Part shown: positions 1 to 64,000 of the stretch, piece after piece
Layout: the number at the start of each line of letters is the position of its first letter
Position numbering within the stretch: position 1 is the first letter of the stretch
Position numbers and translations under genes: made by a program
Assembly: GCA_010909725.1 (NCBI GenBank)
Contig: JAACMV010000008.1
Coordinates: forward strand, 1 to 64,000
DNA: 64,000 nucleotides
Source: Picochlorum sp. 'celeri'
Taxonomy: Eukaryota > Chlorophyta > Trebouxiophyceae
Direction: 5' to 3'
The notes under the pieces: generated by a model
Told to the model about the DNA's origin: nothing
Database searches by the model: none
Seen by the model: the letters and a program-made list of their open reading frames with translations, nothing else

Positions 1-60
1 TAACCCTATACCCTATACCCTGTGCCTACGTCGTTCTCCCGGGCCAAGGGTAATGAGGGT
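1..60. repeat. Telomere-like degenerate CCCTATA units at window edge
   Basis: The window opens with about three CCCTA(T)A-type units, then runs into A/C-rich low-complexity DNA. This resembles a degenerate plant-type telomere repeat (CCCTAAA) and would fit a chromosome end or a subtelomeric junction, but three imperfect units are weak evidence. No gene is seen here. Confidence 0.3.
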
Positions 61-420
61 AAATAGGCCAATATTCGCCCCCATTCCACTGCCGCTACTC
101 CCATTCCAAAATTAAATATTGATAATACAAAAAATAAATTACCCAAAAATAAGAAAAAATCCAAAAAAGACAAAATATAGCACAAAAATAACACCCCCAA
201 CAAGACCAAAATACCCTAACCAAAAAAACACACCAACCAAAAACACCACCAAAACAACAAGAATATAGACAACAACACAATATCAAGAAGAATAACTACA
301 ATAACTACTATATATAATAAACACCCTTACTATATATACAACAACGACAACGACAAAAGACACGGCACACCACAAGCACTGCTGCTGCTGCTGCTACTCC
401 TACTACTCCTACTACAGCAA
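52..420. repeat. Subtelomeric duplicated block, copy 1
   Basis: This block begins at a GGGTAATGAGGGTAAATA motif and continues through C/A-rich sequence with CAA-type triplets to a CTG/CTA triplet tract near 378-415. Closely similar sequence, starting with the same motif, recurs from about 4499. It has no convincing coding potential on either strand; the open frames are artefacts of the extreme composition. Confidence 0.7.
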
Positions 421-539
421 AAGACAACCAACAAAATCCAAAGAAAAAATCAACAAAAGAAAAAATCTAGTAGGGAAAGAATCATAATGACATGTACAAC
501 AATATATATACGACGATGCTATGCTATACTATAAGTGGA

Positions 540-850
540 GCAGGGTAGAGCTACGACGTCCCTGTGGGAGAGGAGGAGATCCCTCGTCAACATCCCTAGA
601 AGAAAGAGAGAGAGACATGCTGTTACAATCATGGTCAATTTGAGTAATGTAATTCATATATTGAAAAAAGATGTATTTTCATATGTAACTACAACTTCCT
701 TCACAATTCAAACTACTATCTTGTTGTGAAGGAAGAGAGAACCCTCTGTACACTGGTTGGGATTCTACTCCATCCTCTTGTATCCAACCTCACTGCGTGT
801 CAAGGTTGAACGCTCTGTGTTGTTTGGCAACGACACGAGAGTGACAAGGC
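540..850. repeat. Direct duplication, copy A
   Basis: The stretch holds an AGGAGGAGATC/CGTCAACATC segment followed by a GAAGGAAGAGAGAACCCTC segment and a segment ending in CAACGACACGAGAGTG. All three recur in the same order at about 958-1220, with small indels and substitutions. It is a diverged direct repeat about 400 bp apart, and no gene is supported. Confidence 0.7.
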
Positions 851-917
851 AGTATGGACGCTGCCACAATAATAGCAATCAACAGGACACAACTGAACAG
901 ACATAGAGTCTCATACA

Positions 918-945
918 CAACAACAACAACAACAACAACAACACC
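918..945. repeat. (CAA)n microsatellite
   Basis: An uninterrupted run of about nine CAA triplets separates the two copies of the direct duplication. Similar shorter CAA runs occur near 1420, 1510 and 1850, so this triplet is a general feature of the first 6 kb. Confidence 0.85.
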
Positions 946-957
946 CAGGAGCTAGAC

Positions 958-1225
958 TGTAGCAGAGAGCTATGTCCCTGTAGGAGGAGATCTCTCGTCA
1001 ACATCTAGGGAGATGAGATCTCTAGGAGAGATCTGGTCATCATGGTCAATTTCATATACTGAGAAGATTTATTCTCATGTAACAACTTCTAATTCAAACT
1101 ATCTTGTGAAGGAAGAGAGAACCCTCTGTACATTGGTTGGTATTCTACTCCATCCTCTTCTATCGAACCTCACTGCGTGTGAAGGTTGAACGCTCTGTGT
1201 TGGCAACGACACGAGAGTGTCTTGG
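958..1225. repeat. Direct duplication, copy B
   Basis: Second copy of the 540-850 segment, shortened by several deletions. The best conserved part is 1105-1218, against 726-843 in copy A. Confidence 0.7.
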
Positions 1226-3070
1226 CAGTACGTTGTGTAACCTGCGAAGGAAATCCAGGCCACGACTGGCAATGTACGCTGCCACATAGACCCACAAACA
1301 ACATATCTATCAACATATGAGATATAATATGAGGTATAATAATAACACTATATATATATATATGGAAAGAATAAATAAAGAGCAAAGAATGAAAAGAATC
1401 TCTGCCTTCTTCTTCACAACAACAGCAACAACAACAGAAGGACAAAAACAAGTCAAAACAACATGACACACAGAGAGAGAGAGAGCTGTCATAATAGTAT
1501 ACATGAAATACAACAACAACAACAAACAAAAAAAGAATTCTCCTCCTCACACCAACGTCGTGTGCAGAACACTCCACACACAAGACAACCATGCAGTGAT
1601 AGTGTGTTGAATGGAGCCAAGCACCACAAATCCAGGATGTATATATCACCTTATAGAGGCTCTTGACGCACATCAAAGACTCATCAACGTAACGTCGCAG
1701 ACGAGGCCAACGACCTCTCTCACTAATACCACCCGAACTTCCCACTCTCAAGCAAGCTTTGCTTTCACAGCTGGCTGTCCCCACCCCCCTCCACACTCTC
1801 TCCCATCAGACGAGGTCTTGGATAGGAAGAGGAGGAGAGATATCACAACAACAACAACAACAAGAAAAAAGAAAATCTACCACTTTATTCGCCGGTCCAA
1901 CGCCCCTTGTGATGGGGTAGAAGAATGAAACAACAACAAGGCAGCAAAAACCACGAGGCACCCCCTTCTCGCGTGGTGGAGCGGTCTCATGGTCGTCCTT
2001 TTTTATTGTCCTCATTTACGGACACGCCTGAAAAAGAAAAAAGCCCTCATCGACGCTGTCCCTGCTATATAGATGGACCTATCTGGCACCTTCCATAGTT
2101 TCTTTGGATACATTCAACACTTGGTGGTAACATCGCAGATGTGACCCTAAACAGAAAACGCACTCAGCCACTTTCTTGCACATCATGTGGCCTCGGTGAT
2201 CCCACACCCTCGCCACTCACCGGCAGTGCATAGCAGTATGGGTTGTTGGTGTTGGTTAATTGGACGAATAAAACAATATTAAGGGCTATTTCAGTCGGTA
2301 CCGAGTCGAATGGATCTCACGAACCGACGTTGGTCCATTCCGATCGCGTCGCGACGGTTGGGACGAACACGCCCAGAATCGTTCCTTTGTGGGCATAAGG
2401 GAGCATCATTCTTGCTTTAAAATTATATATCAGTCGAAAGAGCCGACGATTGACCACCACGGAGCACAACAGGGTTCCAACAATAACCGTTCCACGGGAA
2501 TGTCATGACAACACTCGCAACGGTGCCAACAAGCCACGACCTATTGTATTGTCCCAGAGGTTCCCACCCTCTATCTTAAATTGATATATATGTATCCCTC
2601 CAACAATCAAACTCACAAAGTTTGCTTTGCCCAGAGGTTGTTGTGAATTCTGTTGGGACGCGAACTACTCCTGATGCTGGCGAGCGGGGAAGCTCTTTAC
2701 GATGCCAGTTCCTTCTCATCAAGTCCATATGAATGCCTAAACTCGGCAGGCCACGGTGAAAGCTCTCAACCATCGAGTCTGAGGCAACTGCTCCTGCTTT
2801 GACTCCTGGGCCAGGAGTCCTGGCCCGTTACAAAAACATGCGGTGACCAAAGTTGGTGGTCGCCACCCAAATGCCCGATCTCGCACTTCGCACGGTTTCT
2901 ATGAATACATAAAAGACTCAAAAGCGCCACGGACGCGGCGAAACAAGACTCAGCCGACAAGCAGCGCGTGATTTCTAATCCCAATTATCCCTTATCCCTT
3001 TTTAGCCCTTCCTGGTGATCGGTCAGAAGGATGCGTGGACCGGACTCAACAGTCGACTAATTTTTCAAGG
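1226..3070. other. Subtelomeric DNA without supported genes
   Basis: Low-complexity A/C-rich sequence with TA runs (about 1350-1362) and CAA runs up to about 1950, then more balanced sequence to 3070. Part of it (about 1795-2025) recurs at 5205-5390. Long open frames on the minus strand here are rich in Cys, Ser, Val and Phe repeats translated from triplet repeats, and look spurious. Confidence 0.5.
1990..2023 (+). repeat. Conserved 33-bp fold-back motif, copy 1
   Basis: The segment reads TGGTCGTCC, then T6, then ATTGTCCTCATTTACGGAC. The same motif, allowing a few changes, appears six times in the first 8 kb: 1990, 5355, 7159 and 7854 on plus, and 7029 and 7796 on minus. It is probably a conserved end of a small non-autonomous element. 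No protein is encoded. Confidence 0.65.
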
Positions 3071-3077
3071 GGAGCCA

Positions 3078-4235
3078 CCAAGGTGACCACTTCAACACAA
3101 CGAATGACCATGCCAGAGACAATGTCCACTCTTCTCGCTTTGTCCATACATTGATATTATATAAATACATCCACACAAAAACGCGCAGGACTGGACATTG
3201 TCTTTGACACCACCAAACACGCGCTATAAGGTCGCTGACACTCACCACCAGTGTCACCACTTCAACACGCCGAATGACCATGCCAGAGACAATGTCCACT
3301 CTTCTCGCTTTGCTCATACATTGATATTGTATATATACATCTATAGAAAAACGCGCAGGACTGGACACTGTCTTTGACACCGCCAAACACGCGCTATAAG
3401 CTCGGTCATACTCACCACCAGTGTCATCACTTCAACACGCCGAATGACCATGCCAGAGACAATGTCCACTCTTCTAGCTTTGCTCATACATTGATATTGT
3501 ATATATACATCTATACAAAAACGCGCAGGACTGGACATTGTCTTTGACACCACCAAACACGCGCTATAAGGTCGCTGACACTCACCACCAGTGTCACTAC
3601 TTCACCCCGCCAAATGACCATGCCAGAGACAATGTCCACTCTTCTCGCTTTGCTCATACATTGATATTGTATATATACATCTATAGAAAAACGCGCAGGA
3701 CTGGACACTGTCTTTGACACCGCCAAACACGCGCTATAAGCTCGGTCATACTCACCACCAGTGTCATCACTTCAACACGCCGAATGACCATGCCAGAGAC
3801 AATGTCCACTCTTCTAGCTTTGCTCATACATTGATATTGTATATATACATCTATACAAAAACGCGCAGGACTGGACATTGTCTTTGACACCACCAAACAC
3901 GCGCTATAAGGTCGCTGACACTCACCACCAGTGTGGCCACTTCAACACGCCGAATGACCATGCCAGAGACAATGTCCACTCTTCTCGCTTTGCTCATACA
4001 TTGATATTGTATATATACATCTATACAAAAACGCGCAGGACTGGACATTGTCTTTGACACCACCAAACATGCCCTACAAGCTCCCTGATAGTGACCACCA
4101 TTGTGAAACACTTCAGCCCCCTGAAAAGCAACCTCAGAGACATTTGTTTTTTCTCTAGCTTCTCTCAGATACTAGTTATATATGATAATATATCTGGGCA
4201 AACGGGCGGGACTGGACACGTTTTCGTCTGGTTGG
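3078..4235. repeat. 170-bp satellite array with 340-bp higher-order period
   Basis: A landmark (ATGACCATGCCAGAGACAAT) recurs at 170-bp intervals near 3105, 3275, 3445, 3615, 3785 and 3955, giving six good units. A degenerate seventh unit follows at about 4082-4235. Two unit variants, one with GGTCGCTGACA and one with GCTCGGTCATA at the same place, alternate over most of the array. Segments 340 bp apart (about 3341-3556 and 3681-3896) are therefore nearly identical. Each unit carries an AT-rich core and a GCGCAGGACTGGACA segment. Open frames through it are a by-product of the unit length. Confidence 0.92.
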
Positions 4236-4498
4236 TAGACCACTGCAAAGGTTTGGACTACTGACAATCACCTTCTTCCAAGTGGGGGCGCCTTTTTCTC
4301 TCTGTGGCGCGCCCAATTTTGTGCCAGTTTTGGACCCCTCTGAAATGGACCCTTAGCAAAATTTTTTTCAGTTCTGACTCGTGTTTGATGCTATTGAAAG
4401 GCAAATAAAACTTAATATGTGGAGAGACGGAGCACATCGTCAAAAAATCTATACCCTACCGTGCTTGACACATGGATTTGGGCCATATAATGGGCGAG

Positions 4499-4720
4499 GG
4501 TAATGAGGGTAAATAAGGCAATATTCACACCCAGTCCACCGCCGCTACTCCCATTCCAAAATTAAATATTCAAAACAAAAATAATAAACTACCAAAAAAT
4601 ATGAAAACATCCAAAAAAGCCAAAATATCACAAAAATAACACCCACAACAAGACCAAAATACCCTAACCAAAAAATACACACCAACCAAAAAACACGCCA
4701 AAATAACAAAAAAATAGCTC
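4499..4720. repeat. Subtelomeric duplicated block, copy 2
   Basis: Repeats the 52-420 block, starting at GGGTAATGAGGGTAAATA, and lies directly after the satellite array. The copies agree well through the CCGCTACTCCCATTCC segment and the following A-rich stretch, then drift apart. Confidence 0.7.
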
Positions 4721-5204
4721 ATAATACCCTTTATATATGATAATGATAATAATAACATGCACAACAACAATCCACACCACCAATAATAACACGACACGAC
4801 AAGAAGAACAACCTGGAGCTACCCTACACAGACAACATATGAGATGGAAAAGAGAGGTATAATAGTAGTAGCATATATAAAAAGAATACATAGAAGACAT
4901 GAGACATGAAAAAGAATGAAAAAGATCGTCTCCTTCACAACAACAATAACAACAAGAAGCAAGATGTGGCAAGCACGAGAGTAACGATGCACCGATGCTG
5001 GAGCAAGTATTTCAATATCATCATCATGCATGGCACGTTGTCTTACTTAAACTACATGTGATGCAATGAGCATAGTAGGATAATATATATACAATTGCGA
5101 CGCTTCTTGGAATGGTGGGAATGGGGAAGATCTTGTGTTGTGGTGTTGAAAGACTGCTCCACAGCTCTATCCTCCTCTCCACCTGTGTGTGCTCCACATA
5201 TCCA
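4721..5204. other. Low-complexity DNA, no gene seen
   Basis: A-rich and CAA-rich sequence in the style of 200-480, with a TA run near 5084-5092. No open frame shows family resemblance or balanced composition. Confidence 0.5.
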
Positions 5205-5390
5205 AGCGCCCCCATCAGAAGAGGTCTTCGATAGGAGGAAAAGAAACAACAAAAGTGAAACTACCATACCATCGGTCAAATGTCTCTTGTGATGGGAGGT
5301 GAAAAAAGCACGCTGAGTGTGGCCGAGCGGTTTTAAAGCGTGTGGGCTGGCCCATGGTCGTCCTTTTTTATTGTCCTCATTTACGGACGG
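5205..5390. repeat. Second copy of the 1795-2025 segment
   Basis: The GAGGTCTTxGATAGGA segment and the final 33-bp motif (5355-5388) match 1805-1825 and 1990-2023. The sequence between has diverged. At 5318-5345 this copy carries a tRNA-like stretch noted separately. Confidence 0.6.
5314..5346 (+). other. tRNA-Leu/Ser-like 5' fragment (relic)
   Basis: TGGCCGAGCGGTTTTAAAGC matches the D-arm and A-box of class II tRNAs (Leu or Ser type). No anticodon arm, long variable arm or T-arm follows, and none precedes it within 150 bases. A T6 run follows at about 5363. It is best read as a relic or a tRNA-derived piece of the repeat, not a functional tRNA. The match is short and could be chance. Confidence 0.25.
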
Positions 5391-6954
5391 ACACCCCCGA
5401 AAAAGAAAAGGAGGCCGATCTCACCGATCGGTCCAATACCATGTCGGACCGATGCCTTCAGTCTATCTACCCTCTCCCTAAGAAGACGGATGAAAAAGAC
5501 CTTTGAAGAAGAAGAGCTACACCTTTTGTTCTTCTTCTTTTCTACAACTATTATTACTGATGGTTTACTACTACTAAAAACAAACAACAATAGTTACTGC
5601 TGTTGCTGCTCGAGAGGTAGAAACAAGGAAGAGAGGAGTAGCACAACATGTGTGCTCACCTACCATCCACAGACTCAACCAACAAAACAGCAAAACAGCT
5701 CCATACATATCTCCACACATACTGATTCGTGGATTCAGAAAACACAAGAATAACACGAATAATCAAAAAATGTGTTCTAATCCATCTACTCTATCGTATG
5801 CTAAGGAGTAGGACGACGTGTGAATATAGGGTGGATGTGGACACTCACACACACAGAGATCTGTTAGGAATCATGCAACACACCTGCTGTCCTGACACGC
5901 GACTGCTTTTTTAGCAGTATTTCTAGTAGTTTGTCGTATCCTTGTACAACAATACAAGAACAAAAGATGTATAGCAGAATCAATCTGGTTTTGATTGAAA
6001 TGATAGGTGTTGTCTGTCCAGCAGATACTAGGAATGAATGTGGCCACCACAGGAGCTGCTCTGACCTGGATCAATGAATGTAGGAGCTACAACTACAGAA
6101 GAAAAAAAAGAAAGGCTTCTCCGCTACACAACAACAATCAAAACGAAAACAAAGAACAAACAGAATGTATTCCCATGCGTTTGTATACCAGATTGGAACA
6201 ACAATACAACAAGAGCCTGTGACAAAAGAAAGGAGGTGAGCTCACCCTCAACAGGTTGGTTGTTGAATGGGGCTCTACTAGTATGTGACACCGTGTCGAA
6301 TAGTCGAGATTCAAAAGGCAGGCAAACAATAAGAGAAGGAGTTGAGAAGATGATTGCAACAGCAGGTACAAAAAAACCGAGGCAAGAAAAAACCAAGCCA
6401 CGCGCCAGACTCGCAGGACAAATCGATCCATCCGTTCGAAAAAGAAAAGAAAAATCAAGAGCGGAAAGCACACAGGGAAAGTGCAACGTTCGACGACAAA
6501 CAATGGGGTAGGTTCACCACAAGAGGCCCAGAGGTTGCATCCCACAACCACCTGCTGGCTTGGTTTTCTTTCGTCTGTCGTCTCCTTGACTTGATTCGAT
6601 ACTAGTTTTAAACGTTGGATTGACACGTGTAAGATTTGATTTAATCTCACAATCAATACTGCGCAGAGAAATGGTGGGACTCACGGTCGGTCCACATGAG
6701 AGTCCACATGAGAATGGATGTCCACATGCTACACAATGGTCCATCTGCCTCGGATGGACCCTCAGATGGACCGTCCATCCATAGCCTTAGAATGTATGCG
6801 TACATTGCCAAACCACCACGATGACACACGATGATTGCATACATACCACTAGTAAACCATGTAACAGATTAATAATGATGTTTATTACTTCCTGAGAGTC
6901 GTAGGAGGAGTGCTTGATGGGAGTGGAGAGTCTGTGTTGGTCTCACTGACAGTG
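5391..6954. other. Subtelomeric DNA without supported genes
   Basis: Mixed low-complexity sequence. Several overlapping open frames of 70-170 codons exist on both strands at 6007-6656, but they overlap each other, lack family resemblance and are rich in Lys/Arg or Phe/Leu from biased composition. I do not call any of them a gene. Confidence 0.45.
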
Positions 6955-7215
6955 TCCGCTCCTGGCATCCACTCGACCGGAGACATATCACTCATAGTAG
7001 TACTTCTCGTCGTCTTCTCTCTCTCTCCGTCCGTAAACAAACACAATAAAAACAGGCGACCACACCATACCACACTATACCCTACACCGGCACACCGGCA
7101 CACCGGCACACCGGCACACCGGCACACCGGCACACCGGCACACCGGCACACCGGCCATGGGTCACGATTTTTTATTGTGTTCAATTACAGCAGAAAAAAA
7201 AACACTTGGGTAGCC
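6955..7215. repeat. Fold-back element, copy A
   Basis: It starts with TGTCCGCTCCTGGCATCCA and a CGACCGGAGACA segment. An inverted copy of the 33-bp motif (7029-7063) follows, then a CACACCGG minisatellite, then a direct copy of the motif (7159-7190), and an AACACTTGGGTA tail. The two motif copies face each other and could form a stem. The same parts in the same order occur at 7734-7915, which defines a repeat family. Confidence 0.7.
7086..7154. repeat. (CACACCGG)n minisatellite
   Basis: About eight perfect tandem copies of an 8-bp unit, inserted in the loop of fold-back element A and absent from copy B. It looks like a recent local expansion. Confidence 0.93.
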
Positions 7216-7733
7216 TACTTGGGGAGTGTGTATCGATCGCTCTAGTGTTCAATTACATTGAATATGCCATAATTATACTTGCAAAAACGTCCCGTCGACA
7301 CCGCGACGAATGAGAGTCCCCATTAAAAACACAGCTGGTCGTCGTCAATTCCGTTCGCATCACATTGTTGGGACGAGGGGGAGGGGCCTGCAGAGCTGTC
7401 ACCCATGGGCAGGAAGGGCCATTAATATGATTCATAGGTTCATAATAATTCCATCATACGACCCACATATGGCCACATCCACAGAGAAGGGTCCCGCACC
7501 ATTCCACGGGAATGCCTTGGCAATCACAGTGGACAGAGCCACGACGTCCAGGACCTCTCTTTCTCCTGATGGGTTTCTGCACGAATCGTTGATTGACATT
7601 GCAATACTGTTGAATCAAATCAATGCGACGGCAGAGAAACAAAACCAAGCTCAAGCAGGCGGGTGACAGTGAGTGTGTTGCGCCAAGAGCACGCTAGCTT
7701 GTTCAACCCTGTGGCTCTCTGACTGAAAATAGT
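7216..7733. other. DNA between the two fold-back elements, no gene seen
   Basis: Unremarkable mixed sequence. A CCACGGGAATG segment near 7505 resembles one at about 2492, which hints at another diverged duplication. No coding frame is supported. Confidence 0.4.
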
Positions 7734-7915
7734 GTCCGCTCCTGTCATCCATTCGACCGGAGACACAATGTCAACAACGCTCGTCGTGTTTGTCTCTGTA
7801 ATTGAACACAATAAAAAAGACGACCACGCAACATTTGTTATGAAATCGACGCAGGTCACGATTTTTTATTGTGTTCAATTACAGCAGAAAAACACTTGGG
7901 TACTTGGGTATGTGT
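7734..7915. repeat. Fold-back element, copy B
   Basis: It starts with TGTCCGCTCCTGTCATCCA and a CGACCGGAGACA segment. The inverted motif is at 7796-7827 and the direct motif at 7854-7884, about 26 bp apart, giving a near-perfect stem-loop. An AACACTTGGGTA tail is shared with copy A. Confidence 0.72.
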
Positions 7916-8246
7916 GGGTCCCAAATGAATCTCCAAAAATCCTTTTTAATATCACACATATCACCAATAGCCGTAAAAGAAGAAGATTACAAATCGAAGA
8001 AGCGCCCAATTGCATAGGGTAGGGTGCATGTCCACGGAATGCGACGGCAAATCCCAAGGTCGTCGCAGTCATGTGTCCACGATTCGACATCCGATTGCTA
8101 CTAAAACAAATAAAGCCGAACCTAAGAGAAGTTGAACGAGTTGGAAACAACGCAGGCCGACCATATGCACCCAAGACGAGGACAAGGAGACAATGCTTTA
8201 AAAACAAATTTGCTACATGCAAAAATTTGCAATTAATTGCATTGCA

Positions 8247-9606
8247 TCAACCAGAAATCAATTTATGATGAACACCAGGACGTGCCCCTCGAACTTTAAT
8301 GCCATCAGCTTGAATATACACATGAGAAAAGACCTCGTCTAATGGGGGATACGGATCAGACTTGGCCTTTTCCACCGCACTGTCAATCTCTTTTTTCAGG
8401 CTCTTCTCGATCGCCTTCAGCTCTGATGCCTCGCACATTTTATTGTCCAACAAAAGTCTGCGGACATGCTCGATTGGGTCGCGCTTTTGCCGAACATTGC
8501 TGATCTCATCGCGCGAGCGATATGTGCTGCCAGGATCGGACATGGAGTGCCCGTGGTACCTGTATGTGTCCATCTCGAGAATCATGGGCCCATTCTCGAG
8601 GGCGTACTTTTTGGCATATGCAAAAGCCTGCTTCACTGCAAGCACATCCATTCCATCGACCTTCATTCCGGGCATGTAATCTCCTCTGGAATAGAATGCA
8701 GGAGACTTGGCTGCTCTCCATTCTGCAGTTCCCATTCCATAATGATTGTTCTCGCAGACAAACAAACATGGCAAATCCCACAATGCCGCCATATTGAAAG
8801 CTTCAAAGACTTGTCCTTGGTTCGCAGCACCATCCCCGTACATGGTGATGCCGATGCTTCCATCGTCCAAATATTGATGAGCCAGTGCCAACCCTGCTCC
8901 AACGGGAACTTGAGCTCCCACAATGCCCTGCCCTCCGTAAAAGTTGCTCTCCTTGCTGTACATGTGCATGGAGCCTCCTTTACCCTTGGATGCCCCCGTG
9001 TACTTCCCCATGAGCTCAGCAATCACACCGTGCACAGTCCCACCACGAGATAAATAGAGTGCGTGGTCTCTGTACGATGTGATGATCGAATCATTCTTGG
9101 TGATGCTAGCCTCCATACCAACGGCAACCGCCTCCTGACCATCGTACAAATGACAGAACCCACGGATTTGCTTCGCTTTGTAGAGCATATCCGCTGTAAT
9201 CTCCATGCGCCTCATTCTGTACATGTCGGTGAAAAATGCTACAAGTTCGTCCTTCGTCGTGGTCACCGTCGTCGATGGACCGTCACATTTGTGCGTCTTA
9301 AATGGATTTATCTGAATTGCATGCATGATGTAACGTCTTAAATGGAGAAAACCCGCACATCGTGAGGGAAGAACGGAGACAAAAGCTCATCCCGGCCATG
9401 CACGACGGACTCTCGCCCATGGGGGTCGCAGATACAAACCCAACATCGTATATCATACATATATATCATTTTGGACCATCGATACGCACCTCCACGGTCA
9501 ATTCCTCCGAAGCAGCACTGGACACGAATCTCTGTAGCCCTAGCAAGAGCCTGGCGTCCTTGCTGGCCTGCGGCGACCTGATCCGTCTGGCAATTGTTCC
9601 AATCAT
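8247..9606 (-). CDS. PDHA1: Pyruvate dehydrogenase E1 component subunit alpha, mitochondrial
   Basis: Thiamine-diphosphate-dependent E1-alpha subunit that decarboxylates pyruvate in the mitochondrial PDH complex. Two exons: 9606-9490 and 9311-8247 (393 aa, normal for the family). Exon 1 encodes a basic presequence beginning [13 protein letters not shown], and the splice (GAG|GTGCGT to TTCAG|ATA, phase 0) joins TVE to INPFKTHKC, the usual start of the mature chain. The TPP-binding GDGAANQG...ENN motif lies near residues 198-228. The mitochondrial-type phosphorylation loop HGHSMSDPG near 293 separates it from plastid E1-alpha and suggests control by PDH kinase. It is divergent from the thioredoxin m gene. 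The exon 1 boundary is inferred. Confidence 0.93.
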
Positions 9607-9938
9607 AATTAATTTGAGGAATCGATATGGTGTCCTTCCCCGTGCGGGCCCGCACTGTGTTTGAGACGACTTCGCGTTGTTTTTTAACATTGGCTCCCAT
9701 CAAGTGTCGTATTTGACAGGCGTGAATTCTCTCCGGAGAGATATCTCTCTTGTGGGTGGCGACCCATGGGCCAGGCCTGCTCGGCTTCGGATGAGATTTG
9801 GGATTGAGTTTCCAGCTGCGATAATGTCCACTACGGTGGGCCCATAAGAAGGATCCAGTCGACCACATACGATAGATTTCTTCAAGTTAATTTGATTATA
9901 TTCACTGCAGATCACGAATATCATCCAACGTGTGAGAA
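9607..9938. promoter_or_regulatory. Shared divergent promoter region, PDHA / TRX m
   Basis: The 332 bases between two divergent start codons must hold both 5' UTRs and promoters. I see no clear TATA element or repeat and no further gene. Confidence 0.4.
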
Positions 9939-10517
9939 ATGGCATTTACTACCACAATCGCGACACCCAAGCCTGTCGCTGCTGGACACGTAGCTGGGCG
10001 TGTCGGTCGTCAGACTTCGTTCGCTAACCGTGTGCAAAAGTGGGAACCTAGATATACTTCGCTGGCAGCTAGAAACGTTGTGGTTCGTGCCGGGGATGCG
10101 ACATCAACAGGTACGTTGTCTTCGAGAGTCGTCGTGACCTGAATGAGCCCGCGCCTCTTTCTTGTTCGCCACATTGATGCATGCCGTGTTTTTACAGGTG
10201 CTGGAGCTGTGAATGACGACACCTGGGAGGAGCTGGTGCTCAAGTCCTCTGTGCCCGTGCTCGTGGACTTCTGGGCCCCTTGGTGCGGGCCATGCCGCAT
10301 GATCGCTCCCATCATCGACGAGATTGCGCAAGAGTATGGGGATAAATTGAAGGCGGTAAAGCTGAACACGGATGAAAGCCCACAGGTGGCCACCGAGTAT
10401 GGCATCAGAAGCATCCCAACTGTTATGGTGTTCAAGGATGGTCAGAAAATGGATGCTGTCATTGGAGCTGTCCCCAAGTCGACGCTGGTGCAGACGATTG
10501 AGAAGTATATGAACTAG
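9939..10517 (+). CDS. TRXM: Thioredoxin m-type, chloroplast precursor
   Basis: Plastid thiol-disulfide reductant that transfers electrons from ferredoxin-thioredoxin reductase to stromal enzymes. Two exons, 9939-10110 and 10198-10517 (163 aa), with splice ACAG|GTACGT to TTTTACAG|GTGC in phase 1. The first 50 or so residues start [16 protein letters not shown] and look like a transit peptide (Ala/Thr/Arg-rich, almost no acidic residues). The thioredoxin fold follows, with active site WCGPC at about 86-90 and the cis-proline in RSIPT near 130. The [13 protein letters not shown] context is the m-type form. TGTAA poly(A) motifs occur at 10594 and 10626. Confidence 0.93.
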
Positions 10518-10682
10518 GTCTCTGTATTTTGTGCTTCTTCTGAGAGACACTACAATGTTGCAGGGGGGTGGAGGAGGAAAACAGGAATACAGTTGTAATT
10601 CTGTACCGCACCACAGGGTAAATAATGTAATTGACAAACAATATTGCTACCAATAATGACAGGAAAACAACAACAACAAATA

Positions 10683-12875
10683 TCAATCCACCCTGTCCGT
10701 GCTCCTTCCTTTGGCAACGGCTGATGCGGTGTCTGAACCGAGCTGGTGCTGGGTCACGAGGATGACCAGCATCACCACGATCAACCCTCCCACCAAAGCG
10801 CTGATGGATACTCCACCAGGAGTCCGCACTTGTGTCCAAGCATACATGGCGCTATCTGTGACTAAAATAATATCTGTGTACCCGTCCATGTTATAATCTG
10901 TTTGGACCACTTGTTGCACCGGAGGGCTCGGGAGGTCAACGGACCACAGCTCTCTTCCGTGCTCGCTCAAAATTGTCAACAAACTCCTACCAGCAGCAAT
11001 TATACCTGATGGAATTGCGTGTTTTCGAAAAGAGAACGGGGCAAACGTGGGGACTGCCCAATCCTGTGCATCGTAGTCATCGTCTTGTTCGTCTTCCTCC
11101 AGCGAATCAGAGTCAAACTGGGGATATTTCTGCCTCCACGTGATTCCCGTATGAATGGAGTATACTCTATCACCTCTATGATCATACGATATAATCTCAC
11201 CTCTGCTATTGAAATAAAACAAGTTCATCTTCTGATGGAGTGGGTTGGTGGCATAATGTCCATTCTTCCTTGGCACTGGAATTGCGACTGGGGGAGCAAT
11301 GTCCAGGGAACCTTGCGGGCGATTTGTGACCGCCAGAGAACAAATGCTTCCATTGAATAAAACTGTGCTAGGAGGTATTCCAGAAGTTACTTTTGTCATG
11401 CACGGGCCCATCTTGTCGTGGCCAAACTGCCGTCGTGCGATATCCATTTCTATTCTCTCTGGTTTCGGAATCCCGCCAGTCACATGAACGTGGTCTGGGA
11501 CGCCATCTCCGTTAATATCTGCATGCAAAGCATTCTTAGAGAGACGTAGGCGACATACTGGCCTCCCGGAGAATAAATGCATGATCTCTAAGCCGTCCTC
11601 CACATGAGAGACAATCACATTTGGAGGCATTTTATGGAGCGGTTTTTCTTTGACGCTTGTCTTCCATTGGAAATGCGTCGATGGAGGACTATTCAGTCTC
11701 GACCCTTCTGCATCAGCTTGTGAGGATCCCAGGTTGTGTCGCTGAGATCCATGGTGCTTACGATGCATGTGGAAATGAGCAACATGGATTGATGAATCTG
11801 CGTCCCCAAACCACCCATGAGGCAGCGAGGCGAGGATGGATTCTCTGTAGTCTCTGCAAGAGTGCTCACCGTAATGAATCCCCCCAAGAAGTTCTGCCTT
11901 GAGCCTATCGGAATACAACGTTTTGACTCCAGGTTCCACCAGCATCATGGGGTCTTTGTGAAAATCGTCTGGAGTGTGGCTCCAGGCAATGTGCCCCGTG
12001 GCTCCTCCGAAAGCAAAGTACGAGACATGTCTCGATTTCGTGCGAGGATCCGAGTCTAGTTCTGACAGTTTCTCGTCCTTTTCTCTCCCATGTTCGTGCT
12101 TCTCTTCCTCCTCAGCATCCTCCTCATAGTCATAATCATCATCCTCCTCTTCCACGAATTCCCTCACACTGACTACCACAATGCCCGAGTCGCTCATCAC
12201 ACCACTGTGTGGTGTCACCAGCACAGAAACATCTTTTAAGTCTACTGAATCCCTTATATTTGGAATTCGTGCTCTCCATCTCACTTTGAGATTGGAGTCA
12301 AGCAGTGCAACCATCCCATTGGACATAACTATCGCAACCACCTGCTTTCTTGGGCGCCGCACGTAATCCTTCCTGGGCATGTCAAGGCTCCCAGATGTCA
12401 CAGCGAGGACTTCTGGCGTGTCTTCATCCTCTTTCAGGTTTGCAATGTCCCTCGTTGACAGCTCTGCTAAAACAAGAGCAGGTGCAAAGCCATCTCCATG
12501 CTTCTTTGGTGCTGCTAAAATGACCCTGCCCTCGGGCGCTACTGCCACGAACTCTGGCTTTCCATCACCGTTAAGATCGACCTGCACATGCATGTTATAG
12601 TAAGGCAGCGTATGACACCATCGTGCAGCATTACAGCACCAACGTACCGAAGTTGGGCCAGGGAGACTATGTGATCCGGTACCAGCACCATCACCTGGGA
12701 ATTTCAAATACCTGCATACATCGCAATAAATGAATTTTCCTGACTTCAAAGGACGCGTAGCTCCATACATGGGCACTCACCAAGCTTTCTGAAACGTGAT
12801 GGGCCCGTCGCTCTGCAAGCTGACGAACACCGCACAGATTGCCAGGATAAGGATCCCAACGTCTCTTTTGTACAT
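10683..12875 (-). CDS. FG-GAP repeat membrane protein, plant At3g51050-type
   Basis: Three exons: 12875-12781, 12711-12648 and 12581-10683 (685 aa). Exon 1 gives a short signal-anchor (KRDVGILILAICAVFVSLQ), and splicing joins QKAW to YLKFPGD and then to VDLNGDGKPEF, in phase throughout. DxNGDGxxD calcium-binding FG-GAP motifs occur near the N-terminus, mid-protein (ADINGDGVPDH) and near the C-terminus (DYNMDGYTD), suggesting a beta-propeller. An acidic stretch (EEEDDDYDYEEDAEEEE) lies near residue 200, and a single C-terminal membrane helix (ALVGGLIVVMLVILV) precedes a short tail. This layout and the end sequences resemble the uncharacterised plant protein. The function is unknown; a secretory-pathway or surface scaffold is plausible. 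Confidence 0.85.
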
Positions 12876-13016
12876 ACTACAAAGTTAAATATAAATGTTT
12901 CATAAATATACGTGTATGGTGCGCATCAAAATCCGTGTACAATGTACAGGCCACAGGCCACAGCATTGCTCAATTGAAAACTTGTTGTACAACGCCCAAA
13001 AAAGACCCACGCTGTG

Positions 13017-14874
13017 CTACTGCTTTTGTTTTTGCTTTTCTTGCCTCTCTCGAATCGAATCAGCTTCGATTTGGAGGATGGTGTCAACTGCTTGGTCTTC
13101 TCTTCCCTTGATATGCTCCCATGCCTTGTGGCAACGCTTTGTTGATCTCAGAGACCTCCAGACAGCACTGTTGCACTTGAAACCCGAGCCAAACCCAATT
13201 TGCCAGACACGCTGTCCCTGCTTTACTCCTTGCAGGCTCTCTATGAAGGCAAAGCTGTACCACACGGTCGAGCTCGACGTGTTACCGTACCAGTGCAGAG
13301 AGTTGGCTGACGGTGCCATCTGCTCTCGAGAGAGTTGCAGCTGTTTGCTCAACCCAGTGACAACAGCTCTGCCCCCAGCATGAAGACAAAAATGATCGAA
13401 TGCCTTATTGAATCGAGGAATATATGCCTGAAGCTTGAATCCGAGTATCTTCCTAGCGATCCAGTTGATGGCAAAGGCAAGTTTCTCCCCCAGTGGCAGC
13501 ACCAGGGGGCCCATCCTGGTCAGGTTGGCCTCCATGGCTCTGGCGGCCACCTTGACGAGGTCTTTGTTCAGCTCGACTCCAATTTTGTCATCCTGATCTT
13601 CCATTTGGTATACGCACCTATACGCGTCATCTTGGGCACCCAGGTGCACCCTGACTACATGCTCTAATTCATACACTGCCCTCCTTGCCTCTGTCTTCTT
13701 ATTCGTCAGAAGGATTCCAGCGCCTCCCATCCTGAAAATAGTATTGGGAATGAGCATCGACCTTTCGTTCCCTTGGTACCAATTTTGTGTGATATTCTCC
13801 GTCGACACAACCAGCGCATAACCTCCCCTGTTCAGGCTGCCCAGAAGCCTCTTGGCCAGCCCAATAGAGATGATTCCAGCAGAACAGCCCATCCCGCCCA
13901 GATTGTACGATTCAATGTCTCTCCTCATCTTGAACTTGTTGATTATCATCGCGGACAGGGACGGCGTGGGATTAAATAACGAACAATTGACAACGAGAAT
14001 GTCGATGTCCCTGGGCTTGATCCCTGTTTTGCGCAACACCTTTTCAACCACATCAAAAAGCACCAGCTCCGCCTCTTCCCTTGCCCAAGCCATGGTTGGC
14101 TGGGGTGGATCCAGGTGCAATCCGCTTGGGAACATGGTCTCTTGAGAGAGACCACTTTTTTTCAGCATTCGAAGCTGGAAATCCAGGCCGTCATCTGTGA
14201 AACACCCCTTGTCCCTAGATCCATCCTCAAATCTCTTGTAGGACACCCACTTGTCCTCCTTGTTCTGAAAGCATTCAAAATCCAACAAATACACCCGATC
14301 TTTCAACCACCAGCGCCTCAGAAGAAACAAAACTATCAACGCCGCGGCAAGAAGTGCAAGGGCTCCCAAGTTGTCCGGGTCACAAATCATCTGCCACAGC
14401 CTCATCGTATGCTGCTGAAGAGGGGCGCGAAGGGCCAACCATGCGCTGCGTGGGGAGTCCCATGTTTTCCTCGCTTTATTCTACAATGCAAATCAACACA
14501 TACATCAGAAACGCTCGGACAAATACCTGCAAAACCACGAAATGACAACTACGCACTGCTGCAAACCCCGCGGCCAGGCCGAGAGCAGGAGCCACGCCCT
14601 TTCTCAGGGTGTTTGTTAGATAATCTGTCACATCAGAAAACCATAGAGGCGGAAACTCTGCATTTATGTAGAGTGTTGGAGTCAAAATACTGGGACCCGG
14701 CCAAGCCGTTGTCAGAGGGTGTCAGTTGTTGAGTCAACAGCACCATTATCAGGAATGCGCGATGGAATCGGATGTGCATCTCTCATGAAAAATACGCAAC
14801 AATAACGAACCTTTCGCGGCATGGCCTGTGCGCGCTCCAGGCCCTTGGTCCCCTGCAGCGTCTTTCACGCCCAT
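13017..14874 (-). CDS. KCS: 3-ketoacyl-CoA synthase (FAE1-type elongase)
   Basis: ER condensing enzyme that extends acyl-CoA with malonyl-CoA in very-long-chain fatty acid synthesis. Three exons inferred: 14874-14811, 14657-14527 and 14414-13017 (530 aa). The phases agree (1, then 0). Membrane segments lie in the N-terminal 110 residues, including ALALLAAALIVLFLL. The catalytic triad is visible: Cys in GGMGCSAG (about 242), His in HAGGRAV (about 410) and Asn in GNTSSS (about 443). FRMGGAGILLTN and NCSLFNPTPSL are also family signatures. The 5' end is the least certain part: the exon 2/3 acceptor could be one codon downstream, and the donor (GTATTT) is weak. The C-terminus is Lys/Gln-rich. Confidence 0.9.
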
Positions 14875-15167
14875 GTCGTGGCAGCAACGGCGTTGTTTCC
14901 TGTTTCAGACAACGGAGCGCTGGTCACTAGCGCAGGAAAAGTACAATTAAAAAACTAATGGTCTGCATCGTCGAAAAGAAGCGCACATCGCCCTTCAATG
15001 AGGAATCAGGAATGAGCTCCTTCCAGGAATGAGCTCCTTCAAGGAAAATCCCAGCATGCAGTCGAACGCAATTGCGTTGCAAGGCTGATTTTGAACGGTG
15101 CACTACGTTTAATGGGAATGGCACCCATTAAACAAAAAGAGGAATCAGAATATAAATTTATGGGAGC
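14875..15167. promoter_or_regulatory. Divergent promoter region KCS / RED with short tandem repeat
   Basis: Intergenic DNA between two divergent genes. A 17-bp unit (AGGAATGAGCTCCTTC) is repeated twice in tandem near 15008-15041, each copy containing a GAGCTC palindrome. No other gene is seen. Confidence 0.45.
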
Positions 15168-16604
15168 ATGGACGGAACCCAGCAAGAGGCACCTCCCGAG
15201 AACGGGCCCTCGAGCGCTGGTTTGACAAATGCGGACTTTCGAAAACTCCTCGACACTCCACGAGTAAATGGGTCAGGGAATAGGCAAATTAAAGAGAAGA
15301 GTAAGCCTGTGAAAAGGCGTGGTAAGACAGTTCGCCCGCAGGGCACTCAGGAGGAAGAGGTCACGGAACCAACAGATGTGTCCACCTATCGAGACAGAGC
15401 AGAGGAGAGGCGTCGTGGAGTCATCGATGGAGGTACAAGCCATTTAAGTGATAGAGACGTGGCTACGCTGAGCATTGAAGAGTCCAAGTATTTCGGAGGG
15501 GACGAAGAGCACACGCACCTGGTGAGGGGTCTGGACTATGCTCTGCTGTCCAAGGTGAGGGCGGAGCGCGAGCAGAGACAGAGGGAAGAGCGAAGGATAA
15601 AAATAGAGGATGAAGTTATGAAACAGGTGCCCCCGATGCCGAGGAAGAGCACGTGGGAGGAGAGTGTCTCTCATGGTCATTCAGCACTGGGAAGAGCCAT
15701 ACTCCAAGCACTAGGCCAGATCACCAGGGATAGAGGTGGATCGACAGTTGATACGTTTTTACCTCGCAGGACCGGATTTGCGTTTTCGATGAGTCCCACG
15801 GACAAATTCGAAATGCCCACCGTTCGAATGAGGGCACTGGAGGATGCTCCAAGGACTGCCGCCTGCGCTGAGAATGCGTCTTTGCCCAAAGAAGTGGTCG
15901 ACGAGATTGTCAGCATTATGCAATATGCTCAGGTTGGAGGGGCCAAGTCGCGTAGAAAAGAGTCTGAGATGCGAGCTCGTGAGCCAGAGCAGGTCCAGTT
16001 GGAAATGGCTCCGGCCCAGGAGCAAAAGGAAAAGATGGAGAAAGATGACGATGATGACGAGGACATTTTCGGGGACGCTGGAACAGATTACGTTCCTGAG
16101 AAGAGGAATGAGGCGAAAAAGTCGTCAGGCAAGGCCGCGGGCTCGTATTTTTCGGACACACCACAAGGAGAGGCTAGGACAGAAGATGGCACGAGTCGAG
16201 CACTTGTGGCCGAGGATGCCACTGGCGCGAATAGGGGGCCACCTCCTGAGCAATGGAATATACATAGACAACGTATGTCGAGGCGTCAGCTGGAGATTGA
16301 TGGATACGAAGAATGCTACCCCTTTGAAGGAGGGGGAATCATGGATGAAAGTGACGATGAAGAGGGTCAGGTCAAACTAGAGAAAGAGGCACCTCAGCCA
16401 GACAAAAGAAAAGAATTAATGCGTGAGCAAGCCCGGGAGAAGGCAAAGTTAGATCAAGAGCTGAATCGTATTCAGAAAATTTTTGATGACAAGGGCTATG
16501 AGCACAGATCTGCCTTTGGTGGCACGTCCTCAAAGAAAGACCCTAGCCATCCCAAGGCTGACGAATCCTTCGAGCCCATCCTGAAAAAAAAGAGGCGAAT
16601 ATAG
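15168..16604 (+). CDS. SMU2: Spliceosomal protein RED / SMU2 (IK-type)
   Basis: Single-exon protein of 478 aa. It matches the RED family, which works with SMU1 in the pre-catalytic spliceosome and affects alternative splicing in plants and animals. The N-terminal signature is present: NADFRKLLDTPR, then YRDRAEERRRGV near 75 and the hallmark SKYFGGDEEHTHLVRGLDYALLSKV near 107-130. The centre and C-terminus are charged and low complexity (DDDDDEDIF near 290), with the YEECYPFEGG segment near 390 and a basic tail (LKKKRRI) that may be a nuclear signal. It converges on BRX1 with only 11 bases between the stop codons. Confidence 0.88.
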   Translation: MDGTQQEAPPENGPSSAGLTNADFRKLLDTPRVNGSGNRQIKEKSKPVKRRGKTVRPQGTQEEEVTEPTDVSTYRDRAEERRRGVIDGGTSHLSDRDVATLSIEESKYFGGDEEHTHLVRGLDYALLSKVRAEREQRQREERRIKIEDEVMKQVPPMPRKSTWEESVSHGHSALGRAILQALGQITRDRGGSTVDTFLPRRTGFAFSMSPTDKFEMPTVRMRALEDAPRTAACAENASLPKEVVDEIVSIMQYAQVGGAKSRRKESEMRAREPEQVQLEMAPAQEQKEKMEKDDDDDEDIFGDAGTDYVPEKRNEAKKSSGKAAGSYFSDTPQGEARTEDGTSRALVAEDATGANRGPPPEQWNIHRQRMSRRQLEIDGYEECYPFEGGGIMDESDDEEGQVKLEKEAPQPDKRKELMREQAREKAKLDQELNRIQKIFDDKGYEHRSAFGGTSSKKDPSHPKADESFEPILKKKRRI

Positions 16605-16615
16605 TTACACGATAT

Positions 16616-17625
16616 TTAATTGTCACCCTTGAACACATCCGATAATTCATTCCTTGGAACTTTGTTGGCGGCCAGGTGCTGCTTCCGCTGCTTTCGTGCA
16701 CCGACTTTGGAAACGTATTTCGATTGTTTTGACCTCTTTATTGCCGCCCGTATTGCATTTGGTGACACATATGTGGGATTATCGTAGACAACCGGCCCCC
16801 CAAAGGACCCAGAAAGAATCTTCACGGGGTTCATGCACACCCTTGGGCCCACCTCGATCAATGTGAGGTCTTCTGCCGATTGCACTCTCTTCTCTGGCGA
16901 CACCTGATAGTTCCTAATCCACACCCGGTCATCTGCCACACTAAAATTAAGTACATGGTCGAAAAATGGCTTTCGTTTGGGGGCTAACGGCGGCGTGGCA
17001 AATATCTGGCTCAGGACTTCCCTGATCAACTGCAGGTGAGGCGATCTCTCAAAAGCAGCATCGAAAGTCAATACTGGTCTGGAACCCTTGAGATGATTTC
17101 CACTCAGCTTGAGTTCAGCCATGGTGTGAACTGCAAAATACATTGGTCACATGAGACACATACCACTTGATCACATTATTCACGAGGGTGCACCACTCAC
17201 CATTTGTGACATGGAACTTGATGGAAGGGCCATTGGGTGTCTTTGCAGCCCACAAGTACAAGTCCTGATGCTTTCGGGTCTCGAAAAAGAGCGTTGACGA
17301 ACAGTTCTTGAGATCGGCAACCTCGTTGATGACCCCTCTGTCTGACTTGGTGTCCAGCTTGGCATCCTTTTTCGAATGCGGCAAAAGCTGCAGGATATCT
17401 AAAAGCAAATGCCTCGACCTGTACAAAAATCGTATTTTCAATATGACATGATCAGAGGCGCCCGCCAGGACGGAGCGTAAACACACACCTAAACGTAATG
17501 CCACGAGAAGACACAACAAGAACCTTTTCCTTGTTTTTGAACGATCCATTCCTCTTCTGTACCCTTCCTTCGGCAGTTACTGGATCTTGATTGGTCTCAT
17601 CCTTCTTCCCCTTCCTTTTTCCCAT
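16616..17625 (-). CDS. BRX1: Ribosome biogenesis protein BRX1
   Basis: Nucleolar Brix-domain factor for 60S subunit assembly. Three exons: 17625-17489, 17418-17201 and 17130-16616 (289 aa). The splices TTTAG|GTGTGT...TACAG|GTCG and AATG|GTGAGT...TTGCAG|TTCAC rebuild SSRGITFRSRHLLLDILQLL and KFHVTNVHTMAELKLSG, both typical of BRX1. Brix landmarks: LPHSKKDAKLD near 60, LFFETRKHQDLYLW near 88, GNHLKGSRPVLTF near 127, GPRVCMNPVKIL and GSFGGPVVYDNP near 215-235. The N-terminus is basic (MGKRKGKKDE). A TTACA motif (TGTAA on the gene strand) sits at 16605-16609, touching the end of the RED gene. Confidence 0.93.
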
Positions 17626-17908
17626 CGTGCTTTGCTGAATGCTTCACGAAACGAGTAATTGCATGCAGAGACCGTAGGCAGCTTCAGCGTGGGAGGCTTT
17701 CGCTAAGAATCAAAGTATAAATTGTATTTCAACGTTTAAAAGCCTGGGAAATTTCATGCCATCCTGTCTTTATCTTTTGTGGGTCGCCAAGCATCCCGAT
17801 CTGTGCATCTCTTTTTTTGTCTGTCACTGGGATCCGGATGGAGTCTCGGCGTATCGGAGCGACATATTGGCAATGGCACAGTTGTGGATCTCTCATAGGT
17901 ATTGAGAG

Positions 17909-18691
17909 ATGTTAATAGTTTCGCTCATCGCCCCGAAAGTGTGTGGCACGGAGGGGAGCCTTGTGGCTTGTTCTCCACATGTCCAGCAGCAGCGGACGAC
18001 ACTCTTCAAAAGAGTTACGCACAGGACGATGCGTTGCTCCGCATCCCAGAAATGTGATCATTTAGTCAAAGTGTGCGGGGTTGTGTCCCCAGAGGATGCG
18101 GCCTTTGCAGCCTCAGAAGGAGCTGACCTGATTGGCATGATACTGTGGCCCAAGGCTGGGCGAAGCGTCTCGCTGGAGACGGCCAGGAATATCGCAGCAG
18201 CAGCAAAGAAGCACGGATCGCGCGCTGTTGGAGTGTTTGTGGAAGAGACTGCCGAGGCCATAGTGGAAACCTGTGAGGAAGTAGGAATTGATATTGCTCA
18301 GCTTCATGGAGATGTGGCACGCTCAGCATTTGCGTCCCTGCCGCTAGATTTGCAGGTGATATATGTTGTACATGCAGATAGCAATGGTGAGGTGCAAACG
18401 GACGTGTCGGGGCTTGAGAGAAGGCCGGATTGGTTTCTCGTGGACTCTTTGAAAGGAGGCAGTGGAATGAGGTTTGACTGGGAATCTCTTCGGCCCCCGA
18501 CCTTTTCACAACATGGGTGGTTGCTTGCGGGTGGCCTGACGCATGAGAATGTAGCAAGCGCCATAGAAATCGCCCGGCCTGACGGCGTGGATGTTTCCAG
18601 CGGAGTCTGCGATGACACAAAATTGGCAAAAGATCCAAGCAAAGTGTCTTCCTACGTGCAACGAGCACAAAGAGCTTTTGAAGAGAACTAA
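17909..18691 (+). CDS. PAI1: Phosphoribosylanthranilate isomerase, plastid precursor
   Basis: Third committed step of tryptophan synthesis: Amadori rearrangement of N-(5-phosphoribosyl)-anthranilate to CdRP. Single exon, 260 aa, with about 45 residues of N-terminal extension (Ser/Thr/Arg-rich), presumably a transit peptide. The (beta/alpha)8 TrpF domain follows, with the catalytic Cys in VKVCGV near 55, an ADLIGMILWPKAGRSV loop, QLHGD near 135, the catalytic Asp in LVDSLKGGSG near 178, LLAGGLTHENV and the phosphate loop GVDVSSGVC. The plant-like monofunctional form is expected. It converges on the uL29 gene with 33 bases between. Confidence 0.93.
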   Translation: MLIVSLIAPKVCGTEGSLVACSPHVQQQRTTLFKRVTHRTMRCSASQKCDHLVKVCGVVSPEDAAFAASEGADLIGMILWPKAGRSVSLETARNIAAAAKKHGSRAVGVFVEETAEAIVETCEEVGIDIAQLHGDVARSAFASLPLDLQVIYVVHADSNGEVQTDVSGLERRPDWFLVDSLKGGSGMRFDWESLRPPTFSQHGWLLAGGLTHENVASAIEIARPDGVDVSSGVCDDTKLAKDPSKVSSYVQRAQRAFEEN

Positions 18692-18724
18692 TATGTTACA
18701 TTATTATTGTCAAACATGAATGCA

Positions 18725-19444
18725 TTAAAATTGTCTCAGGCCAGCCTCTACCAGTGTGCGTCTCTCTAAGGCACGGGCTTCTCTCCTGGTGACACCCTGC
18801 TCTAACGTGCGCTCTCGCTGAATCGTCAACAGCTGGGCAACGCGTTTTCTCAGAGCTTTGTACTGTGCTGGCTGGTATTCCTCACGCTTGGCGAATTTAA
18901 TGCGCATGGTGAACATCTCACTTCTGAGCCTATCAACCTCTCCCTGGACTGCTTCGGCGGTCGGGAACTCGGTCCTACAGTATTGGGCATTGAATTTAGG
19001 GTTAAAGACATGTAAACAGGCCATGATGTTTCCCGAGCGCTCGTTGCGCACAGTTTCTTCAGCTGTGTACCATGGTGCCAAGCAGCAATACTACCACCGC
19101 AACTCTCTAGTGCACATTCGCCCGTATACGGGGCTCAGATGTCCATAAAATGTGCATATTGGGCATACAAAAGTGAGATACGGGGCAATGTGCTTGCACA
19201 AGGTCCGCATGGACCCAGTGGCACCGCGCCGTCCTCCAGATGTGGTTGTCCGACACAATGCCGGGCATTTTACGTACCTTAAGGTCGCAGCCTTGGCCTT
19301 GGCAGCAGATTTTTTCTCTGGAGCATCTTCGCACACTATTCTTGAGACTGTTCTGGCACGCTGGGCTTGCTGGGGGCCAGTGGCCCTGACTTGTGGACCA
19401 CGCAGGAAGGAGCGTGAGCCTACTGTGTGAGTTGCAGCAATCAT
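18725..19444 (-). CDS. PRPL29: Plastid ribosomal protein uL29 precursor
   Basis: Nucleus-encoded component of the chloroplast large ribosomal subunit. Two exons: 19444-19278 and 18974-18725 (138 aa). Exon 1 is a transit peptide (MIAATHTVGSRSFLRG..., Arg/Ser/Gln-rich) ending KAKAATL. The splice TTAAG|GTACGT to ACTGTAG|GACC in phase 2 joins it to RTEFPTAEAVQGEVDRL. The L29 helical hairpin follows: EVDRLRSEMFTMRIKFAKREEYQ, then RKRVAQLLTIQRER near 105-118. A C-terminal extension of about 25 residues goes beyond bacterial L29. Other acceptors were tried and failed on phase, but the exon 2 start is still an inference. The TTACA poly(A) motif lies at 18696-18700. Confidence 0.8.
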
Positions 19445-19604
19445 CTTGAAACTAAAAAATGTATACAGTTGAATCGAATATAGAATGTCTGGGCGAAGTT
19501 GCCACATTGTTGGAGTCGCCTCATGGAACTCTAGAGTTGCCGAAACTCCAGACAGCGACAACCAAGCGCGATGGCTCATGAGCCACCGTTGATCACCCTC
19601 TTTG

Positions 19605-19793
19605 ATGGGGCCATCCATTTCTTGGCCCCTTGACGCAGGCGTCTCATACGATTCGAGCGCTCAGAGTACAACGGGCAGTTATATTACTATCGAAGCGGTT
19701 TTGTATCAGATTAACCTGGTGCATTGTGTTGCGATAGGAGCAGCATCTCGCGACGTTCGCTTGGAGGAGTGTTCTTTCTCTGACGGCCAAAAG
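19605..19793 (+). other. Probable 5' leader exon of the FtsHi gene
   Basis: CAAAAG|GTGAGT at 19793/19794 is a strong donor, and TTTGTGCAG|GCTTTTATG ends at 20013, so the FtsHi gene probably has an intron upstream of its main start. The upstream exon is open in the same frame from an ATG at 19605, so it could add 66 codons. That translation does not resemble a transit peptide, so I favour a 5' UTR exon. Confidence 0.5.
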
Positions 19794-20019
19794 GTGAGTC
19801 CCTCGGGCGAGTCGGGCGGCAGCGCTTCTATGATAATGTTATATATGATAAATGGGTGGGGAGTACGGGGTATCTGGGGTGTGTGTTTGGCATCTCCACG
19901 TCCTTGGTGGCATTCCTTTTTTTAGAGTGTATATTTGTGTGGCGGGAGGCTGCTTCCAAGTTCGAGTTTCGGTTCCAATTTTGACTGAAAGAGCGGTTTT
20001 TAGATTTGTGCAGGCTTTT

Positions 20020-22599
20020 ATGAAGTGCCTCGGGGCAAATATGGCCCTTCCTTGCGGAAAGGGGGTTCATGGGCCAGGGGCAGTGCAGCTTCTTGCAACT
20101 AGGAAAGTCCAAAGGCTTTCCAGTAGAGATTTTCATGGGCATTGCTCAGGAAAGAAAATAGATGCGCCAGGATTCCAGCGTGGGTCTCGCAGTTTAGTAA
20201 TAAGGGTGGCCAGCCAACCATGCCAGGCTTCGGATGGGGCCGCAGCTGACCCCAAATCGCCTTGGTCTGGGCTGCTCAGGAGCAGCATCGTTGGAGCAGC
20301 ATTGCTTGGTGCATTTTACCCATTGATGGTTCCAAAGACATCACACGCCTCGCCTACAAAGCCAAAAACGGCGGAGACGTTGCGGACACCGACATGGCTG
20401 GCAGACGTTGCTGATGCTGGTAGGCGAGGCCAGCCCATGAGTCCGGAGGAGATTGATGCGGAGACAAGGGCGGCCATCGCTCGTTCAGGTGATGAGAGAT
20501 TGCAAAAGCAAATGAAGCGAGCTAATCATCGTTCCAAAGGTGGAAAGCTTGTCAAAGACCCCTCGAAATCCAGGGTTCCTGATCCGACATCAATCCCATC
20601 GAACAAAGAAATCGAGAAGATGGCTCTGCAGTCGGCGTGGAGACCAGATAAGTTGAAGGATATGACGTATACGCAATTCTGGAACTTGGTGGAGGAAGGG
20701 CATGTCGAGAGTGTCAAGTACACGTCTGACAGGAGATCTGTTGTCGTGAGGACGCGGAACTCTGCTCCTGGAGGTGCTCGAGTAGAAAAGGTCGGCCTGC
20801 CGTATGATCCCGAACTGTTCGATCACATGGTCAATCATGGAACGTACATAATTCCTTCAGATCCAAATCCTGCGCTTCCTGTGGTGCATGCGCTGGTCAG
20901 ACTAGTATTTCCAGTGTGGTTCTCATTCTTGCTGATCAAGTTTGCCTTTCGGATTGGCAGGAAGAAGAAGCGGGACAAAATCTTTGGAGGTGCCAAATTG
21001 GAATCCGTGTCTTCTAAAGATGCCACCATAACGTTCGACGATATCGCTGGGATCGATCAAGTCAAATCAGAAATTACAGAGGTGGTCTCTTTCCTCAAGG
21101 ACCCTCAGAAGTTTCTCAAATTAGGGGCCAGATCTCCGGCTGGCGTGTTGCTCGTGGGTCCTCCCGGGACCGGTAAGACCCTCTTAGCAAAAGCAATCGC
21201 TGGAGAAGCAGGGGTCCCGTTTTTTTCCATTGCTGGGACCGAGTTCATGGAAATGTTCGTCGGGGTAGGGGCCTCGAGGGTTCGTGATATGTTCCAGCAA
21301 GCTAGGGATAATTCACCATGTATCCTATTCATCGACGAGTTCGATGGATTAGGCAAAGCTAGAGAGTATGGAGGGGCCGGGAATGACGAGTCTGTCCACA
21401 CAATCAATCAGTTATTGGCGGAGATGGATGGGTTTGAGGATAATACAGGGGTAGTGGTGATGGCAGCTACCAATAGACCAGCCGCTTTGGACCAGGCTTT
21501 GACCAGGCCTGGGCGCTTCGATAGAATTGTGCACTTGCCTCTCCCGAACGTTGAAGGCAGAGTGGGTATCTTAAAAGTTCACGCACGGGACAAGAAGGTG
21601 GACCCCGACATTGACTTTTCGAAACTGGCTCGAGCTACGGCTGGTTTCACAGGTGCCGAGCTCATGAACCTGATGAATCAGGCCGCTATTATTGCTGCGC
21701 GTCAGAAGCAGCCATTCATAGGAAACGATGAGGCCTTCGAAGCTCTGGAAAAGATCCACAGAGAAAAGATGGGCGGTTCTATCACGGCAACAGAAGTGGA
21801 ACAGGATACAATCCCTGAGAGGATGAGAAGAACAATAGCAATTTATGAAGCAGCACGGGCGCTGGTAGGGTACATCACACCCAAATTTGACGAGATTCAG
21901 CGCGTGAGCGTGTGTCCAGGGGGACTGGCGACTGGATATACGTATTTTTTGCCGATGGAGGAGAGGCTTGAGAGCAGAATAACAACACGAGCGTATTTGG
22001 AGAGTCGAATGGTGGTTGCCCTGGCAGGTCGTTGCGCCGAGCAGCTTGTTCTGGGAGAGGCAAACCTGAGCACTGCTGGAGCGACTGATTTGGAGATGGC
22101 AAATTCGATTGCAAGAGAGATGGTGTACAGGTGTGGGTTTGGGAGGCGCACTGGCCCAGTGGCTTTGATGGATAACGAAGAGGTCTACCTCAACAAGAGC
22201 AAGACCAAGAAAATATCGGACATATCCACAGATATGGCCAAGGTAGCGTATCAGGATGTTGTAGAATTGCTTGAGGGGGCTGAGGCGAAAAGTTACTGGG
22301 CCTTGGTCACGAATTATGAAGCCCTTGAGAAACTCTCCAAGGTCCTGTATGAGGAGGAGACGTTGACGGGAGAACAAGTTGCAGAAGTTATAGAGTCATG
22401 CAATCCTACCAAATTCGACGCGCCGTATGTGAGTGGATTCTCTTGGAGTGAGAATGGGGAACTTATTTGCCCAGATAAGAAGGGCGAAACTAGTACTCAG
22501 AATGGAGTGAGGAATGAGGACACACCATCGTGGTGGTCCCCGAAAAATCCCTACAGTCCACCTGCGGATATAGCAAATTTGCTCGGCGAATATTCCTAA
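20020..22599 (+). CDS. FtsHi: FtsH-like AAA ATPase lacking the zinc site, chloroplast
   Basis: Plastid-envelope AAA protein of the inactive FtsHi class, which in plants forms an import-motor or quality-control complex with FtsH12. From the ATG at 20020 it has 859 aa. The chosen start gives MKCLGANMALPCGKG, and the first 75 or so residues are transit-like. A hydrophobic segment lies near 95-110 and another near 295-312 (VHALVRLVFPVWFSFLLI). The AAA domain has Walker A GPPGTGKT near 380, Walker B ILFIDEFDGLG near 436 and the second region of homology with TNRPAALDQALTRPGRFDR. The peptidase zinc motif HExxH is replaced by YEAAR at about 609, so it should not hydrolyse peptides. I cannot say which of FtsHi1-5 it matches. 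TGTAA lies at 22628. Confidence 0.9.
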   Translation: MKCLGANMALPCGKGVHGPGAVQLLATRKVQRLSSRDFHGHCSGKKIDAPGFQRGSRSLVIRVASQPCQASDGAAADPKSPWSGLLRSSIVGAALLGAFYPLMVPKTSHASPTKPKTAETLRTPTWLADVADAGRRGQPMSPEEIDAETRAAIARSGDERLQKQMKRANHRSKGGKLVKDPSKSRVPDPTSIPSNKEIEKMALQSAWRPDKLKDMTYTQFWNLVEEGHVESVKYTSDRRSVVVRTRNSAPGGARVEKVGLPYDPELFDHMVNHGTYIIPSDPNPALPVVHALVRLVFPVWFSFLLIKFAFRIGRKKKRDKIFGGAKLESVSSKDATITFDDIAGIDQVKSEITEVVSFLKDPQKFLKLGARSPAGVLLVGPPGTGKTLLAKAIAGEAGVPFFSIAGTEFMEMFVGVGASRVRDMFQQARDNSPCILFIDEFDGLGKAREYGGAGNDESVHTINQLLAEMDGFEDNTGVVVMAATNRPAALDQALTRPGRFDRIVHLPLPNVEGRVGILKVHARDKKVDPDIDFSKLARATAGFTGAELMNLMNQAAIIAARQKQPFIGNDEAFEALEKIHREKMGGSITATEVEQDTIPERMRRTIAIYEAARALVGYITPKFDEIQRVSVCPGGLATGYTYFLPMEERLESRITTRAYLESRMVVALAGRCAEQLVLGEANLSTAGATDLEMANSIAREMVYRCGFGRRTGPVALMDNEEVYLNKSKTKKISDISTDMAKVAYQDVVELLEGAEAKSYWALVTNYEALEKLSKVLYEEETLTGEQVAEVIESCNPTKFDAPYVSGFSWSENGELICPDKKGETSTQNGVRNEDTPSWWSPKNPYSPPADIANLLGEYS

Positions 22600-22660
22600 C
22601 AACTGGTTACATACATCGTATGAAAAATGTAATAGACGTAAAAAATAAATAGTTGGTTTT

Positions 22661-25600
22661 TCAAAGGCTCTCATCAATGGAGAAGACTGAGAGAAGCTTG
22701 TTAGCTTGAATTGACACTAAAACTTGGTCCTCGGCCGTCCAATTCCTCACCAATGTCCGCAGAATCCCCGGAATCTTATTTTCACTGAGAAATTGTTGTG
22801 GATGCGGCTGTATCTCGTAAAGAAGCTTCAGCAGATCCATTAATGACAGGATTGTCGAAGGGTTGGATTTTGCCATCAGCTCTGTGATCCTAGATGCCAG
22901 CCCCGAACTCGAGAGCGCCAGCCCAATCTTTCTTGACTTTGATACGAGCTTGGAAATTGGAGAAGTTATATTCGGAAGGTTGTCAAGCTTTGTCTCAGAG
23001 ATGTCGTTGCCGCAAGGCATCAGGAGCACTATTCGGGTGATTGCAGCATCTTCTAGCAGTTTGGGTTCAATCCTGGCAGCATCACAGTCCAGCCAGAAAG
23101 TGATAGCCTCCAAGACGGATGCTTGACATGCTTCATCTTTTAGAAGCTGGAGAAAGACGTCCAGAGCGTTGGCTTTCCATAGGAGATCGCGAGTTTTCGA
23201 GCTCGAGTGGACCATGGCGCAAAGCAAGGCAATCGCGTCATCCTCACCAGCATCCTCCCTTTCTGCGGAACGAGCATTGAGCTTTGGTGGGTGAATGGCA
23301 AGCCTGCATAGCCAAGGCACGGATCCAGCTCTTGCCGCCTTTTCTTGCCTTGTTCGACTAAGTTGGCACATATTCTTCAGAGTCTTCAGCCCATCAGCCT
23401 GAAGCCGTGGAGAGTCTTCTCGTGCCAGCTGTGCCGAGGCATAAGCAACACCATTTGCCTCCTCCAAGCTGCCAATGACCGTCTCCTCACCTGACAAGGA
23501 CTTTATGGCCAGCAGCACCTTCTCCTGCATGTCTGTTGGCATTCTTAAGGTCAATGATAACAGTAGAGTAATTGTATCCTTTCTGGCACATCTTGCTTTG
23601 ACCACCTTGTCGCCAAACGACAGAGCAACAAAAAGATTGAGAGCGCCCTCTGAAATTCGCAACATATCATCCAATTCTCTCATGACACATGGCTGCGAAA
23701 AATTTTCCAAGTGACTGTCTACGTCCGTGTTCACAGAGGCCTCAGGTTCGCACATCGCACTCTCTGCCTGCTGCCCACTCTGTGGCCTTGGAGCTCGTTG
23801 TCTGGAGCCCATCTCAGAGGCGCGCCTCAGAACGTGTGGCAGGATCTGCACGACCCTATGAGGCACTCCATGGTGGGCCATCAGCCTCAGATATTGGTTT
23901 GGCCAAACATTCGCACCCGGAAGTGTGGTACGTCTGAGGATGGCCCAAAACGTCGAGATTGCTAGACTTGCCAACTGAAAGTCTTCCACATGCTGAGGCT
24001 GCTCATCCATCAGAGCCATTAAAAATGGAATCCCTTGGCATGATATAAGTAAGCGAGACGAAAAAGAGGAACTGGTTGCTAAGATATGCCCAAACTGCCC
24101 GGCCCGGATCCGCAGTGAGACAGGGTGCTGCTTTGCAGCAAACCTGAGAGCTGATGGGATGATCCCAAGGCAACAAACTTCTTCCAAAGCCTCTAAATCT
24201 GCTGTGATGACGGTCATCAGCAAGTCTAGACAAGGCATCAACACTCTTTCAGAGGAAGAATCAAACAATTCCCGCAGGGATGACAATCCATCTGCTTTGA
24301 CAAAAACCTTTGCTAGTTGGTGGTGTTTTGCAATGTAGCCATCAATCGTCCTCGCTGAGGCCGCTGCCGCCGCTTCCTCGACTAAACTTCTTTCTTTAGA
24401 GTTTGAAGATATTTTTAGGGAGCTAATTTGCCGAATAACATCTGCGGCATCTTGGACAGTGGCGTGAGGATTGGTAGGTTGTCCGACTGAGAAAGGATCC
24501 TGATGAAAAGCACCAGACTCCACAATACGACTCAGAGCGATCTGGCCAGCTGTATCAACTTGATTTTCTTCGTCGAATTCCGCTTGATTGACGCTGTCTA
24601 TCCGATATCCTTCAACTGTGTCGATAACATCGCTAGGCCGCGACGAGCTGGGCCGGGTTTCATTGGCCGTCTCAAAAGATTCTGTGCTAGCCCCAGCGTT
24701 GGAGGCGTCTGAGACGGAAGATGTCAGATCTGCGGCAATCAGGCGCTGAACCACAGATGCGACGCCGGCATCATATTGATCATTCGAATCGGCCTTGATT
24801 GTCTGGCCCCACAGAGACTTGATGGACTTTCTGTTTTGGACAATCCACGGGTGCATTGTCAGGGCTTGAGCTGATGGCCTTTTCATAGGGTCCTGCAGGT
24901 TTTGCGTTAAAGATATTTTTCAGTGAAATAATAATACAGGCACACGGAAACAATATACTCGTACCTTGTCAAAACAAGACAGCAAGAAATCTTTAAAGGT
25001 CTCAGATGCTCCATTTGGCAGTGGTGGATGGGGTTCCTGAACAATATTGTACAATGCGCTCAAGGGTTGCAGATCAAAGTACGGCGGAAATCCCGTCAAA
25101 AGTTCTATTGCTACGCAGCCAACGCTCCATATGTCCGATGATGCTGTAACAGTCTTCAGTTCTACAATTTCTGGTGCCATCCAGTACGGAGTCCCCGCTG
25201 GCTGCATGTACTCTTCCTCTGATTGACCTCTATCGTACTGGGGAGCCTCCTCCAACCTTGCTGCCACCCCGAAATCGGCTAATTTGACCAATCCCTCCTT
25301 ATTCGTCAGAATGTTGGCCCCTTTGATATCTCTATGCACAACACCCTGAGAATGGAGATAGGCAAGCCCCTGCAATACCTGGTCAATGTACACAGCTACA
25401 AGGCTTTCAGGAAATGGACCGAAATGATTCTTCTTGATGATCATGGCGAGAGAACCAGCTTCCACCAATTCCATGACAATGTACAAGTAATGCCGAGTTT
25501 GGAACGAACCAAGGTACTGCACCACGTTCACATGGTTGAGAGACTTCAACAGCTCCACCTCCCCCATGATGGCAGAAATATCGCTCGGCCGCATTCTCTC

Positions 25601-25840
25601 CAACGACACCTCTTTCACGGCCACATGCTTACCCGTCTTTGTATCCAAACCCCGATACACGACACCAGAAGCTCCTCGACCGATTTCTTCCCCCAACTTG
25701 TACCTCTCTCCGATCAATTTCTGCGGCTTACTCTCCTTGTTCCTACTATTCCTAGATAGCATCTTCCTTTCTATCCAGGGAACCCTGGCCGGGGAAGAGT
25801 CTTCGCTGCCCACGAGATCGTGCTGTCCTTCTTGGTTCAT
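22661..25840 (-). CDS. MAP3K epsilon / SepH-Cdc7-like protein kinase
   Basis: STE-type kinase of the Cdc7/SepH/MAP3K-epsilon group, linked to septation and cytokinesis signalling. Two exons: 25840-24965 and 24892-22661 (1035 aa), spliced GACAAG|GTACGA to CCTGCAG|GACC in phase 0, joining SCFDK to DPMKRPSAQAL inside the kinase domain. The kinase spans about 44-305: GRGASGVVYRG, VAVKEV lysine, HRDIKGANIL, DFGVAARL and GTPYWMAPEIVEL. The remaining 700 residues start with a Ser/Glu-rich linker and then give helical ARM/HEAT-like repeats, as in plant MAP3K-epsilon. The usual length is about 1,300, so the linker is shorter here. It is divergent from CDC45 across 665 bases. Confidence 0.9.
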
Positions 25841-26505
25841 TACACGCGAGCCAAACACCTCCCCGCCACAAAAAGAAACTCACGAAGCAAATTAAAAAGT
25901 ATCTTAGGAAAAAGCAAGCCCTCAAGGAATCCCGTGCTGTCAGTTGTCGTGCATCGCGTCTGCAACGGACATGCCGCGTTCAACGGTGATGGAATCTCTT
26001 CCCAAGAGCTGCATGTACGCAAGGTATTTATCACGTTTATATACGTTACGCTGATGGATGTTTGAGTTTATGTTCCACCAGGCAGAGACCTGATGCTCTC
26101 CCGTGAAATAAAAGCTGTGTTGGTACCGTCGGTTGAGGGGTTGGTTTGACAGGACAGGCCTGTCTATATATATAGGTCGATCGACCACGTAATTCAAATT
26201 GCAGCCTGCGATATACAGCCACAAGACTGCACGGCTGTGACGATCTAATACATATTAGTGACTACAATACTGTTTTACAGCATCTATTGTTCATGTACCG
26301 CGCTGTCGTGTGAAAAACAGAGGTTGTTACCGTGAGGGGCAGGCGCAGGGTGTATCAGGGTTGCACGCGGTGTATTTGTCACCATCTGGTCTCGATTCAT
26401 TTTTCATTTATATATGGTTTATTAGCGCACGTTATCTGGGGCAGTGGTACGAGTTGAGAACAGCCTCTTGGTCGCAAGGTTTGAATTTTGTTCCGCGGGT
26501 TCTCT
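25841..26505. promoter_or_regulatory. Divergent promoter region MAP3K / CDC45
   Basis: Between the two start codons lies mostly unique DNA with no gene. Its standout is a 34-bp block of two perfect palindromes around a TA run at 26153-26186, listed separately. TATATA runs there and near 26410 could serve as TATA-like elements. Confidence 0.45.
26153..26186. promoter_or_regulatory. Two perfect 12-bp palindromes flanking (TA)5
   Basis: GACAGGCCTGTC at 26153-26164 is its own reverse complement. It is followed directly by TATATATATA at 26165-26174, then by GGTCGATCGACC at 26175-26186, also a perfect palindrome. Three adjacent self-complementary blocks of 12, 10 and 12 bp are unlikely by chance. 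They sit mid-way in a divergent promoter. A paired dimer-binding site around a TATA-like core is one reading; a small insertion scar is another. Confidence 0.55.
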
Positions 26506-28296
26506 ATGATTTTGACGGATTCCGACCAGTGGGTCAAGTTATTCGAGGCCTTACGGCTAGAGACTAGGAAAAGTGCGGAGAAGCATGTGCATATATACGT
26601 GTCAGCGTCGGATGCGGACTCCACGTGTGCGCTGAGGATTTTGGAGTCCATGTTCCAGAACGAAATGATTCCTCACGGGTGGCTTCCTGTGAGTCGCTAT
26701 CAGGAGATTGTGGATGATTTCATGCGGGCGTATGACGACGAGGACGAGGTTGTGCGGTATATCATTTTGTTGAATTGTGGAGCCTCAGAGGATGTGGGCA
26801 AGATTCTAGATCTGGGGAGAAGACCCAACGTGTGTGTCATCATCTTCGATTCTCACCGCCCAGTGATGCATGTGGCTAACGATAACGATCCACAGAGTCA
26901 GGTGTATGTTATTATGGACGCCGAGTCGGAAGGGATCTCGCTGGAGGATATACCCTTTGCGTTTGGTGAGGGCGTGGATGAGGATGGACACAGTCCGTCA
27001 TATCCAGAGAATACGGATGGGATGAATGTAGTAGAGGGTGACGCTTCAGGAAGGAGGGGTGAAAAGTCTTCTCATGCACAGTCGGGGGCAGTGAGGCGGG
27101 CAGCGTACTATCAGGCGGGTATGCATTACGGGAAGCCTACTTCTTGTGTCTTGTATGACTTGGCATACCATTTACGGCAGGAATCATCATACTTCTTGTG
27201 GCTCGCTATCGTTGGACTGACCGACTACTTGATTCATAATAAGATGCCGGCTTCCAAGTATGAGTCATACTACGTACAATACGAAAATCATGTTGCATCT
27301 GCTGGTCACCTGGATGATCCCGGGGAAATCCAGAGAGAAGATGGATTGGAGGAAGGTGCCACAACATCAAAGCCTATCTGTCGAATCGCACGCGAGGATG
27401 ACTATAGGTTCGGTCTCGTCCGGGAATGGACGTTGTGGGATGCAATGATGAATTCGCCCTATGTAGCAGCACGACTCCAAACATATTCGGAGAAGGGCAG
27501 GGAGAGACTTGAGTTCCTCCTTGCCAAGATTGGAATACCTCTGCGTGAAGCGAAAAGCTCTTTCCAATTCGATATGAAACCTCTATATCACCGAAGATTA
27601 CAGGAGCAGCTGGCTCTGCATGGAATGTCGTACAATCTGGGCGATTGCATGTTTCACTCCTTCCAGCTCCAGGATGGGTTTAATAGATGTGTCATGGCCG
27701 TAGATATTGTGCATGCCCTGTCGGCACTGTTAGAGTGTGGCTCGAGAAAGTCGGAAAGAGACGGATCGTCACACATTGATAGGTTTTGGAGATGCTGGAA
27801 CGCCCTTAGCTGGAGCAATGACTCGAAAGAGCTTAGAAAGGGACTGGAGTTGGCAAAAAAGTTGCAGACTGCATTGGTCACGGATGGCGGGGCAGTGATT
27901 GCTCAAAGGCTGTATCACAACTTCCGATCATTTAGAGTGTTCGACCTTTCGGAACATAAGCTCACGAATCAAAATCTCCTGGTGCACCCAGTAGCGTTGC
28001 AAAGAATGGCAGAATTCTTGCAGGAACAGTATTATCATCAGAGCCAAACAAGCAAAAGGAAGCCTGTTGTGCTAGTCGCACCAAAAGATGAGAGTGGTCG
28101 CTGCTTGGTGGTTGGGTATCAAGTATGTGCTCCTGGAGAGGGAAACAAGCTGGGATCCGCTTTTGTTCAAGCAGCAGAAGATGTTGGGGCACAGTCGTGG
28201 CATGATCTCTTTGACACAAGCGTCATGGAGATTATGGCAAATGATGTTGAAAGATTCAAAGCAGAACTGTTGAGGATTGCCTCCGAGATATTATAA
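26506..28296 (+). CDS. CDC45: Cell division control protein 45 homologue
   Basis: CMG replicative helicase component needed to start and extend DNA replication forks. Single exon, 596 aa from the ATG at 26506 (MILTDSDQWVKLF). The DHH-like N-terminal part is clear: HIYVSASDADSTCALRIL near 27, YIILLNCGA near 80 and VIIFDSHRPVMHVAND near 105. An acidic insert follows, then RAAYYQAGMHYGKPTSCVLYDLAY near 200, LWLAIVGLTDYLI near 230 and the C-terminal MAVDIVHALSALLE and VVGYQVCAPGEGNKLGSAF segments. The length is normal for CDC45 (about 600). Confidence 0.93.
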   Translation: MILTDSDQWVKLFEALRLETRKSAEKHVHIYVSASDADSTCALRILESMFQNEMIPHGWLPVSRYQEIVDDFMRAYDDEDEVVRYIILLNCGASEDVGKILDLGRRPNVCVIIFDSHRPVMHVANDNDPQSQVYVIMDAESEGISLEDIPFAFGEGVDEDGHSPSYPENTDGMNVVEGDASGRRGEKSSHAQSGAVRRAAYYQAGMHYGKPTSCVLYDLAYHLRQESSYFLWLAIVGLTDYLIHNKMPASKYESYYVQYENHVASAGHLDDPGEIQREDGLEEGATTSKPICRIAREDDYRFGLVREWTLWDAMMNSPYVAARLQTYSEKGRERLEFLLAKIGIPLREAKSSFQFDMKPLYHRRLQEQLALHGMSYNLGDCMFHSFQLQDGFNRCVMAVDIVHALSALLECGSRKSERDGSSHIDRFWRCWNALSWSNDSKELRKGLELAKKLQTALVTDGGAVIAQRLYHNFRSFRVFDLSEHKLTNQNLLVHPVALQRMAEFLQEQYYHQSQTSKRKPVVLVAPKDESGRCLVVGYQVCAPGEGNKLGSAFVQAAEDVGAQSWHDLFDTSVMEIMANDVERFKAELLRIASEIL

Positions 28297-28459
28297 AGAG
28301 ATATTATATAATAATATTATTATTACAGTTTAACTTGATGACAATTGTTTGAATAATAAGTAAAATATTGATAAAAAGTTGATAGTAGGTCAATCCTGAA
28401 TGCACAATGTCACGATTGATTATGATTCCTTCAGCTTACGTTATTCATGGGCAGGAGGC

Positions 28460-30911
28460 CTACAAAAGCTCACGCAAACCAGCAAGAGCAGCGCCAAGGC
28501 CGGCATTGTAGTCTACAGCAACCTCATTCGTGACGTAGTCATCACGCTTGTCCCAATATGCTTCATCAGGATTATTCGGATCTTTTCTCACTCCGCCTGG
28601 TCCTGCAACCATTGCACCGTACAAAATTTGTGGGTTTGGATCTGGGGACCTGAATGCTGCCTTTCCACATGGAGCAGGAAGATCTGGGCAGGATGCAGGG
28701 GCATGGTGAGGGTTCTTTGGGTAGTTATACCCATATCCGATGACATAACTGCGGATTCCATTCCCTCCAATGGCATAATCAACTTGGCTCCTAGCAAAAT
28801 TTATCAATGACGATCTCTTGGCGGTGTCCTTGGTGTACTTTGCGGTGATCAAGGCTAAGGATGCAGAGGTTGTGGAGAATTGAAGATTTGCCCATGCATT
28901 CCACTTAGGATAGTGCATTCCTTTAGGCGTCTTGATAATCGACTGATAGCCATCAGCTTTCAGCCAGGCGCGGTAGAACTTGTTATCCAAGTAACGTCTG
29001 TATTCTGTGATGCCTGGGACGCCAATACCCTTGTCTGCCAAGGAAACCATGTGGACTGCATGAGGAGCCCACAAAGAGTCCCAGCATGGATACACATCGG
29101 CCGCACTGTAATCCCAGTACGACTCTGCTTTCCTCAGCCAGTCGTAGTCTTCGGTTGCTCTGAACAACCACCCTGCAGCTGCTGCCATGCTGTCATCAGA
29201 ATCTCCTGATTTGTATATTTTGGTTTGGTCTTTATAGTAATTGCTGTAGCGCCCCGGCCTGCCATCTCCCCAGGAGTATAATGTCTTTGAAGCATCGAGC
29301 AGGTCTGAAGCAAATCTAGTTTCTCCTTCTCTTTTGAACACAATGGATGCCGCTGCCAATGCTGCCGAGGCAGCTCCATACAAATCCGCAGCAGGCATGG
29401 AGTCCTTTTTATAAATGTATGCAGGCCTAGCGATTCGTTGCTCCTCTGGTCGACCCCAGTAGTTGTGATCAATCTTAGGATCACCAATTTGGCCCACGAA
29501 TGTCCCAGCATTTTTGTCTAAGCAGTCATACAAGTACTGCACTGCTATCCTGTAATTCCTGAGGGCGTTCGTCTTTGTGCTTCCGGAGTACGACTTTGGA
29601 AATTCGATAAGTCCCTGTCCAATGAAGACCAAGCTCGAGGCCAATGGGAAGGAGAGCTTGAGGGTATCTCCTGCATCATACCATCCACCTGGTACCTTGT
29701 CAGTGGTATGGGATGTACCTCTCCAATCAATTCGGTTCCAGGATGGTTCCTGTCCACTCCTCTGTGCCTCATAAAACATCCATGTCAAATCGAGGGTTTC
29801 TTTGTACTTTTGTGTTCCAGATGGTAAGTTTGGGGAATCTGTGGGTCCAAACTCGTAGATGTCGTTGGGTGGTGGTGGAGGTGGCGGCGAGGCAGTCCAG
29901 AAGTCATCCATCCACGAGGGCTCATCACCGGTAGATGGAAGTGGTGGTGCTTCATAAGCATCATTGCCTGTGGATGGAAGCGGTGGTGCTTCATACGCGT
30001 CATTACCCGAGGGTGGGGGAGACGATGGTTGCCTGGCATCTCCAATATATCCTGACCAGTATCCCTTCTTGGTGATACTCCTCTTGTACCCCGCTCTTCG
30101 CAAGTAGCATCCTCTTATCTTACCAGTAGACTTTGGCTTGAGTGTCCATGCAGCACAATCTCTCCTCCTGCCGCAGGCAGCACAGCATTTATCTGGTGAT
30201 GAAATGCTTTTCACAACCTTGATGAGCTTGCCAAGGTATGCCTTGTTTTTGAACTGCCTGCACGTTTTCCTGGACTTGAGTGCTCGTGCTGGTTTCCTGC
30301 AGCTATCATCTGCCTGAAGCCTTCTCCTACTGGAGAATCTCTCCTCCTCCTCCTCCGGAGGATCTATGCCCTTCCACTCCTCAATAGCTGCTTCTTTGTT
30401 GAGGATAAACTCAATCTTGCTGACCACATACTCGAACATTGGATGCTCCGTTGCATTCATGGCAACCTACACACATAAACATTTCATGTAATGAATACTC
30501 AGAGACGCAATGGTGACGAGTGGCACACGTGTTCCCTACAGGAGGGGCACTGCGGCGATGGCACGTATCCAGCCTCTACCCATCCAAGAGGTCCTATGAT
30601 GGGGCCAATACGCTCAAATTCAAGTTGACCACACGTACCACACGCCCAGACGACAGGGTTCGCATCGCCTCTTTGACGGCAATCTCTCTCAATTTCTTCT
30701 GCTCATTCGTCTGTAAACAAAATATAGACACGAAGATTAGAACTTTGCCCCGCTAGCGATGGATGGAGAAATTCAAGGCCACCCCAGATTCGATCTTCGA
30801 ACCCCTCCCCACCAGGAGGCAACATGGTATGCCTTCACCTACCTCTTGAGCTGTGACAGAGATTGCCAGCAATAAGATTAAAGATGAGAGCTTGAACAAG
30901 GCGCGCATCAT
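28460..30911 (-). CDS. Secreted GH9 endoglucanase with N-terminal Cys-rich PAN/apple-like module
   Basis: Glycoside hydrolase family 9, an inverting endo-beta-1,4-glucanase. Three exons: 30911-30843, 30710-30639 and 30466-28460 (715 aa), all phase 0 (GAG|GTAGGT; GTG|GTACGT). Exon 1 is a signal peptide (MMRALFKLSSLILLLAISVTAQ). Residues about 100-180 hold six or more cysteines in a PAN/apple-like pattern (KCCAACGRRRDCAAW...GCYLR). A proline-rich linker contains a repeated 13-residue unit (NDAYEAPPLPSTG) and a poly-Pro run. The catalytic domain has the nucleophile region GGWYDAGD, the His signature YNYPKNPHHAPASC and the Asp/Glu signature DDYVTNEVAVDYNAGL. It probably acts on the cell wall. The TTACA motif lies at 28323. 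Confidence 0.9.
29915..30010 (-). repeat. 39-bp tandem repeat coding for a Pro-rich linker
   Basis: Two near-perfect copies of a 39-bp unit encode NDAYEAPPLPSTG twice, with a third partial unit on the side that encodes the preceding residues. It lies between the Cys-rich module and the GH9 domain and likely varies in copy number. Confidence 0.8.
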
Positions 30912-31490
30912 CGTTCGCTTTGAGATCGATTCAAGGAGTCAGCGCAGGTTTCGATCTGGCTGACAACTTCCAGCCTCCTATGGTATATTCAAATCTATTC
31001 GCCAAGATCGTGCACTAGACACTCTCAAATGTACATGAATTCCAGATAAAATATAATAATGATTATGAATTACCCACATTGTTGAGTTGAACGGAGGAAG
31101 AGACTGATGCGCCTGCTACTGGCAATTTCCTGACCAGGTCCTGGCCATCACATTCGGCAGGGGCACGTTGGATCTGATCCAACAGATCCTGTAGCTTGGT
31201 TGGGTGCGCCAAAAAGTGGTTGATCCCCAGCATGCTAACAGTGCCGTTATCCAGGGATATGTATCGGCAATGAATGTGTGTCCTGTGTCTCCTTTTTCGT
31301 CCGTTTGCTGGTGGGCGCCTCGGAAAATACAGGTGGGTCATCCCCATCCTGATGGGCCCATCAGGCGAATCATGTGACCGGGCTGCTTACGCATATTTCA
31401 ATTTTCTGTTGTCGCCGATGGTATCTGATACCGGTCCGAAGAACCTCGAGACTCAGCATTCATACCCCATTTATAATTTTGACTGGAATC
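30912..31490. other. Intergenic region GH9 / importin-5
   Basis: Divergent promoter space for two genes. It also contains a 94-codon minus-strand open frame (31347-31063), which is listed separately as doubtful. Otherwise I see nothing distinctive. Confidence 0.4.
31063..31347 (-). CDS. Small hypothetical protein (doubtful)
   Basis: An ATG-started frame of 94 codons, ending NNVGNS. The middle part (HCRYISLDNGTVSMLGINHFLAHPTK...) has balanced composition, and the downstream half is helix-like (KLQDLLDQIQRAP). I recognise no family. It lies upstream of, and antisense to, the importin-5 gene with no clear splice partner. It could be a small gene, one exon of a longer one, or chance. Confidence 0.3.
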   Translation of the reverse strand: MGMTHLYFPRRPPANGRKRRHRTHIHCRYISLDNGTVSMLGINHFLAHPTKLQDLLDQIQRAPAECDGQDLVRKLPVAGASVSSSVQLNNVGNS

Positions 31491-34400
31491 ATGGCGGACA
31501 TAATGACCGCCCTACACGGCGGAGACGCTGTTGCGTTCGAAACGCTGCTGCAAATGCTCATGGCGACTGACAACGAGCAGAGATCACAGGGAGAAAAAGC
31601 ATTTCAAGAGCTTCAGAACAGACCAGATGTCTGTGCTAACCATTTAATTCGTGGTCTGAGGTCTGCTGACAGGGCCGAGTTGCGAAGTTTGTCTGCTGTC
31701 TTGTTGCGACGGGTATGCTGTGAATACTGCCTAGTGGTCCTTTTCATTCGAATTTGTCCTGATGGCAGTTTCATTACTCTTGTTGCTGTAGGTGATAACG
31801 CGAGATGAACCGTTGTGGCCGAAAATCTCTGCGCCTGTGAAGCAGACGATCAAGGGCGAACTGCTGGCGTGTCTGCAGCACGAGCCAGAGCGGAGCATCA
31901 CGAAAAAGGTTTGCGACAGCGTGAGTGAAATAGCTGCTGAAATATTTGACGAAGTCAAAATCGAAGTTATGAAGAGGCTGAATGTAGACAAGGAGACTGA
32001 CCAAGTGACGCAGCATGCAGCAGAGATTTTTCAAAAGGAAAGTCAGGGTTGGCCAGAATTGCTTCCTTTCATTTTTCAATGCGTTCAATCGGGAAATACA
32101 GGTCATGCTGAGAGCGCATTTTTAGTTTTTGATCAGTTGGCCCGGTTTTCTATCGACCAACTGGCACAATATCTGGGAACCATCCATGGAGCACTGTCTG
32201 CTGGTCTCTCGAATCCGTCCCTGGATGTGAAAATAGCTGCATTCAGTGCGACCACAACTTTTATAGGATGTCTGGAAAAGCAATCTGATAGAGAAAAATT
32301 CCAGTCTTTGGTTCCTGCCCTGTTGGGGGTTCTTGGGGATGCACTCAATTCTGGGGATGAGATTGCTGCAAATACTGCGGTTGAGAGGTTGATTGAGGTG
32401 GCAGACGAGCACCCGCGATTCTTGAGGAAGCAAATTAATGAGGTTGCTGGTGCGATGATCAAGATAGCGGAGGCGGACTCCTTAGATGATGGCACTAGGC
32501 GTCTGGCGGCTGAATTTTTGGTCACATTGTGCGAGGCTCGAGATAAAGCCCCAGGAATGATGCGAAAGCTTCCTCAGCTTGTGCAGCAACTCTTCAATTG
32601 TTGCGTAGCATTTTTGCTAGAGATAGAGGACGATCCAGAGTGGCACTCAGCCGAGGATGAGAAGTTTGAAGATGCTGGCGAAACAGAACTCTTTGAATTT
32701 GGGCAGGAATGTCTTGACCGGATATCGATCTCCATCGGGGGAAAATCAATGCTTCCAGTGGCTGGACAGTCTTTTTCATTATTGATGGCGGATGGAGACT
32801 GGAGAAAGCGACATGCCGCTCTTGTTGGCCTCGCTCAGATTGCAGAGGGCTGCGAGAGGGTCATGAAACAAGAGCCAGTCATGTCAGAGCTCGTCGCTAT
32901 GTGCATCAAGGGTACCAGTGATCCTCATCCAAAAGTTCGATGGGCTTCTTGCCAGGCGTTAGGTCAGCTTTGCACCGATTTAGGCCCAGAGTTGCAGGAG
33001 TCTCATCATGAGACAGTCCTGAGGGGATTGATTGGGCTGATGGACGACTTTGACAACCCACGGGTACAAGCCCACTCATGTGCGGCGATCGTCAATTTCG
33101 CGGAAAGCTGCGATCAGGATGTGATGGCACCGTATTTGGACGACCTCATCACTAAGATTCTTGTGCTATTGCAGAAGGGGCGTAAGAATGTTCAAGAGGG
33201 TGCACTTACAGCAATGGCCTCCATTGCGGACTGCTCGGGCGACTATTTCATCAAATATTACGATACTTGCGTTCCACTTTTGAGGCATATTTTGGAGAAT
33301 GCCAACGACAAATCCTACCAGATGATGAGGGCTAAAGCATTGGAGTGCATCTCCCTGGTTGGGATGGCGGTTGGAAAAGAAAGATTTGCTGCTGATGCCG
33401 GTAGAATCATGCAATATATTCAAAACGTCTTGAATATGGGCATCGAAAACGATGATCCTTTCGGCTCATATATGCTGCAGGCTGGTGCCAGAATCTGTAC
33501 TGCCCTCGGCCAGGACTTCATACCATACTTGCCTGTGATGATGCCGAAGATGCTAGAAATAGCGGCAGCAAAACCCGATTTTAAAGTGGATGACGCAGAC
33601 GATGAGGCAGACAATGGTGACGAAGACCTGGAGACTTTCTTTGTTGCAGGAAAGAGGGTCAGTTTGCATACATCTGCGTTGGAAGAGAAGGCAACTGCAT
33701 GCAGTATGCTGTGTTGCTTTGCCTATGAATTGAAAGAAGGATTTTGTCCTTACGTTGAACAAGTCGCCGAAATAATGATACCGCTTTTGAAGTTCTACTT
33801 CAATGAGGAAATTCGGATAGCATCTGCACAGACGTTGTCAGAATTGTTAAGGTCCTATGTTGAGGGTGCTGGAAAGGGCATGGGACCAACAGAAGATTCT
33901 TGTAGGCAGCTGCTAGGCCGAATGTGGCCGCAACTAGTGGACTCTCTTGCGAAAGAAGTAGACCCAGACGTAGTGCAAGTAATGTTGACAAGTGTGGACG
34001 AGTTAGTTGATGTGGCCAAAGGCCCAGCTTTGATGCCCTTGGATCTCATGGCTCCAGTATTTGACGCGTTCAAGACTGTTCTGAATGATTACGAAGAAAG
34101 GAGGATGATTAGGATGGAAAGGACTGAAGGAGAAGATTTTGATGCAGAGGAAGAGGAGGCCCTTGAGGAGGAGCATGAGGCTGAAAGCGAACTTTTGGAT
34201 GCCCTGGGGAATTGCCTGTCCACAATTCTGAGGCTGTATGGAGATGCCGCGCTTCCTTTTGTCGAATCTCTGCTCCCTGCATTCTATGAGCTCATGAAAG
34301 AGTCTAGATACACGGAAGAAAGAAGAGTGGCTCTCATTGTCCTGGACGACATCATTCAGTACTCCCCAGCCGGTGCTGCCAAGTACGTGCAACAAGTCTT

Positions 34401-34971
34401 GCCATATCTTTTGAGCGGAGCAGGCGATCCAGATGCTGGAATACGACAATGTTGTGTATATGGGCTTGGAAGAGCGGCCGAGCACAGAAAGTTCGATTTC
34501 GAACCCCACGTCCAAGATGCCATTCGAGTAGTTCTTGCAATGCTGAATGATCCAGCAGCCCGCTCAGTTGATAATGCAATGGCGACAGAAAATGCCGTAG
34601 GGGCGCTTGGAAAAATTTTGGAATTTCATCCCAATCTTGCTGATCCATCGTTGGGCACAGTATTTGTGCAGAATCTGCCATTGGTGGAAGACGAGGAGGA
34701 AGCACGGATTGTGCACCCGCAGCTGGTGAGGCTCGTTTCTGCCAACGATTCCAGAATTCTCGGTCAAGGCAACTCAAATCTCCCCAAAATCATGGAAGTC
34801 TTAATCAGAGTTGTTGGATCGGGTGAGAAACTGGTACAGGCTAACGATGTACCTGAGATGGCTACTTTGATCAACCAATTGCGGGGCGCCTTCCCGGATC
34901 ATTTCGAATCTTGCGTTGGGGCCTTGAAGCCCAAACAGCAGGAGGCCCTGATGAAGGCCCTAGGATCATAA
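31491..34971 (+). CDS. IPO5: Importin-5 / karyopherin beta-3
   Basis: Nuclear import receptor for ribosomal proteins and histones. Two exons, 31491-31712 and 31792-34971 (1133 aa), joined CGACGG|GTATGC to GCTGTAG|GTGA in phase 0 so that LLRR continues to VITRDEPLWPKI. It is built of HEAT repeats over its length (family about 1,100 aa). Recognisable parts include RSQGEKAFQELQ near 30, SDPHPKVRWASCQALGQL near 455-472, a long acidic loop (DDADDEADNGDEDLE) near 675 and EGEDFDAEEEEALEEEHEAESELLDALG near 855-880, which corresponds to the acidic cargo/Ran-handling loop. TGTAA lies at 35024. Confidence 0.93.
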
Positions 34972-35076
34972 GGGTGGGATCCCTCATTGCCATATCGATT
35001 AAGACCTAAAGTTTATTTCCGTATGTAAAGATTACTTCACATGCTGCATTCGTCTCGATAGGTGCTTTGGACGGCA

Positions 35077-37065
35077 ATGGCTGTGAGGGGCCGTTCGAAG
35101 GCCCATGGCGTAACAACTGTCCCGAAGAGAATAGGAGGCGAGATTCAAACACAAGATTCACACAATAATAATGTCAACTCACCACTAGTGGGTCCCACCC
35201 ATTGTCCTCACGTGCAGGCGTGGAAGGAGGAAAAGGGCGAGAGACTGACACAGTTGCTTGCAACGCTTCTGTGCCAGTGCAATGAGCCATGTTCTGACGC
35301 GTACTCTGTCCGAAATAGTGCTTCAAAACGCGAGCTGCCGGCGACCGTGATACCTGGAAGCACCATGGCGTGTGTGGACTGTCAGCTAGTAGCTGAAACA
35401 CCAAAGGAGCTCACGAGGAAACACGGCAATAAAAGGTCAAAAGCTCACGATATTTTTCTTGATAGGAAGCTTAGGGAGCTCTATTGCACTAAATGCGATG
35501 ATTATGTATACCTAGATGATTTTGATGTCGTCATGTACGCATTGAAGAACAAAGGCACAGGTCAAGCTTTGGCACCTCTGGTCACCTCGAGCAGTGGAGG
35601 GCCAAAGGCTGCCCAGGGAGAGGGCAGCGTTAGCGGTGGTGCGCATCAGACGGAAGATTGGAAGTCAGATTCTGGAGATGATGAAGTGATTCTGTCCGAG
35701 TCACTTGACGTAAAGAGTGAAGAGTTTGTGAATGTGTCCAACAAGGACACATGGCCTCTGGGCCTTCGAGGAATGAATAATATGGGCAACACGTGTTTCA
35801 TGAATTCCATACTCCAAGCATTTATCCGAACTCCAAAGATTAGAGACTATTATTTACAAGGAAGGCATTTTAAAGGGAATTGTAGAGTGTCAGGGGAAGG
35901 AGGACGCTGTGTAGAGTGCGAGTTGGATGCCGTCATCTCCAAGGTCTTCAGTGGAGAGCGGACTCCATATTCGCCGGTGAACTTTTTACATACCTGGTGG
36001 ATGATGGCAGGTGGGATTTTGAGTGGTTATAAGCAGCAGGATGCCCACGAATTTTTCCTCTTCATCCTGCAAATGTTGACAGGCCCCAGCAGTATAGCCA
36101 CGACCCTCTTCATTGGGCAGATGGAGTCGCACATATTCTGCCAGGCGTGCGGGAGAACATCAGTGCAAAACGACGAGTTTTCGCATTTGTCGCTAGATGT
36201 CTTGCCTCCCGCCGGCCTCCTTCCTCAGCCCATTGTCCCAAAGTCCAAGGCAAAGCCCATCCGACGTGCAAAGAGAAGCAAGGGGAGCAAGCAGGCAAAG
36301 TCTGGGTCATCTCAAGTTTCTGTTTCGGCATCACAGAGCGCTCTGCAGAATGTATCGGATATCCCGTCGGTAAGGACAGTTTCAGAGACCGGTATAGACG
36401 ATATTCATGATACATTGTCCTCCCCGGGCAGGAAACATCTTCGAGATGAGGATGACCAAAATGGGGCTCCATGCCAGGAGAAGGTTCATTGGAATCATCC
36501 ATCCCTAGCAGGATATCTTCATTGGCCTGGAGACTCGTTGTTGGGATGCTTGAGGCGTTTCACCACGCCTGAGATCTTGGACTCGGGGACTCACAACTGG
36601 ACGTGTACAGACTGCAATGCAAAATCTGGAGCAGCAAAGCAAATTTCTATCCTCAGATTGCCCCCGATTCTGACTCTGCACTTCAAAAGATTTGAGCATA
36701 TTGGAGGCACGCAGGCTCGGGGTCGCAAATTAGAAACTTTCGTGGCCTTTCCACTGAACGATTTGGACATGTCGCCCTACCTGACATCCAGAATATCACT
36801 GGACCGGCACCGAGTGAGGAAGAGCCAGGGCTTTGTTAGCAATGCCAATTTCGTGTACGATGCTTTTGCGGTCATTTGCCATCGGGGTACCTTCCAAGGA
36901 GGCCACTACGTGACATATGTGCGGTGTGATGACAACAAATGGTACCTGTGTGATGATGCCTTTGTGATCGAGGTGCCGGAGGACGTCGTGCGGAATTGCC
37001 AGGCCTACATGGTTTTGTATTCACTCCAGAGTATCTCGCCATGGCGTCTTAGACAACAAAAATAA
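35077..37065 (+). CDS. UBP22: Ubiquitin carboxyl-terminal hydrolase, UBP22/Ubp8-like
   Basis: SAGA-type deubiquitinase expected to remove ubiquitin from histone H2B. From the ATG at 35077 it has 662 aa. The N-terminal ZnF-UBP finger spans about 45-165 (CPHVQAW, CVDCQL, HDIFLDRKLRELYCTKCDDYVYLDDFD). The USP domain begins GLRGMNNMGNTCFMN, with the catalytic Cys near 240; KQQDAHEFFLFIL and the EFSHLSLDV segment follow, and the catalytic His is in FQGGHYVTYV near 607. A Ser/Lys-rich insert (about 380-460) splits the USP domain. The BRE1-type H2B ligase is encoded 22 kb away. The start could lie in an upstream exon, because TCGATAG|GTGC just before looks acceptor-like. TGTAA lies at 37088. Confidence 0.9.
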   Translation: MAVRGRSKAHGVTTVPKRIGGEIQTQDSHNNNVNSPLVGPTHCPHVQAWKEEKGERLTQLLATLLCQCNEPCSDAYSVRNSASKRELPATVIPGSTMACVDCQLVAETPKELTRKHGNKRSKAHDIFLDRKLRELYCTKCDDYVYLDDFDVVMYALKNKGTGQALAPLVTSSSGGPKAAQGEGSVSGGAHQTEDWKSDSGDDEVILSESLDVKSEEFVNVSNKDTWPLGLRGMNNMGNTCFMNSILQAFIRTPKIRDYYLQGRHFKGNCRVSGEGGRCVECELDAVISKVFSGERTPYSPVNFLHTWWMMAGGILSGYKQQDAHEFFLFILQMLTGPSSIATTLFIGQMESHIFCQACGRTSVQNDEFSHLSLDVLPPAGLLPQPIVPKSKAKPIRRAKRSKGSKQAKSGSSQVSVSASQSALQNVSDIPSVRTVSETGIDDIHDTLSSPGRKHLRDEDDQNGAPCQEKVHWNHPSLAGYLHWPGDSLLGCLRRFTTPEILDSGTHNWTCTDCNAKSGAAKQISILRLPPILTLHFKRFEHIGGTQARGRKLETFVAFPLNDLDMSPYLTSRISLDRHRVRKSQGFVSNANFVYDAFAVICHRGTFQGGHYVTYVRCDDNKWYLCDDAFVIEVPEDVVRNCQAYMVLYSLQSISPWRLRQQK

Positions 37066-37167
37066 TGAATCTTAATCTGCAATGGCGTGTAAGAATTGTA
37101 CAACGGAACGTTACTTTCGACAAGTAGACAGGTTTGAAATTCGCACCTTTTTCTAGTGGAGTAAAAT

Positions 37168-40100
37168 ATGGTGAAACTGTCTGGATTCACGTCGGTGAAT
37201 CCGACTGAAAAGGATGAGGAAGGTCTTTCGCCAACATTGGAAGCCGAGGAAGCGGCTGTGATCGAATCGTATGAACAGGGAATTCAAGCTGCTCTGGACG
37301 GCCATGTGCAGGAAGCTGAGGTACGATTGTTGTGAAATAAAGTCTATCTCAAGCGTGAAATAATCAATGGTGGCTTTGACTCGTAGGAATGTTTTCGCGC
37401 GGTCCTGTCGAGCGAGCTGGTTGTGAGAGGAGCAACTGAACAGTTGCAGCGTTTGGAAGTTCTGTCGGCGAAAAATTTGGCAATAACGGTCGGGAAACAA
37501 AGCGACCGTATTGAAGAAGCGATCAAACTTTTTCGTGAGGCAATCGAGAAGAATCCAGAGGATTCAGGGCTTATAGACCGGTATGGGACTCTTGCTGCCA
37601 GACTTGGAGAATGGAATGCCTCAAAGGACGCTTTCCTGACCGGTTTAAGCCTAGACAATGAACATATAACGATGAAAATGAAACTGTACGAGGTTTTGAG
37701 ACACTTGCAGGATTATCAAACTCTGTATAGGATTTCCCAATTTCTTCCACGTGGCACTCGGAGCAGTCTAGGATGTAGGAATCTGCTTGGGGACATCCCA
37801 CAAGCCATCAAGTATGATGAGGCAATGGATGATGACAAAGAAGCGAACAAATGTTGTATCACGGTATCTAATTGGATGGAGTTATTGAATGAGGTGGGAG
37901 CACGGATGTCTTCCGAAGAGAGACCTACACCCCTCATCAATATTCTTGTGACTAACTGTGACGATATTGTCCTTGAGCTGGATGGGACCACGGACGCCGA
38001 TTTGGAGGAAAATGGCGCGGAAGTGATAGAATTAGAGGAGAAAGGAACGGATCAGAGTGGGTCAGGAGGAGTAGAAGAGACACACCAGGACAAAAAACTG
38101 AAAGTAGCGCAAAATTCACCTCGGAAAACAAGGTACGAAGTTGCACATGCGCACAGTCTTTTCTAGGACAGCGGATGAAACTTTATTTTCTTATTACAGG
38201 AGGTTAAGGGGTAATTCGACTCCTGAGCGTGCAAGCCCGCAGCTAGATTCGACATCAAATCCATTCAGTTTTATTGACGGGTGGATGGACAAAATCCAGG
38301 AGCCGTCTGGCTCCCCTGTGGGAAGCTGCTCTACGCCAGCATTGGCAGAACGTATAAAAGATTGCCCAGTGATGGAATCAAACCCTGCTCTTTTATTGCA
38401 CTGTACTGGCTGTGATTGGACGCTAGACTCACTGTGTGAGCTGCTTCTTTTGTATTTTTTGCAGTCTGAGGACCTGAATAATTTAGAGGACCAGGGCAAG
38501 GACAGCCTGATCGATATATGCCGGTCTATGAAGCGGAAACTTCCACTGGAGTATGCTCTAAGGTTGACCGAATGGCTCATTGATGGCCTCGCTAGCATCA
38601 AAGCATCCACAGATCTTGGGGATTCAAGCATGGCGCAGGGGAAGTTTGAATCGCTCCAGAAATTGGCTGAAAACTTTTTGAGGACCTGCGCGGCCACCAT
38701 GGAGCCCCAATTAATGGAGAATATGTCTGGTGGAAATGATCAAGGTATGTGGAGAGCTAGGTACTTATTCGCAAAGGCCAAGTATTTTGAGATTTTAGAG
38801 CGGATGGAAACAGCAAAGCAGTACTTCTTGGAATGCTTGGATGCCATTGGATGCTCTGAAGAAGACTTACGCCTCGGCCATGTGACTGAAGATAACATAG
38901 TCAGTTACTCTAGGGTGAAGTTCAAGTATGATACTCTCGATGTGCACAGCGAGATTCACAAGGTAAGGGATCTTCCAGCCACTCCGGATTCTCAGACGAG
39001 AGTGGACTCTCTTGCCAGCACTATATTATCCGGCCCAGAGAGAGAGGCCTTCATGCTGTCCATAGATCGAATAGGCTGGTCTAACATTCTCAGAGAGCTC
39101 CATGATGCGGCTTATCGGGTACAAAATGTACGCGTGTGCATCAAGTGCCAGATACGGTTGTTGAATGCCAACTTGCCCTCAGCCACATCGAATGACATGA
39201 AGACAGCGAGAGAGCAACCAGAAGAATATGTGCAGCCTCTTTTGAGCACATCATTCATGAATGTCATCATGAATTCCATCAAGATAGAGAATATTGTTTA
39301 TCACACAGACATCTCAAGTGTTTTCGAGGACTTTGAAACGGAGATCTTTAGGGATGTTTTAAGACGACTTCTTCTGGTCATGCATGCATCGTACCAATTG
39401 CTGAGCGCTGAAGCGGATCATGTAGGGAAGAAAAAAAATCTCAAGGTGCTTTTATCGCATTGTTGTGCATTTTTCATGGCCCTATTGCCACTAGAATGGG
39501 ACTCGGATCAGGGTTTGGATGTTGTTGGGGTATTGGATGATTCTTTTAGAGCCCTTGGGCAAGTAGATGCCCTCCTATTCAGAAAGTCTCTTGTGCCATA
39601 TTGCGCCATCCCATTTCTTGTCAGGATTAACAATTGCCAAAGCAAGCATGATGTGGAAGACCATCGCTTTGGTCTCTTGAGTGAGCTAATTCAGCATCTA
39701 TTAAGATTTGCCTTTGGGGTCATATTGCCGGCAGCAGAGAATCCTGAAGCCATTCGTTATGTGACATCATTCGGTAGTTATGACCACCGGAACCCGAGGT
39801 GCATAGAGGAACTGATTGTTCTGTGGCCCTTCTGTGACGAGCACTTTTCATCTCTGAGCAAGCAAATGTTGAAAAAGAGAGGAGGGGAATTTTTGGAGAA
39901 ATGCTATCTTGTAGCTGCCGAAAGTTTGCCCATGGCCACGAGGCATCAGATGATTACTGCTTTGGACAAATTTGGATTGCTCATCCCGCCAAAAATTGGA
40001 GATTCCAATGTCACAGCTGATGTTGCCCCCAGATCAGATTGCACTGATCAGGAGCGAATGGACATCGATCCGAAATGCGAAATACAACGTGATGCTCTTG

Positions 40101-42719
40101 CTGTATACAGTACAGTCTTCCACTACTATTCACGCGTTTATGCCCCTGATTTATCTGCTCTGCAACGGCAAGAAGGAAGATTGCTTGATAAGTCTGACAG
40201 AGATTTTGAGAGTAAGATGGATGCATGTATCTGGGACTTGACCTTCAACAGAACGCGCTTTGAGAATTGGCAGGAGCTTGCAGAATTTCATCAAGGTCTG
40301 GCGGAGTGGATCCTAGATGAATGCATGATGGAGGGTCGACAGTTGACCCACACAGAGTCTCTGCGCGTCTCTAGGCATCGTAATATTGGTTATTGGTGTT
40401 CGTATTTCGCTATTAAATACTCGGAGCTCGAATGGAATTCCCAGGGTATGACGCAATATCGCCAAGGGCTGATGAGCAACATATTTGAGTTCTATGGCTT
40501 CTCCTTGCTGAATCATATCGCAGATGCTCCACCAGAGTTTGATCAATGCTTCAAAAAACCTAAAGAGGAAGATCAAGGCATTCTAAACATTTTAAAGAAT
40601 GCTTTGGATGCTTTTATAGGAGTGTCTCGGGTTTGTCCCAATAATTGGTCGTCCCATTTGTTCATTGGCATGTGCCTAAAGCGTCTGGGTCACAAACCTT
40701 CAGTGTATATGCCTCCCCTTGCACACGCATGCCAGCTAGCGAACGAAGAATTTGGGGCTATAATTGATCCAATTTATGAGATACATGCATGCAGACTCGA
40801 TTTACTGGAATCTCTTTGGGACTTTCGCAGCAATTCTCTCACAGCAGGGTTGGATGATGAAACAAGAGAGGAAATTCTGCATCAATGTGCCTTGTACTCT
40901 TTTCGCGAGAAGCCCGGAATCTCAGCCGATAATATGCAAGAAAGAGTCACAGAATTATACACAGACGCGATCGAAGCCATGGAATGGTGTCTGGAAATAG
41001 ATTCGCATTACTACAAGGCATCACTGCGGTACGTTCTTGGTCCTATGCTGGTATTCATTTGACTGACTCCGGTTGACTTGAGCTTCTTGCACTCCATTTT
41101 GTAGGCTTGGGAAATCAGAACATTACAGCCCTGAGAAACGCTTTGATTTTCTAAACAGTCTGTTTAGCAGAGGCAAAAGCGAATTTGTTTTTAACATGTG
41201 GCGCATTGTCACAAAAGGTCAAAATGTGCAAAAGTCCAAGGATAAAAAGAAACGAGCCCTTCGAAGGGAAGATGTTTTGGTTGATACACCATACTGCAGT
41301 CATCATGATGCTGTGACACGGGTTATAAACGGTACTCTGTACGCAGATATCAATTTTGAGGGTGTCTGTGCAAAGCCCAGCCAAAGAATGGTTGGCATTG
41401 GCCTGGAAGAAGATGCCCAGTTTCCGCGCATCTTTCGTGGAAAACTGAGAAAAGCTCTCTTGGAATACATTTCAATCATCAGAATTTTAGGAGCAGCTGA
41501 CGTATTGGATAAAATCATCATGTATTTGGGAAACGGTGGCCAAGGAATCTTCAACACAGAGGAATTTCGAGACATTTCTGCAGTGTGCCAGGGCTGTAAA
41601 CTCGTCTTGAACATCTCCAAGTTGGACTCAATGTTCCCTGCCTTGGAGCTCCTGGAATTAAAGAATCCAACTGTGTTCATTTACAACCGCGAGCCCCTGC
41701 CAATGTTCTCGGAATGCAACGCCCCTGTTGAGCACCAATTGAGCTCCCTAAAATCCATGTACAATGTGTTTCTGAAGTATCTCTTCTCAGAGGAGGAAGA
41801 ATGGCTGTCGACCGTCGTGCAGCCTGTAAGCAAGTATCTGCTGTGGAAAGTTCGACAAGGTGATACGTCTGACGAGATGTTTGGGAAGTTTTTCATCACA
41901 AAAAAGAAAGGCACCAGGGTTTTGGGGCAGTATGCATGCCTATACATAAGGCGCCTCGTGGATCTGTCAGAAGCAGAGACACTTCTTGATGTATATCAAG
42001 AATTTTTCAGACTTCAAGGAAACACATCGCCCAAAAATCCCGGCGAATATCTAGGCATGATTCTGTGTATGAATGTATGGCCAGTATTGAGGGATCTTAT
42101 TCAAAAGGACATACAGGTGTGCACAGAGCCCACCACGCAGATTCCTGCTCCTGCAACGGATTTGGGGACTTCAGGGATCAGTGAAATGTCTGGACTGACC
42201 TCAACGTGTGATATGATATCATTGTACGCGAGAAATGTCATGGGGTATGCCTCTCAGAGCATGGGTGATGATTTCACAAAGCAGCTACAGGAGGCTCTGT
42301 GCAGCACCATGCCTCTAGTAGACAATTTAATTCAGCAAGTTGTACAGGCTCGGAAACGAAAGGAACTCGGAGATGCTAGCTTTCAGATAAGTATCCAAGA
42401 ATCCAAGGATTTCCTGGGCTTGTCCCCTCAAGAAGAGAGCAGAGGAACTGAGCTGGACACAGACCAGCCCGTTCAGGAGCAAGACGTGCATCAAGAGGAA
42501 CACAAAGATGTTGAAATCACAGAGGATGAAGATCATGCCAAAGAATCATCCCCCACCGTCCCTCCTGAGAATGCTTCACCAGCTGGCGAATCCTCTGCAG
42601 AGGATGTTTGCCAGAGGATGCAGAGTACAGAGAATGAGACTGCACCTGTATTTGGAGGTGGCATCGCTGCTGAGGCCATCATGGCAGCCATGAGAGAAGC
42701 GGAAGATACGCAGAACTGA
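37168..42719 (+). CDS. CABIN1 / HIR3-like histone chaperone subunit
   Basis: Large TPR-type protein resembling plant calcineurin-binding protein cabin-1-like, a HIRA (H3.3 chaperone) complex subunit. Four exons: 37168-37320, 37387-38132, 38200-41028 and 41105-42719 (1780 aa). Three donors are GTACG (GTACGA, GTACGA, GTACGT), and phases 0/2/2 all close. The N-terminus has TPR-like helices (AIKLFREAIEKNPEDSGLIDRYG near 95). Mid-protein are FAKAKYFEILERMETAKQYF and SHLFIGMCLKRLGHKPSVYM, and near the C-terminus NMWRIVTKGQ followed by an acidic, Ser/Glu-rich tail. No catalytic motif is seen. The family call rests on length, TPR pattern and these segments, so it is less certain than the exon model. 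Confidence 0.75.
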
Positions 42720-42789
42720 TATAATTAATTAATTATTGCATGAATTGTGACAGATAAAGAAACGGCAGCCACATTTGTACGTTGCAGCC

Positions 42790-43575
42790 ATGGTGTCAAC
42801 AAGGAGGTCGAAATCCCATCCTGCTGATGCCGCATACGTAAAAAATAGGAATCATACGAACATAATACCTCAGCATATGACTTCAGAAGGAACACCAACG
42901 CCGAGTAGCGCGACTGCAGGAGATGAGCGGCATGCAACTTTGACGGATTCAAAGCCCATAGACAATGCGCTGATCAATTCCATTGCAGATGTTTTCCAAT
43001 CTCAGAAAAGCACTGGAAAAAGTACATCTGGTGCGCCAGTGTCGATTGCAGGCTTATCGTGGAAACCAGATGTGAGCATTGTGCCTGAGAGGAGGAGTTC
43101 AGGCCAGGAGAAGGCTTCGGCAGGTATCGACACAAAGCATGGCAACTCGTACAAGGCGATTGAAGCATCGAGTCGGAGGAGATTGCCACCTAAAAATGCC
43201 TCTAAGGATTGGTTCCAGCTACCTACGCAAGAGATAACTGGCCAATTGAAAACAGATTTGAGGGTGTTGAGGCTTCGATCAGCATTTGATCCAAAGCAAT
43301 TTTACAAAAAGTTTGACGAAACAAAATTTCCTACTCAGTTCCACGTTGGTACTGTTGTTGAACCAGCAGCAGACTTTTATTCATCCAGGCTTACAAACAA
43401 GCAGAGAAAGAGTACCATGGCCGAGGAAATCATGCATGATCCATACCTCTCCAGTGTTAGGAAGAAGAGGTACAACCGCATCCAGGATGATGCAGGCTAC
43501 TGGTCCCGAAAGCCTCGAGGTCGGAAAACTGACAATCCGCGGATGAAGAAGAAACCCAGGAAGGCCAAGCATTGA
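42790..43575 (+). CDS. FCF2: rRNA-processing protein FCF2 (TDIF2-like)
   Basis: Nucleolar factor of the small-subunit processome. Single exon, 261 aa. The conserved FCF2 region fills the second half: KDWFQLPTQEITGQLKTDL near 140, RSAFDPKQFYKKFDETKFPTQFHVGTVVE near 165-195 and FYSSRLTNKQRKSTMAEEIM near 200-220, then a basic tail (KKRYNRIQDD...MKKKPRKAKH). The first half is low complexity and unconserved in appearance. It follows CABIN1 by 70 bases on the same strand and converges on the fatty acid hydroxylase gene with 36 bases between. Confidence 0.9.
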   Translation: MVSTRRSKSHPADAAYVKNRNHTNIIPQHMTSEGTPTPSSATAGDERHATLTDSKPIDNALINSIADVFQSQKSTGKSTSGAPVSIAGLSWKPDVSIVPERRSSGQEKASAGIDTKHGNSYKAIEASSRRRLPPKNASKDWFQLPTQEITGQLKTDLRVLRLRSAFDPKQFYKKFDETKFPTQFHVGTVVEPAADFYSSRLTNKQRKSTMAEEIMHDPYLSSVRKKRYNRIQDDAGYWSRKPRGRKTDNPRMKKKPRKAKH

Positions 43576-43611
43576 TTCATCTCCTAGAGCAAGTCACGCG
43601 AGTGGCCTGGT

Positions 43612-44552
43612 TCAATCCGAGCTTGCTTTGGAGTACATCGTGTTGAAGACAATATCCAATAGAGGAGATGTTATCCCAAAGTTCTTGGTGTGATCCACAT
43701 AGTGATGGTGCATATGGCTTCTTGATAACCTATTGTTGTACCAGCCTGAATGAATGAAATAATGAGAGCAATCATATGCGATATATCCAAAAAGAACTCC
43801 AGAAAACACAGAGAGTGACTCTGCATAATTGTAAAATATCCTAATTACTGAAAAAATGAATCCGGCTATGATTGAAGCCGGGACTGGGGGGAACACAAGG
43901 CGGTCCACGTCGGTCGGGAACTTGTGATGGCAACCATGGAAAAGAAAGTGCATGTATACTGCAGGCATGCAGTGAGGCTCCCAATGAAACACAAAGCGGT
44001 GCAAACCGTACTCAATTCCTTGCCACAGTAGAATTCCCATGCATGATAGCATCGCAGCGCGTGACATTATGATGGACCCACACGATGTCACCAGGCAGGT
44101 GCATGCGATTGGAATCCATAGCAAAGGCACGAGCCACCATTTGACCTTGGTCAACTGCTCCGCTGATTTGCTTCTAAAAAATATTGGCTGCACAGCAGCA
44201 GGTCGATTGATCCAATCCATGTATCTATCCTTCACCAATGGCAGCTGATCCATTATGGGCTGCTCCAGGTCAATGGGGCCATCACTCCTCACCCCCTCAA
44301 CCACCTCCCATTTCTTGAGCAAGTCCTTGGCTGCAGCACCGTGCTTGTGGCCAGAAGCATCTGTTCCATTGAACAATGAGGTAATATCTTGGCCAGAATG
44401 AGCCTTCAGTATCTACACAAAGCGCACCTCAGCACTCAAACGCCACAGAATACTATGCAACCAGTCAAGCACATGGGCCGTACCTCATCCCCCCCTGGAT
44501 GAACGAAAGACTCATCGATTCTATACAAAGTATCTTCAATCACAAATTCCAT
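43612..44552 (-). CDS. FAH1: Fatty acid 2-hydroxylase (cytochrome b5 fused)
   Basis: ER di-iron enzyme that hydroxylates the alpha carbon of sphingolipid N-acyl chains. Two exons: 44552-44484 and 44412-43612 (289 aa), spliced GATGAG|GTACGG to TGTGTAG|ATAC in phase 0. The join falls inside the short cytochrome b5-like domain, uniting VHPGGDE with ILKAHSGQDITSLF and so keeping the heme-ligand HPGG motif. The hydroxylase domain has four or five membrane helices and the histidine boxes HRFVFH, HGCHHKFP, HYFIH and HMHHHY. Unlike many plant FAHs (no b5 domain), this one keeps a compact b5, more like fungal Scs7 and animal FA2H. Confidence 0.9.
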
Positions 44553-44662
44553 GCCCGATCGCCCTGAAAATGAGTTGCATTGGTTCACTGCACTCTCGCA
44601 GAGGTACGGCTAGGATATCTCTCCTCGCAGTATTAATACGACATATTTGCATTACAAAATTA

Positions 44663-45733
44663 CTAATTTTTATTTGCCAACGAGTTCAGAGGGACAAAGA
44701 TGACATCAGACCAATCCCCTTTGGAATCCTGCTGCATTTTGACCAGGACTTCCTCAAAGCTACCCACATCTACCCTCGGGTACGTCTTTTTCTCTTCTTC
44801 CGACTGCTCCTTACGAAGCTTTCTTGTGTATTCATCCACCCGTTTCTTTGCCTCTGCCAGTGATTTCTCTGCCTTGCTCTTTGCCTTGGCATCCTTCTCT
44901 TGGCGCACCTGCTCCTCTAGCTCGCTCATCTCTGCCCTTGCTCTGTCCACCTTTTGCATCAAGTTTTTCAAGGAACTCGACAACTGATGCGAGTATGTCT
45001 CTTTGAGAGCCACATCCAGGTCGTCTTTCGAGAAGAAGAGAGGAGTGTATCGGGAGGCATCCCCCTTGACAGTCAGCCCCTCAGCCTGGAAGAGCGGGAC
45101 TCCAACAAAGCCTTCTTTGGGGATACCGGCAGATTTATATAGATCCAAGGCCTTCATCACCTGCTTGCTGTCCGGCATGAACCTAAATGACACATTTTCC
45201 GCCCCGCCCACGGAGAATTTCTTATTCTTGGCAGTGGTGAGTTCATACACTGCCTCCAGGGACGTGGCCAAGACCTGCGCGGTCTTGCCCAATTTAGGAT
45301 TCTCCTGCTTTATCGTCGCTTGAAACCCTTCAGCATCTTCTTTGCTAAAGAAAAGGAAGCTCATCTGACGACCAGAGTCGTCGTCACCGCTGACCAAAAT
45401 GAACTCCTTCTTACTGTTCACCACAGCGTACACGGGAACACCTGCCAACCTCGCACGAATCTCTGCTGGACTTGCTGAAATATCACCAACAACTGGGTTA
45501 TCCACCGCAGGGCTTCTCTTCCTCCCCACGTTCGCAGACAGGGATGCAAATGCAGGAACGGTCATGCCCTCATCTCCTGGCATCAGATGCTTGCCAAAGG
45601 TATGTAACGACTCTGTAGCACGCTGTACAATATTCTGGACCCCAACAAAGGCTACTTTGACGTTCTCACCAGCCTGTTCCAGGTGGTGGTGGACAGAGGA
45701 GTGCCACGATGGCCGTGGGTGAGCCTTCTCCAT
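44663..45733 (-). CDS. Tic22-like protein with a coiled-coil insert
   Basis: Tic22-family protein of the plastid intermembrane space or of related envelope or thylakoid-lumen chaperone function. Single exon, 356 aa. Tic22 landmarks: EIRARLAGVPVYAVVNSKKEFILVSG near 92-118, LFFSKEDAEGFQATI near 128, VSFRFMPDSKQVMKALDLY near 182, and the last strand and helix with GSFEEVLVKMQ...DWSDVIFVPLNS near the end. Between PLFFSKDDLDVAL (about 230) and DVGSFEEVL (about 322) lies an extra highly charged helix (EMSELEEQVRQEKDAKAKSK...), which is not usual for Tic22. The N-terminus has no obvious transit peptide. TTACA lies at 44652. Confidence 0.82.
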   Translation of the reverse strand: MEKAHPRPSWHSSVHHHLEQAGENVKVAFVGVQNIVQRATESLHTFGKHLMPGDEGMTVPAFASLSANVGRKRSPAVDNPVVGDISASPAEIRARLAGVPVYAVVNSKKEFILVSGDDDSGRQMSFLFFSKEDAEGFQATIKQENPKLGKTAQVLATSLEAVYELTTAKNKKFSVGGAENVSFRFMPDSKQVMKALDLYKSAGIPKEGFVGVPLFQAEGLTVKGDASRYTPLFFSKDDLDVALKETYSHQLSSSLKNLMQKVDRARAEMSELEEQVRQEKDAKAKSKAEKSLAEAKKRVDEYTRKLRKEQSEEEKKTYPRVDVGSFEEVLVKMQQDSKGDWSDVIFVPLNSLANKN

Positions 45734-45959
45734 TGCTATGTCAACTCTGTGGAAATAAATAATGACGGCTTGTCCCGTGCGAGCATGTGGATGGACGTGA
45801 ATTCATTGCAATGGCACCGTTTGTCACGTGGCCAACTAAATAAGGAACAACAACCGCTTTCATGGAGACCCGCCTATCTCTGCCTCATGCCATTTGTTTT
45901 GTAATAGCAATAGATATTACAATCAAGTGATTTAGAGTCCTGGAATCGGGAGAAAGAGA

Positions 45960-46677
45960 ATGGTTGCGGATCAACAACGACTCGGTGGTGGTTCTGAACG
46001 GAACAGCATTCTGCTCAAGGGGTCGACGAATACGGTGTCAGAATTCTTTCAATATGCTTTAAGTTCAGTTTTATACCAGCGTGGAGTGTATCCAGCGGAC
46101 AACTTCGAGCCAACAAAGAAGTATGGGATAACCGTTATGACTGTCAGGGACATGAAATTGCAGGTGTACCTCAAGGATGTTCTAGAGTACTTCACAAAGT
46201 GGTTGGAGACTGGCACTCTGCAGAAGGCTGTCTTGGTAATCTTGGGGGCAGCGAGTGGACAGGTGTTGGAGAGGTGGTCGTTTGATATTCAGACGGACAA
46301 GGGGGTGGTGACGGGAGAGACAGAGGCCACGGAAAAGGACGAGGGCCAGGTGATGCAAGAAGTCCAGGCAATCATTCGCCAGATAACTGCAAGCGTAACA
46401 TTTTTGCCGCTCCTGCAGGAGACGTGCTCGATAGATTTACTAGCGTACACTGATAAAGATTTGGCTGTTCCAAGTGAATGGTGCGTAGTCTCATACGAAT
46501 TAGATGATTGTATCTATGGCTGTTGTGTACTTTGGGTCAAAATGTATCGTACTTGCTCATGTCTGTAGGGAAGAGAGCGATCCTCGCATCATTGAGGGCG
46601 GAGCCAATGTTCAGCTCAGGTCTTTCAAGACATCTGTTCACAATGTAGAAGCCCTCGTATCATACAAGGCAGAATAA
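45960..46677 (+). CDS. MAD2: Spindle checkpoint protein MAD2
   Basis: HORMA-domain protein that senses unattached kinetochores and inhibits Cdc20-APC/C. Two exons, 45960-46480 and 46569-46677 (209 aa). The splice GAATG|GTGCGT to CTGTAG|GGAAG in phase 2 rebuilds VPSEWEESDPRIIEGGANVQLRSFKTSVHNVEALVSYK, the typical MAD2 C-terminus (safety belt). The N-terminus shows the usual LKGSTNTVSEFFQYALSSVLYQRGVYP and later SFDIQTD, QAIIRQITASVTFLPLLQE and YTDKDLAVP. Length fits the family (about 205). It converges on the next gene with 17 bases between stops. Confidence 0.95.
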
Positions 46678-46694
46678 AAAAAGCATCATGGTAT

Positions 46695-47288
46695 TTATGA
46701 ATATTCCTCTACGTCAATAGGAGTGTTATATAGTTCAAAATTACGGAGCATCCGCCGTTTCTTGGCCTTGGGGATGTCCACACTGGGAGGTGGGTTTTGT
46801 CTCTGCCTGCCCATCATGATATCCTGCCCGAGCACAATAAGAGGCTCTATATCACTGATTGATATTCCTTCATGGTCTATTTGCCTCCTTCTTGGAAGTA
46901 TACTCTCCGTGCGCGCAGTGTGTCTCGTGGTTTCCTTCCGAGGAGTACAGTCACCTTTGACGGTGGGTCCCCTTCGAAACAAACGCAGCCCTGGGCTGCT
47001 CTCGACTCTACTAGAGCCCTGTGTATCACGATGTGTCGAACATGAAGGATTAGAGTCTTCGTTGATGGTTCCGAATTCTATTCCCGCATCCAACTTTTTC
47101 CACAGGGCCTCTGAGACGGTTGTAGCAACCCCTTCTGGAACCGCACCACCATCCGAAACCCCCTTGCCCCGAATTGACACGCTCTCCCGTCTTACATCTT
47201 CTGCATTCACAGCAACGGATGCAAATTTGGCGTATTCTTCGTCATCATCTGAGGATGACGACGTTGCATCTGCATGGCTGGTCCCCAT
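46695..47288 (-). CDS. Hypothetical protein, possibly CUSTOS (C12orf43) family
   Basis: Single exon, 197 aa. It opens with an acidic Ser/Asp stretch followed by EEYAKFASVAVNAEDVRRES. Mid-protein there is LWKKLDAGIE, then SSPGLRLFRRGPTV, and a basic KAKKRRML near the end that could be a nuclear signal. The order (Ser/Asp run plus EE..A.VA..D, KKL..-LD, GLRLF) recalls the small CUSTOS family of nuclear-envelope/Wnt-linked proteins, but the match is short and from memory. An alternative is an unrelated intrinsically disordered nuclear protein. A 263-codon frame lies on the opposite strand over the same region; I prefer the minus frame for its composition and the convergent layout. Confidence 0.5.
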   Translation of the reverse strand: MGTSHADATSSSSDDDEEYAKFASVAVNAEDVRRESVSIRGKGVSDGGAVPEGVATTVSEALWKKLDAGIEFGTINEDSNPSCSTHRDTQGSSRVESSPGLRLFRRGPTVKGDCTPRKETTRHTARTESILPRRRQIDHEGISISDIEPLIVLGQDIMMGRQRQNPPPSVDIPKAKKRRMLRNFELYNTPIDVEEYS

Positions 47289-47928
47289 CGAGATATCTTC
47301 CGAGGAGAGATGCCCTTGCCGCTATCCAATTATTTATGATGCCAATATGGGCAGTGCGTTGTGTCATCAATCGGAAAAAGGGCATGCGTCTTGCCGAGAC
47401 TATTTTGAGATGCGGTCTTTGTGCCTATCAACAGATGTACTGGATGCCCCCACTAAGGAAAGCAAGATTCTAGCCAATTCTCGTTCTCCGTCTACAATGG
47501 ATTTCCGCCTCTGATATTGTAGATTTATACTTATATATATATAATCTATCTAATCTCAAAAAATCAAGTACAGAGATGCTCTTACGAGTAAGAAATCAGC
47601 AACCGCTTTTTCAGCACTGGCGAACCACCCCGTCATTTGGCTCGATCGATGCCTTCAGTGCTGAATTTGGGGTATTTGACGAGCAATACCGTCGCGCTCA
47701 GTCATTGATAAACCCCCTCCTTGTGCACATATTTATTATATCTATTGAACTTTCATAATTTTTGGTTTTGGGGACATTTCGCGACAAGCGATAATTTGGA
47801 CTTGGCGAACGCTGTCCAAGATGGGCCAGACCTTGCCTGGGCCACCCCTAGAAACCCAATGCACTGCTCGTGTAGTTGATTTTTGCGTTTACTATAACCA
47901 TATATAGGATCATAATTATCTCGAGAGC
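47289..47928. other. Intergenic region, likely left flank or end of the transposon
   Basis: Lies between the CUSTOS-like gene's start and the transposase stop. It contains a perfect 10-bp inverted repeat (47611-47620 with 47656-47665, arms TTCAGCACTG). It also contains a stretch that, read on the minus strand, has CCAAGTCCAAATTA and CCCCAAAACCAAAAATT, loosely resembling 53030-53080 on plus. These could be sub-terminal repeats of the element. I could not define a terminal inverted repeat or target-site duplication. Confidence 0.4.
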
Positions 47929-50900
47929 CTATATGGGCTTCTCTTTAAAGAGTTTGGAAAGGTCCATGTTTCTGAGGCTTCCCTTGTTGAGGACAAGGTA
48001 GGACTTGAATCTTGGCTTCTCTCCAAGCGACCCATGTATTGTCCTCATGTCAGGAGCTAAGAACGCCTGCTCTTTAATACACGATACATCAATTAGACGT
48101 TCGGTCGCGGGTGTCTGTGTGTGATAGAGAAGCACGTCTTGCAGCCCACACTGTTTCAGGTCTGGATCCAAGTCCTCTGTGGTGTACTCTGTCACTCTGA
48201 GAAGGATTCGTTCATCTAAGGGACCACGATGCATTTCTCTGCTCCTATCAGGTATAATGATGCGGTATATTGCCTGAACTTGTGCTAGCGTGGGCAGTCG
48301 CCCAGGTTGATCTTGTTGCAGTAGCAGGTAGCTGTTATCTGTTGCAACTTTCATCCGCTCCACATACGACTTGTGTTCGATCTCGACGCCGTGAAGAATT
48401 AACTTATCATATTCAAATATCTGAAACTGCATGAGTGCCAGTTGTTTGATAAGATGTGGTATCTGGGTTGTGCCACACTCTTCATATGCCTCTGCCACCA
48501 GGCATGTGTATTGAAGTTCAGCCCAATCATACTGACGCCCCAAGATATCTTCCATACTCTCGCTGGACACATAATATTCTTGTATAAGTCTTACAATACC
48601 GAGATCTTCATCCTGATTCAAGTTTATCTGCCTGCACTTTGAAGGAAGTACGAGGTCCTCCTGGACTGTTGGCATCACCTCTGAGAGTTCATGCTCATCC
48701 CTTCCTCTGTGGTTTTCCATGGCAGAAGCGATTAATCTCACAGCCATTTCAGTAGATAATCTTGAAGCCATAGATGCAACAGGCATGTTTTTTTTCTTAG
48801 CCATACTCTTCATGTCTTTGAACTTGCTCTCTAAGGGAAAGGACCACAGGTCAGGCAGAGGGCCATAGTTGAGCACTTGGCTTGGTAGGTGATATATGCT
48901 ATGCAAATGGAAGGGCATTTCTGTCTTTGGTAACTGACTTTCAAGCTCTAACATTATGTGATACATTCCCTGTTCGTCGAGTTCCTCTATCTCCTCCACA
49001 TTGATAACTGGTGAGCAAAGCTTTTTCAATGCGTAGAACAGTCCATCATAAGCCTTGACTACGGCGGGGTCAACTCCCCCAAAATACATTGCAGCGCACA
49101 TAATGCCGCTGATGGCAAAATCTTTATATTCAGATGCTTTAATTTTTGCTGCATTAGAGTCGTTTTCCTCCTCTCGCTTCTTGGATTGATTTGGTTTTCG
49201 AAACAATCTTGAGGGATCCCCATGAAGTCCAGATGGCTTGCAAATGAACGAAACAAAGTTCCTTGCTTGCGTTGAATTTTTCTCAGAGTAACGATTAGGA
49301 TCATCGCGTCTTGATTGGGAATCACGTGGTGCCAGTCTCATCACCCATTTTGGGAGGCCAGTCAGGTTCAAAAATTTCCTCAGTGTTTCAGTGTCAAATT
49401 TTCCTACCACGTTGCCCTCAGCCCTGCTAGCAGCATTTTGAATACCATGCATTGCGCAGAATAAAAAACCGTTGACCAAATCAAAATATGGCAAACTGCT
49501 AAATGCACATACGCCCCTGATCCCTTTTCGTTGCTGAGCAAAACCTGGAAACGCCTTGTTGTCCAAAGTAACCTTCCCTTTTTTCAACTCCTCTTCGACC
49601 CAAGACTGAGATGATCGCACCTCATCACTATTCCATAAGAATAAATTCATCTTGTCAGACTCTGTTGGTTCTGGCATGCTGCTCGCCTTGTATGCTATCC
49701 TTTGCATACCCTGTCCTTTGCCAATTTTGAAACTCTCTCCAAAGATTTTGCACATATGGCAAGGCCATTGACTTGGAGTCTCGTCATGCTTTGCTACCAA
49801 TCGCAATGCTCTTGTATCCTGTGCACTGCATAGGAGAAAAACCTTGGTTCTAATATGAGATTTCCTTGCTGCATCATATAGAGTTTCTCCTTCCCCACTG
49901 CAGATATCTTCAATGTCCTTCACAATCATACCCAGATACTGATCAATGCTCTCTGCCTCTTTTGGACCGTCTACTATCATCAATGGGTAGATGTTTCTAT
50001 ACTTTTTACCCAGCTCTGGAGGTAGATTGAGAATTCTCATCAAGACACACCAAATTGAATACGCTGATCGGTTGAATGGAGAAAACCCATCTGTGAATAA
50101 TTCAATCACAATAGGGATGTATTCGTCTGTCATTTCCATATCTAAACCTTTTTCGAGCCTCAATCGCTCTATAGCCGGACTCTGCCAGACAGAGGATAAC
50201 ATCTGATCAGAGCCCTGTCTTGGCAAACTTGGTCCATACCTGACACCTTGTGCAAACGTGGTATCTTGCATAGCACGCCTCAAAACGTCCATAATCTTCA
50301 ATTGCTTAATTGGAATAGACATATCTTTCCTACAAGATGGTTCAATACATGCGGATCCCCTGTTAGATGTTACTGGGTGGTGGTTGACACACGTGTAAAA
50401 TGTATGAAAAGGAGACCCAATTTTCCTCAGTAGTGCTTCCACCTTGTTATACGAGGGCGCATTTGAAAAGTAGCGAGAGATTATATTGAAATCTTGTCTA
50501 ATATTTTGAATCGCGTACTTATTTTCGAGCATGTTCAGCAGCAGTTCCACACAAAAGTCCCCAACAAATTTCTGTTCCACTTGGCCTTCAGGATATCTCT
50601 CCACAGGATCCAGCAACCAAAGGGCTAGATCTTCGGGCAGTGTGCATTCTTGGAGGGATATACGAGATTCTGATTCAATTATGAGTTCATTTAATTCGTT
50701 TGATTGCTGTGCTTCAATCTCATTGTCCATCTCCCCCTCAGTTTCACTGCCAACATCTTCTGCAGATGCATCTCCATCAGCCTCGTCACTTTCATAGGCA
50801 TGGTCGATCTCATCAAACCCTCCTCCATCATCACAGTTCATATCCACAAAACTCTCTTCTTGCACCACGTCAGGTTGAGCGACCACATGACTCTGTTGCA

Positions 50901-51243
50901 GCTGCTCCCCTTCAGAGTCCTTATCTATTGCTATTTCTCTCCAACTCCCATTCTCGACGGCTAAATTGAACTGATTCATTTTATCATTGAACTTGAGCAG
51001 TTTGGCCCTCTGACTTTCCTTCACTTTTTTAGTGCTTACTGTCCTTGAGATATTGTCCTTTAGTCTTTTCAGATGGTTTCTGACACTCTTGTAGGGAATA
51101 GGGGGCCGGCCCTCACACCGGTCACAAGGACAGTGAAAAGAATAGTCACATATTCTCTCTCTATTGTTCTTCAGAGAACGATCCGAGACTGGGAGTGAGA
51201 CCCCAGTATCAGTAGGAGTGGTTGAAGCGTCCTGGCAGGCCAT
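47929..51243 (-). mobile_element. CACTA/EnSpm-like transposase (TNP2-type, Transposase_21 plus DUF4218-like)
   Basis: Intact single-exon frame of 1104 aa from the ATG at 51243. A Cys/His-containing N-terminus (CPCDRCEGR) and acidic linker precede the TNP2 core. The core segment DGFSPFNRSAYSIWCVLM...LPPELGKKYRNI...IVDGPKEAESIDQYLGMIVKDI near 385-455 follows the family pattern, in which a transposase domain reads DG...PF...YS, then PP, then GP...IDxYL. HMCKIFGESFKIG and a later SQVLNYGPLPDLWSFPLESKFKDMK segment match the DUF4218-like part. No stop or frameshift is visible, so it may be recent or active. Its divergent neighbour could be the element's second gene. Confidence 0.75.
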
Positions 51244-51736
51244 GCTTTTCAAACTGGTTCAAATTTGCAAACCTAGCACGTGTACCATACATTGAACTTT
51301 CCGTCGAATATTTGTATTGGTAATTACCATATATCGATATTGTCCCCGATTTTGGAGACATCGGCTCAACCCGATCTACTTACTCAGGGAGCGACCGGAG
51401 TGCATCCCCGGAGGACTTGTCAAAATTTCGACGAGTCCAGAAGCAGATCTACCATCTGACAGAGTCCATATTGGACGGGTGTCAACCCCCACGGGCGACA
51501 TAAACTTACTTATTTATATCATATAAATATATTATTAACCGCGAAGGGCAGAAATACAGCACCTGGGGTAGGTTCTCAGGAGTAACCGAATGCGTTGTTG
51601 ACGTTGGACGTTGGGTATCCCCTGGTACGTATGCCACACAGATGTGGTGAAAAGCCTTGTAAAGTATATAAATATGACTATTCGCTCATTAATTACTTGC
51701 GTTGATCATTACCAGGTGCACGTGACAGCCGTTGTG
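51244..51736. other. Divergent spacer between transposase and partner gene
   Basis: About 490 bases with several TA-rich runs (51320-51340, 51505-51540). It presumably carries both promoters. ATTACCAG at 51708-51715 could be a splice acceptor if the partner gene has an upstream leader exon. Confidence 0.4.
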
Positions 51737-52968
51737 ATGTCCATCCCAACTGCCACGGATGGTAAGCAGGACACGTTGAGTCAGGAGGTTGAACTGGTAA
51801 AGTATCAGTGCAGATTAAAATATCTCGAGCTAATACAAGAGGGGAAAATAAACTTTGCTGACACTGCGCACATCGACCACTTGCCTCCCTTCCCTGCTGG
51901 TGCACCTTTGCCAGCTGAGGTACCTGTTGCTACAGGCAAAGATATTCAGATAGTCGCAGAACCTGCAGAGTCGGTTAGTCAGAATCAGCCATTCGAAGAA
52001 TGGCTTAAGGAGGTACGAATGTTCCTTTGCCAGCCTGCAGAATAGACGCCCAACTAAGGTTGCATACTATATTGCAGGATGAGATTGCCAAACGGGTCGT
52101 ACTTGCACTCGCAAAAAGCGGTAGATACAATAAGGACAATAGAAATATCGATTCAAGATGGAAAGAAGCGTTCATAGAGGGTTCGGAGAAGATATCAGGA
52201 AAGCCCAAGGTAACAACCAGTAGAGAGGCAGCGGCCATACAGAAGGTGAGGAAGAAATGCACTTCAAAAGGGTGGAATTTTGAACGGGTGTACAAAATAT
52301 TGGTTCCTCATGGAGATCTTGATCGACTTTGCGGCCCAGAAAAGGCAAAACATAGTAACCCAACCAAGGAACCATCAGAGCGACAGCACACACAGTTCCC
52401 AATTGCGACCAAGGTGAGACTGATTGGTAAGAGAAGGAACATTTCTCTCGCAGCATCAGAAGAATGTGACATATTATACTATATAGCGTTGGGTTCTGTG
52501 ATGTGTGAAGGCTCTAGAGGGAATTGCACTTGCCAGGATGGCCTCATGCCAATAATGGTGCAGGAAGTATTCCCACATGATGGGCCTCTTCAGAGGGTTG
52601 GGGGACAAACTCAGGAGGACCTGTCAACGAAAGTGATAGAAGTAAATAAACCTGTGAGATGGCATGAGTCACTGGTCCGTGTTGCTCCAGAAGAAAATAT
52701 CAGGGCAAAGAGCATAAAGAAAACCAGCAAGAGCAACAAGGAGAACACAGTTCGACAGAGCACACGCACTCGTCAGATATCTGGGATCTTCAGGGAGATT
52801 TTAAACATACGAGGGAAGAATAACAAGTACACCCCAGTAGCAGGCAAGCGAGGGCGCAAGAAAAATGGGGGAGCAAAAGGGCCAGTCATCCAGGCTTCCA
52901 AGCCTGAAACTGAAGTAGTAGAACGGCCAGGAAAACGGCGAACAACCAAAATTACCATCGGAAAGTAA
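51737..52968 (+). CDS. Unknown protein divergent from the transposase, possible DNA-binding partner
   Basis: Two exons, 51737-52012 and 52078-52968 (388 aa), joined AAGGAG|GTACGA to ATTGCAG|GATG in phase 0. I recognise no family. The N-terminal half has a short helical segment (QEVELVKYQCRLKYLELIQEGKI). Exon 2 opens with a conserved-looking region (DEIAKRVVLALAKSGRYNKDN...SRWKEAF...AIQKVRKKCTSKGWNFERVYKIL) that might be a small helical domain. The C-terminus is strongly basic with AT-hook-like KRGRKK and GKRRTTK. Divergent pairing with a CACTA-type transposase is typical of TNPA/TNPD-like two-gene elements, which is why a DNA-binding accessory role is suggested. The evidence is positional only. 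Confidence 0.6.
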
Positions 52969-53511
52969 TCAATATACTATATATATGTGTTAATGAATCC
53001 ATTGAAGCCTAGTATTGCGTAAACGAGCCGTGCCGAGTATCCAAAATTCCGGGTACCCAAACCAGAATTGCCGAAACAACAAGCCCCGTGTCTTTTGCTC
53101 GATTTCAGGGCTTCTCTGGGTGCCGGAACAGTATATAATTCCATTTCATACGCGCGGTAGGGCGCGTGAGGGGGGGAACATCGGTTAAATTCGATTTTGC
53201 TTTGGCATCCAGGGTGGCGAGGATCGCGCCTTCCTCAGTAGGGTATGGGAGATGTTCGACTCAACACATGGCTGTGTCTTTTTATGCTTGTATTCAGCCG
53301 GAAGAACGACCCATAGGGTCACAATCATCTATATATAATGATTGAATGAATGAATAAATGATTTTATATGCTGGAGAAGGTCCATAGGCTTGGAAGAGAG
53401 AAACAATAAGACGCTGTTACTCTAACTGCAACTCGGGTGGTGACGTTGTGGCTTTTTTACCGATAGATAGGGGCGATTTATGTCAACATAGAATTACATA
53501 ATACCTGATAG
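52969..53511. other. Intergenic region, likely right flank of the transposon plus FUSED promoter
   Basis: Holds a stretch at 53030-53090 with GCCGAGTATCCAAAATT and GTACCCAAACCAGAATT, which loosely mirrors the left flank in reverse. A short TGAATGAATGAATAAATG repeat near 53343-53360 follows, then the leader of the FUSED kinase gene. The element boundary is not resolved. No other gene is seen. Confidence 0.4.
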
Positions 53512-56500
53512 ATGTCTGGCGAAAAGGCTCTGGTCGGGGAGTACAAGCTCTTGGAGCTTGTTGGTGAGGGCTCTTTTGGCAAGGTGTGGAAGGCCCGGAA
53601 GGTGGGCGACTTACGGACGGTGGCGATTAAACTCATTCCCAAGAGGGGGAAAAAGGACAAGGATATACGAGGGCTTCGACAGGAGATTGATATACTGCGA
53701 AAATTACGGCATCGGAATATCATTGAGATGATTGACGCGTTTGAGACTGGCAGTGATTTCTGTGTGGTGACAGAATTTGCTCAAGGTACGTATGCCATGC
53801 GTGGTTGGCGTCATGGAAGAATATCATGACCATGATTTGATTGCAGGTGAGCTCTTTGAGATTTTGGAGACGGATACCAGTCTGTCTGAGGAGGTTGTCC
53901 AGACATTGGCTGGGCAGTTGGTGGATGCATTGCACTATCTACATTCAAATAGAATCATCCATAGAGACATGAAGCCACAGAATATCCTTATAGCGGCAGA
54001 TGGAACGGTGAAGCTGTGTGACTTTGGTTTTGCAAGAGCCATGTCACAGAATACAGTCGTGTTGACCTCCATTAAAGGGACTCCCCTGTACATGGCCCCA
54101 GAGTTGGTCCAGGAAAAGCCATACACCCATGCTGTCGATTTGTGGTCATTGGGTGTCATCCTGTATGAGCTCTTCGTTGGGAAGCCTCCATTCTATACGT
54201 CGTCAATTTATGCGTTGATCAAGCAGATTGTTCACGATCCACCAGTATATCCGTCCAGCATGTCTGGGCCGTTCAAGTCTTTCCTAAAGGGTTTGCTGGA
54301 AAAGGATCCTAACAGAAGGCTTGACTGGCCAGAAATAATGAATCATCCTTTTGTGGCAAAATCTGTCCAGGACAGGCGAACCGAGGAAGAGTGCAGGGTT
54401 GTGTCTAGCCAGAAGGTAGAGAGCACCGAGGTGCCTACGCCAAGCACGGCCCCACATCACAAAAGTGCACCATCCCAGAAGCGCTCGTCTCCATCCAAGA
54501 GTGGCATTAATGTTCCTAGCGCATCTTCAGCATTGAGGAAGCCTAATGGTGGATCGACGAATCAAGGCCACGAGCCAATGTTTCTAGATCCACCCCAGTT
54601 CTCGCCGCAAGGCTCCCCAGGGGATGGGCCCATGGGGTCTGCGATTGCTGCGTCATCTCTATCGAAGGCAGCTGGATCCGCTTCACCGTTATCATATCCG
54701 CAGCATCAAAGTCCCCCTATACTGACGGTGCTTGTGGATGCAGAGAGGAAAGTTAAGAAAGGCGAATACAGCGATGCTGTGAATATTCTGCTCAATCCTT
54801 CGATTCTAGAGGCAATAAAAGGGGCCCTCAACCCTCCTTCAAGCGGGTTGGCATTGACCAAGTGGTGTAAATTACAAGAGACGCAGCATGTCCTGACTCT
54901 CTTGGATCAAATCCTGGCAAAGTTACCTGTGAACGCTAGTTTGCAGGAGGTTGATCCAACCGGCCAGTTGGTGTCTGTTCTCGTCTTGCTAGCGAAATCA
55001 GCTCATCTCTGTGTTGGCGCGAATCCTCAATTTTCTGCAGGGGCTGCAGGAGTTCTTAGAAAGTGCAACGACTGGGTCATCTCGTTGGAAACAGTATCCC
55101 TTTGCTGTGAACTGGTGAGTTCCCGGACATCCTGGGCTGTGGTAGAGGAAGGATGTTGTGGAATACGCCATTGGGCCCTCAAATCTCAATATACAGTCCT
55201 CGATAAGGCTTCAAGGTTCAAGGTCATGTCTGAAAAAGTCATCGACACATTGTGCAAGAAGAGGGTAGCCGGAAGAATCTGCAGGTGCATAGAGGATAAT
55301 GCTAGGTCATCGCAATCACAAAGCGAGTCTCTAGATATTGCTGCCTTGACGTGTCTGGCAACTCTTTTGCCTTGTTCTCACGGATCTGTGAGCGAGTTGG
55401 AAAGTAGAGCTGACTGGTCACCATGTTTGCTCTTATGTGAGGACGTTCAAGCTGTGATGAACACGTTAAAAATTAGCGACTCGAGTCATTTGTTGTCTCT
55501 CTGGATTCTAACGACACAATCCATTTATGAGTCGAACGACACATTCAAAAGTCTAGTGAGACACGTGAGAGAAAATTCGCAACCAGTCTCGTCCAGTATG
55601 TTGATCTGCATGCTTGGCAGATTGATTCGCCTCGAGCCCAGAATATCAAAATCAGTATGTCTCAGCAAGGTTACGGATGGCTTGCTGAGAAATTCAAGCA
55701 GGACTCGGATGATATCTTCAGCTTTATTACTATCAAATATCTGTGAGGGAATTTCAAAGACCTGCGCCCCAAAGGATGTTGCCTTTTTTGAACAGCAAAT
55801 TGCATCCTCGATTTTTGATGCAATGAAGGGCCAGTGGATTCCCATGATTATCAATAAAAAAGCCGACACGGTGCTTACTGCTGCTTTCTGTGATGCAATA
55901 GGATCTTTTATGCTCCTTTTTTTCAGATATTGGTCCATAGGATCCCGCTATTCCCATGTGACCGCGTTGAAAGGCTGTATGCCTGTGATCAGGGATATTT
56001 TGGATACGTGGACATTTACCCCAGGCGCCCCTGCTTTCTCGTCAATAGAAGGTGCACCATGTCCTAGGGGCCTCGTTGACGGGCCTATGAGGTTTGTGCA
56101 CGGTTTTGCTCTCTTTGATCACAAAGGTGCTATTGATGCAGGACTGGTCTCATGTGTAATGCACATTATTGGTGGCCTTGGTTCCAGTTCAAATTCATAT
56201 GCAATGGAAATGACGCCAGTAGGATTGCTCAATGCCTTGCAATGCATTCAAATAGGAGTGGAAAATAGCTTGGATGCTCTGGAAGGTCTTGTGGAGAACG
56301 AATCTCTGGTGAAGACACTCATCTCGATCATGTCCCCAAACTTCCTTGCTGCCACGAAGAAATTCTATGCTGGTGCGGGAGCAGTGGAAAGAAATTTACT
56401 GCACGAGTATATCAATGGAAAATCCTCAGGATCCATGTCGTTGGCAAATAACATATTAGCTGCAGCGCTTTCAATCCTCCAGGCTCCATGGACACATGCA

Positions 56501-57621
56501 TCAATCTTCACCAGTGACGTTGACAAAGTCCTCGACCCTATAAAAAGCCACCTGAGCCTAGAGTCCAATATAATTCCGTATTTGGTAGGAATCTTGCATT
56601 CTGTGAATTTTGATGATCCTTGTGGAAAGATATTGTTACCGTCCTCAGCAGCAATGCTTGCTAGGCTGGTGCTCATCCATGGGGACGAAGCAGTTGTTAT
56701 ATTTGCCAGATCTGGAGGTCTGGATAGTGCTGTATTAGAAACGTGCGTTGAATTATACTTGAATTTAATGTATGACATGTGTTCATCTTGATACGACCAA
56801 TCATATTTTGCAGCTTGCTAAATGCCGGCAATTCTGATTCCATGCTTGCCAGTGCACTGCTGGTTGTGTCTCAACTGGCAAGGACCGCGACGTCCAAGCA
56901 TCAAATCGAAAAGTTTGTTGACTCTGGTATCATGAACTTGATTCCCCCTTTGCTGAGTGAGTCAACGTCCTCTGGCGTTCGGGCAAGGGCATGCAATTTG
57001 TTGGGCAATCTTTGTAGGTATAGCGATGCCGTGTATCCAAGTATTCAGGAGTTGGGGATTTTGCCTCCACTGATCGAGCTGTGTCAGGACGACGATCGTT
57101 CAACTAGAAAGTTTGCATGTTTCGCCATTGGAAATGCTGGCTTTCATAGCGATTACCTGTACGAAGACCTGCAGCGGGCAGTGCCCATACTAGTCCGCTT
57201 GCTAGAAGACGAGGAGGACAGAACGAGGGCAAATGCGGCCGGCGCTCTTGGAAATTTGGTGAGAAATTCATCTCTATTGGTTCCCAAGATGCTTTCATGT
57301 GGAGCAGTGGAATCTCTTCTCAGGATAATTCGCGAGGCACTTGCTGCTGTCGAAGGAAAATCAACTGCATTTCAGATAGCCTTGTTCTCCCTTGGCAATC
57401 TAGCAGCTCATCATGAGTGCTTGCCCAAGTTCCAGGAATTGAGAGTGGCTGATGTAATGCTGGAAGTTGAAAGCACGACAAAAAATTCGACGATACTCAA
57501 GTATGCGAACCGTGTCCTGACCAAGATGAATACTGCTAGTAGTGGGGTCAAATCAAGGTCAAAGACTGCTGTACAGCAAACCCCGTTGAGGGAACGAGAT
57601 TCCGACAAATCAACGCCATGA
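53512..57621 (+). CDS. TIO: FUSED-type kinase (TIO / STK36 homologue)
   Basis: Ser/Thr kinase of the FUSED family, used in phragmoplast/cytokinesis control in plants and in cilia and Hedgehog signalling in animals. Three exons: 53512-53785, 53847-56769 and 56814-57621 (1334 aa, close to plant TIO). The splices CTCAAG|GTACGT...TTGCAG|GTGAG and TTAAT|GTATGA...TTGCAG|CTTGC are in phase. The kinase spans about 11-262: [37 protein letters not shown] and [13 protein letters not shown] Ser/Pro linker (about 280-385) precedes long ARM/HEAT-like repeats to the C-terminus ([26 protein letters not shown]). The TGTAA at 57642 falls inside the last codons of the convergent BRE1 gene. Confidence 0.93.
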
Positions 57622-57638
57622 GGTTATAAAAGTTACAG

Positions 57639-60500
57639 TTATGTAAAATAAAATGGTTTCACATCGCCCACGCCAAATTTTTCTCCACAGCCAGGGCACT
57701 TTCTGTGCCTGCTGGACAAGTTGACATCAATGCATGCAGAACAGAACAAATGATTGCATTTGGTGATGATACGATCTTTCAAACGTGTCGAGCAGACACT
57801 GCAATTAACCATCTTTCTCAGTACCTCCCTCTCCGCTTCTTCGCCCGCTTGTAGTTTCAGGTCTTTTCTACCTGACAGAATCCTCTCTGCCCTATCAGCT
57901 CTTGTTTTCTCAGACTTCAATGCTGCCAAATGCTTTGCTTTGTCAGCTTCTATCATCTCGATATCTTTCTTTGCGTTCGATAATTCGGATCTTAATGCAT
58001 CCATGGAAATTCTCAAAGCTTTGGCCTCGCTCTGTAAAGACTCTATTTGCTCCTTCGAGTGCTGCACATCCGTCTTGTAGACATCTCGCTCTTTAGATAA
58101 TCGATCAAACCTTTCTTCTATTTCTTTCGCTCTTTCTTCCGCATCTTGTGCTTTTTGTTCCATAGACTTCATCATTCTTTGCGCCATATCCCTGTCCTCC
58201 TCCATGATTGTTTTGTCTCTAGCTGCAGCAGCCGCTTCACTCAGAAGTCTGGCATTGTCCTCATCTCTCTTGGACATGGCAGACAGCAGTTTTGTATTTT
58301 GATCTCGCGAAGCTTCATAAGCCTCACTGACACTATCCATTTCCTTCCAAAACGTATCTGCCTCGATCATCAAATTTGCCTTCTCAGAACGGACCTTTTC
58401 AACCTCTGCAAGCAAGCCTGCCTGCTTTCCCTTGATGCCCTCGAGCTCATTCCGAAGCTCATTGATCTCTTGAGTCATCTCTCTTTCTCTCTCTGAACGC
58501 GACTCTTTCATCGCTGCTGTGACCCGATTTTCCAAAGACGACATCTGCGTTTTCAGGTACTCGTGTATGGCATCCCTGATGCTAGCCTCCATTGTCTCAT
58601 GTTTTCCCAGATACTCCTGGGACAATTCCAGGAAGCAGCGGAGCTCTTCATTGACCTTTGTTTGATCCACATACTTTTGAATCCAATCGTTGAGTTTCAC
58701 CATCGAAACGCTCACCTGCTTATTCATGTCAACAACCCGGGATCTATACTCTGCAATCTCCACCTCATGGGCAGACTTGAGCTTGTCTGCTTCCTCCACA
58801 ACCTCGGCAGCCTTTTGGTGCTTTGAAACCGCATCTTTCAGCATCTTCATCTCTGTTTCCATTCCCTGCATTTGTTGAAGCAACTCATCTCGAGTCTGAG
58901 AGGAATCATTGTGCTTGCATTCCTGCAACTGTCGTTCAGCCTCATTCCGCTCTGTTCTGAGGCGCTTCACCTGTGCCTCCAGCTCCGATATTGCATGTTC
59001 CAGCCTGGATTCACGTCTGAGAGCTCTTTGACCTTTCTCAAGATCCCGCACTGCATCCCGCAACTTGGAATTCAGGCGATCTTGCTCTCGATAGGAATCT
59101 TTCAATTTTTGCCTCACCCTTTCCACATCTTCAGTCAGCAGGTCCAGTTTTTCTTGGCGCTGCGCGACCTCTATCTTTGTATTCTCGGACACTGCGTCCA
59201 TCTCACGCCTCAGCGTGTATAATTCACTGCAAGAACAAGACGAACGACATGATGAGACGACGCGCCGCACAACCACCCATGGATGGAACCAAGCAAAAAT
59301 TCTACATCGGCACTATGCCGCCAAGGCGCCCAGATGTCATCTGGAGGTCGCGGGTTCGATCCCCGCAGGCGATGGCGAAATTCCGCATTTAGGACAGTAA
59401 AATCGTCCTAGATTCCGGTTTCTAGACTCCCGTGACAGGGAGGGTCATATAGTCTGACCTCTTTCATAGAGGTACTATGCGAGAACGAGTTCGTCTCGTT
59501 CTGTCGCCTTAGCGCAGTGGATTAGCGCGCCAGACTTCGGCACTACTTTTTAGACATTTTGCAAGAAACACATACCTCTCCAAACGAGCAATGTCTCCAT
59601 CCCTCTTCTCCACCTCTTTCTTGAGAGCCTCCACCTGAGGTGCAGCCTCATCCTTTTGGTCCAACACTAATTTCTGCTCAGACCCATTCCGAGACACCCC
59701 TTTGCTCACCTCTGGGGCCTCTTCCGACCGAGACACGCCCACATCCCCTCCACCCCTGTCGACACTCTTCTCCATCATGAGCTTGCGATGCAGCACTTGT
59801 ATCTCTGCTTCCTTATCAGCAATATCTGCCTCCAGCTGCCTGATCGCTATCGAGTCCGACAGGGAATCCTTCACCAATTTTCCATTCTCAGACTTTAATA
59901 TATTCACAAGAGCTGCCAGCTTGGACTCTTCAAAGCCAGGAAGGCTGCCTCCACCATTCCCTGCTCCTTTCATTTCCTCTATAGCATTCAAAATGGACGA
60001 AGCCACGGCCATTGTGTCCTTCATTTTATTTCGAAGCGCCTTCTCCGTCTCAGATAAATCATCTGCCAGGTTCTTGGCCGACTTGGCCGCCACAGGATCG
60101 TCTGGCAAGTACCTAGAAAGGAGATGGGCCAGGAAAGGATTCGTCTCCTCCAGAAGAGCTTTCGCAGAAGACGCATCCAACCCAGCGGGTGCAACCTCGG
60201 CACTCTCATTGACTCTGAATAAACATATGTAAACAATGAAGGAAGAATCAGCAAGAAGACACCATAACAGACGGCCACGTACTTGAATTGCAAAAAGCCA
60301 AGCGATGAGTTCAACTCGTCCCATACAGACGTCAGACAAGCAGCTGTATCCTTCCATTTTATTTCTTCGTTTTCTAAATTATGCAGTCTGTCCTTCAAAT
60401 CATTGATTTCCTTTCGCTGCGTTGCCACTTGAGCACTCAGTTTCGTATTCTTGTCCAGAAGCATTTGTTTGCCACCAATAGGTGGCTGAGGCTGGGGCAT
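57639..60500 (-). CDS. E3 ubiquitin ligase BRE1 / HUB-like
   Basis: RING-type ligase predicted to monoubiquitinate histone H2B. Three exons: 60500-60283, 60214-59576 and 59226-57639 (814 aa). The splices TTCAA|GTACGT...TTCAG|AGTC and GAGAG|GTATGT...TTGCAG|TGAA rebuild LGFLQFKVNESAE and DIARLESELYTLRRE in phase. Almost the whole protein is coiled coil. The C-terminal RING (CSVCSTRLKDRIITKC-NHLFCSAC-CPGC) has the C3HC4 pattern of BRE1, with the usual ...VKPFYFT-like end. Intron 2 (59227-59575, 349 nt) houses a permuted tRNA gene on the opposite strand. The family also contains other coiled-coil RING proteins, but the RING and tail favour BRE1. Confidence 0.87.
59304..59338 (+). other. Leader of the permuted tRNA, relic of anticodon loop plus intron
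   Basis: Positions 59304-59315 (ACATCGGCACTA) match 59534-59545 (ACTTCGGCACTA) at 11 of 12 bases. The second site is the end of the tRNA 5' half plus its trailer. The leader therefore appears to retain anticodon-loop bases 34-37 (TCGG), then a 28-nt remnant (59311-59338) leading straight into A38 of the 3' half. The leader also contains a perfect CGGCA-CTA-TGCCG hairpin (59308-59320). Confidence 0.7.
59339..59540 (+). tRNA. Circularly permuted tRNA-Arg(UCG)
   Basis: The 3' half comes first: 59339-59374, comprising A38, anticodon stem 3' strand TCTGG, variable loop AGGTC, T-arm GCGGG-TTCGATC-CCCGC, acceptor 3' strand AGGCGAT and discriminator G. The 5' half follows at 59503-59540: acceptor GTCGCCT, TA, D-arm GCGC-AGTGGATTA-GCGC, G26, anticodon stem CCAGA and loop CTTCGG. 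Reordered, it is a 74-nt cloverleaf. The acceptor has 7 pairs (one G-U), and the D, anticodon and T stems are perfect. T33, G18G19, TTC and A58 are in place, and the anticodon is TCG (Arg) with purine 37. B-box (GGTTCGATCCC) precedes A-box (TAGCGCAGTGG). The split is at the canonical intron site 37/38. It lies antisense in BRE1 intron 2. Maturation would need joining at 37/38 and RNase P/Z cuts at the acceptor stem. Confidence 0.93.
59375..59502 (+). other. Intervening sequence of the permuted tRNA, multi-hairpin
   Basis: The 128-nt spacer between the acceptor 3' end and the acceptor 5' end folds by eye into consecutive stems. These are AGGAC/GTCCT (59391-59409), AGA/TCT (59410-59423), CTCCC/GGGAG (59427-59442), and ATAGT-bulge-ACCTC with GAGGT-ACTAT (59449-59478). 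The last is AGAACGAG/CTCGTTCT (59482-59502), which ends exactly at the first base of the mature tRNA. It would be released by RNase P and RNase Z cleavage. Confidence 0.7.
59547..59551 (+). terminator. Pol III T5 terminator of the permuted tRNA
   Basis: A run of five T begins seven bases after the last base of the 5' half (G59540). This position and strand are as expected for RNA polymerase III, and support transcription of the 3'-half, spacer, 5'-half order from the plus strand. Confidence 0.8.
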
Positions 60501-60746
60501 GGTGCTAGAAAAGTTTTATATGGGAATTGCGAATGGGATGGGTCATGCCAGTGGCTTGTATCTTCTGATGAAGATCTCATCCTCCCAGGATGGATGATTG
60601 CCTTCATCAACTAAGGGAATTCACAACGTTGATGACCACCTGGTCGATCTGGAATGGTACCTCTTTTGATCTGCATGCATGGTTGATGTACTACATTTGC
60701 ATTTATTTATTCATCGAGGCATAGCATCCGGTGTTTGGTGGGAAGC
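60501..60746. promoter_or_regulatory. Divergent promoter region BRE1 / LRR gene
   Basis: 246 bases between two divergent ATGs. No gene, repeat or recognisable motif stands out. Confidence 0.35.
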
Positions 60747-62150
60747 ATGTGGGGGGCCCAGTCTCAGGGGATTGACGATATTGTCAGACGAATATCTCAG
60801 AACGATGCTACTTTGACATCCTTGTACCTGATGAGGCACCGTCGGTTCAATGAGGAGGATGCGGGAAGGCTGGCTGATGCCCTGTCGCGGTCAGAGACGC
60901 TTGTTGAACTCAACCTGAGCAGTCATGCTATTAGTCCGCGGATAGCTGGTATCCTCGGGGCGGGGTTGAAGTCAAACCAGAGCATCAAGTTCATTTCAAT
61001 AGGGAATTCGACATTTGGAGACGAGGTGCGTGGTATTTTGGTGGAGGACTGGAGGACTGCTTCCTGGAGGTGCTGTCTCACACAAGGGACTCCTTGCAAT
61101 GATGTGTTGCAGGCCATGGTTGAATTATGCGGGTGTTTCGAGGAGAATACGAGTATCACGACAATAGATTTAGAGAGGAAAGGGTTGACTCGCAGCTCTG
61201 CTGCTGCTGTATGTAGGGCTGTGGAGAAGAGTACATCTGTCAGGCACCTGATGCTTTCCCATAATGATTTGCAAGGAGGGCTGGAGAATGTTCTTCCGTG
61301 TGTGTCAGGTTTGGAGAGTTTTGTGTCTCATTCGTGTGGTATAGGATGTGCAAGATCATCGACCGCGTTGTCTGTCGCCATGAGGAATGCATCTGCGTTG
61401 AAGAGAGTGGAGCTAGATCACAACATGTTGGATGCCAACAGCGCAGTATTGCTTGCTGAGGGGCTTTCTCACTGCACTTGTCTGGAAAAAATATCACTAA
61501 GCTCAAATCCTCTTGGTCCAGAGGGGGTTTCATCTCTCGTTGAGGCCCTACCAGCAGGAATACAGAGTATTGATATTAGCCATACAGATGCCCAAGATGC
61601 TGGGATTTGTTCTTTGGCTGCATGCTTGAGGTCCCAAAAGTTACCCCATATACGATATATCAATATTTCGGGTTGTGGCTTGACGGCACGGAGCATGTCT
61701 ACATTGTTAGAAGCTGCCTCACATCTGCCAGATGGAAAAGGTTTGGAGTTGGATGCTGGTGAGAATATAGGTTTGGGGCACGATGAATTTTTCTCATACG
61801 TTCTCACCTGTCATCGTGTACTCTCTCTGAGGCTTCATGGATGTAATTTGGGGACACGTGGCATAGAATCCTTGATACGTGCCCTGGAGGTGCATGCAGA
61901 GGGCGCTCACCCCCTCAGGGATTTGGACATCTCTGGCAATAATATTTCAGAGGATTGTATGGTCACACTCCTCTCTCGATTGGCGAGTCCTCATGGAGTA
62001 TCCGTATTTTCTCGCCTCCAAACCCTCGTGATTGCAGCCAACCCGGATGTTGAAGGGCACAAGGTTGCAGATGCTGTGGAGGCTCTGTACACAGCACGAC
62101 CCAGCATGGTTGTGATCCGCGCAGCTACTGATTCATCTGGTCAAAAGTGA
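60747..62150 (+). CDS. Leucine-rich repeat protein (RNase inhibitor-like)
   Basis: Single exon, 467 aa from the ATG at 60747. Long LRRs of the ribonuclease-inhibitor/RanGAP type recur through the chain: LVELNLSSHAISPRIAGIL, TTIDLERKGLTRSSAAAV, RVELDHNMLDANSAVLLAEGL, KISLSSNPLGPEGVSSLVEAL and RDLDISGNNISEDCMVTLL. There is no signal peptide, membrane helix or catalytic domain, so it is probably a cytosolic or nuclear scaffold. A less regular segment (about 95-125, WRTASWRCCLTQG) interrupts the repeats. Not a RanGAP as far as I can see. A TGTAA motif lies at 62185. Confidence 0.75.
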   Translation: MWGAQSQGIDDIVRRISQNDATLTSLYLMRHRRFNEEDAGRLADALSRSETLVELNLSSHAISPRIAGILGAGLKSNQSIKFISIGNSTFGDEVRGILVEDWRTASWRCCLTQGTPCNDVLQAMVELCGCFEENTSITTIDLERKGLTRSSAAAVCRAVEKSTSVRHLMLSHNDLQGGLENVLPCVSGLESFVSHSCGIGCARSSTALSVAMRNASALKRVELDHNMLDANSAVLLAEGLSHCTCLEKISLSSNPLGPEGVSSLVEALPAGIQSIDISHTDAQDAGICSLAACLRSQKLPHIRYINISGCGLTARSMSTLLEAASHLPDGKGLELDAGENIGLGHDEFFSYVLTCHRVLSLRLHGCNLGTRGIESLIRALEVHAEGAHPLRDLDISGNNISEDCMVTLLSRLASPHGVSVFSRLQTLVIAANPDVEGHKVADAVEALYTARPSMVVIRAATDSSGQK

Positions 62151-62262
62151 AACACATGCGAGAACTAACATCATTTTACACCATTGTAAATTGTATTCAT
62201 GATTCGAGATTCAGGCAGTGTACCAGACCCATCCCGGGACCAGTCTATGGCTTTCACTGTGC

Positions 62263-63302
62263 TTAGGCGACGGTGAAAGAGTTGAAGCATCCGAGGGCGT
62301 CGTTTTTGGCTCCCTTGAACCAACGCTTGTCTCCAACCTGAACCTTGCACAACCACAAGTCTCCCTTGGACACGGTGGCAGCAATCAACTGGTGGCGACC
62401 TCCCTCATCACCATCTGCAGTTCTGCAGAGGACGTAGTATTTGTAGTATTTCTTTCCATTCTTGTCAGTAGCCTCCTCAACATCGAGAACAGAGGCAGCT
62501 GCAACGGATCCCCTTCTGAATCCTCCCTCAGAAATTGTGTCTCCAGTGAAGGCAGCACTCTGTCCCAAGAGATATGCATTGTCCTGGAGGAACTTGTCTG
62601 GGGAACCCAGATCCTCGATGGAACCCTTTCCGACCTTCTGCTGAAGGACGACGACGTTGTTCACGGCATCACCATTGTCTTCGTATCTGAGGACGGTTCC
62701 TGGGAAATCGTTCTCAGTGGATGGGTTCCACTTGGATGGGAGCAACAAGGCGAATCCCTCACCGGCATATGGAATGAAACCAGACTTATTGGTGATCTTG
62801 GATGCGAAAACTCTTGCAGCGTCACCATACTCGGCCTTGGATGGGGCTGCTCCAGCAAGAGTGGCAGCGGCAGCCATCATTCCGAGGGTGGCACGACGGT
62901 CAACCTGGACAACATATCAACGTGTCAGCATCCAAGAAAAGGTTTTCATCGAATCCTTCCGTCAGTAGAAGCCTTAATGAGGTACTGCTGGGCTTATGGG
63001 CGGCAGGAAGACGCAGTTCACTTCCGACAGAGAAAAGGCGCCTCCTCCAATCTCCGTTGCAATCCACCTTATCCATCACTAGACTTGGAAAGATGTTGCT
63101 GCGTGATCCCCCAGTCTCCCGCAAGGCCCACTGGAAAGTGAGGATTCAAACATAAAAATGAATGTTGCTATGATATGGTACATACCTCATCGGCAGAGGC
63201 ACGGACCATCACTGCCGCTCTGCGGGCTGATGGTGCGTTTCTCGCCTTGGTGGACACAGCCACACCAGATACGCAGGATTTCTGAGTCAAAGCAGTCTGC
63301 AT
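62263..63302 (-). CDS. PSBP: Photosystem II oxygen-evolving enhancer protein 2 (PsbP)
   Basis: Thylakoid-lumen extrinsic subunit that stabilises the Mn4CaO5 cluster and Ca/Cl binding of photosystem II. Two exons: 63302-63186 and 62904-62263 (252 aa), spliced GATGAG|GTATGT to TGTCCAG|GTTG in phase 0. The N-terminus is a bipartite targeting signal: a stromal transit part (MQTALTQKSCVSGVAVSTKARN...), then a twin-arginine motif and hydrophobic stretch (VDRRATLGMMAAAATLAGA) ending near PSKAEYG. The RR suggests Tat export. The mature part carries the PsbP fold: FIPYAGEGFALLLPSKWNPS, DFPGTVLRYEDNGDAVNNVVV and the C-terminal HQLIAATVSKGDLWLCKVQVGDKRWFKGA. Length and order fit algal PsbP. Confidence 0.95.
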
Positions 63303-63561
63303 CTTAACTATGTGTAAATGTTGATCTTTACCAATTGAATACAATGGTGTTTTAGAGAAAGTTTTATGCCGGATGTCGAGAGATTCTCTCCGTATTAGGG
63401 AATTGAGCCATCTCGATAGGATTTCTCTCGTGGATGGGCGATTACCGGTCGTACGGGTGCTTCGACAGTGTGTGACGAATTCCCCGGTGGCGACGCAGCG
63501 ATTTCACCATATTTGCGGTGGATGGTCTCTTCGACGCATTATAGACCAATAATAAGGTATT
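63303..63561. promoter_or_regulatory. Divergent promoter region PsbP / SDR
   Basis: 259 bases between two divergent starts, with short GAGAG/CTCTC runs. No gene is seen. Confidence 0.35.
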
Positions 63562-64000
63562 ATGAGTGAGGAGCATCGGTGCCATGGCACCTGGTGGCTG
63601 GTGTTGTGGGAGACGGTGGTGGTTGCAGTCGAAGTGCTTTTTCAAAAGGTGTGGATGATGGGTCTGCCGTCTCTCGAGCATATTGGACAGGAAGGAAACA
63701 TTGATGAGATATCAGAGGATCGCTATTGTATTGTAACAGGCCCAACGAGTGGCATTGGCAGGGAGACTGCTCAAGAAATGTATCGCAGAGGCTGGCATGT
63801 GGTTCTGGCATGCAGAAATGAGAACAAAGGCAGGCAGTTGGCCGAAGAAATGAGGGCAAGTTTTGGAAATACTCATAGAGGGGAGGTGCAGGTAATGCAG
63901 CTCGATGTTTCATCGTTGCAGTCGGTGAGAGAATTTGCAGGGACATGGGGACGCAAGATCAAGATGCCTGTGCATGTTTTGATCAACAATGCAGGAGTGT
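63562..64000 (+). CDS. Short-chain dehydrogenase/reductase, partial (runs off the window)
   Basis: The open frame starts at ATG 63562 and is still open at the window end, giving the first 146 residues. A hydrophobic N-terminal segment (WWLVLWETVVVAVEVLF) suggests a membrane anchor. The Rossmann fold follows: TGPTSGIGRETA (dinucleotide loop), VVLACRNENKGRQLAEEM (Arg in the position that favours NADP), LDVSSLQSVREFA and VLINNAG. The active-site YxxxK lies beyond the window. Retinol dehydrogenase/WWOX-like and plant FEY-like SDRs share this layout. I cannot choose among them. Confidence 0.8.
   Translation, partial: MSEEHRCHGTWWLVLWETVVVAVEVLFQKVWMMGLPSLEHIGQEGNIDEISEDRYCIVTGPTSGIGRETAQEMYRRGWHVVLACRNENKGRQLAEEMRASFGNTHRGEVQVMQLDVSSLQSVREFAGTWGRKIKMPVHVLINNAGV

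Follow-up and report, generated by a model that had tools for sequence, protein, structure and literature searches.

The window analysed here, the first 64,000 nucleotides of contig JAACMV010000008.1 (C8) of the green alga Picochlorum sp. 'celeri', carries two short sequences that resemble the halves of one tRNA in reversed order. Do they constitute a single gene, how would such a gene be transcribed and processed, and from what could it have arisen?

Identification of a permuted tRNA-Arg(UCG) gene

The features of the locus are listed below with their positions in the window.

59295..59302, + strand: AAAAATTC, upstream element common to other tRNA genes
59307..59315, + strand: TCGGCACTA, upstream copy of a 9-nt junction-spanning repeat
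59311..59338, + strand: leader, perhaps left over from an ancestral intron of 28 nt (putative)
59339..59374, + strand: 3′ half of tRNA-Arg(UCG), positions 38-73; the same in three of four genomic copies, with a G insertion in the fourth
59375..59502, + strand: intervening sequence, 128 nt, four predicted hairpins, without any run of four T
59503..59540, + strand: 5′ half, positions 1-37, anticodon TCG; the same in all four copies
59537..59545, + strand: TCGGCACTA, second copy of the repeat (last 4 nt of the 5′ half and first 5 nt of the trailer)
59541..59551, + strand: trailer CACTAC followed by T5, judged from sequence a probable RNA polymerase III terminator

The 3′ half lies upstream of the 5′ half on the same strand, and the ordinary 5′-before-3′ order is not found. 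As encoded, the halves and the intervening sequence occupy 202 bases (59339-59540). When the halves are reordered, 59503-59540 followed by 59339-59374, they give the complete 74-nt cloverleaf of tRNA-Arg(UCG) proposed in the initial annotation, and ARAGORN recognises it as such. The split position put forward there, 37/38, is borne out by the extent of the two halves. The reordered molecule has a 7-bp acceptor stem with one G-U pair (G1-U72), a 4-bp D stem, anticodon and T stems of 5 bp each, a variable loop of 5 nt, the anticodon TCG and a discriminator G.

A standard search had been expected to miss the gene as encoded, and it does: neither ARAGORN nor Rfam at its gathering threshold reports a tRNA in the window. 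ARAGORN likewise finds none there when introns of up to 3000 bases are allowed. A permuted-cloverleaf scanner, which demands that every stem be full and that U8, U33 and TTCRA be present, returned exactly one site, Arg(UCG), on both strands of the 64 kb; 100 dinucleotide shuffles, scanned on a single strand, yielded no site. The locus scored 68.6 bits (E 1.3e-20) with a permuted-tRNA covariance model, the reordered gene being itself one of the 18 training rows. The claim that neither half alone is a tRNA holds at search thresholds, but below them Rfam has a tRNA match of 14.8 bits (E 3) across the leader and the 3′ half. The T5 reported after the 5′ half is present, but is placed at 59547-59551, six bases beyond it. 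No other Rfam match rises above threshold over the locus, intervening sequence included.

These sequence tests support the reading of the locus as a circularly permuted tRNA gene of type II (37/38). It is very probably a nuclear trebouxiophyte tRNA gene, permuted at 37/38 and processed via a circular intermediate, much like those of Cyanidioschyzon and prasinophytes.

Genomic context and copies

The Arg(UCG) gene runs antisense to a RING protein gene, whose predicted intron encloses it; the parts of this host gene are listed below.

57639..59226, − strand: downstream exon, encoding a coiled coil and then a C-terminal RING finger (Pfam zf-C3HC4, E 2.2e-8)
59227..59575, − strand: predicted intron of 349 nt (GTATGT...TTGCAG) enclosing the whole tRNA gene; the joined frame is open to the final stop
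59576..60185 at least, − strand: upstream exon

The host protein may be BRE1-like. Its homologues (four proteins) cover 70-72% of the query, approximately the length of the downstream exon, and therefore say nothing about the intron. Viral contigs were scanned for the host gene as well, and no relative came up.

The genome comprises 30 contigs with 27,412,692 bases in all, and the positions of their matches pair most of them as haplotypes. The permuted Arg(UCG) locus is present four times: at C8:59225 (in the window), at C8:537448, and as one allele of each on C17. The two loci are 99% alike, stand in opposite orientation and each occur on two haplotypes. Both, together with the RING protein gene, are held in an inverted segmental duplication of about 14.6 kb, which consists of the following blocks.

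45650-47446 of the window: 96.8% identity; partner within C8:531032-545573
53245-66004 in the same numbering: 99.0% identity; partner within C8:531032-545573

Neither the C17 allele nor the duplicated copy has the 5.8-kb insertion found at 47447-53244. That insertion starts near CCCCACTAAGG, ends near CCTCAGTAGGG and encodes a tnp2-type transposase (Transposase_21); we take this heterozygous insertion to be a CACTA-like DNA transposon.

The mature halves are alike in all four copies except for one G insertion in C17:55850, so their conservation is uninformative. In that copy, a stretch of 100 bases contains three inserted G residues, possibly through errors of polishing. Could the halves themselves have been swapped by assembly or polishing? 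The P. celeri assembly was polished with long reads only, according to excerpts of PMC7225527, and G-run insertions are seen in this one copy. However, the halves have one order in two oppositely oriented loci on two haplotypes, which speaks strongly against assembly error, and ten other genes have a like architecture. An artefact of this kind is thus extremely improbable.

We also asked whether the genome has another tRNA-Arg(UCG), a check that the initial annotation had called for. With the 74-nt mature sequence as query and E up to 0.001, all eight matches in the genome were single halves of the four permuted copies, and no intact near-identical gene was found; the search bears on near-identical genes, a divergent intact Arg(UCG) being outside its reach. 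The same matches bear on the idea of a split gene, in which each half would belong to a different intron-containing tRNA gene of the ordinary kind, with its partner half farther away. The leader does resemble an exon end followed by an intron. However, no further half exists in the genome at this threshold, all eight matches being accounted for, and the intron-tolerant ARAGORN search of the window was empty; we find a split gene scarcely credible.

Other permuted tRNA genes in the genome

Ten more 37/38-permuted tRNA genes were identified in one haplotype (L085, L109, L078, L107, L076, L132, L111, L066, L130 and L071). They specify Arg(UCU), Ala(CGC), Ala(UGC), Cys(GCA), Gly(GCC), Leu(UAA), Leu(CAG), Leu(AAG), Ser(GCU) and Ser(AGA). 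Each haplotype therefore has at least 12 permuted loci with 11 distinct anticodons, a lower bound, as one B-box pattern and only the 37/38 split point were used. This pattern, GGTTCRANYCC, is matched 187 times across the diploid genome, and its reversal 157 times. From 100 listed places, 76 were scored; the other 24 were 16 intact tRNA genes, the two Arg(UCG) loci and six places on C16, the second haplotype of C10. Places beyond the 100 lie on contigs taken as the other haplotype. The permuted covariance model placed 10 of the 76 at E < 1e-7, and the next best (E 4e-4) is an ordinary intron-containing tRNA.

Once reordered, all 11 permuted genes, Arg(UCG) included, receive the expected tRNA identity from ARAGORN. 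In their encoded order, ten give no call and Gly(GCC) is miscalled. The acceptor stem pairs 7/7 in every one of the 11, the 5′ start having been picked for best pairing. In the three Leu genes and Ser(AGA) the start of the 3′ half was shifted by hand to fit the anticodon stem, and the full stems there are not independent evidence. TTTT is absent from all 11 intervening sequences, and a run of four or more T starts within 16 nt past the 5′ half in nine of the genes.

For each of the ten sister genes, the partner contig has a B-box where an allele might plausibly lie, as judged from positions and, for Cys, confirmed by sequence. All four tRNA-Cys matches are halves of the permuted gene, on two haplotypes, and no other tRNA-Cys was found among the 63 of 866 candidates scored in the tRNA family search; a diverged intact tRNA-Cys could lie among the rest. 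Since the only tRNA-Cys matches found are permuted, a pathway that processes permuted tRNAs is probably needed. Moreover, the trailers of the two permuted Ala genes are alike in 52 of 62 aligned columns, and two permuted Leu genes have their entire 3′ half in common (42/42). Therefore, permuted genes have probably been duplicated as permuted genes.

Predicted transcription and processing

The motif AAATTC occurs within 70 nt upstream of 6 of the 11 permuted genes and of 10 of the 22 normal-order tRNA genes called by ARAGORN (a few of these calls are doubtful), against a background of 2.7% in 20,000 random 70-nt pieces of the window. The exact motif is missing upstream of the other five permuted genes. 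This distribution makes the upstream AAATTC a putative promoter element. RNA polymerase III would start downstream of it, by our prediction some 10-20 nt further on, near 59312-59323, and would stop at T5, and the transcript would run in the order leader, 3′ half, intervening sequence, 5′ half, trailer. A second AAATTC is located at 59378-59383, in the intervening sequence directly past the 3′ half; it is possibly a second start or a chance occurrence. A Tau95 match is present in this genome and in none of 14 control genomes. The match to the TFIIIC B-block domain is weaker evidence, since 4 of the 14 controls, two of them bacteria, match as well.

In the precursor the anticodon stem would form between the outer edges of the halves. 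Cuts after G37 and before A38 would be made by the tRNA splicing endonuclease, and a ligase would join the ends into a circle. RNase P and tRNase Z would then excise the 128-nt intervening sequence, and CCA would be added. We follow here the route described in the review PMC3978253, of which we cite excerpts throughout: an endonuclease and a ligase act at 37/38, a circle results, and RNase P and tRNase Z process it. The tRNAs of the ten sister genes are most likely made through such circles too. Splicing endonuclease family matches are present at nine places in the Picochlorum genome. Identically scoring matches are found at seven places, on C9, C12 and C26 at 1564-1779 and on C10, C16, C21 and C25; the position common to C9, C12 and C26 is near the contig starts, and the matches are possibly subtelomeric copies.

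In 10 of the 11 permuted genes base 32 could form an A-I pair with base -3 of the leader; Ser(GCU) is the exception, and 6 of the 16 base combinations would pass this test. Of the splicing motif expected at the junction, a bulge-helix-bulge, Arg(UCG) could form the anticodon stem and the A-I pair, the latter between the leader G at 59336 and C32 (59535). Further pairing between its leader and trailer, in addition to the A-I pair, does not exceed chance (p 0.32), and a longer leader-trailer helix exceeds shuffles in none of the 11 permuted genes (p 0.10-0.92). The lowest-energy fold of 59315-59548 has -92.3 kcal/mol, and in it a leader hairpin (CCAGAT/ATCTGG) displaces the anticodon stem. With the acceptor and anticodon stems forced the value is -85.7, i.e. 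6.6 kcal/mol worse, and forcing also the A-I pair and a 5-bp leader-trailer helix gives -79.7, a further 6.0 kcal/mol. The unmodified 74-nt mature sequence and the circle fold as non-cloverleaves too, and the precursor fold test therefore discriminates little.

The competing leader hairpin is compatible with a silent relic, a pair of tRNA pseudogenes that stems from a rearrangement and goes unprocessed. So is the possibility that CGA codons are covered by a tRNA-Arg(ACG), which seems present in ordinary order (L106; read by eye, ARAGORN having called Ser). By the wobble rules tRNA-Arg(ACG) could read CGA, and tRNA-Arg(UCG) may thus be dispensable. Against a relic stand the full stems, the terminator, the upstream element and the A-I pair, and we consider it quite unlikely.

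The leader repeat, the intervening sequence and the origin of the gene

The two copies of the 9-nt repeat place the end of the 5′ half, with the adjoining trailer, a second time upstream of the 3′ half. Among 3000 dinucleotide shuffles, a single one contained a junction-spanning repeat of this length (p 0.0003); the test followed the observation, and over 22 tests the value becomes about 0.007. In the other ten permuted genes the junction repeat is at most 5 nt long (lowest p 0.098). If the repeat is not required to span the junction, p is 0.008, and the leader of another gene matches the 5′-half/trailer region over 8 nt. The mirrored repeat downstream is absent from 9 of the 11 genes and is 4-5 nt long in two (p 0.25 and 0.35).

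The upstream sequence can be read as a TCGG exon end, 59311-59338 and exon 2, in which case the leader is perhaps a 28-nt intron. Introns of 15-39 nt at 37/38 are found in 8 of the 18 parsed intact tRNA sequences of this genome; two of the eight probably represent alleles, and in the parse of Leu(CAA) only 3/5 stem pairs are formed. We judge the chances about even that Arg(UCG) arose from an intron-containing tRNA-Arg(UCG) and that its leader still holds the old intron. Two routes could have led to the permutation, either a tandem duplication whose outer halves were lost or the insertion of a circular copy back into the genome; the repeat would fit both.

Decayed halves were also considered. 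The 14.8-bit Rfam match and inspection by eye prompted a comparison of the Arg(UCG) leader with a decayed 5′ half, which did not exceed chance (p 0.35). In all 11 genes, the leaders were searched for decayed 5′ halves and the downstream sequences for decayed 3′ halves (22 tests; lowest p 0.098), and both were rejected.

The Arg(UCG) intervening sequence has a predicted folding energy of -46.3 kcal/mol (z -4.7), and none of 200 shuffles was as stable; a second run gave z -4.0. The other ten intervening sequences measure 11-58 nt, with z between -1.48 and 0.14. The 128-nt sequence may simply hold the ends together. A bolder proposal would make Arg(UCG) a young permutation whose 5′ flank keeps the end of exon 1 and all 28 nt of the intron. 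The alga, with at least 11 permuted tRNAs, seems to have kept TFIIIC, and the 128-nt intervening sequence might be a functional RNA set free from the circle; we offer this proposal tentatively and lean slightly against it. The leader remnant, if real, is direct sequence evidence on the open question of how permuted tRNAs originate.

Comparison with known permuted tRNA genes

Arg(UCG) is a real permuted gene, as far as its sequence tells, whose expression and processing we infer, and the class itself is already known, as the initial annotation had stated: permuted tRNAs have been described from Cyanidioschyzon and prasinophytes (PMC3978253) and from chlorarachniophyte nucleomorphs too (PMC4494063, in excerpt). 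In the 2014 review the tally stood at 34 permuted tRNA genes, from six algae and one archaeon (PMC3978253). In the open-access literature, to which our search was confined (subscription papers being outside its scope), no report of a permuted tRNA in Picochlorum was found. The available text of the Picochlorum SENEW3 genome paper mentions tRNAs and not permuted ones (PMC11092101), and in that of PMC13353863 Picochlorum and permuted tRNA are named only in the references. Permuted tRNAs were reported in 2025 from Auxenochlorella UTEX 250-A, a diploid trebouxiophyte of the same algal class and another genus, for which excerpts describe the tRNAscan-SE set as incomplete (PMC12636532).

The type II genes of Ostreococcus, Micromonas, the Bigelowiella nucleomorph and Cyanidioschyzon merolae have the 3′ half first and the junction at 37/38, as here (PMC3978253). 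Many known type II genes have a TATA-like or AT-rich sequence upstream (PMC3978253), where 6 of the 11 Picochlorum genes have AAATTC. In C. merolae a T-run follows the 5′ half and no termination signal separates the halves (PMC3978253), as in Arg(UCG). TFC1 and TFC3 homologues were not identified in C. merolae, according to the same excerpts (PMC3978253), whereas this genome has the Tau95 match and the less telling B-block match. In the tandem-duplication model, the outer exons of two intron-containing copies are lost (PMC3978253); here, in contrast, the leader side alone seems to preserve the end of an exon 1 together with a stretch of intron size. Table 1 of the review has no Arg(UCG) and a longest intervening sequence of 74 (PMC3978253), against 128 nt here, strongly folded. 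Arg(UCG) is peculiar in this long, strongly folded intervening sequence and in the 9-nt repeat across its splice junction.

Cas9 methods are reported for P. celeri, so that whether permutation matters, and how it arose, can be tested. With at least 12 permuted loci per haplotype, this one diploid green alga of biotechnological interest stands beside C. merolae, for which Table 1 of PMC3978253 gives 11 permuted tRNA genes.
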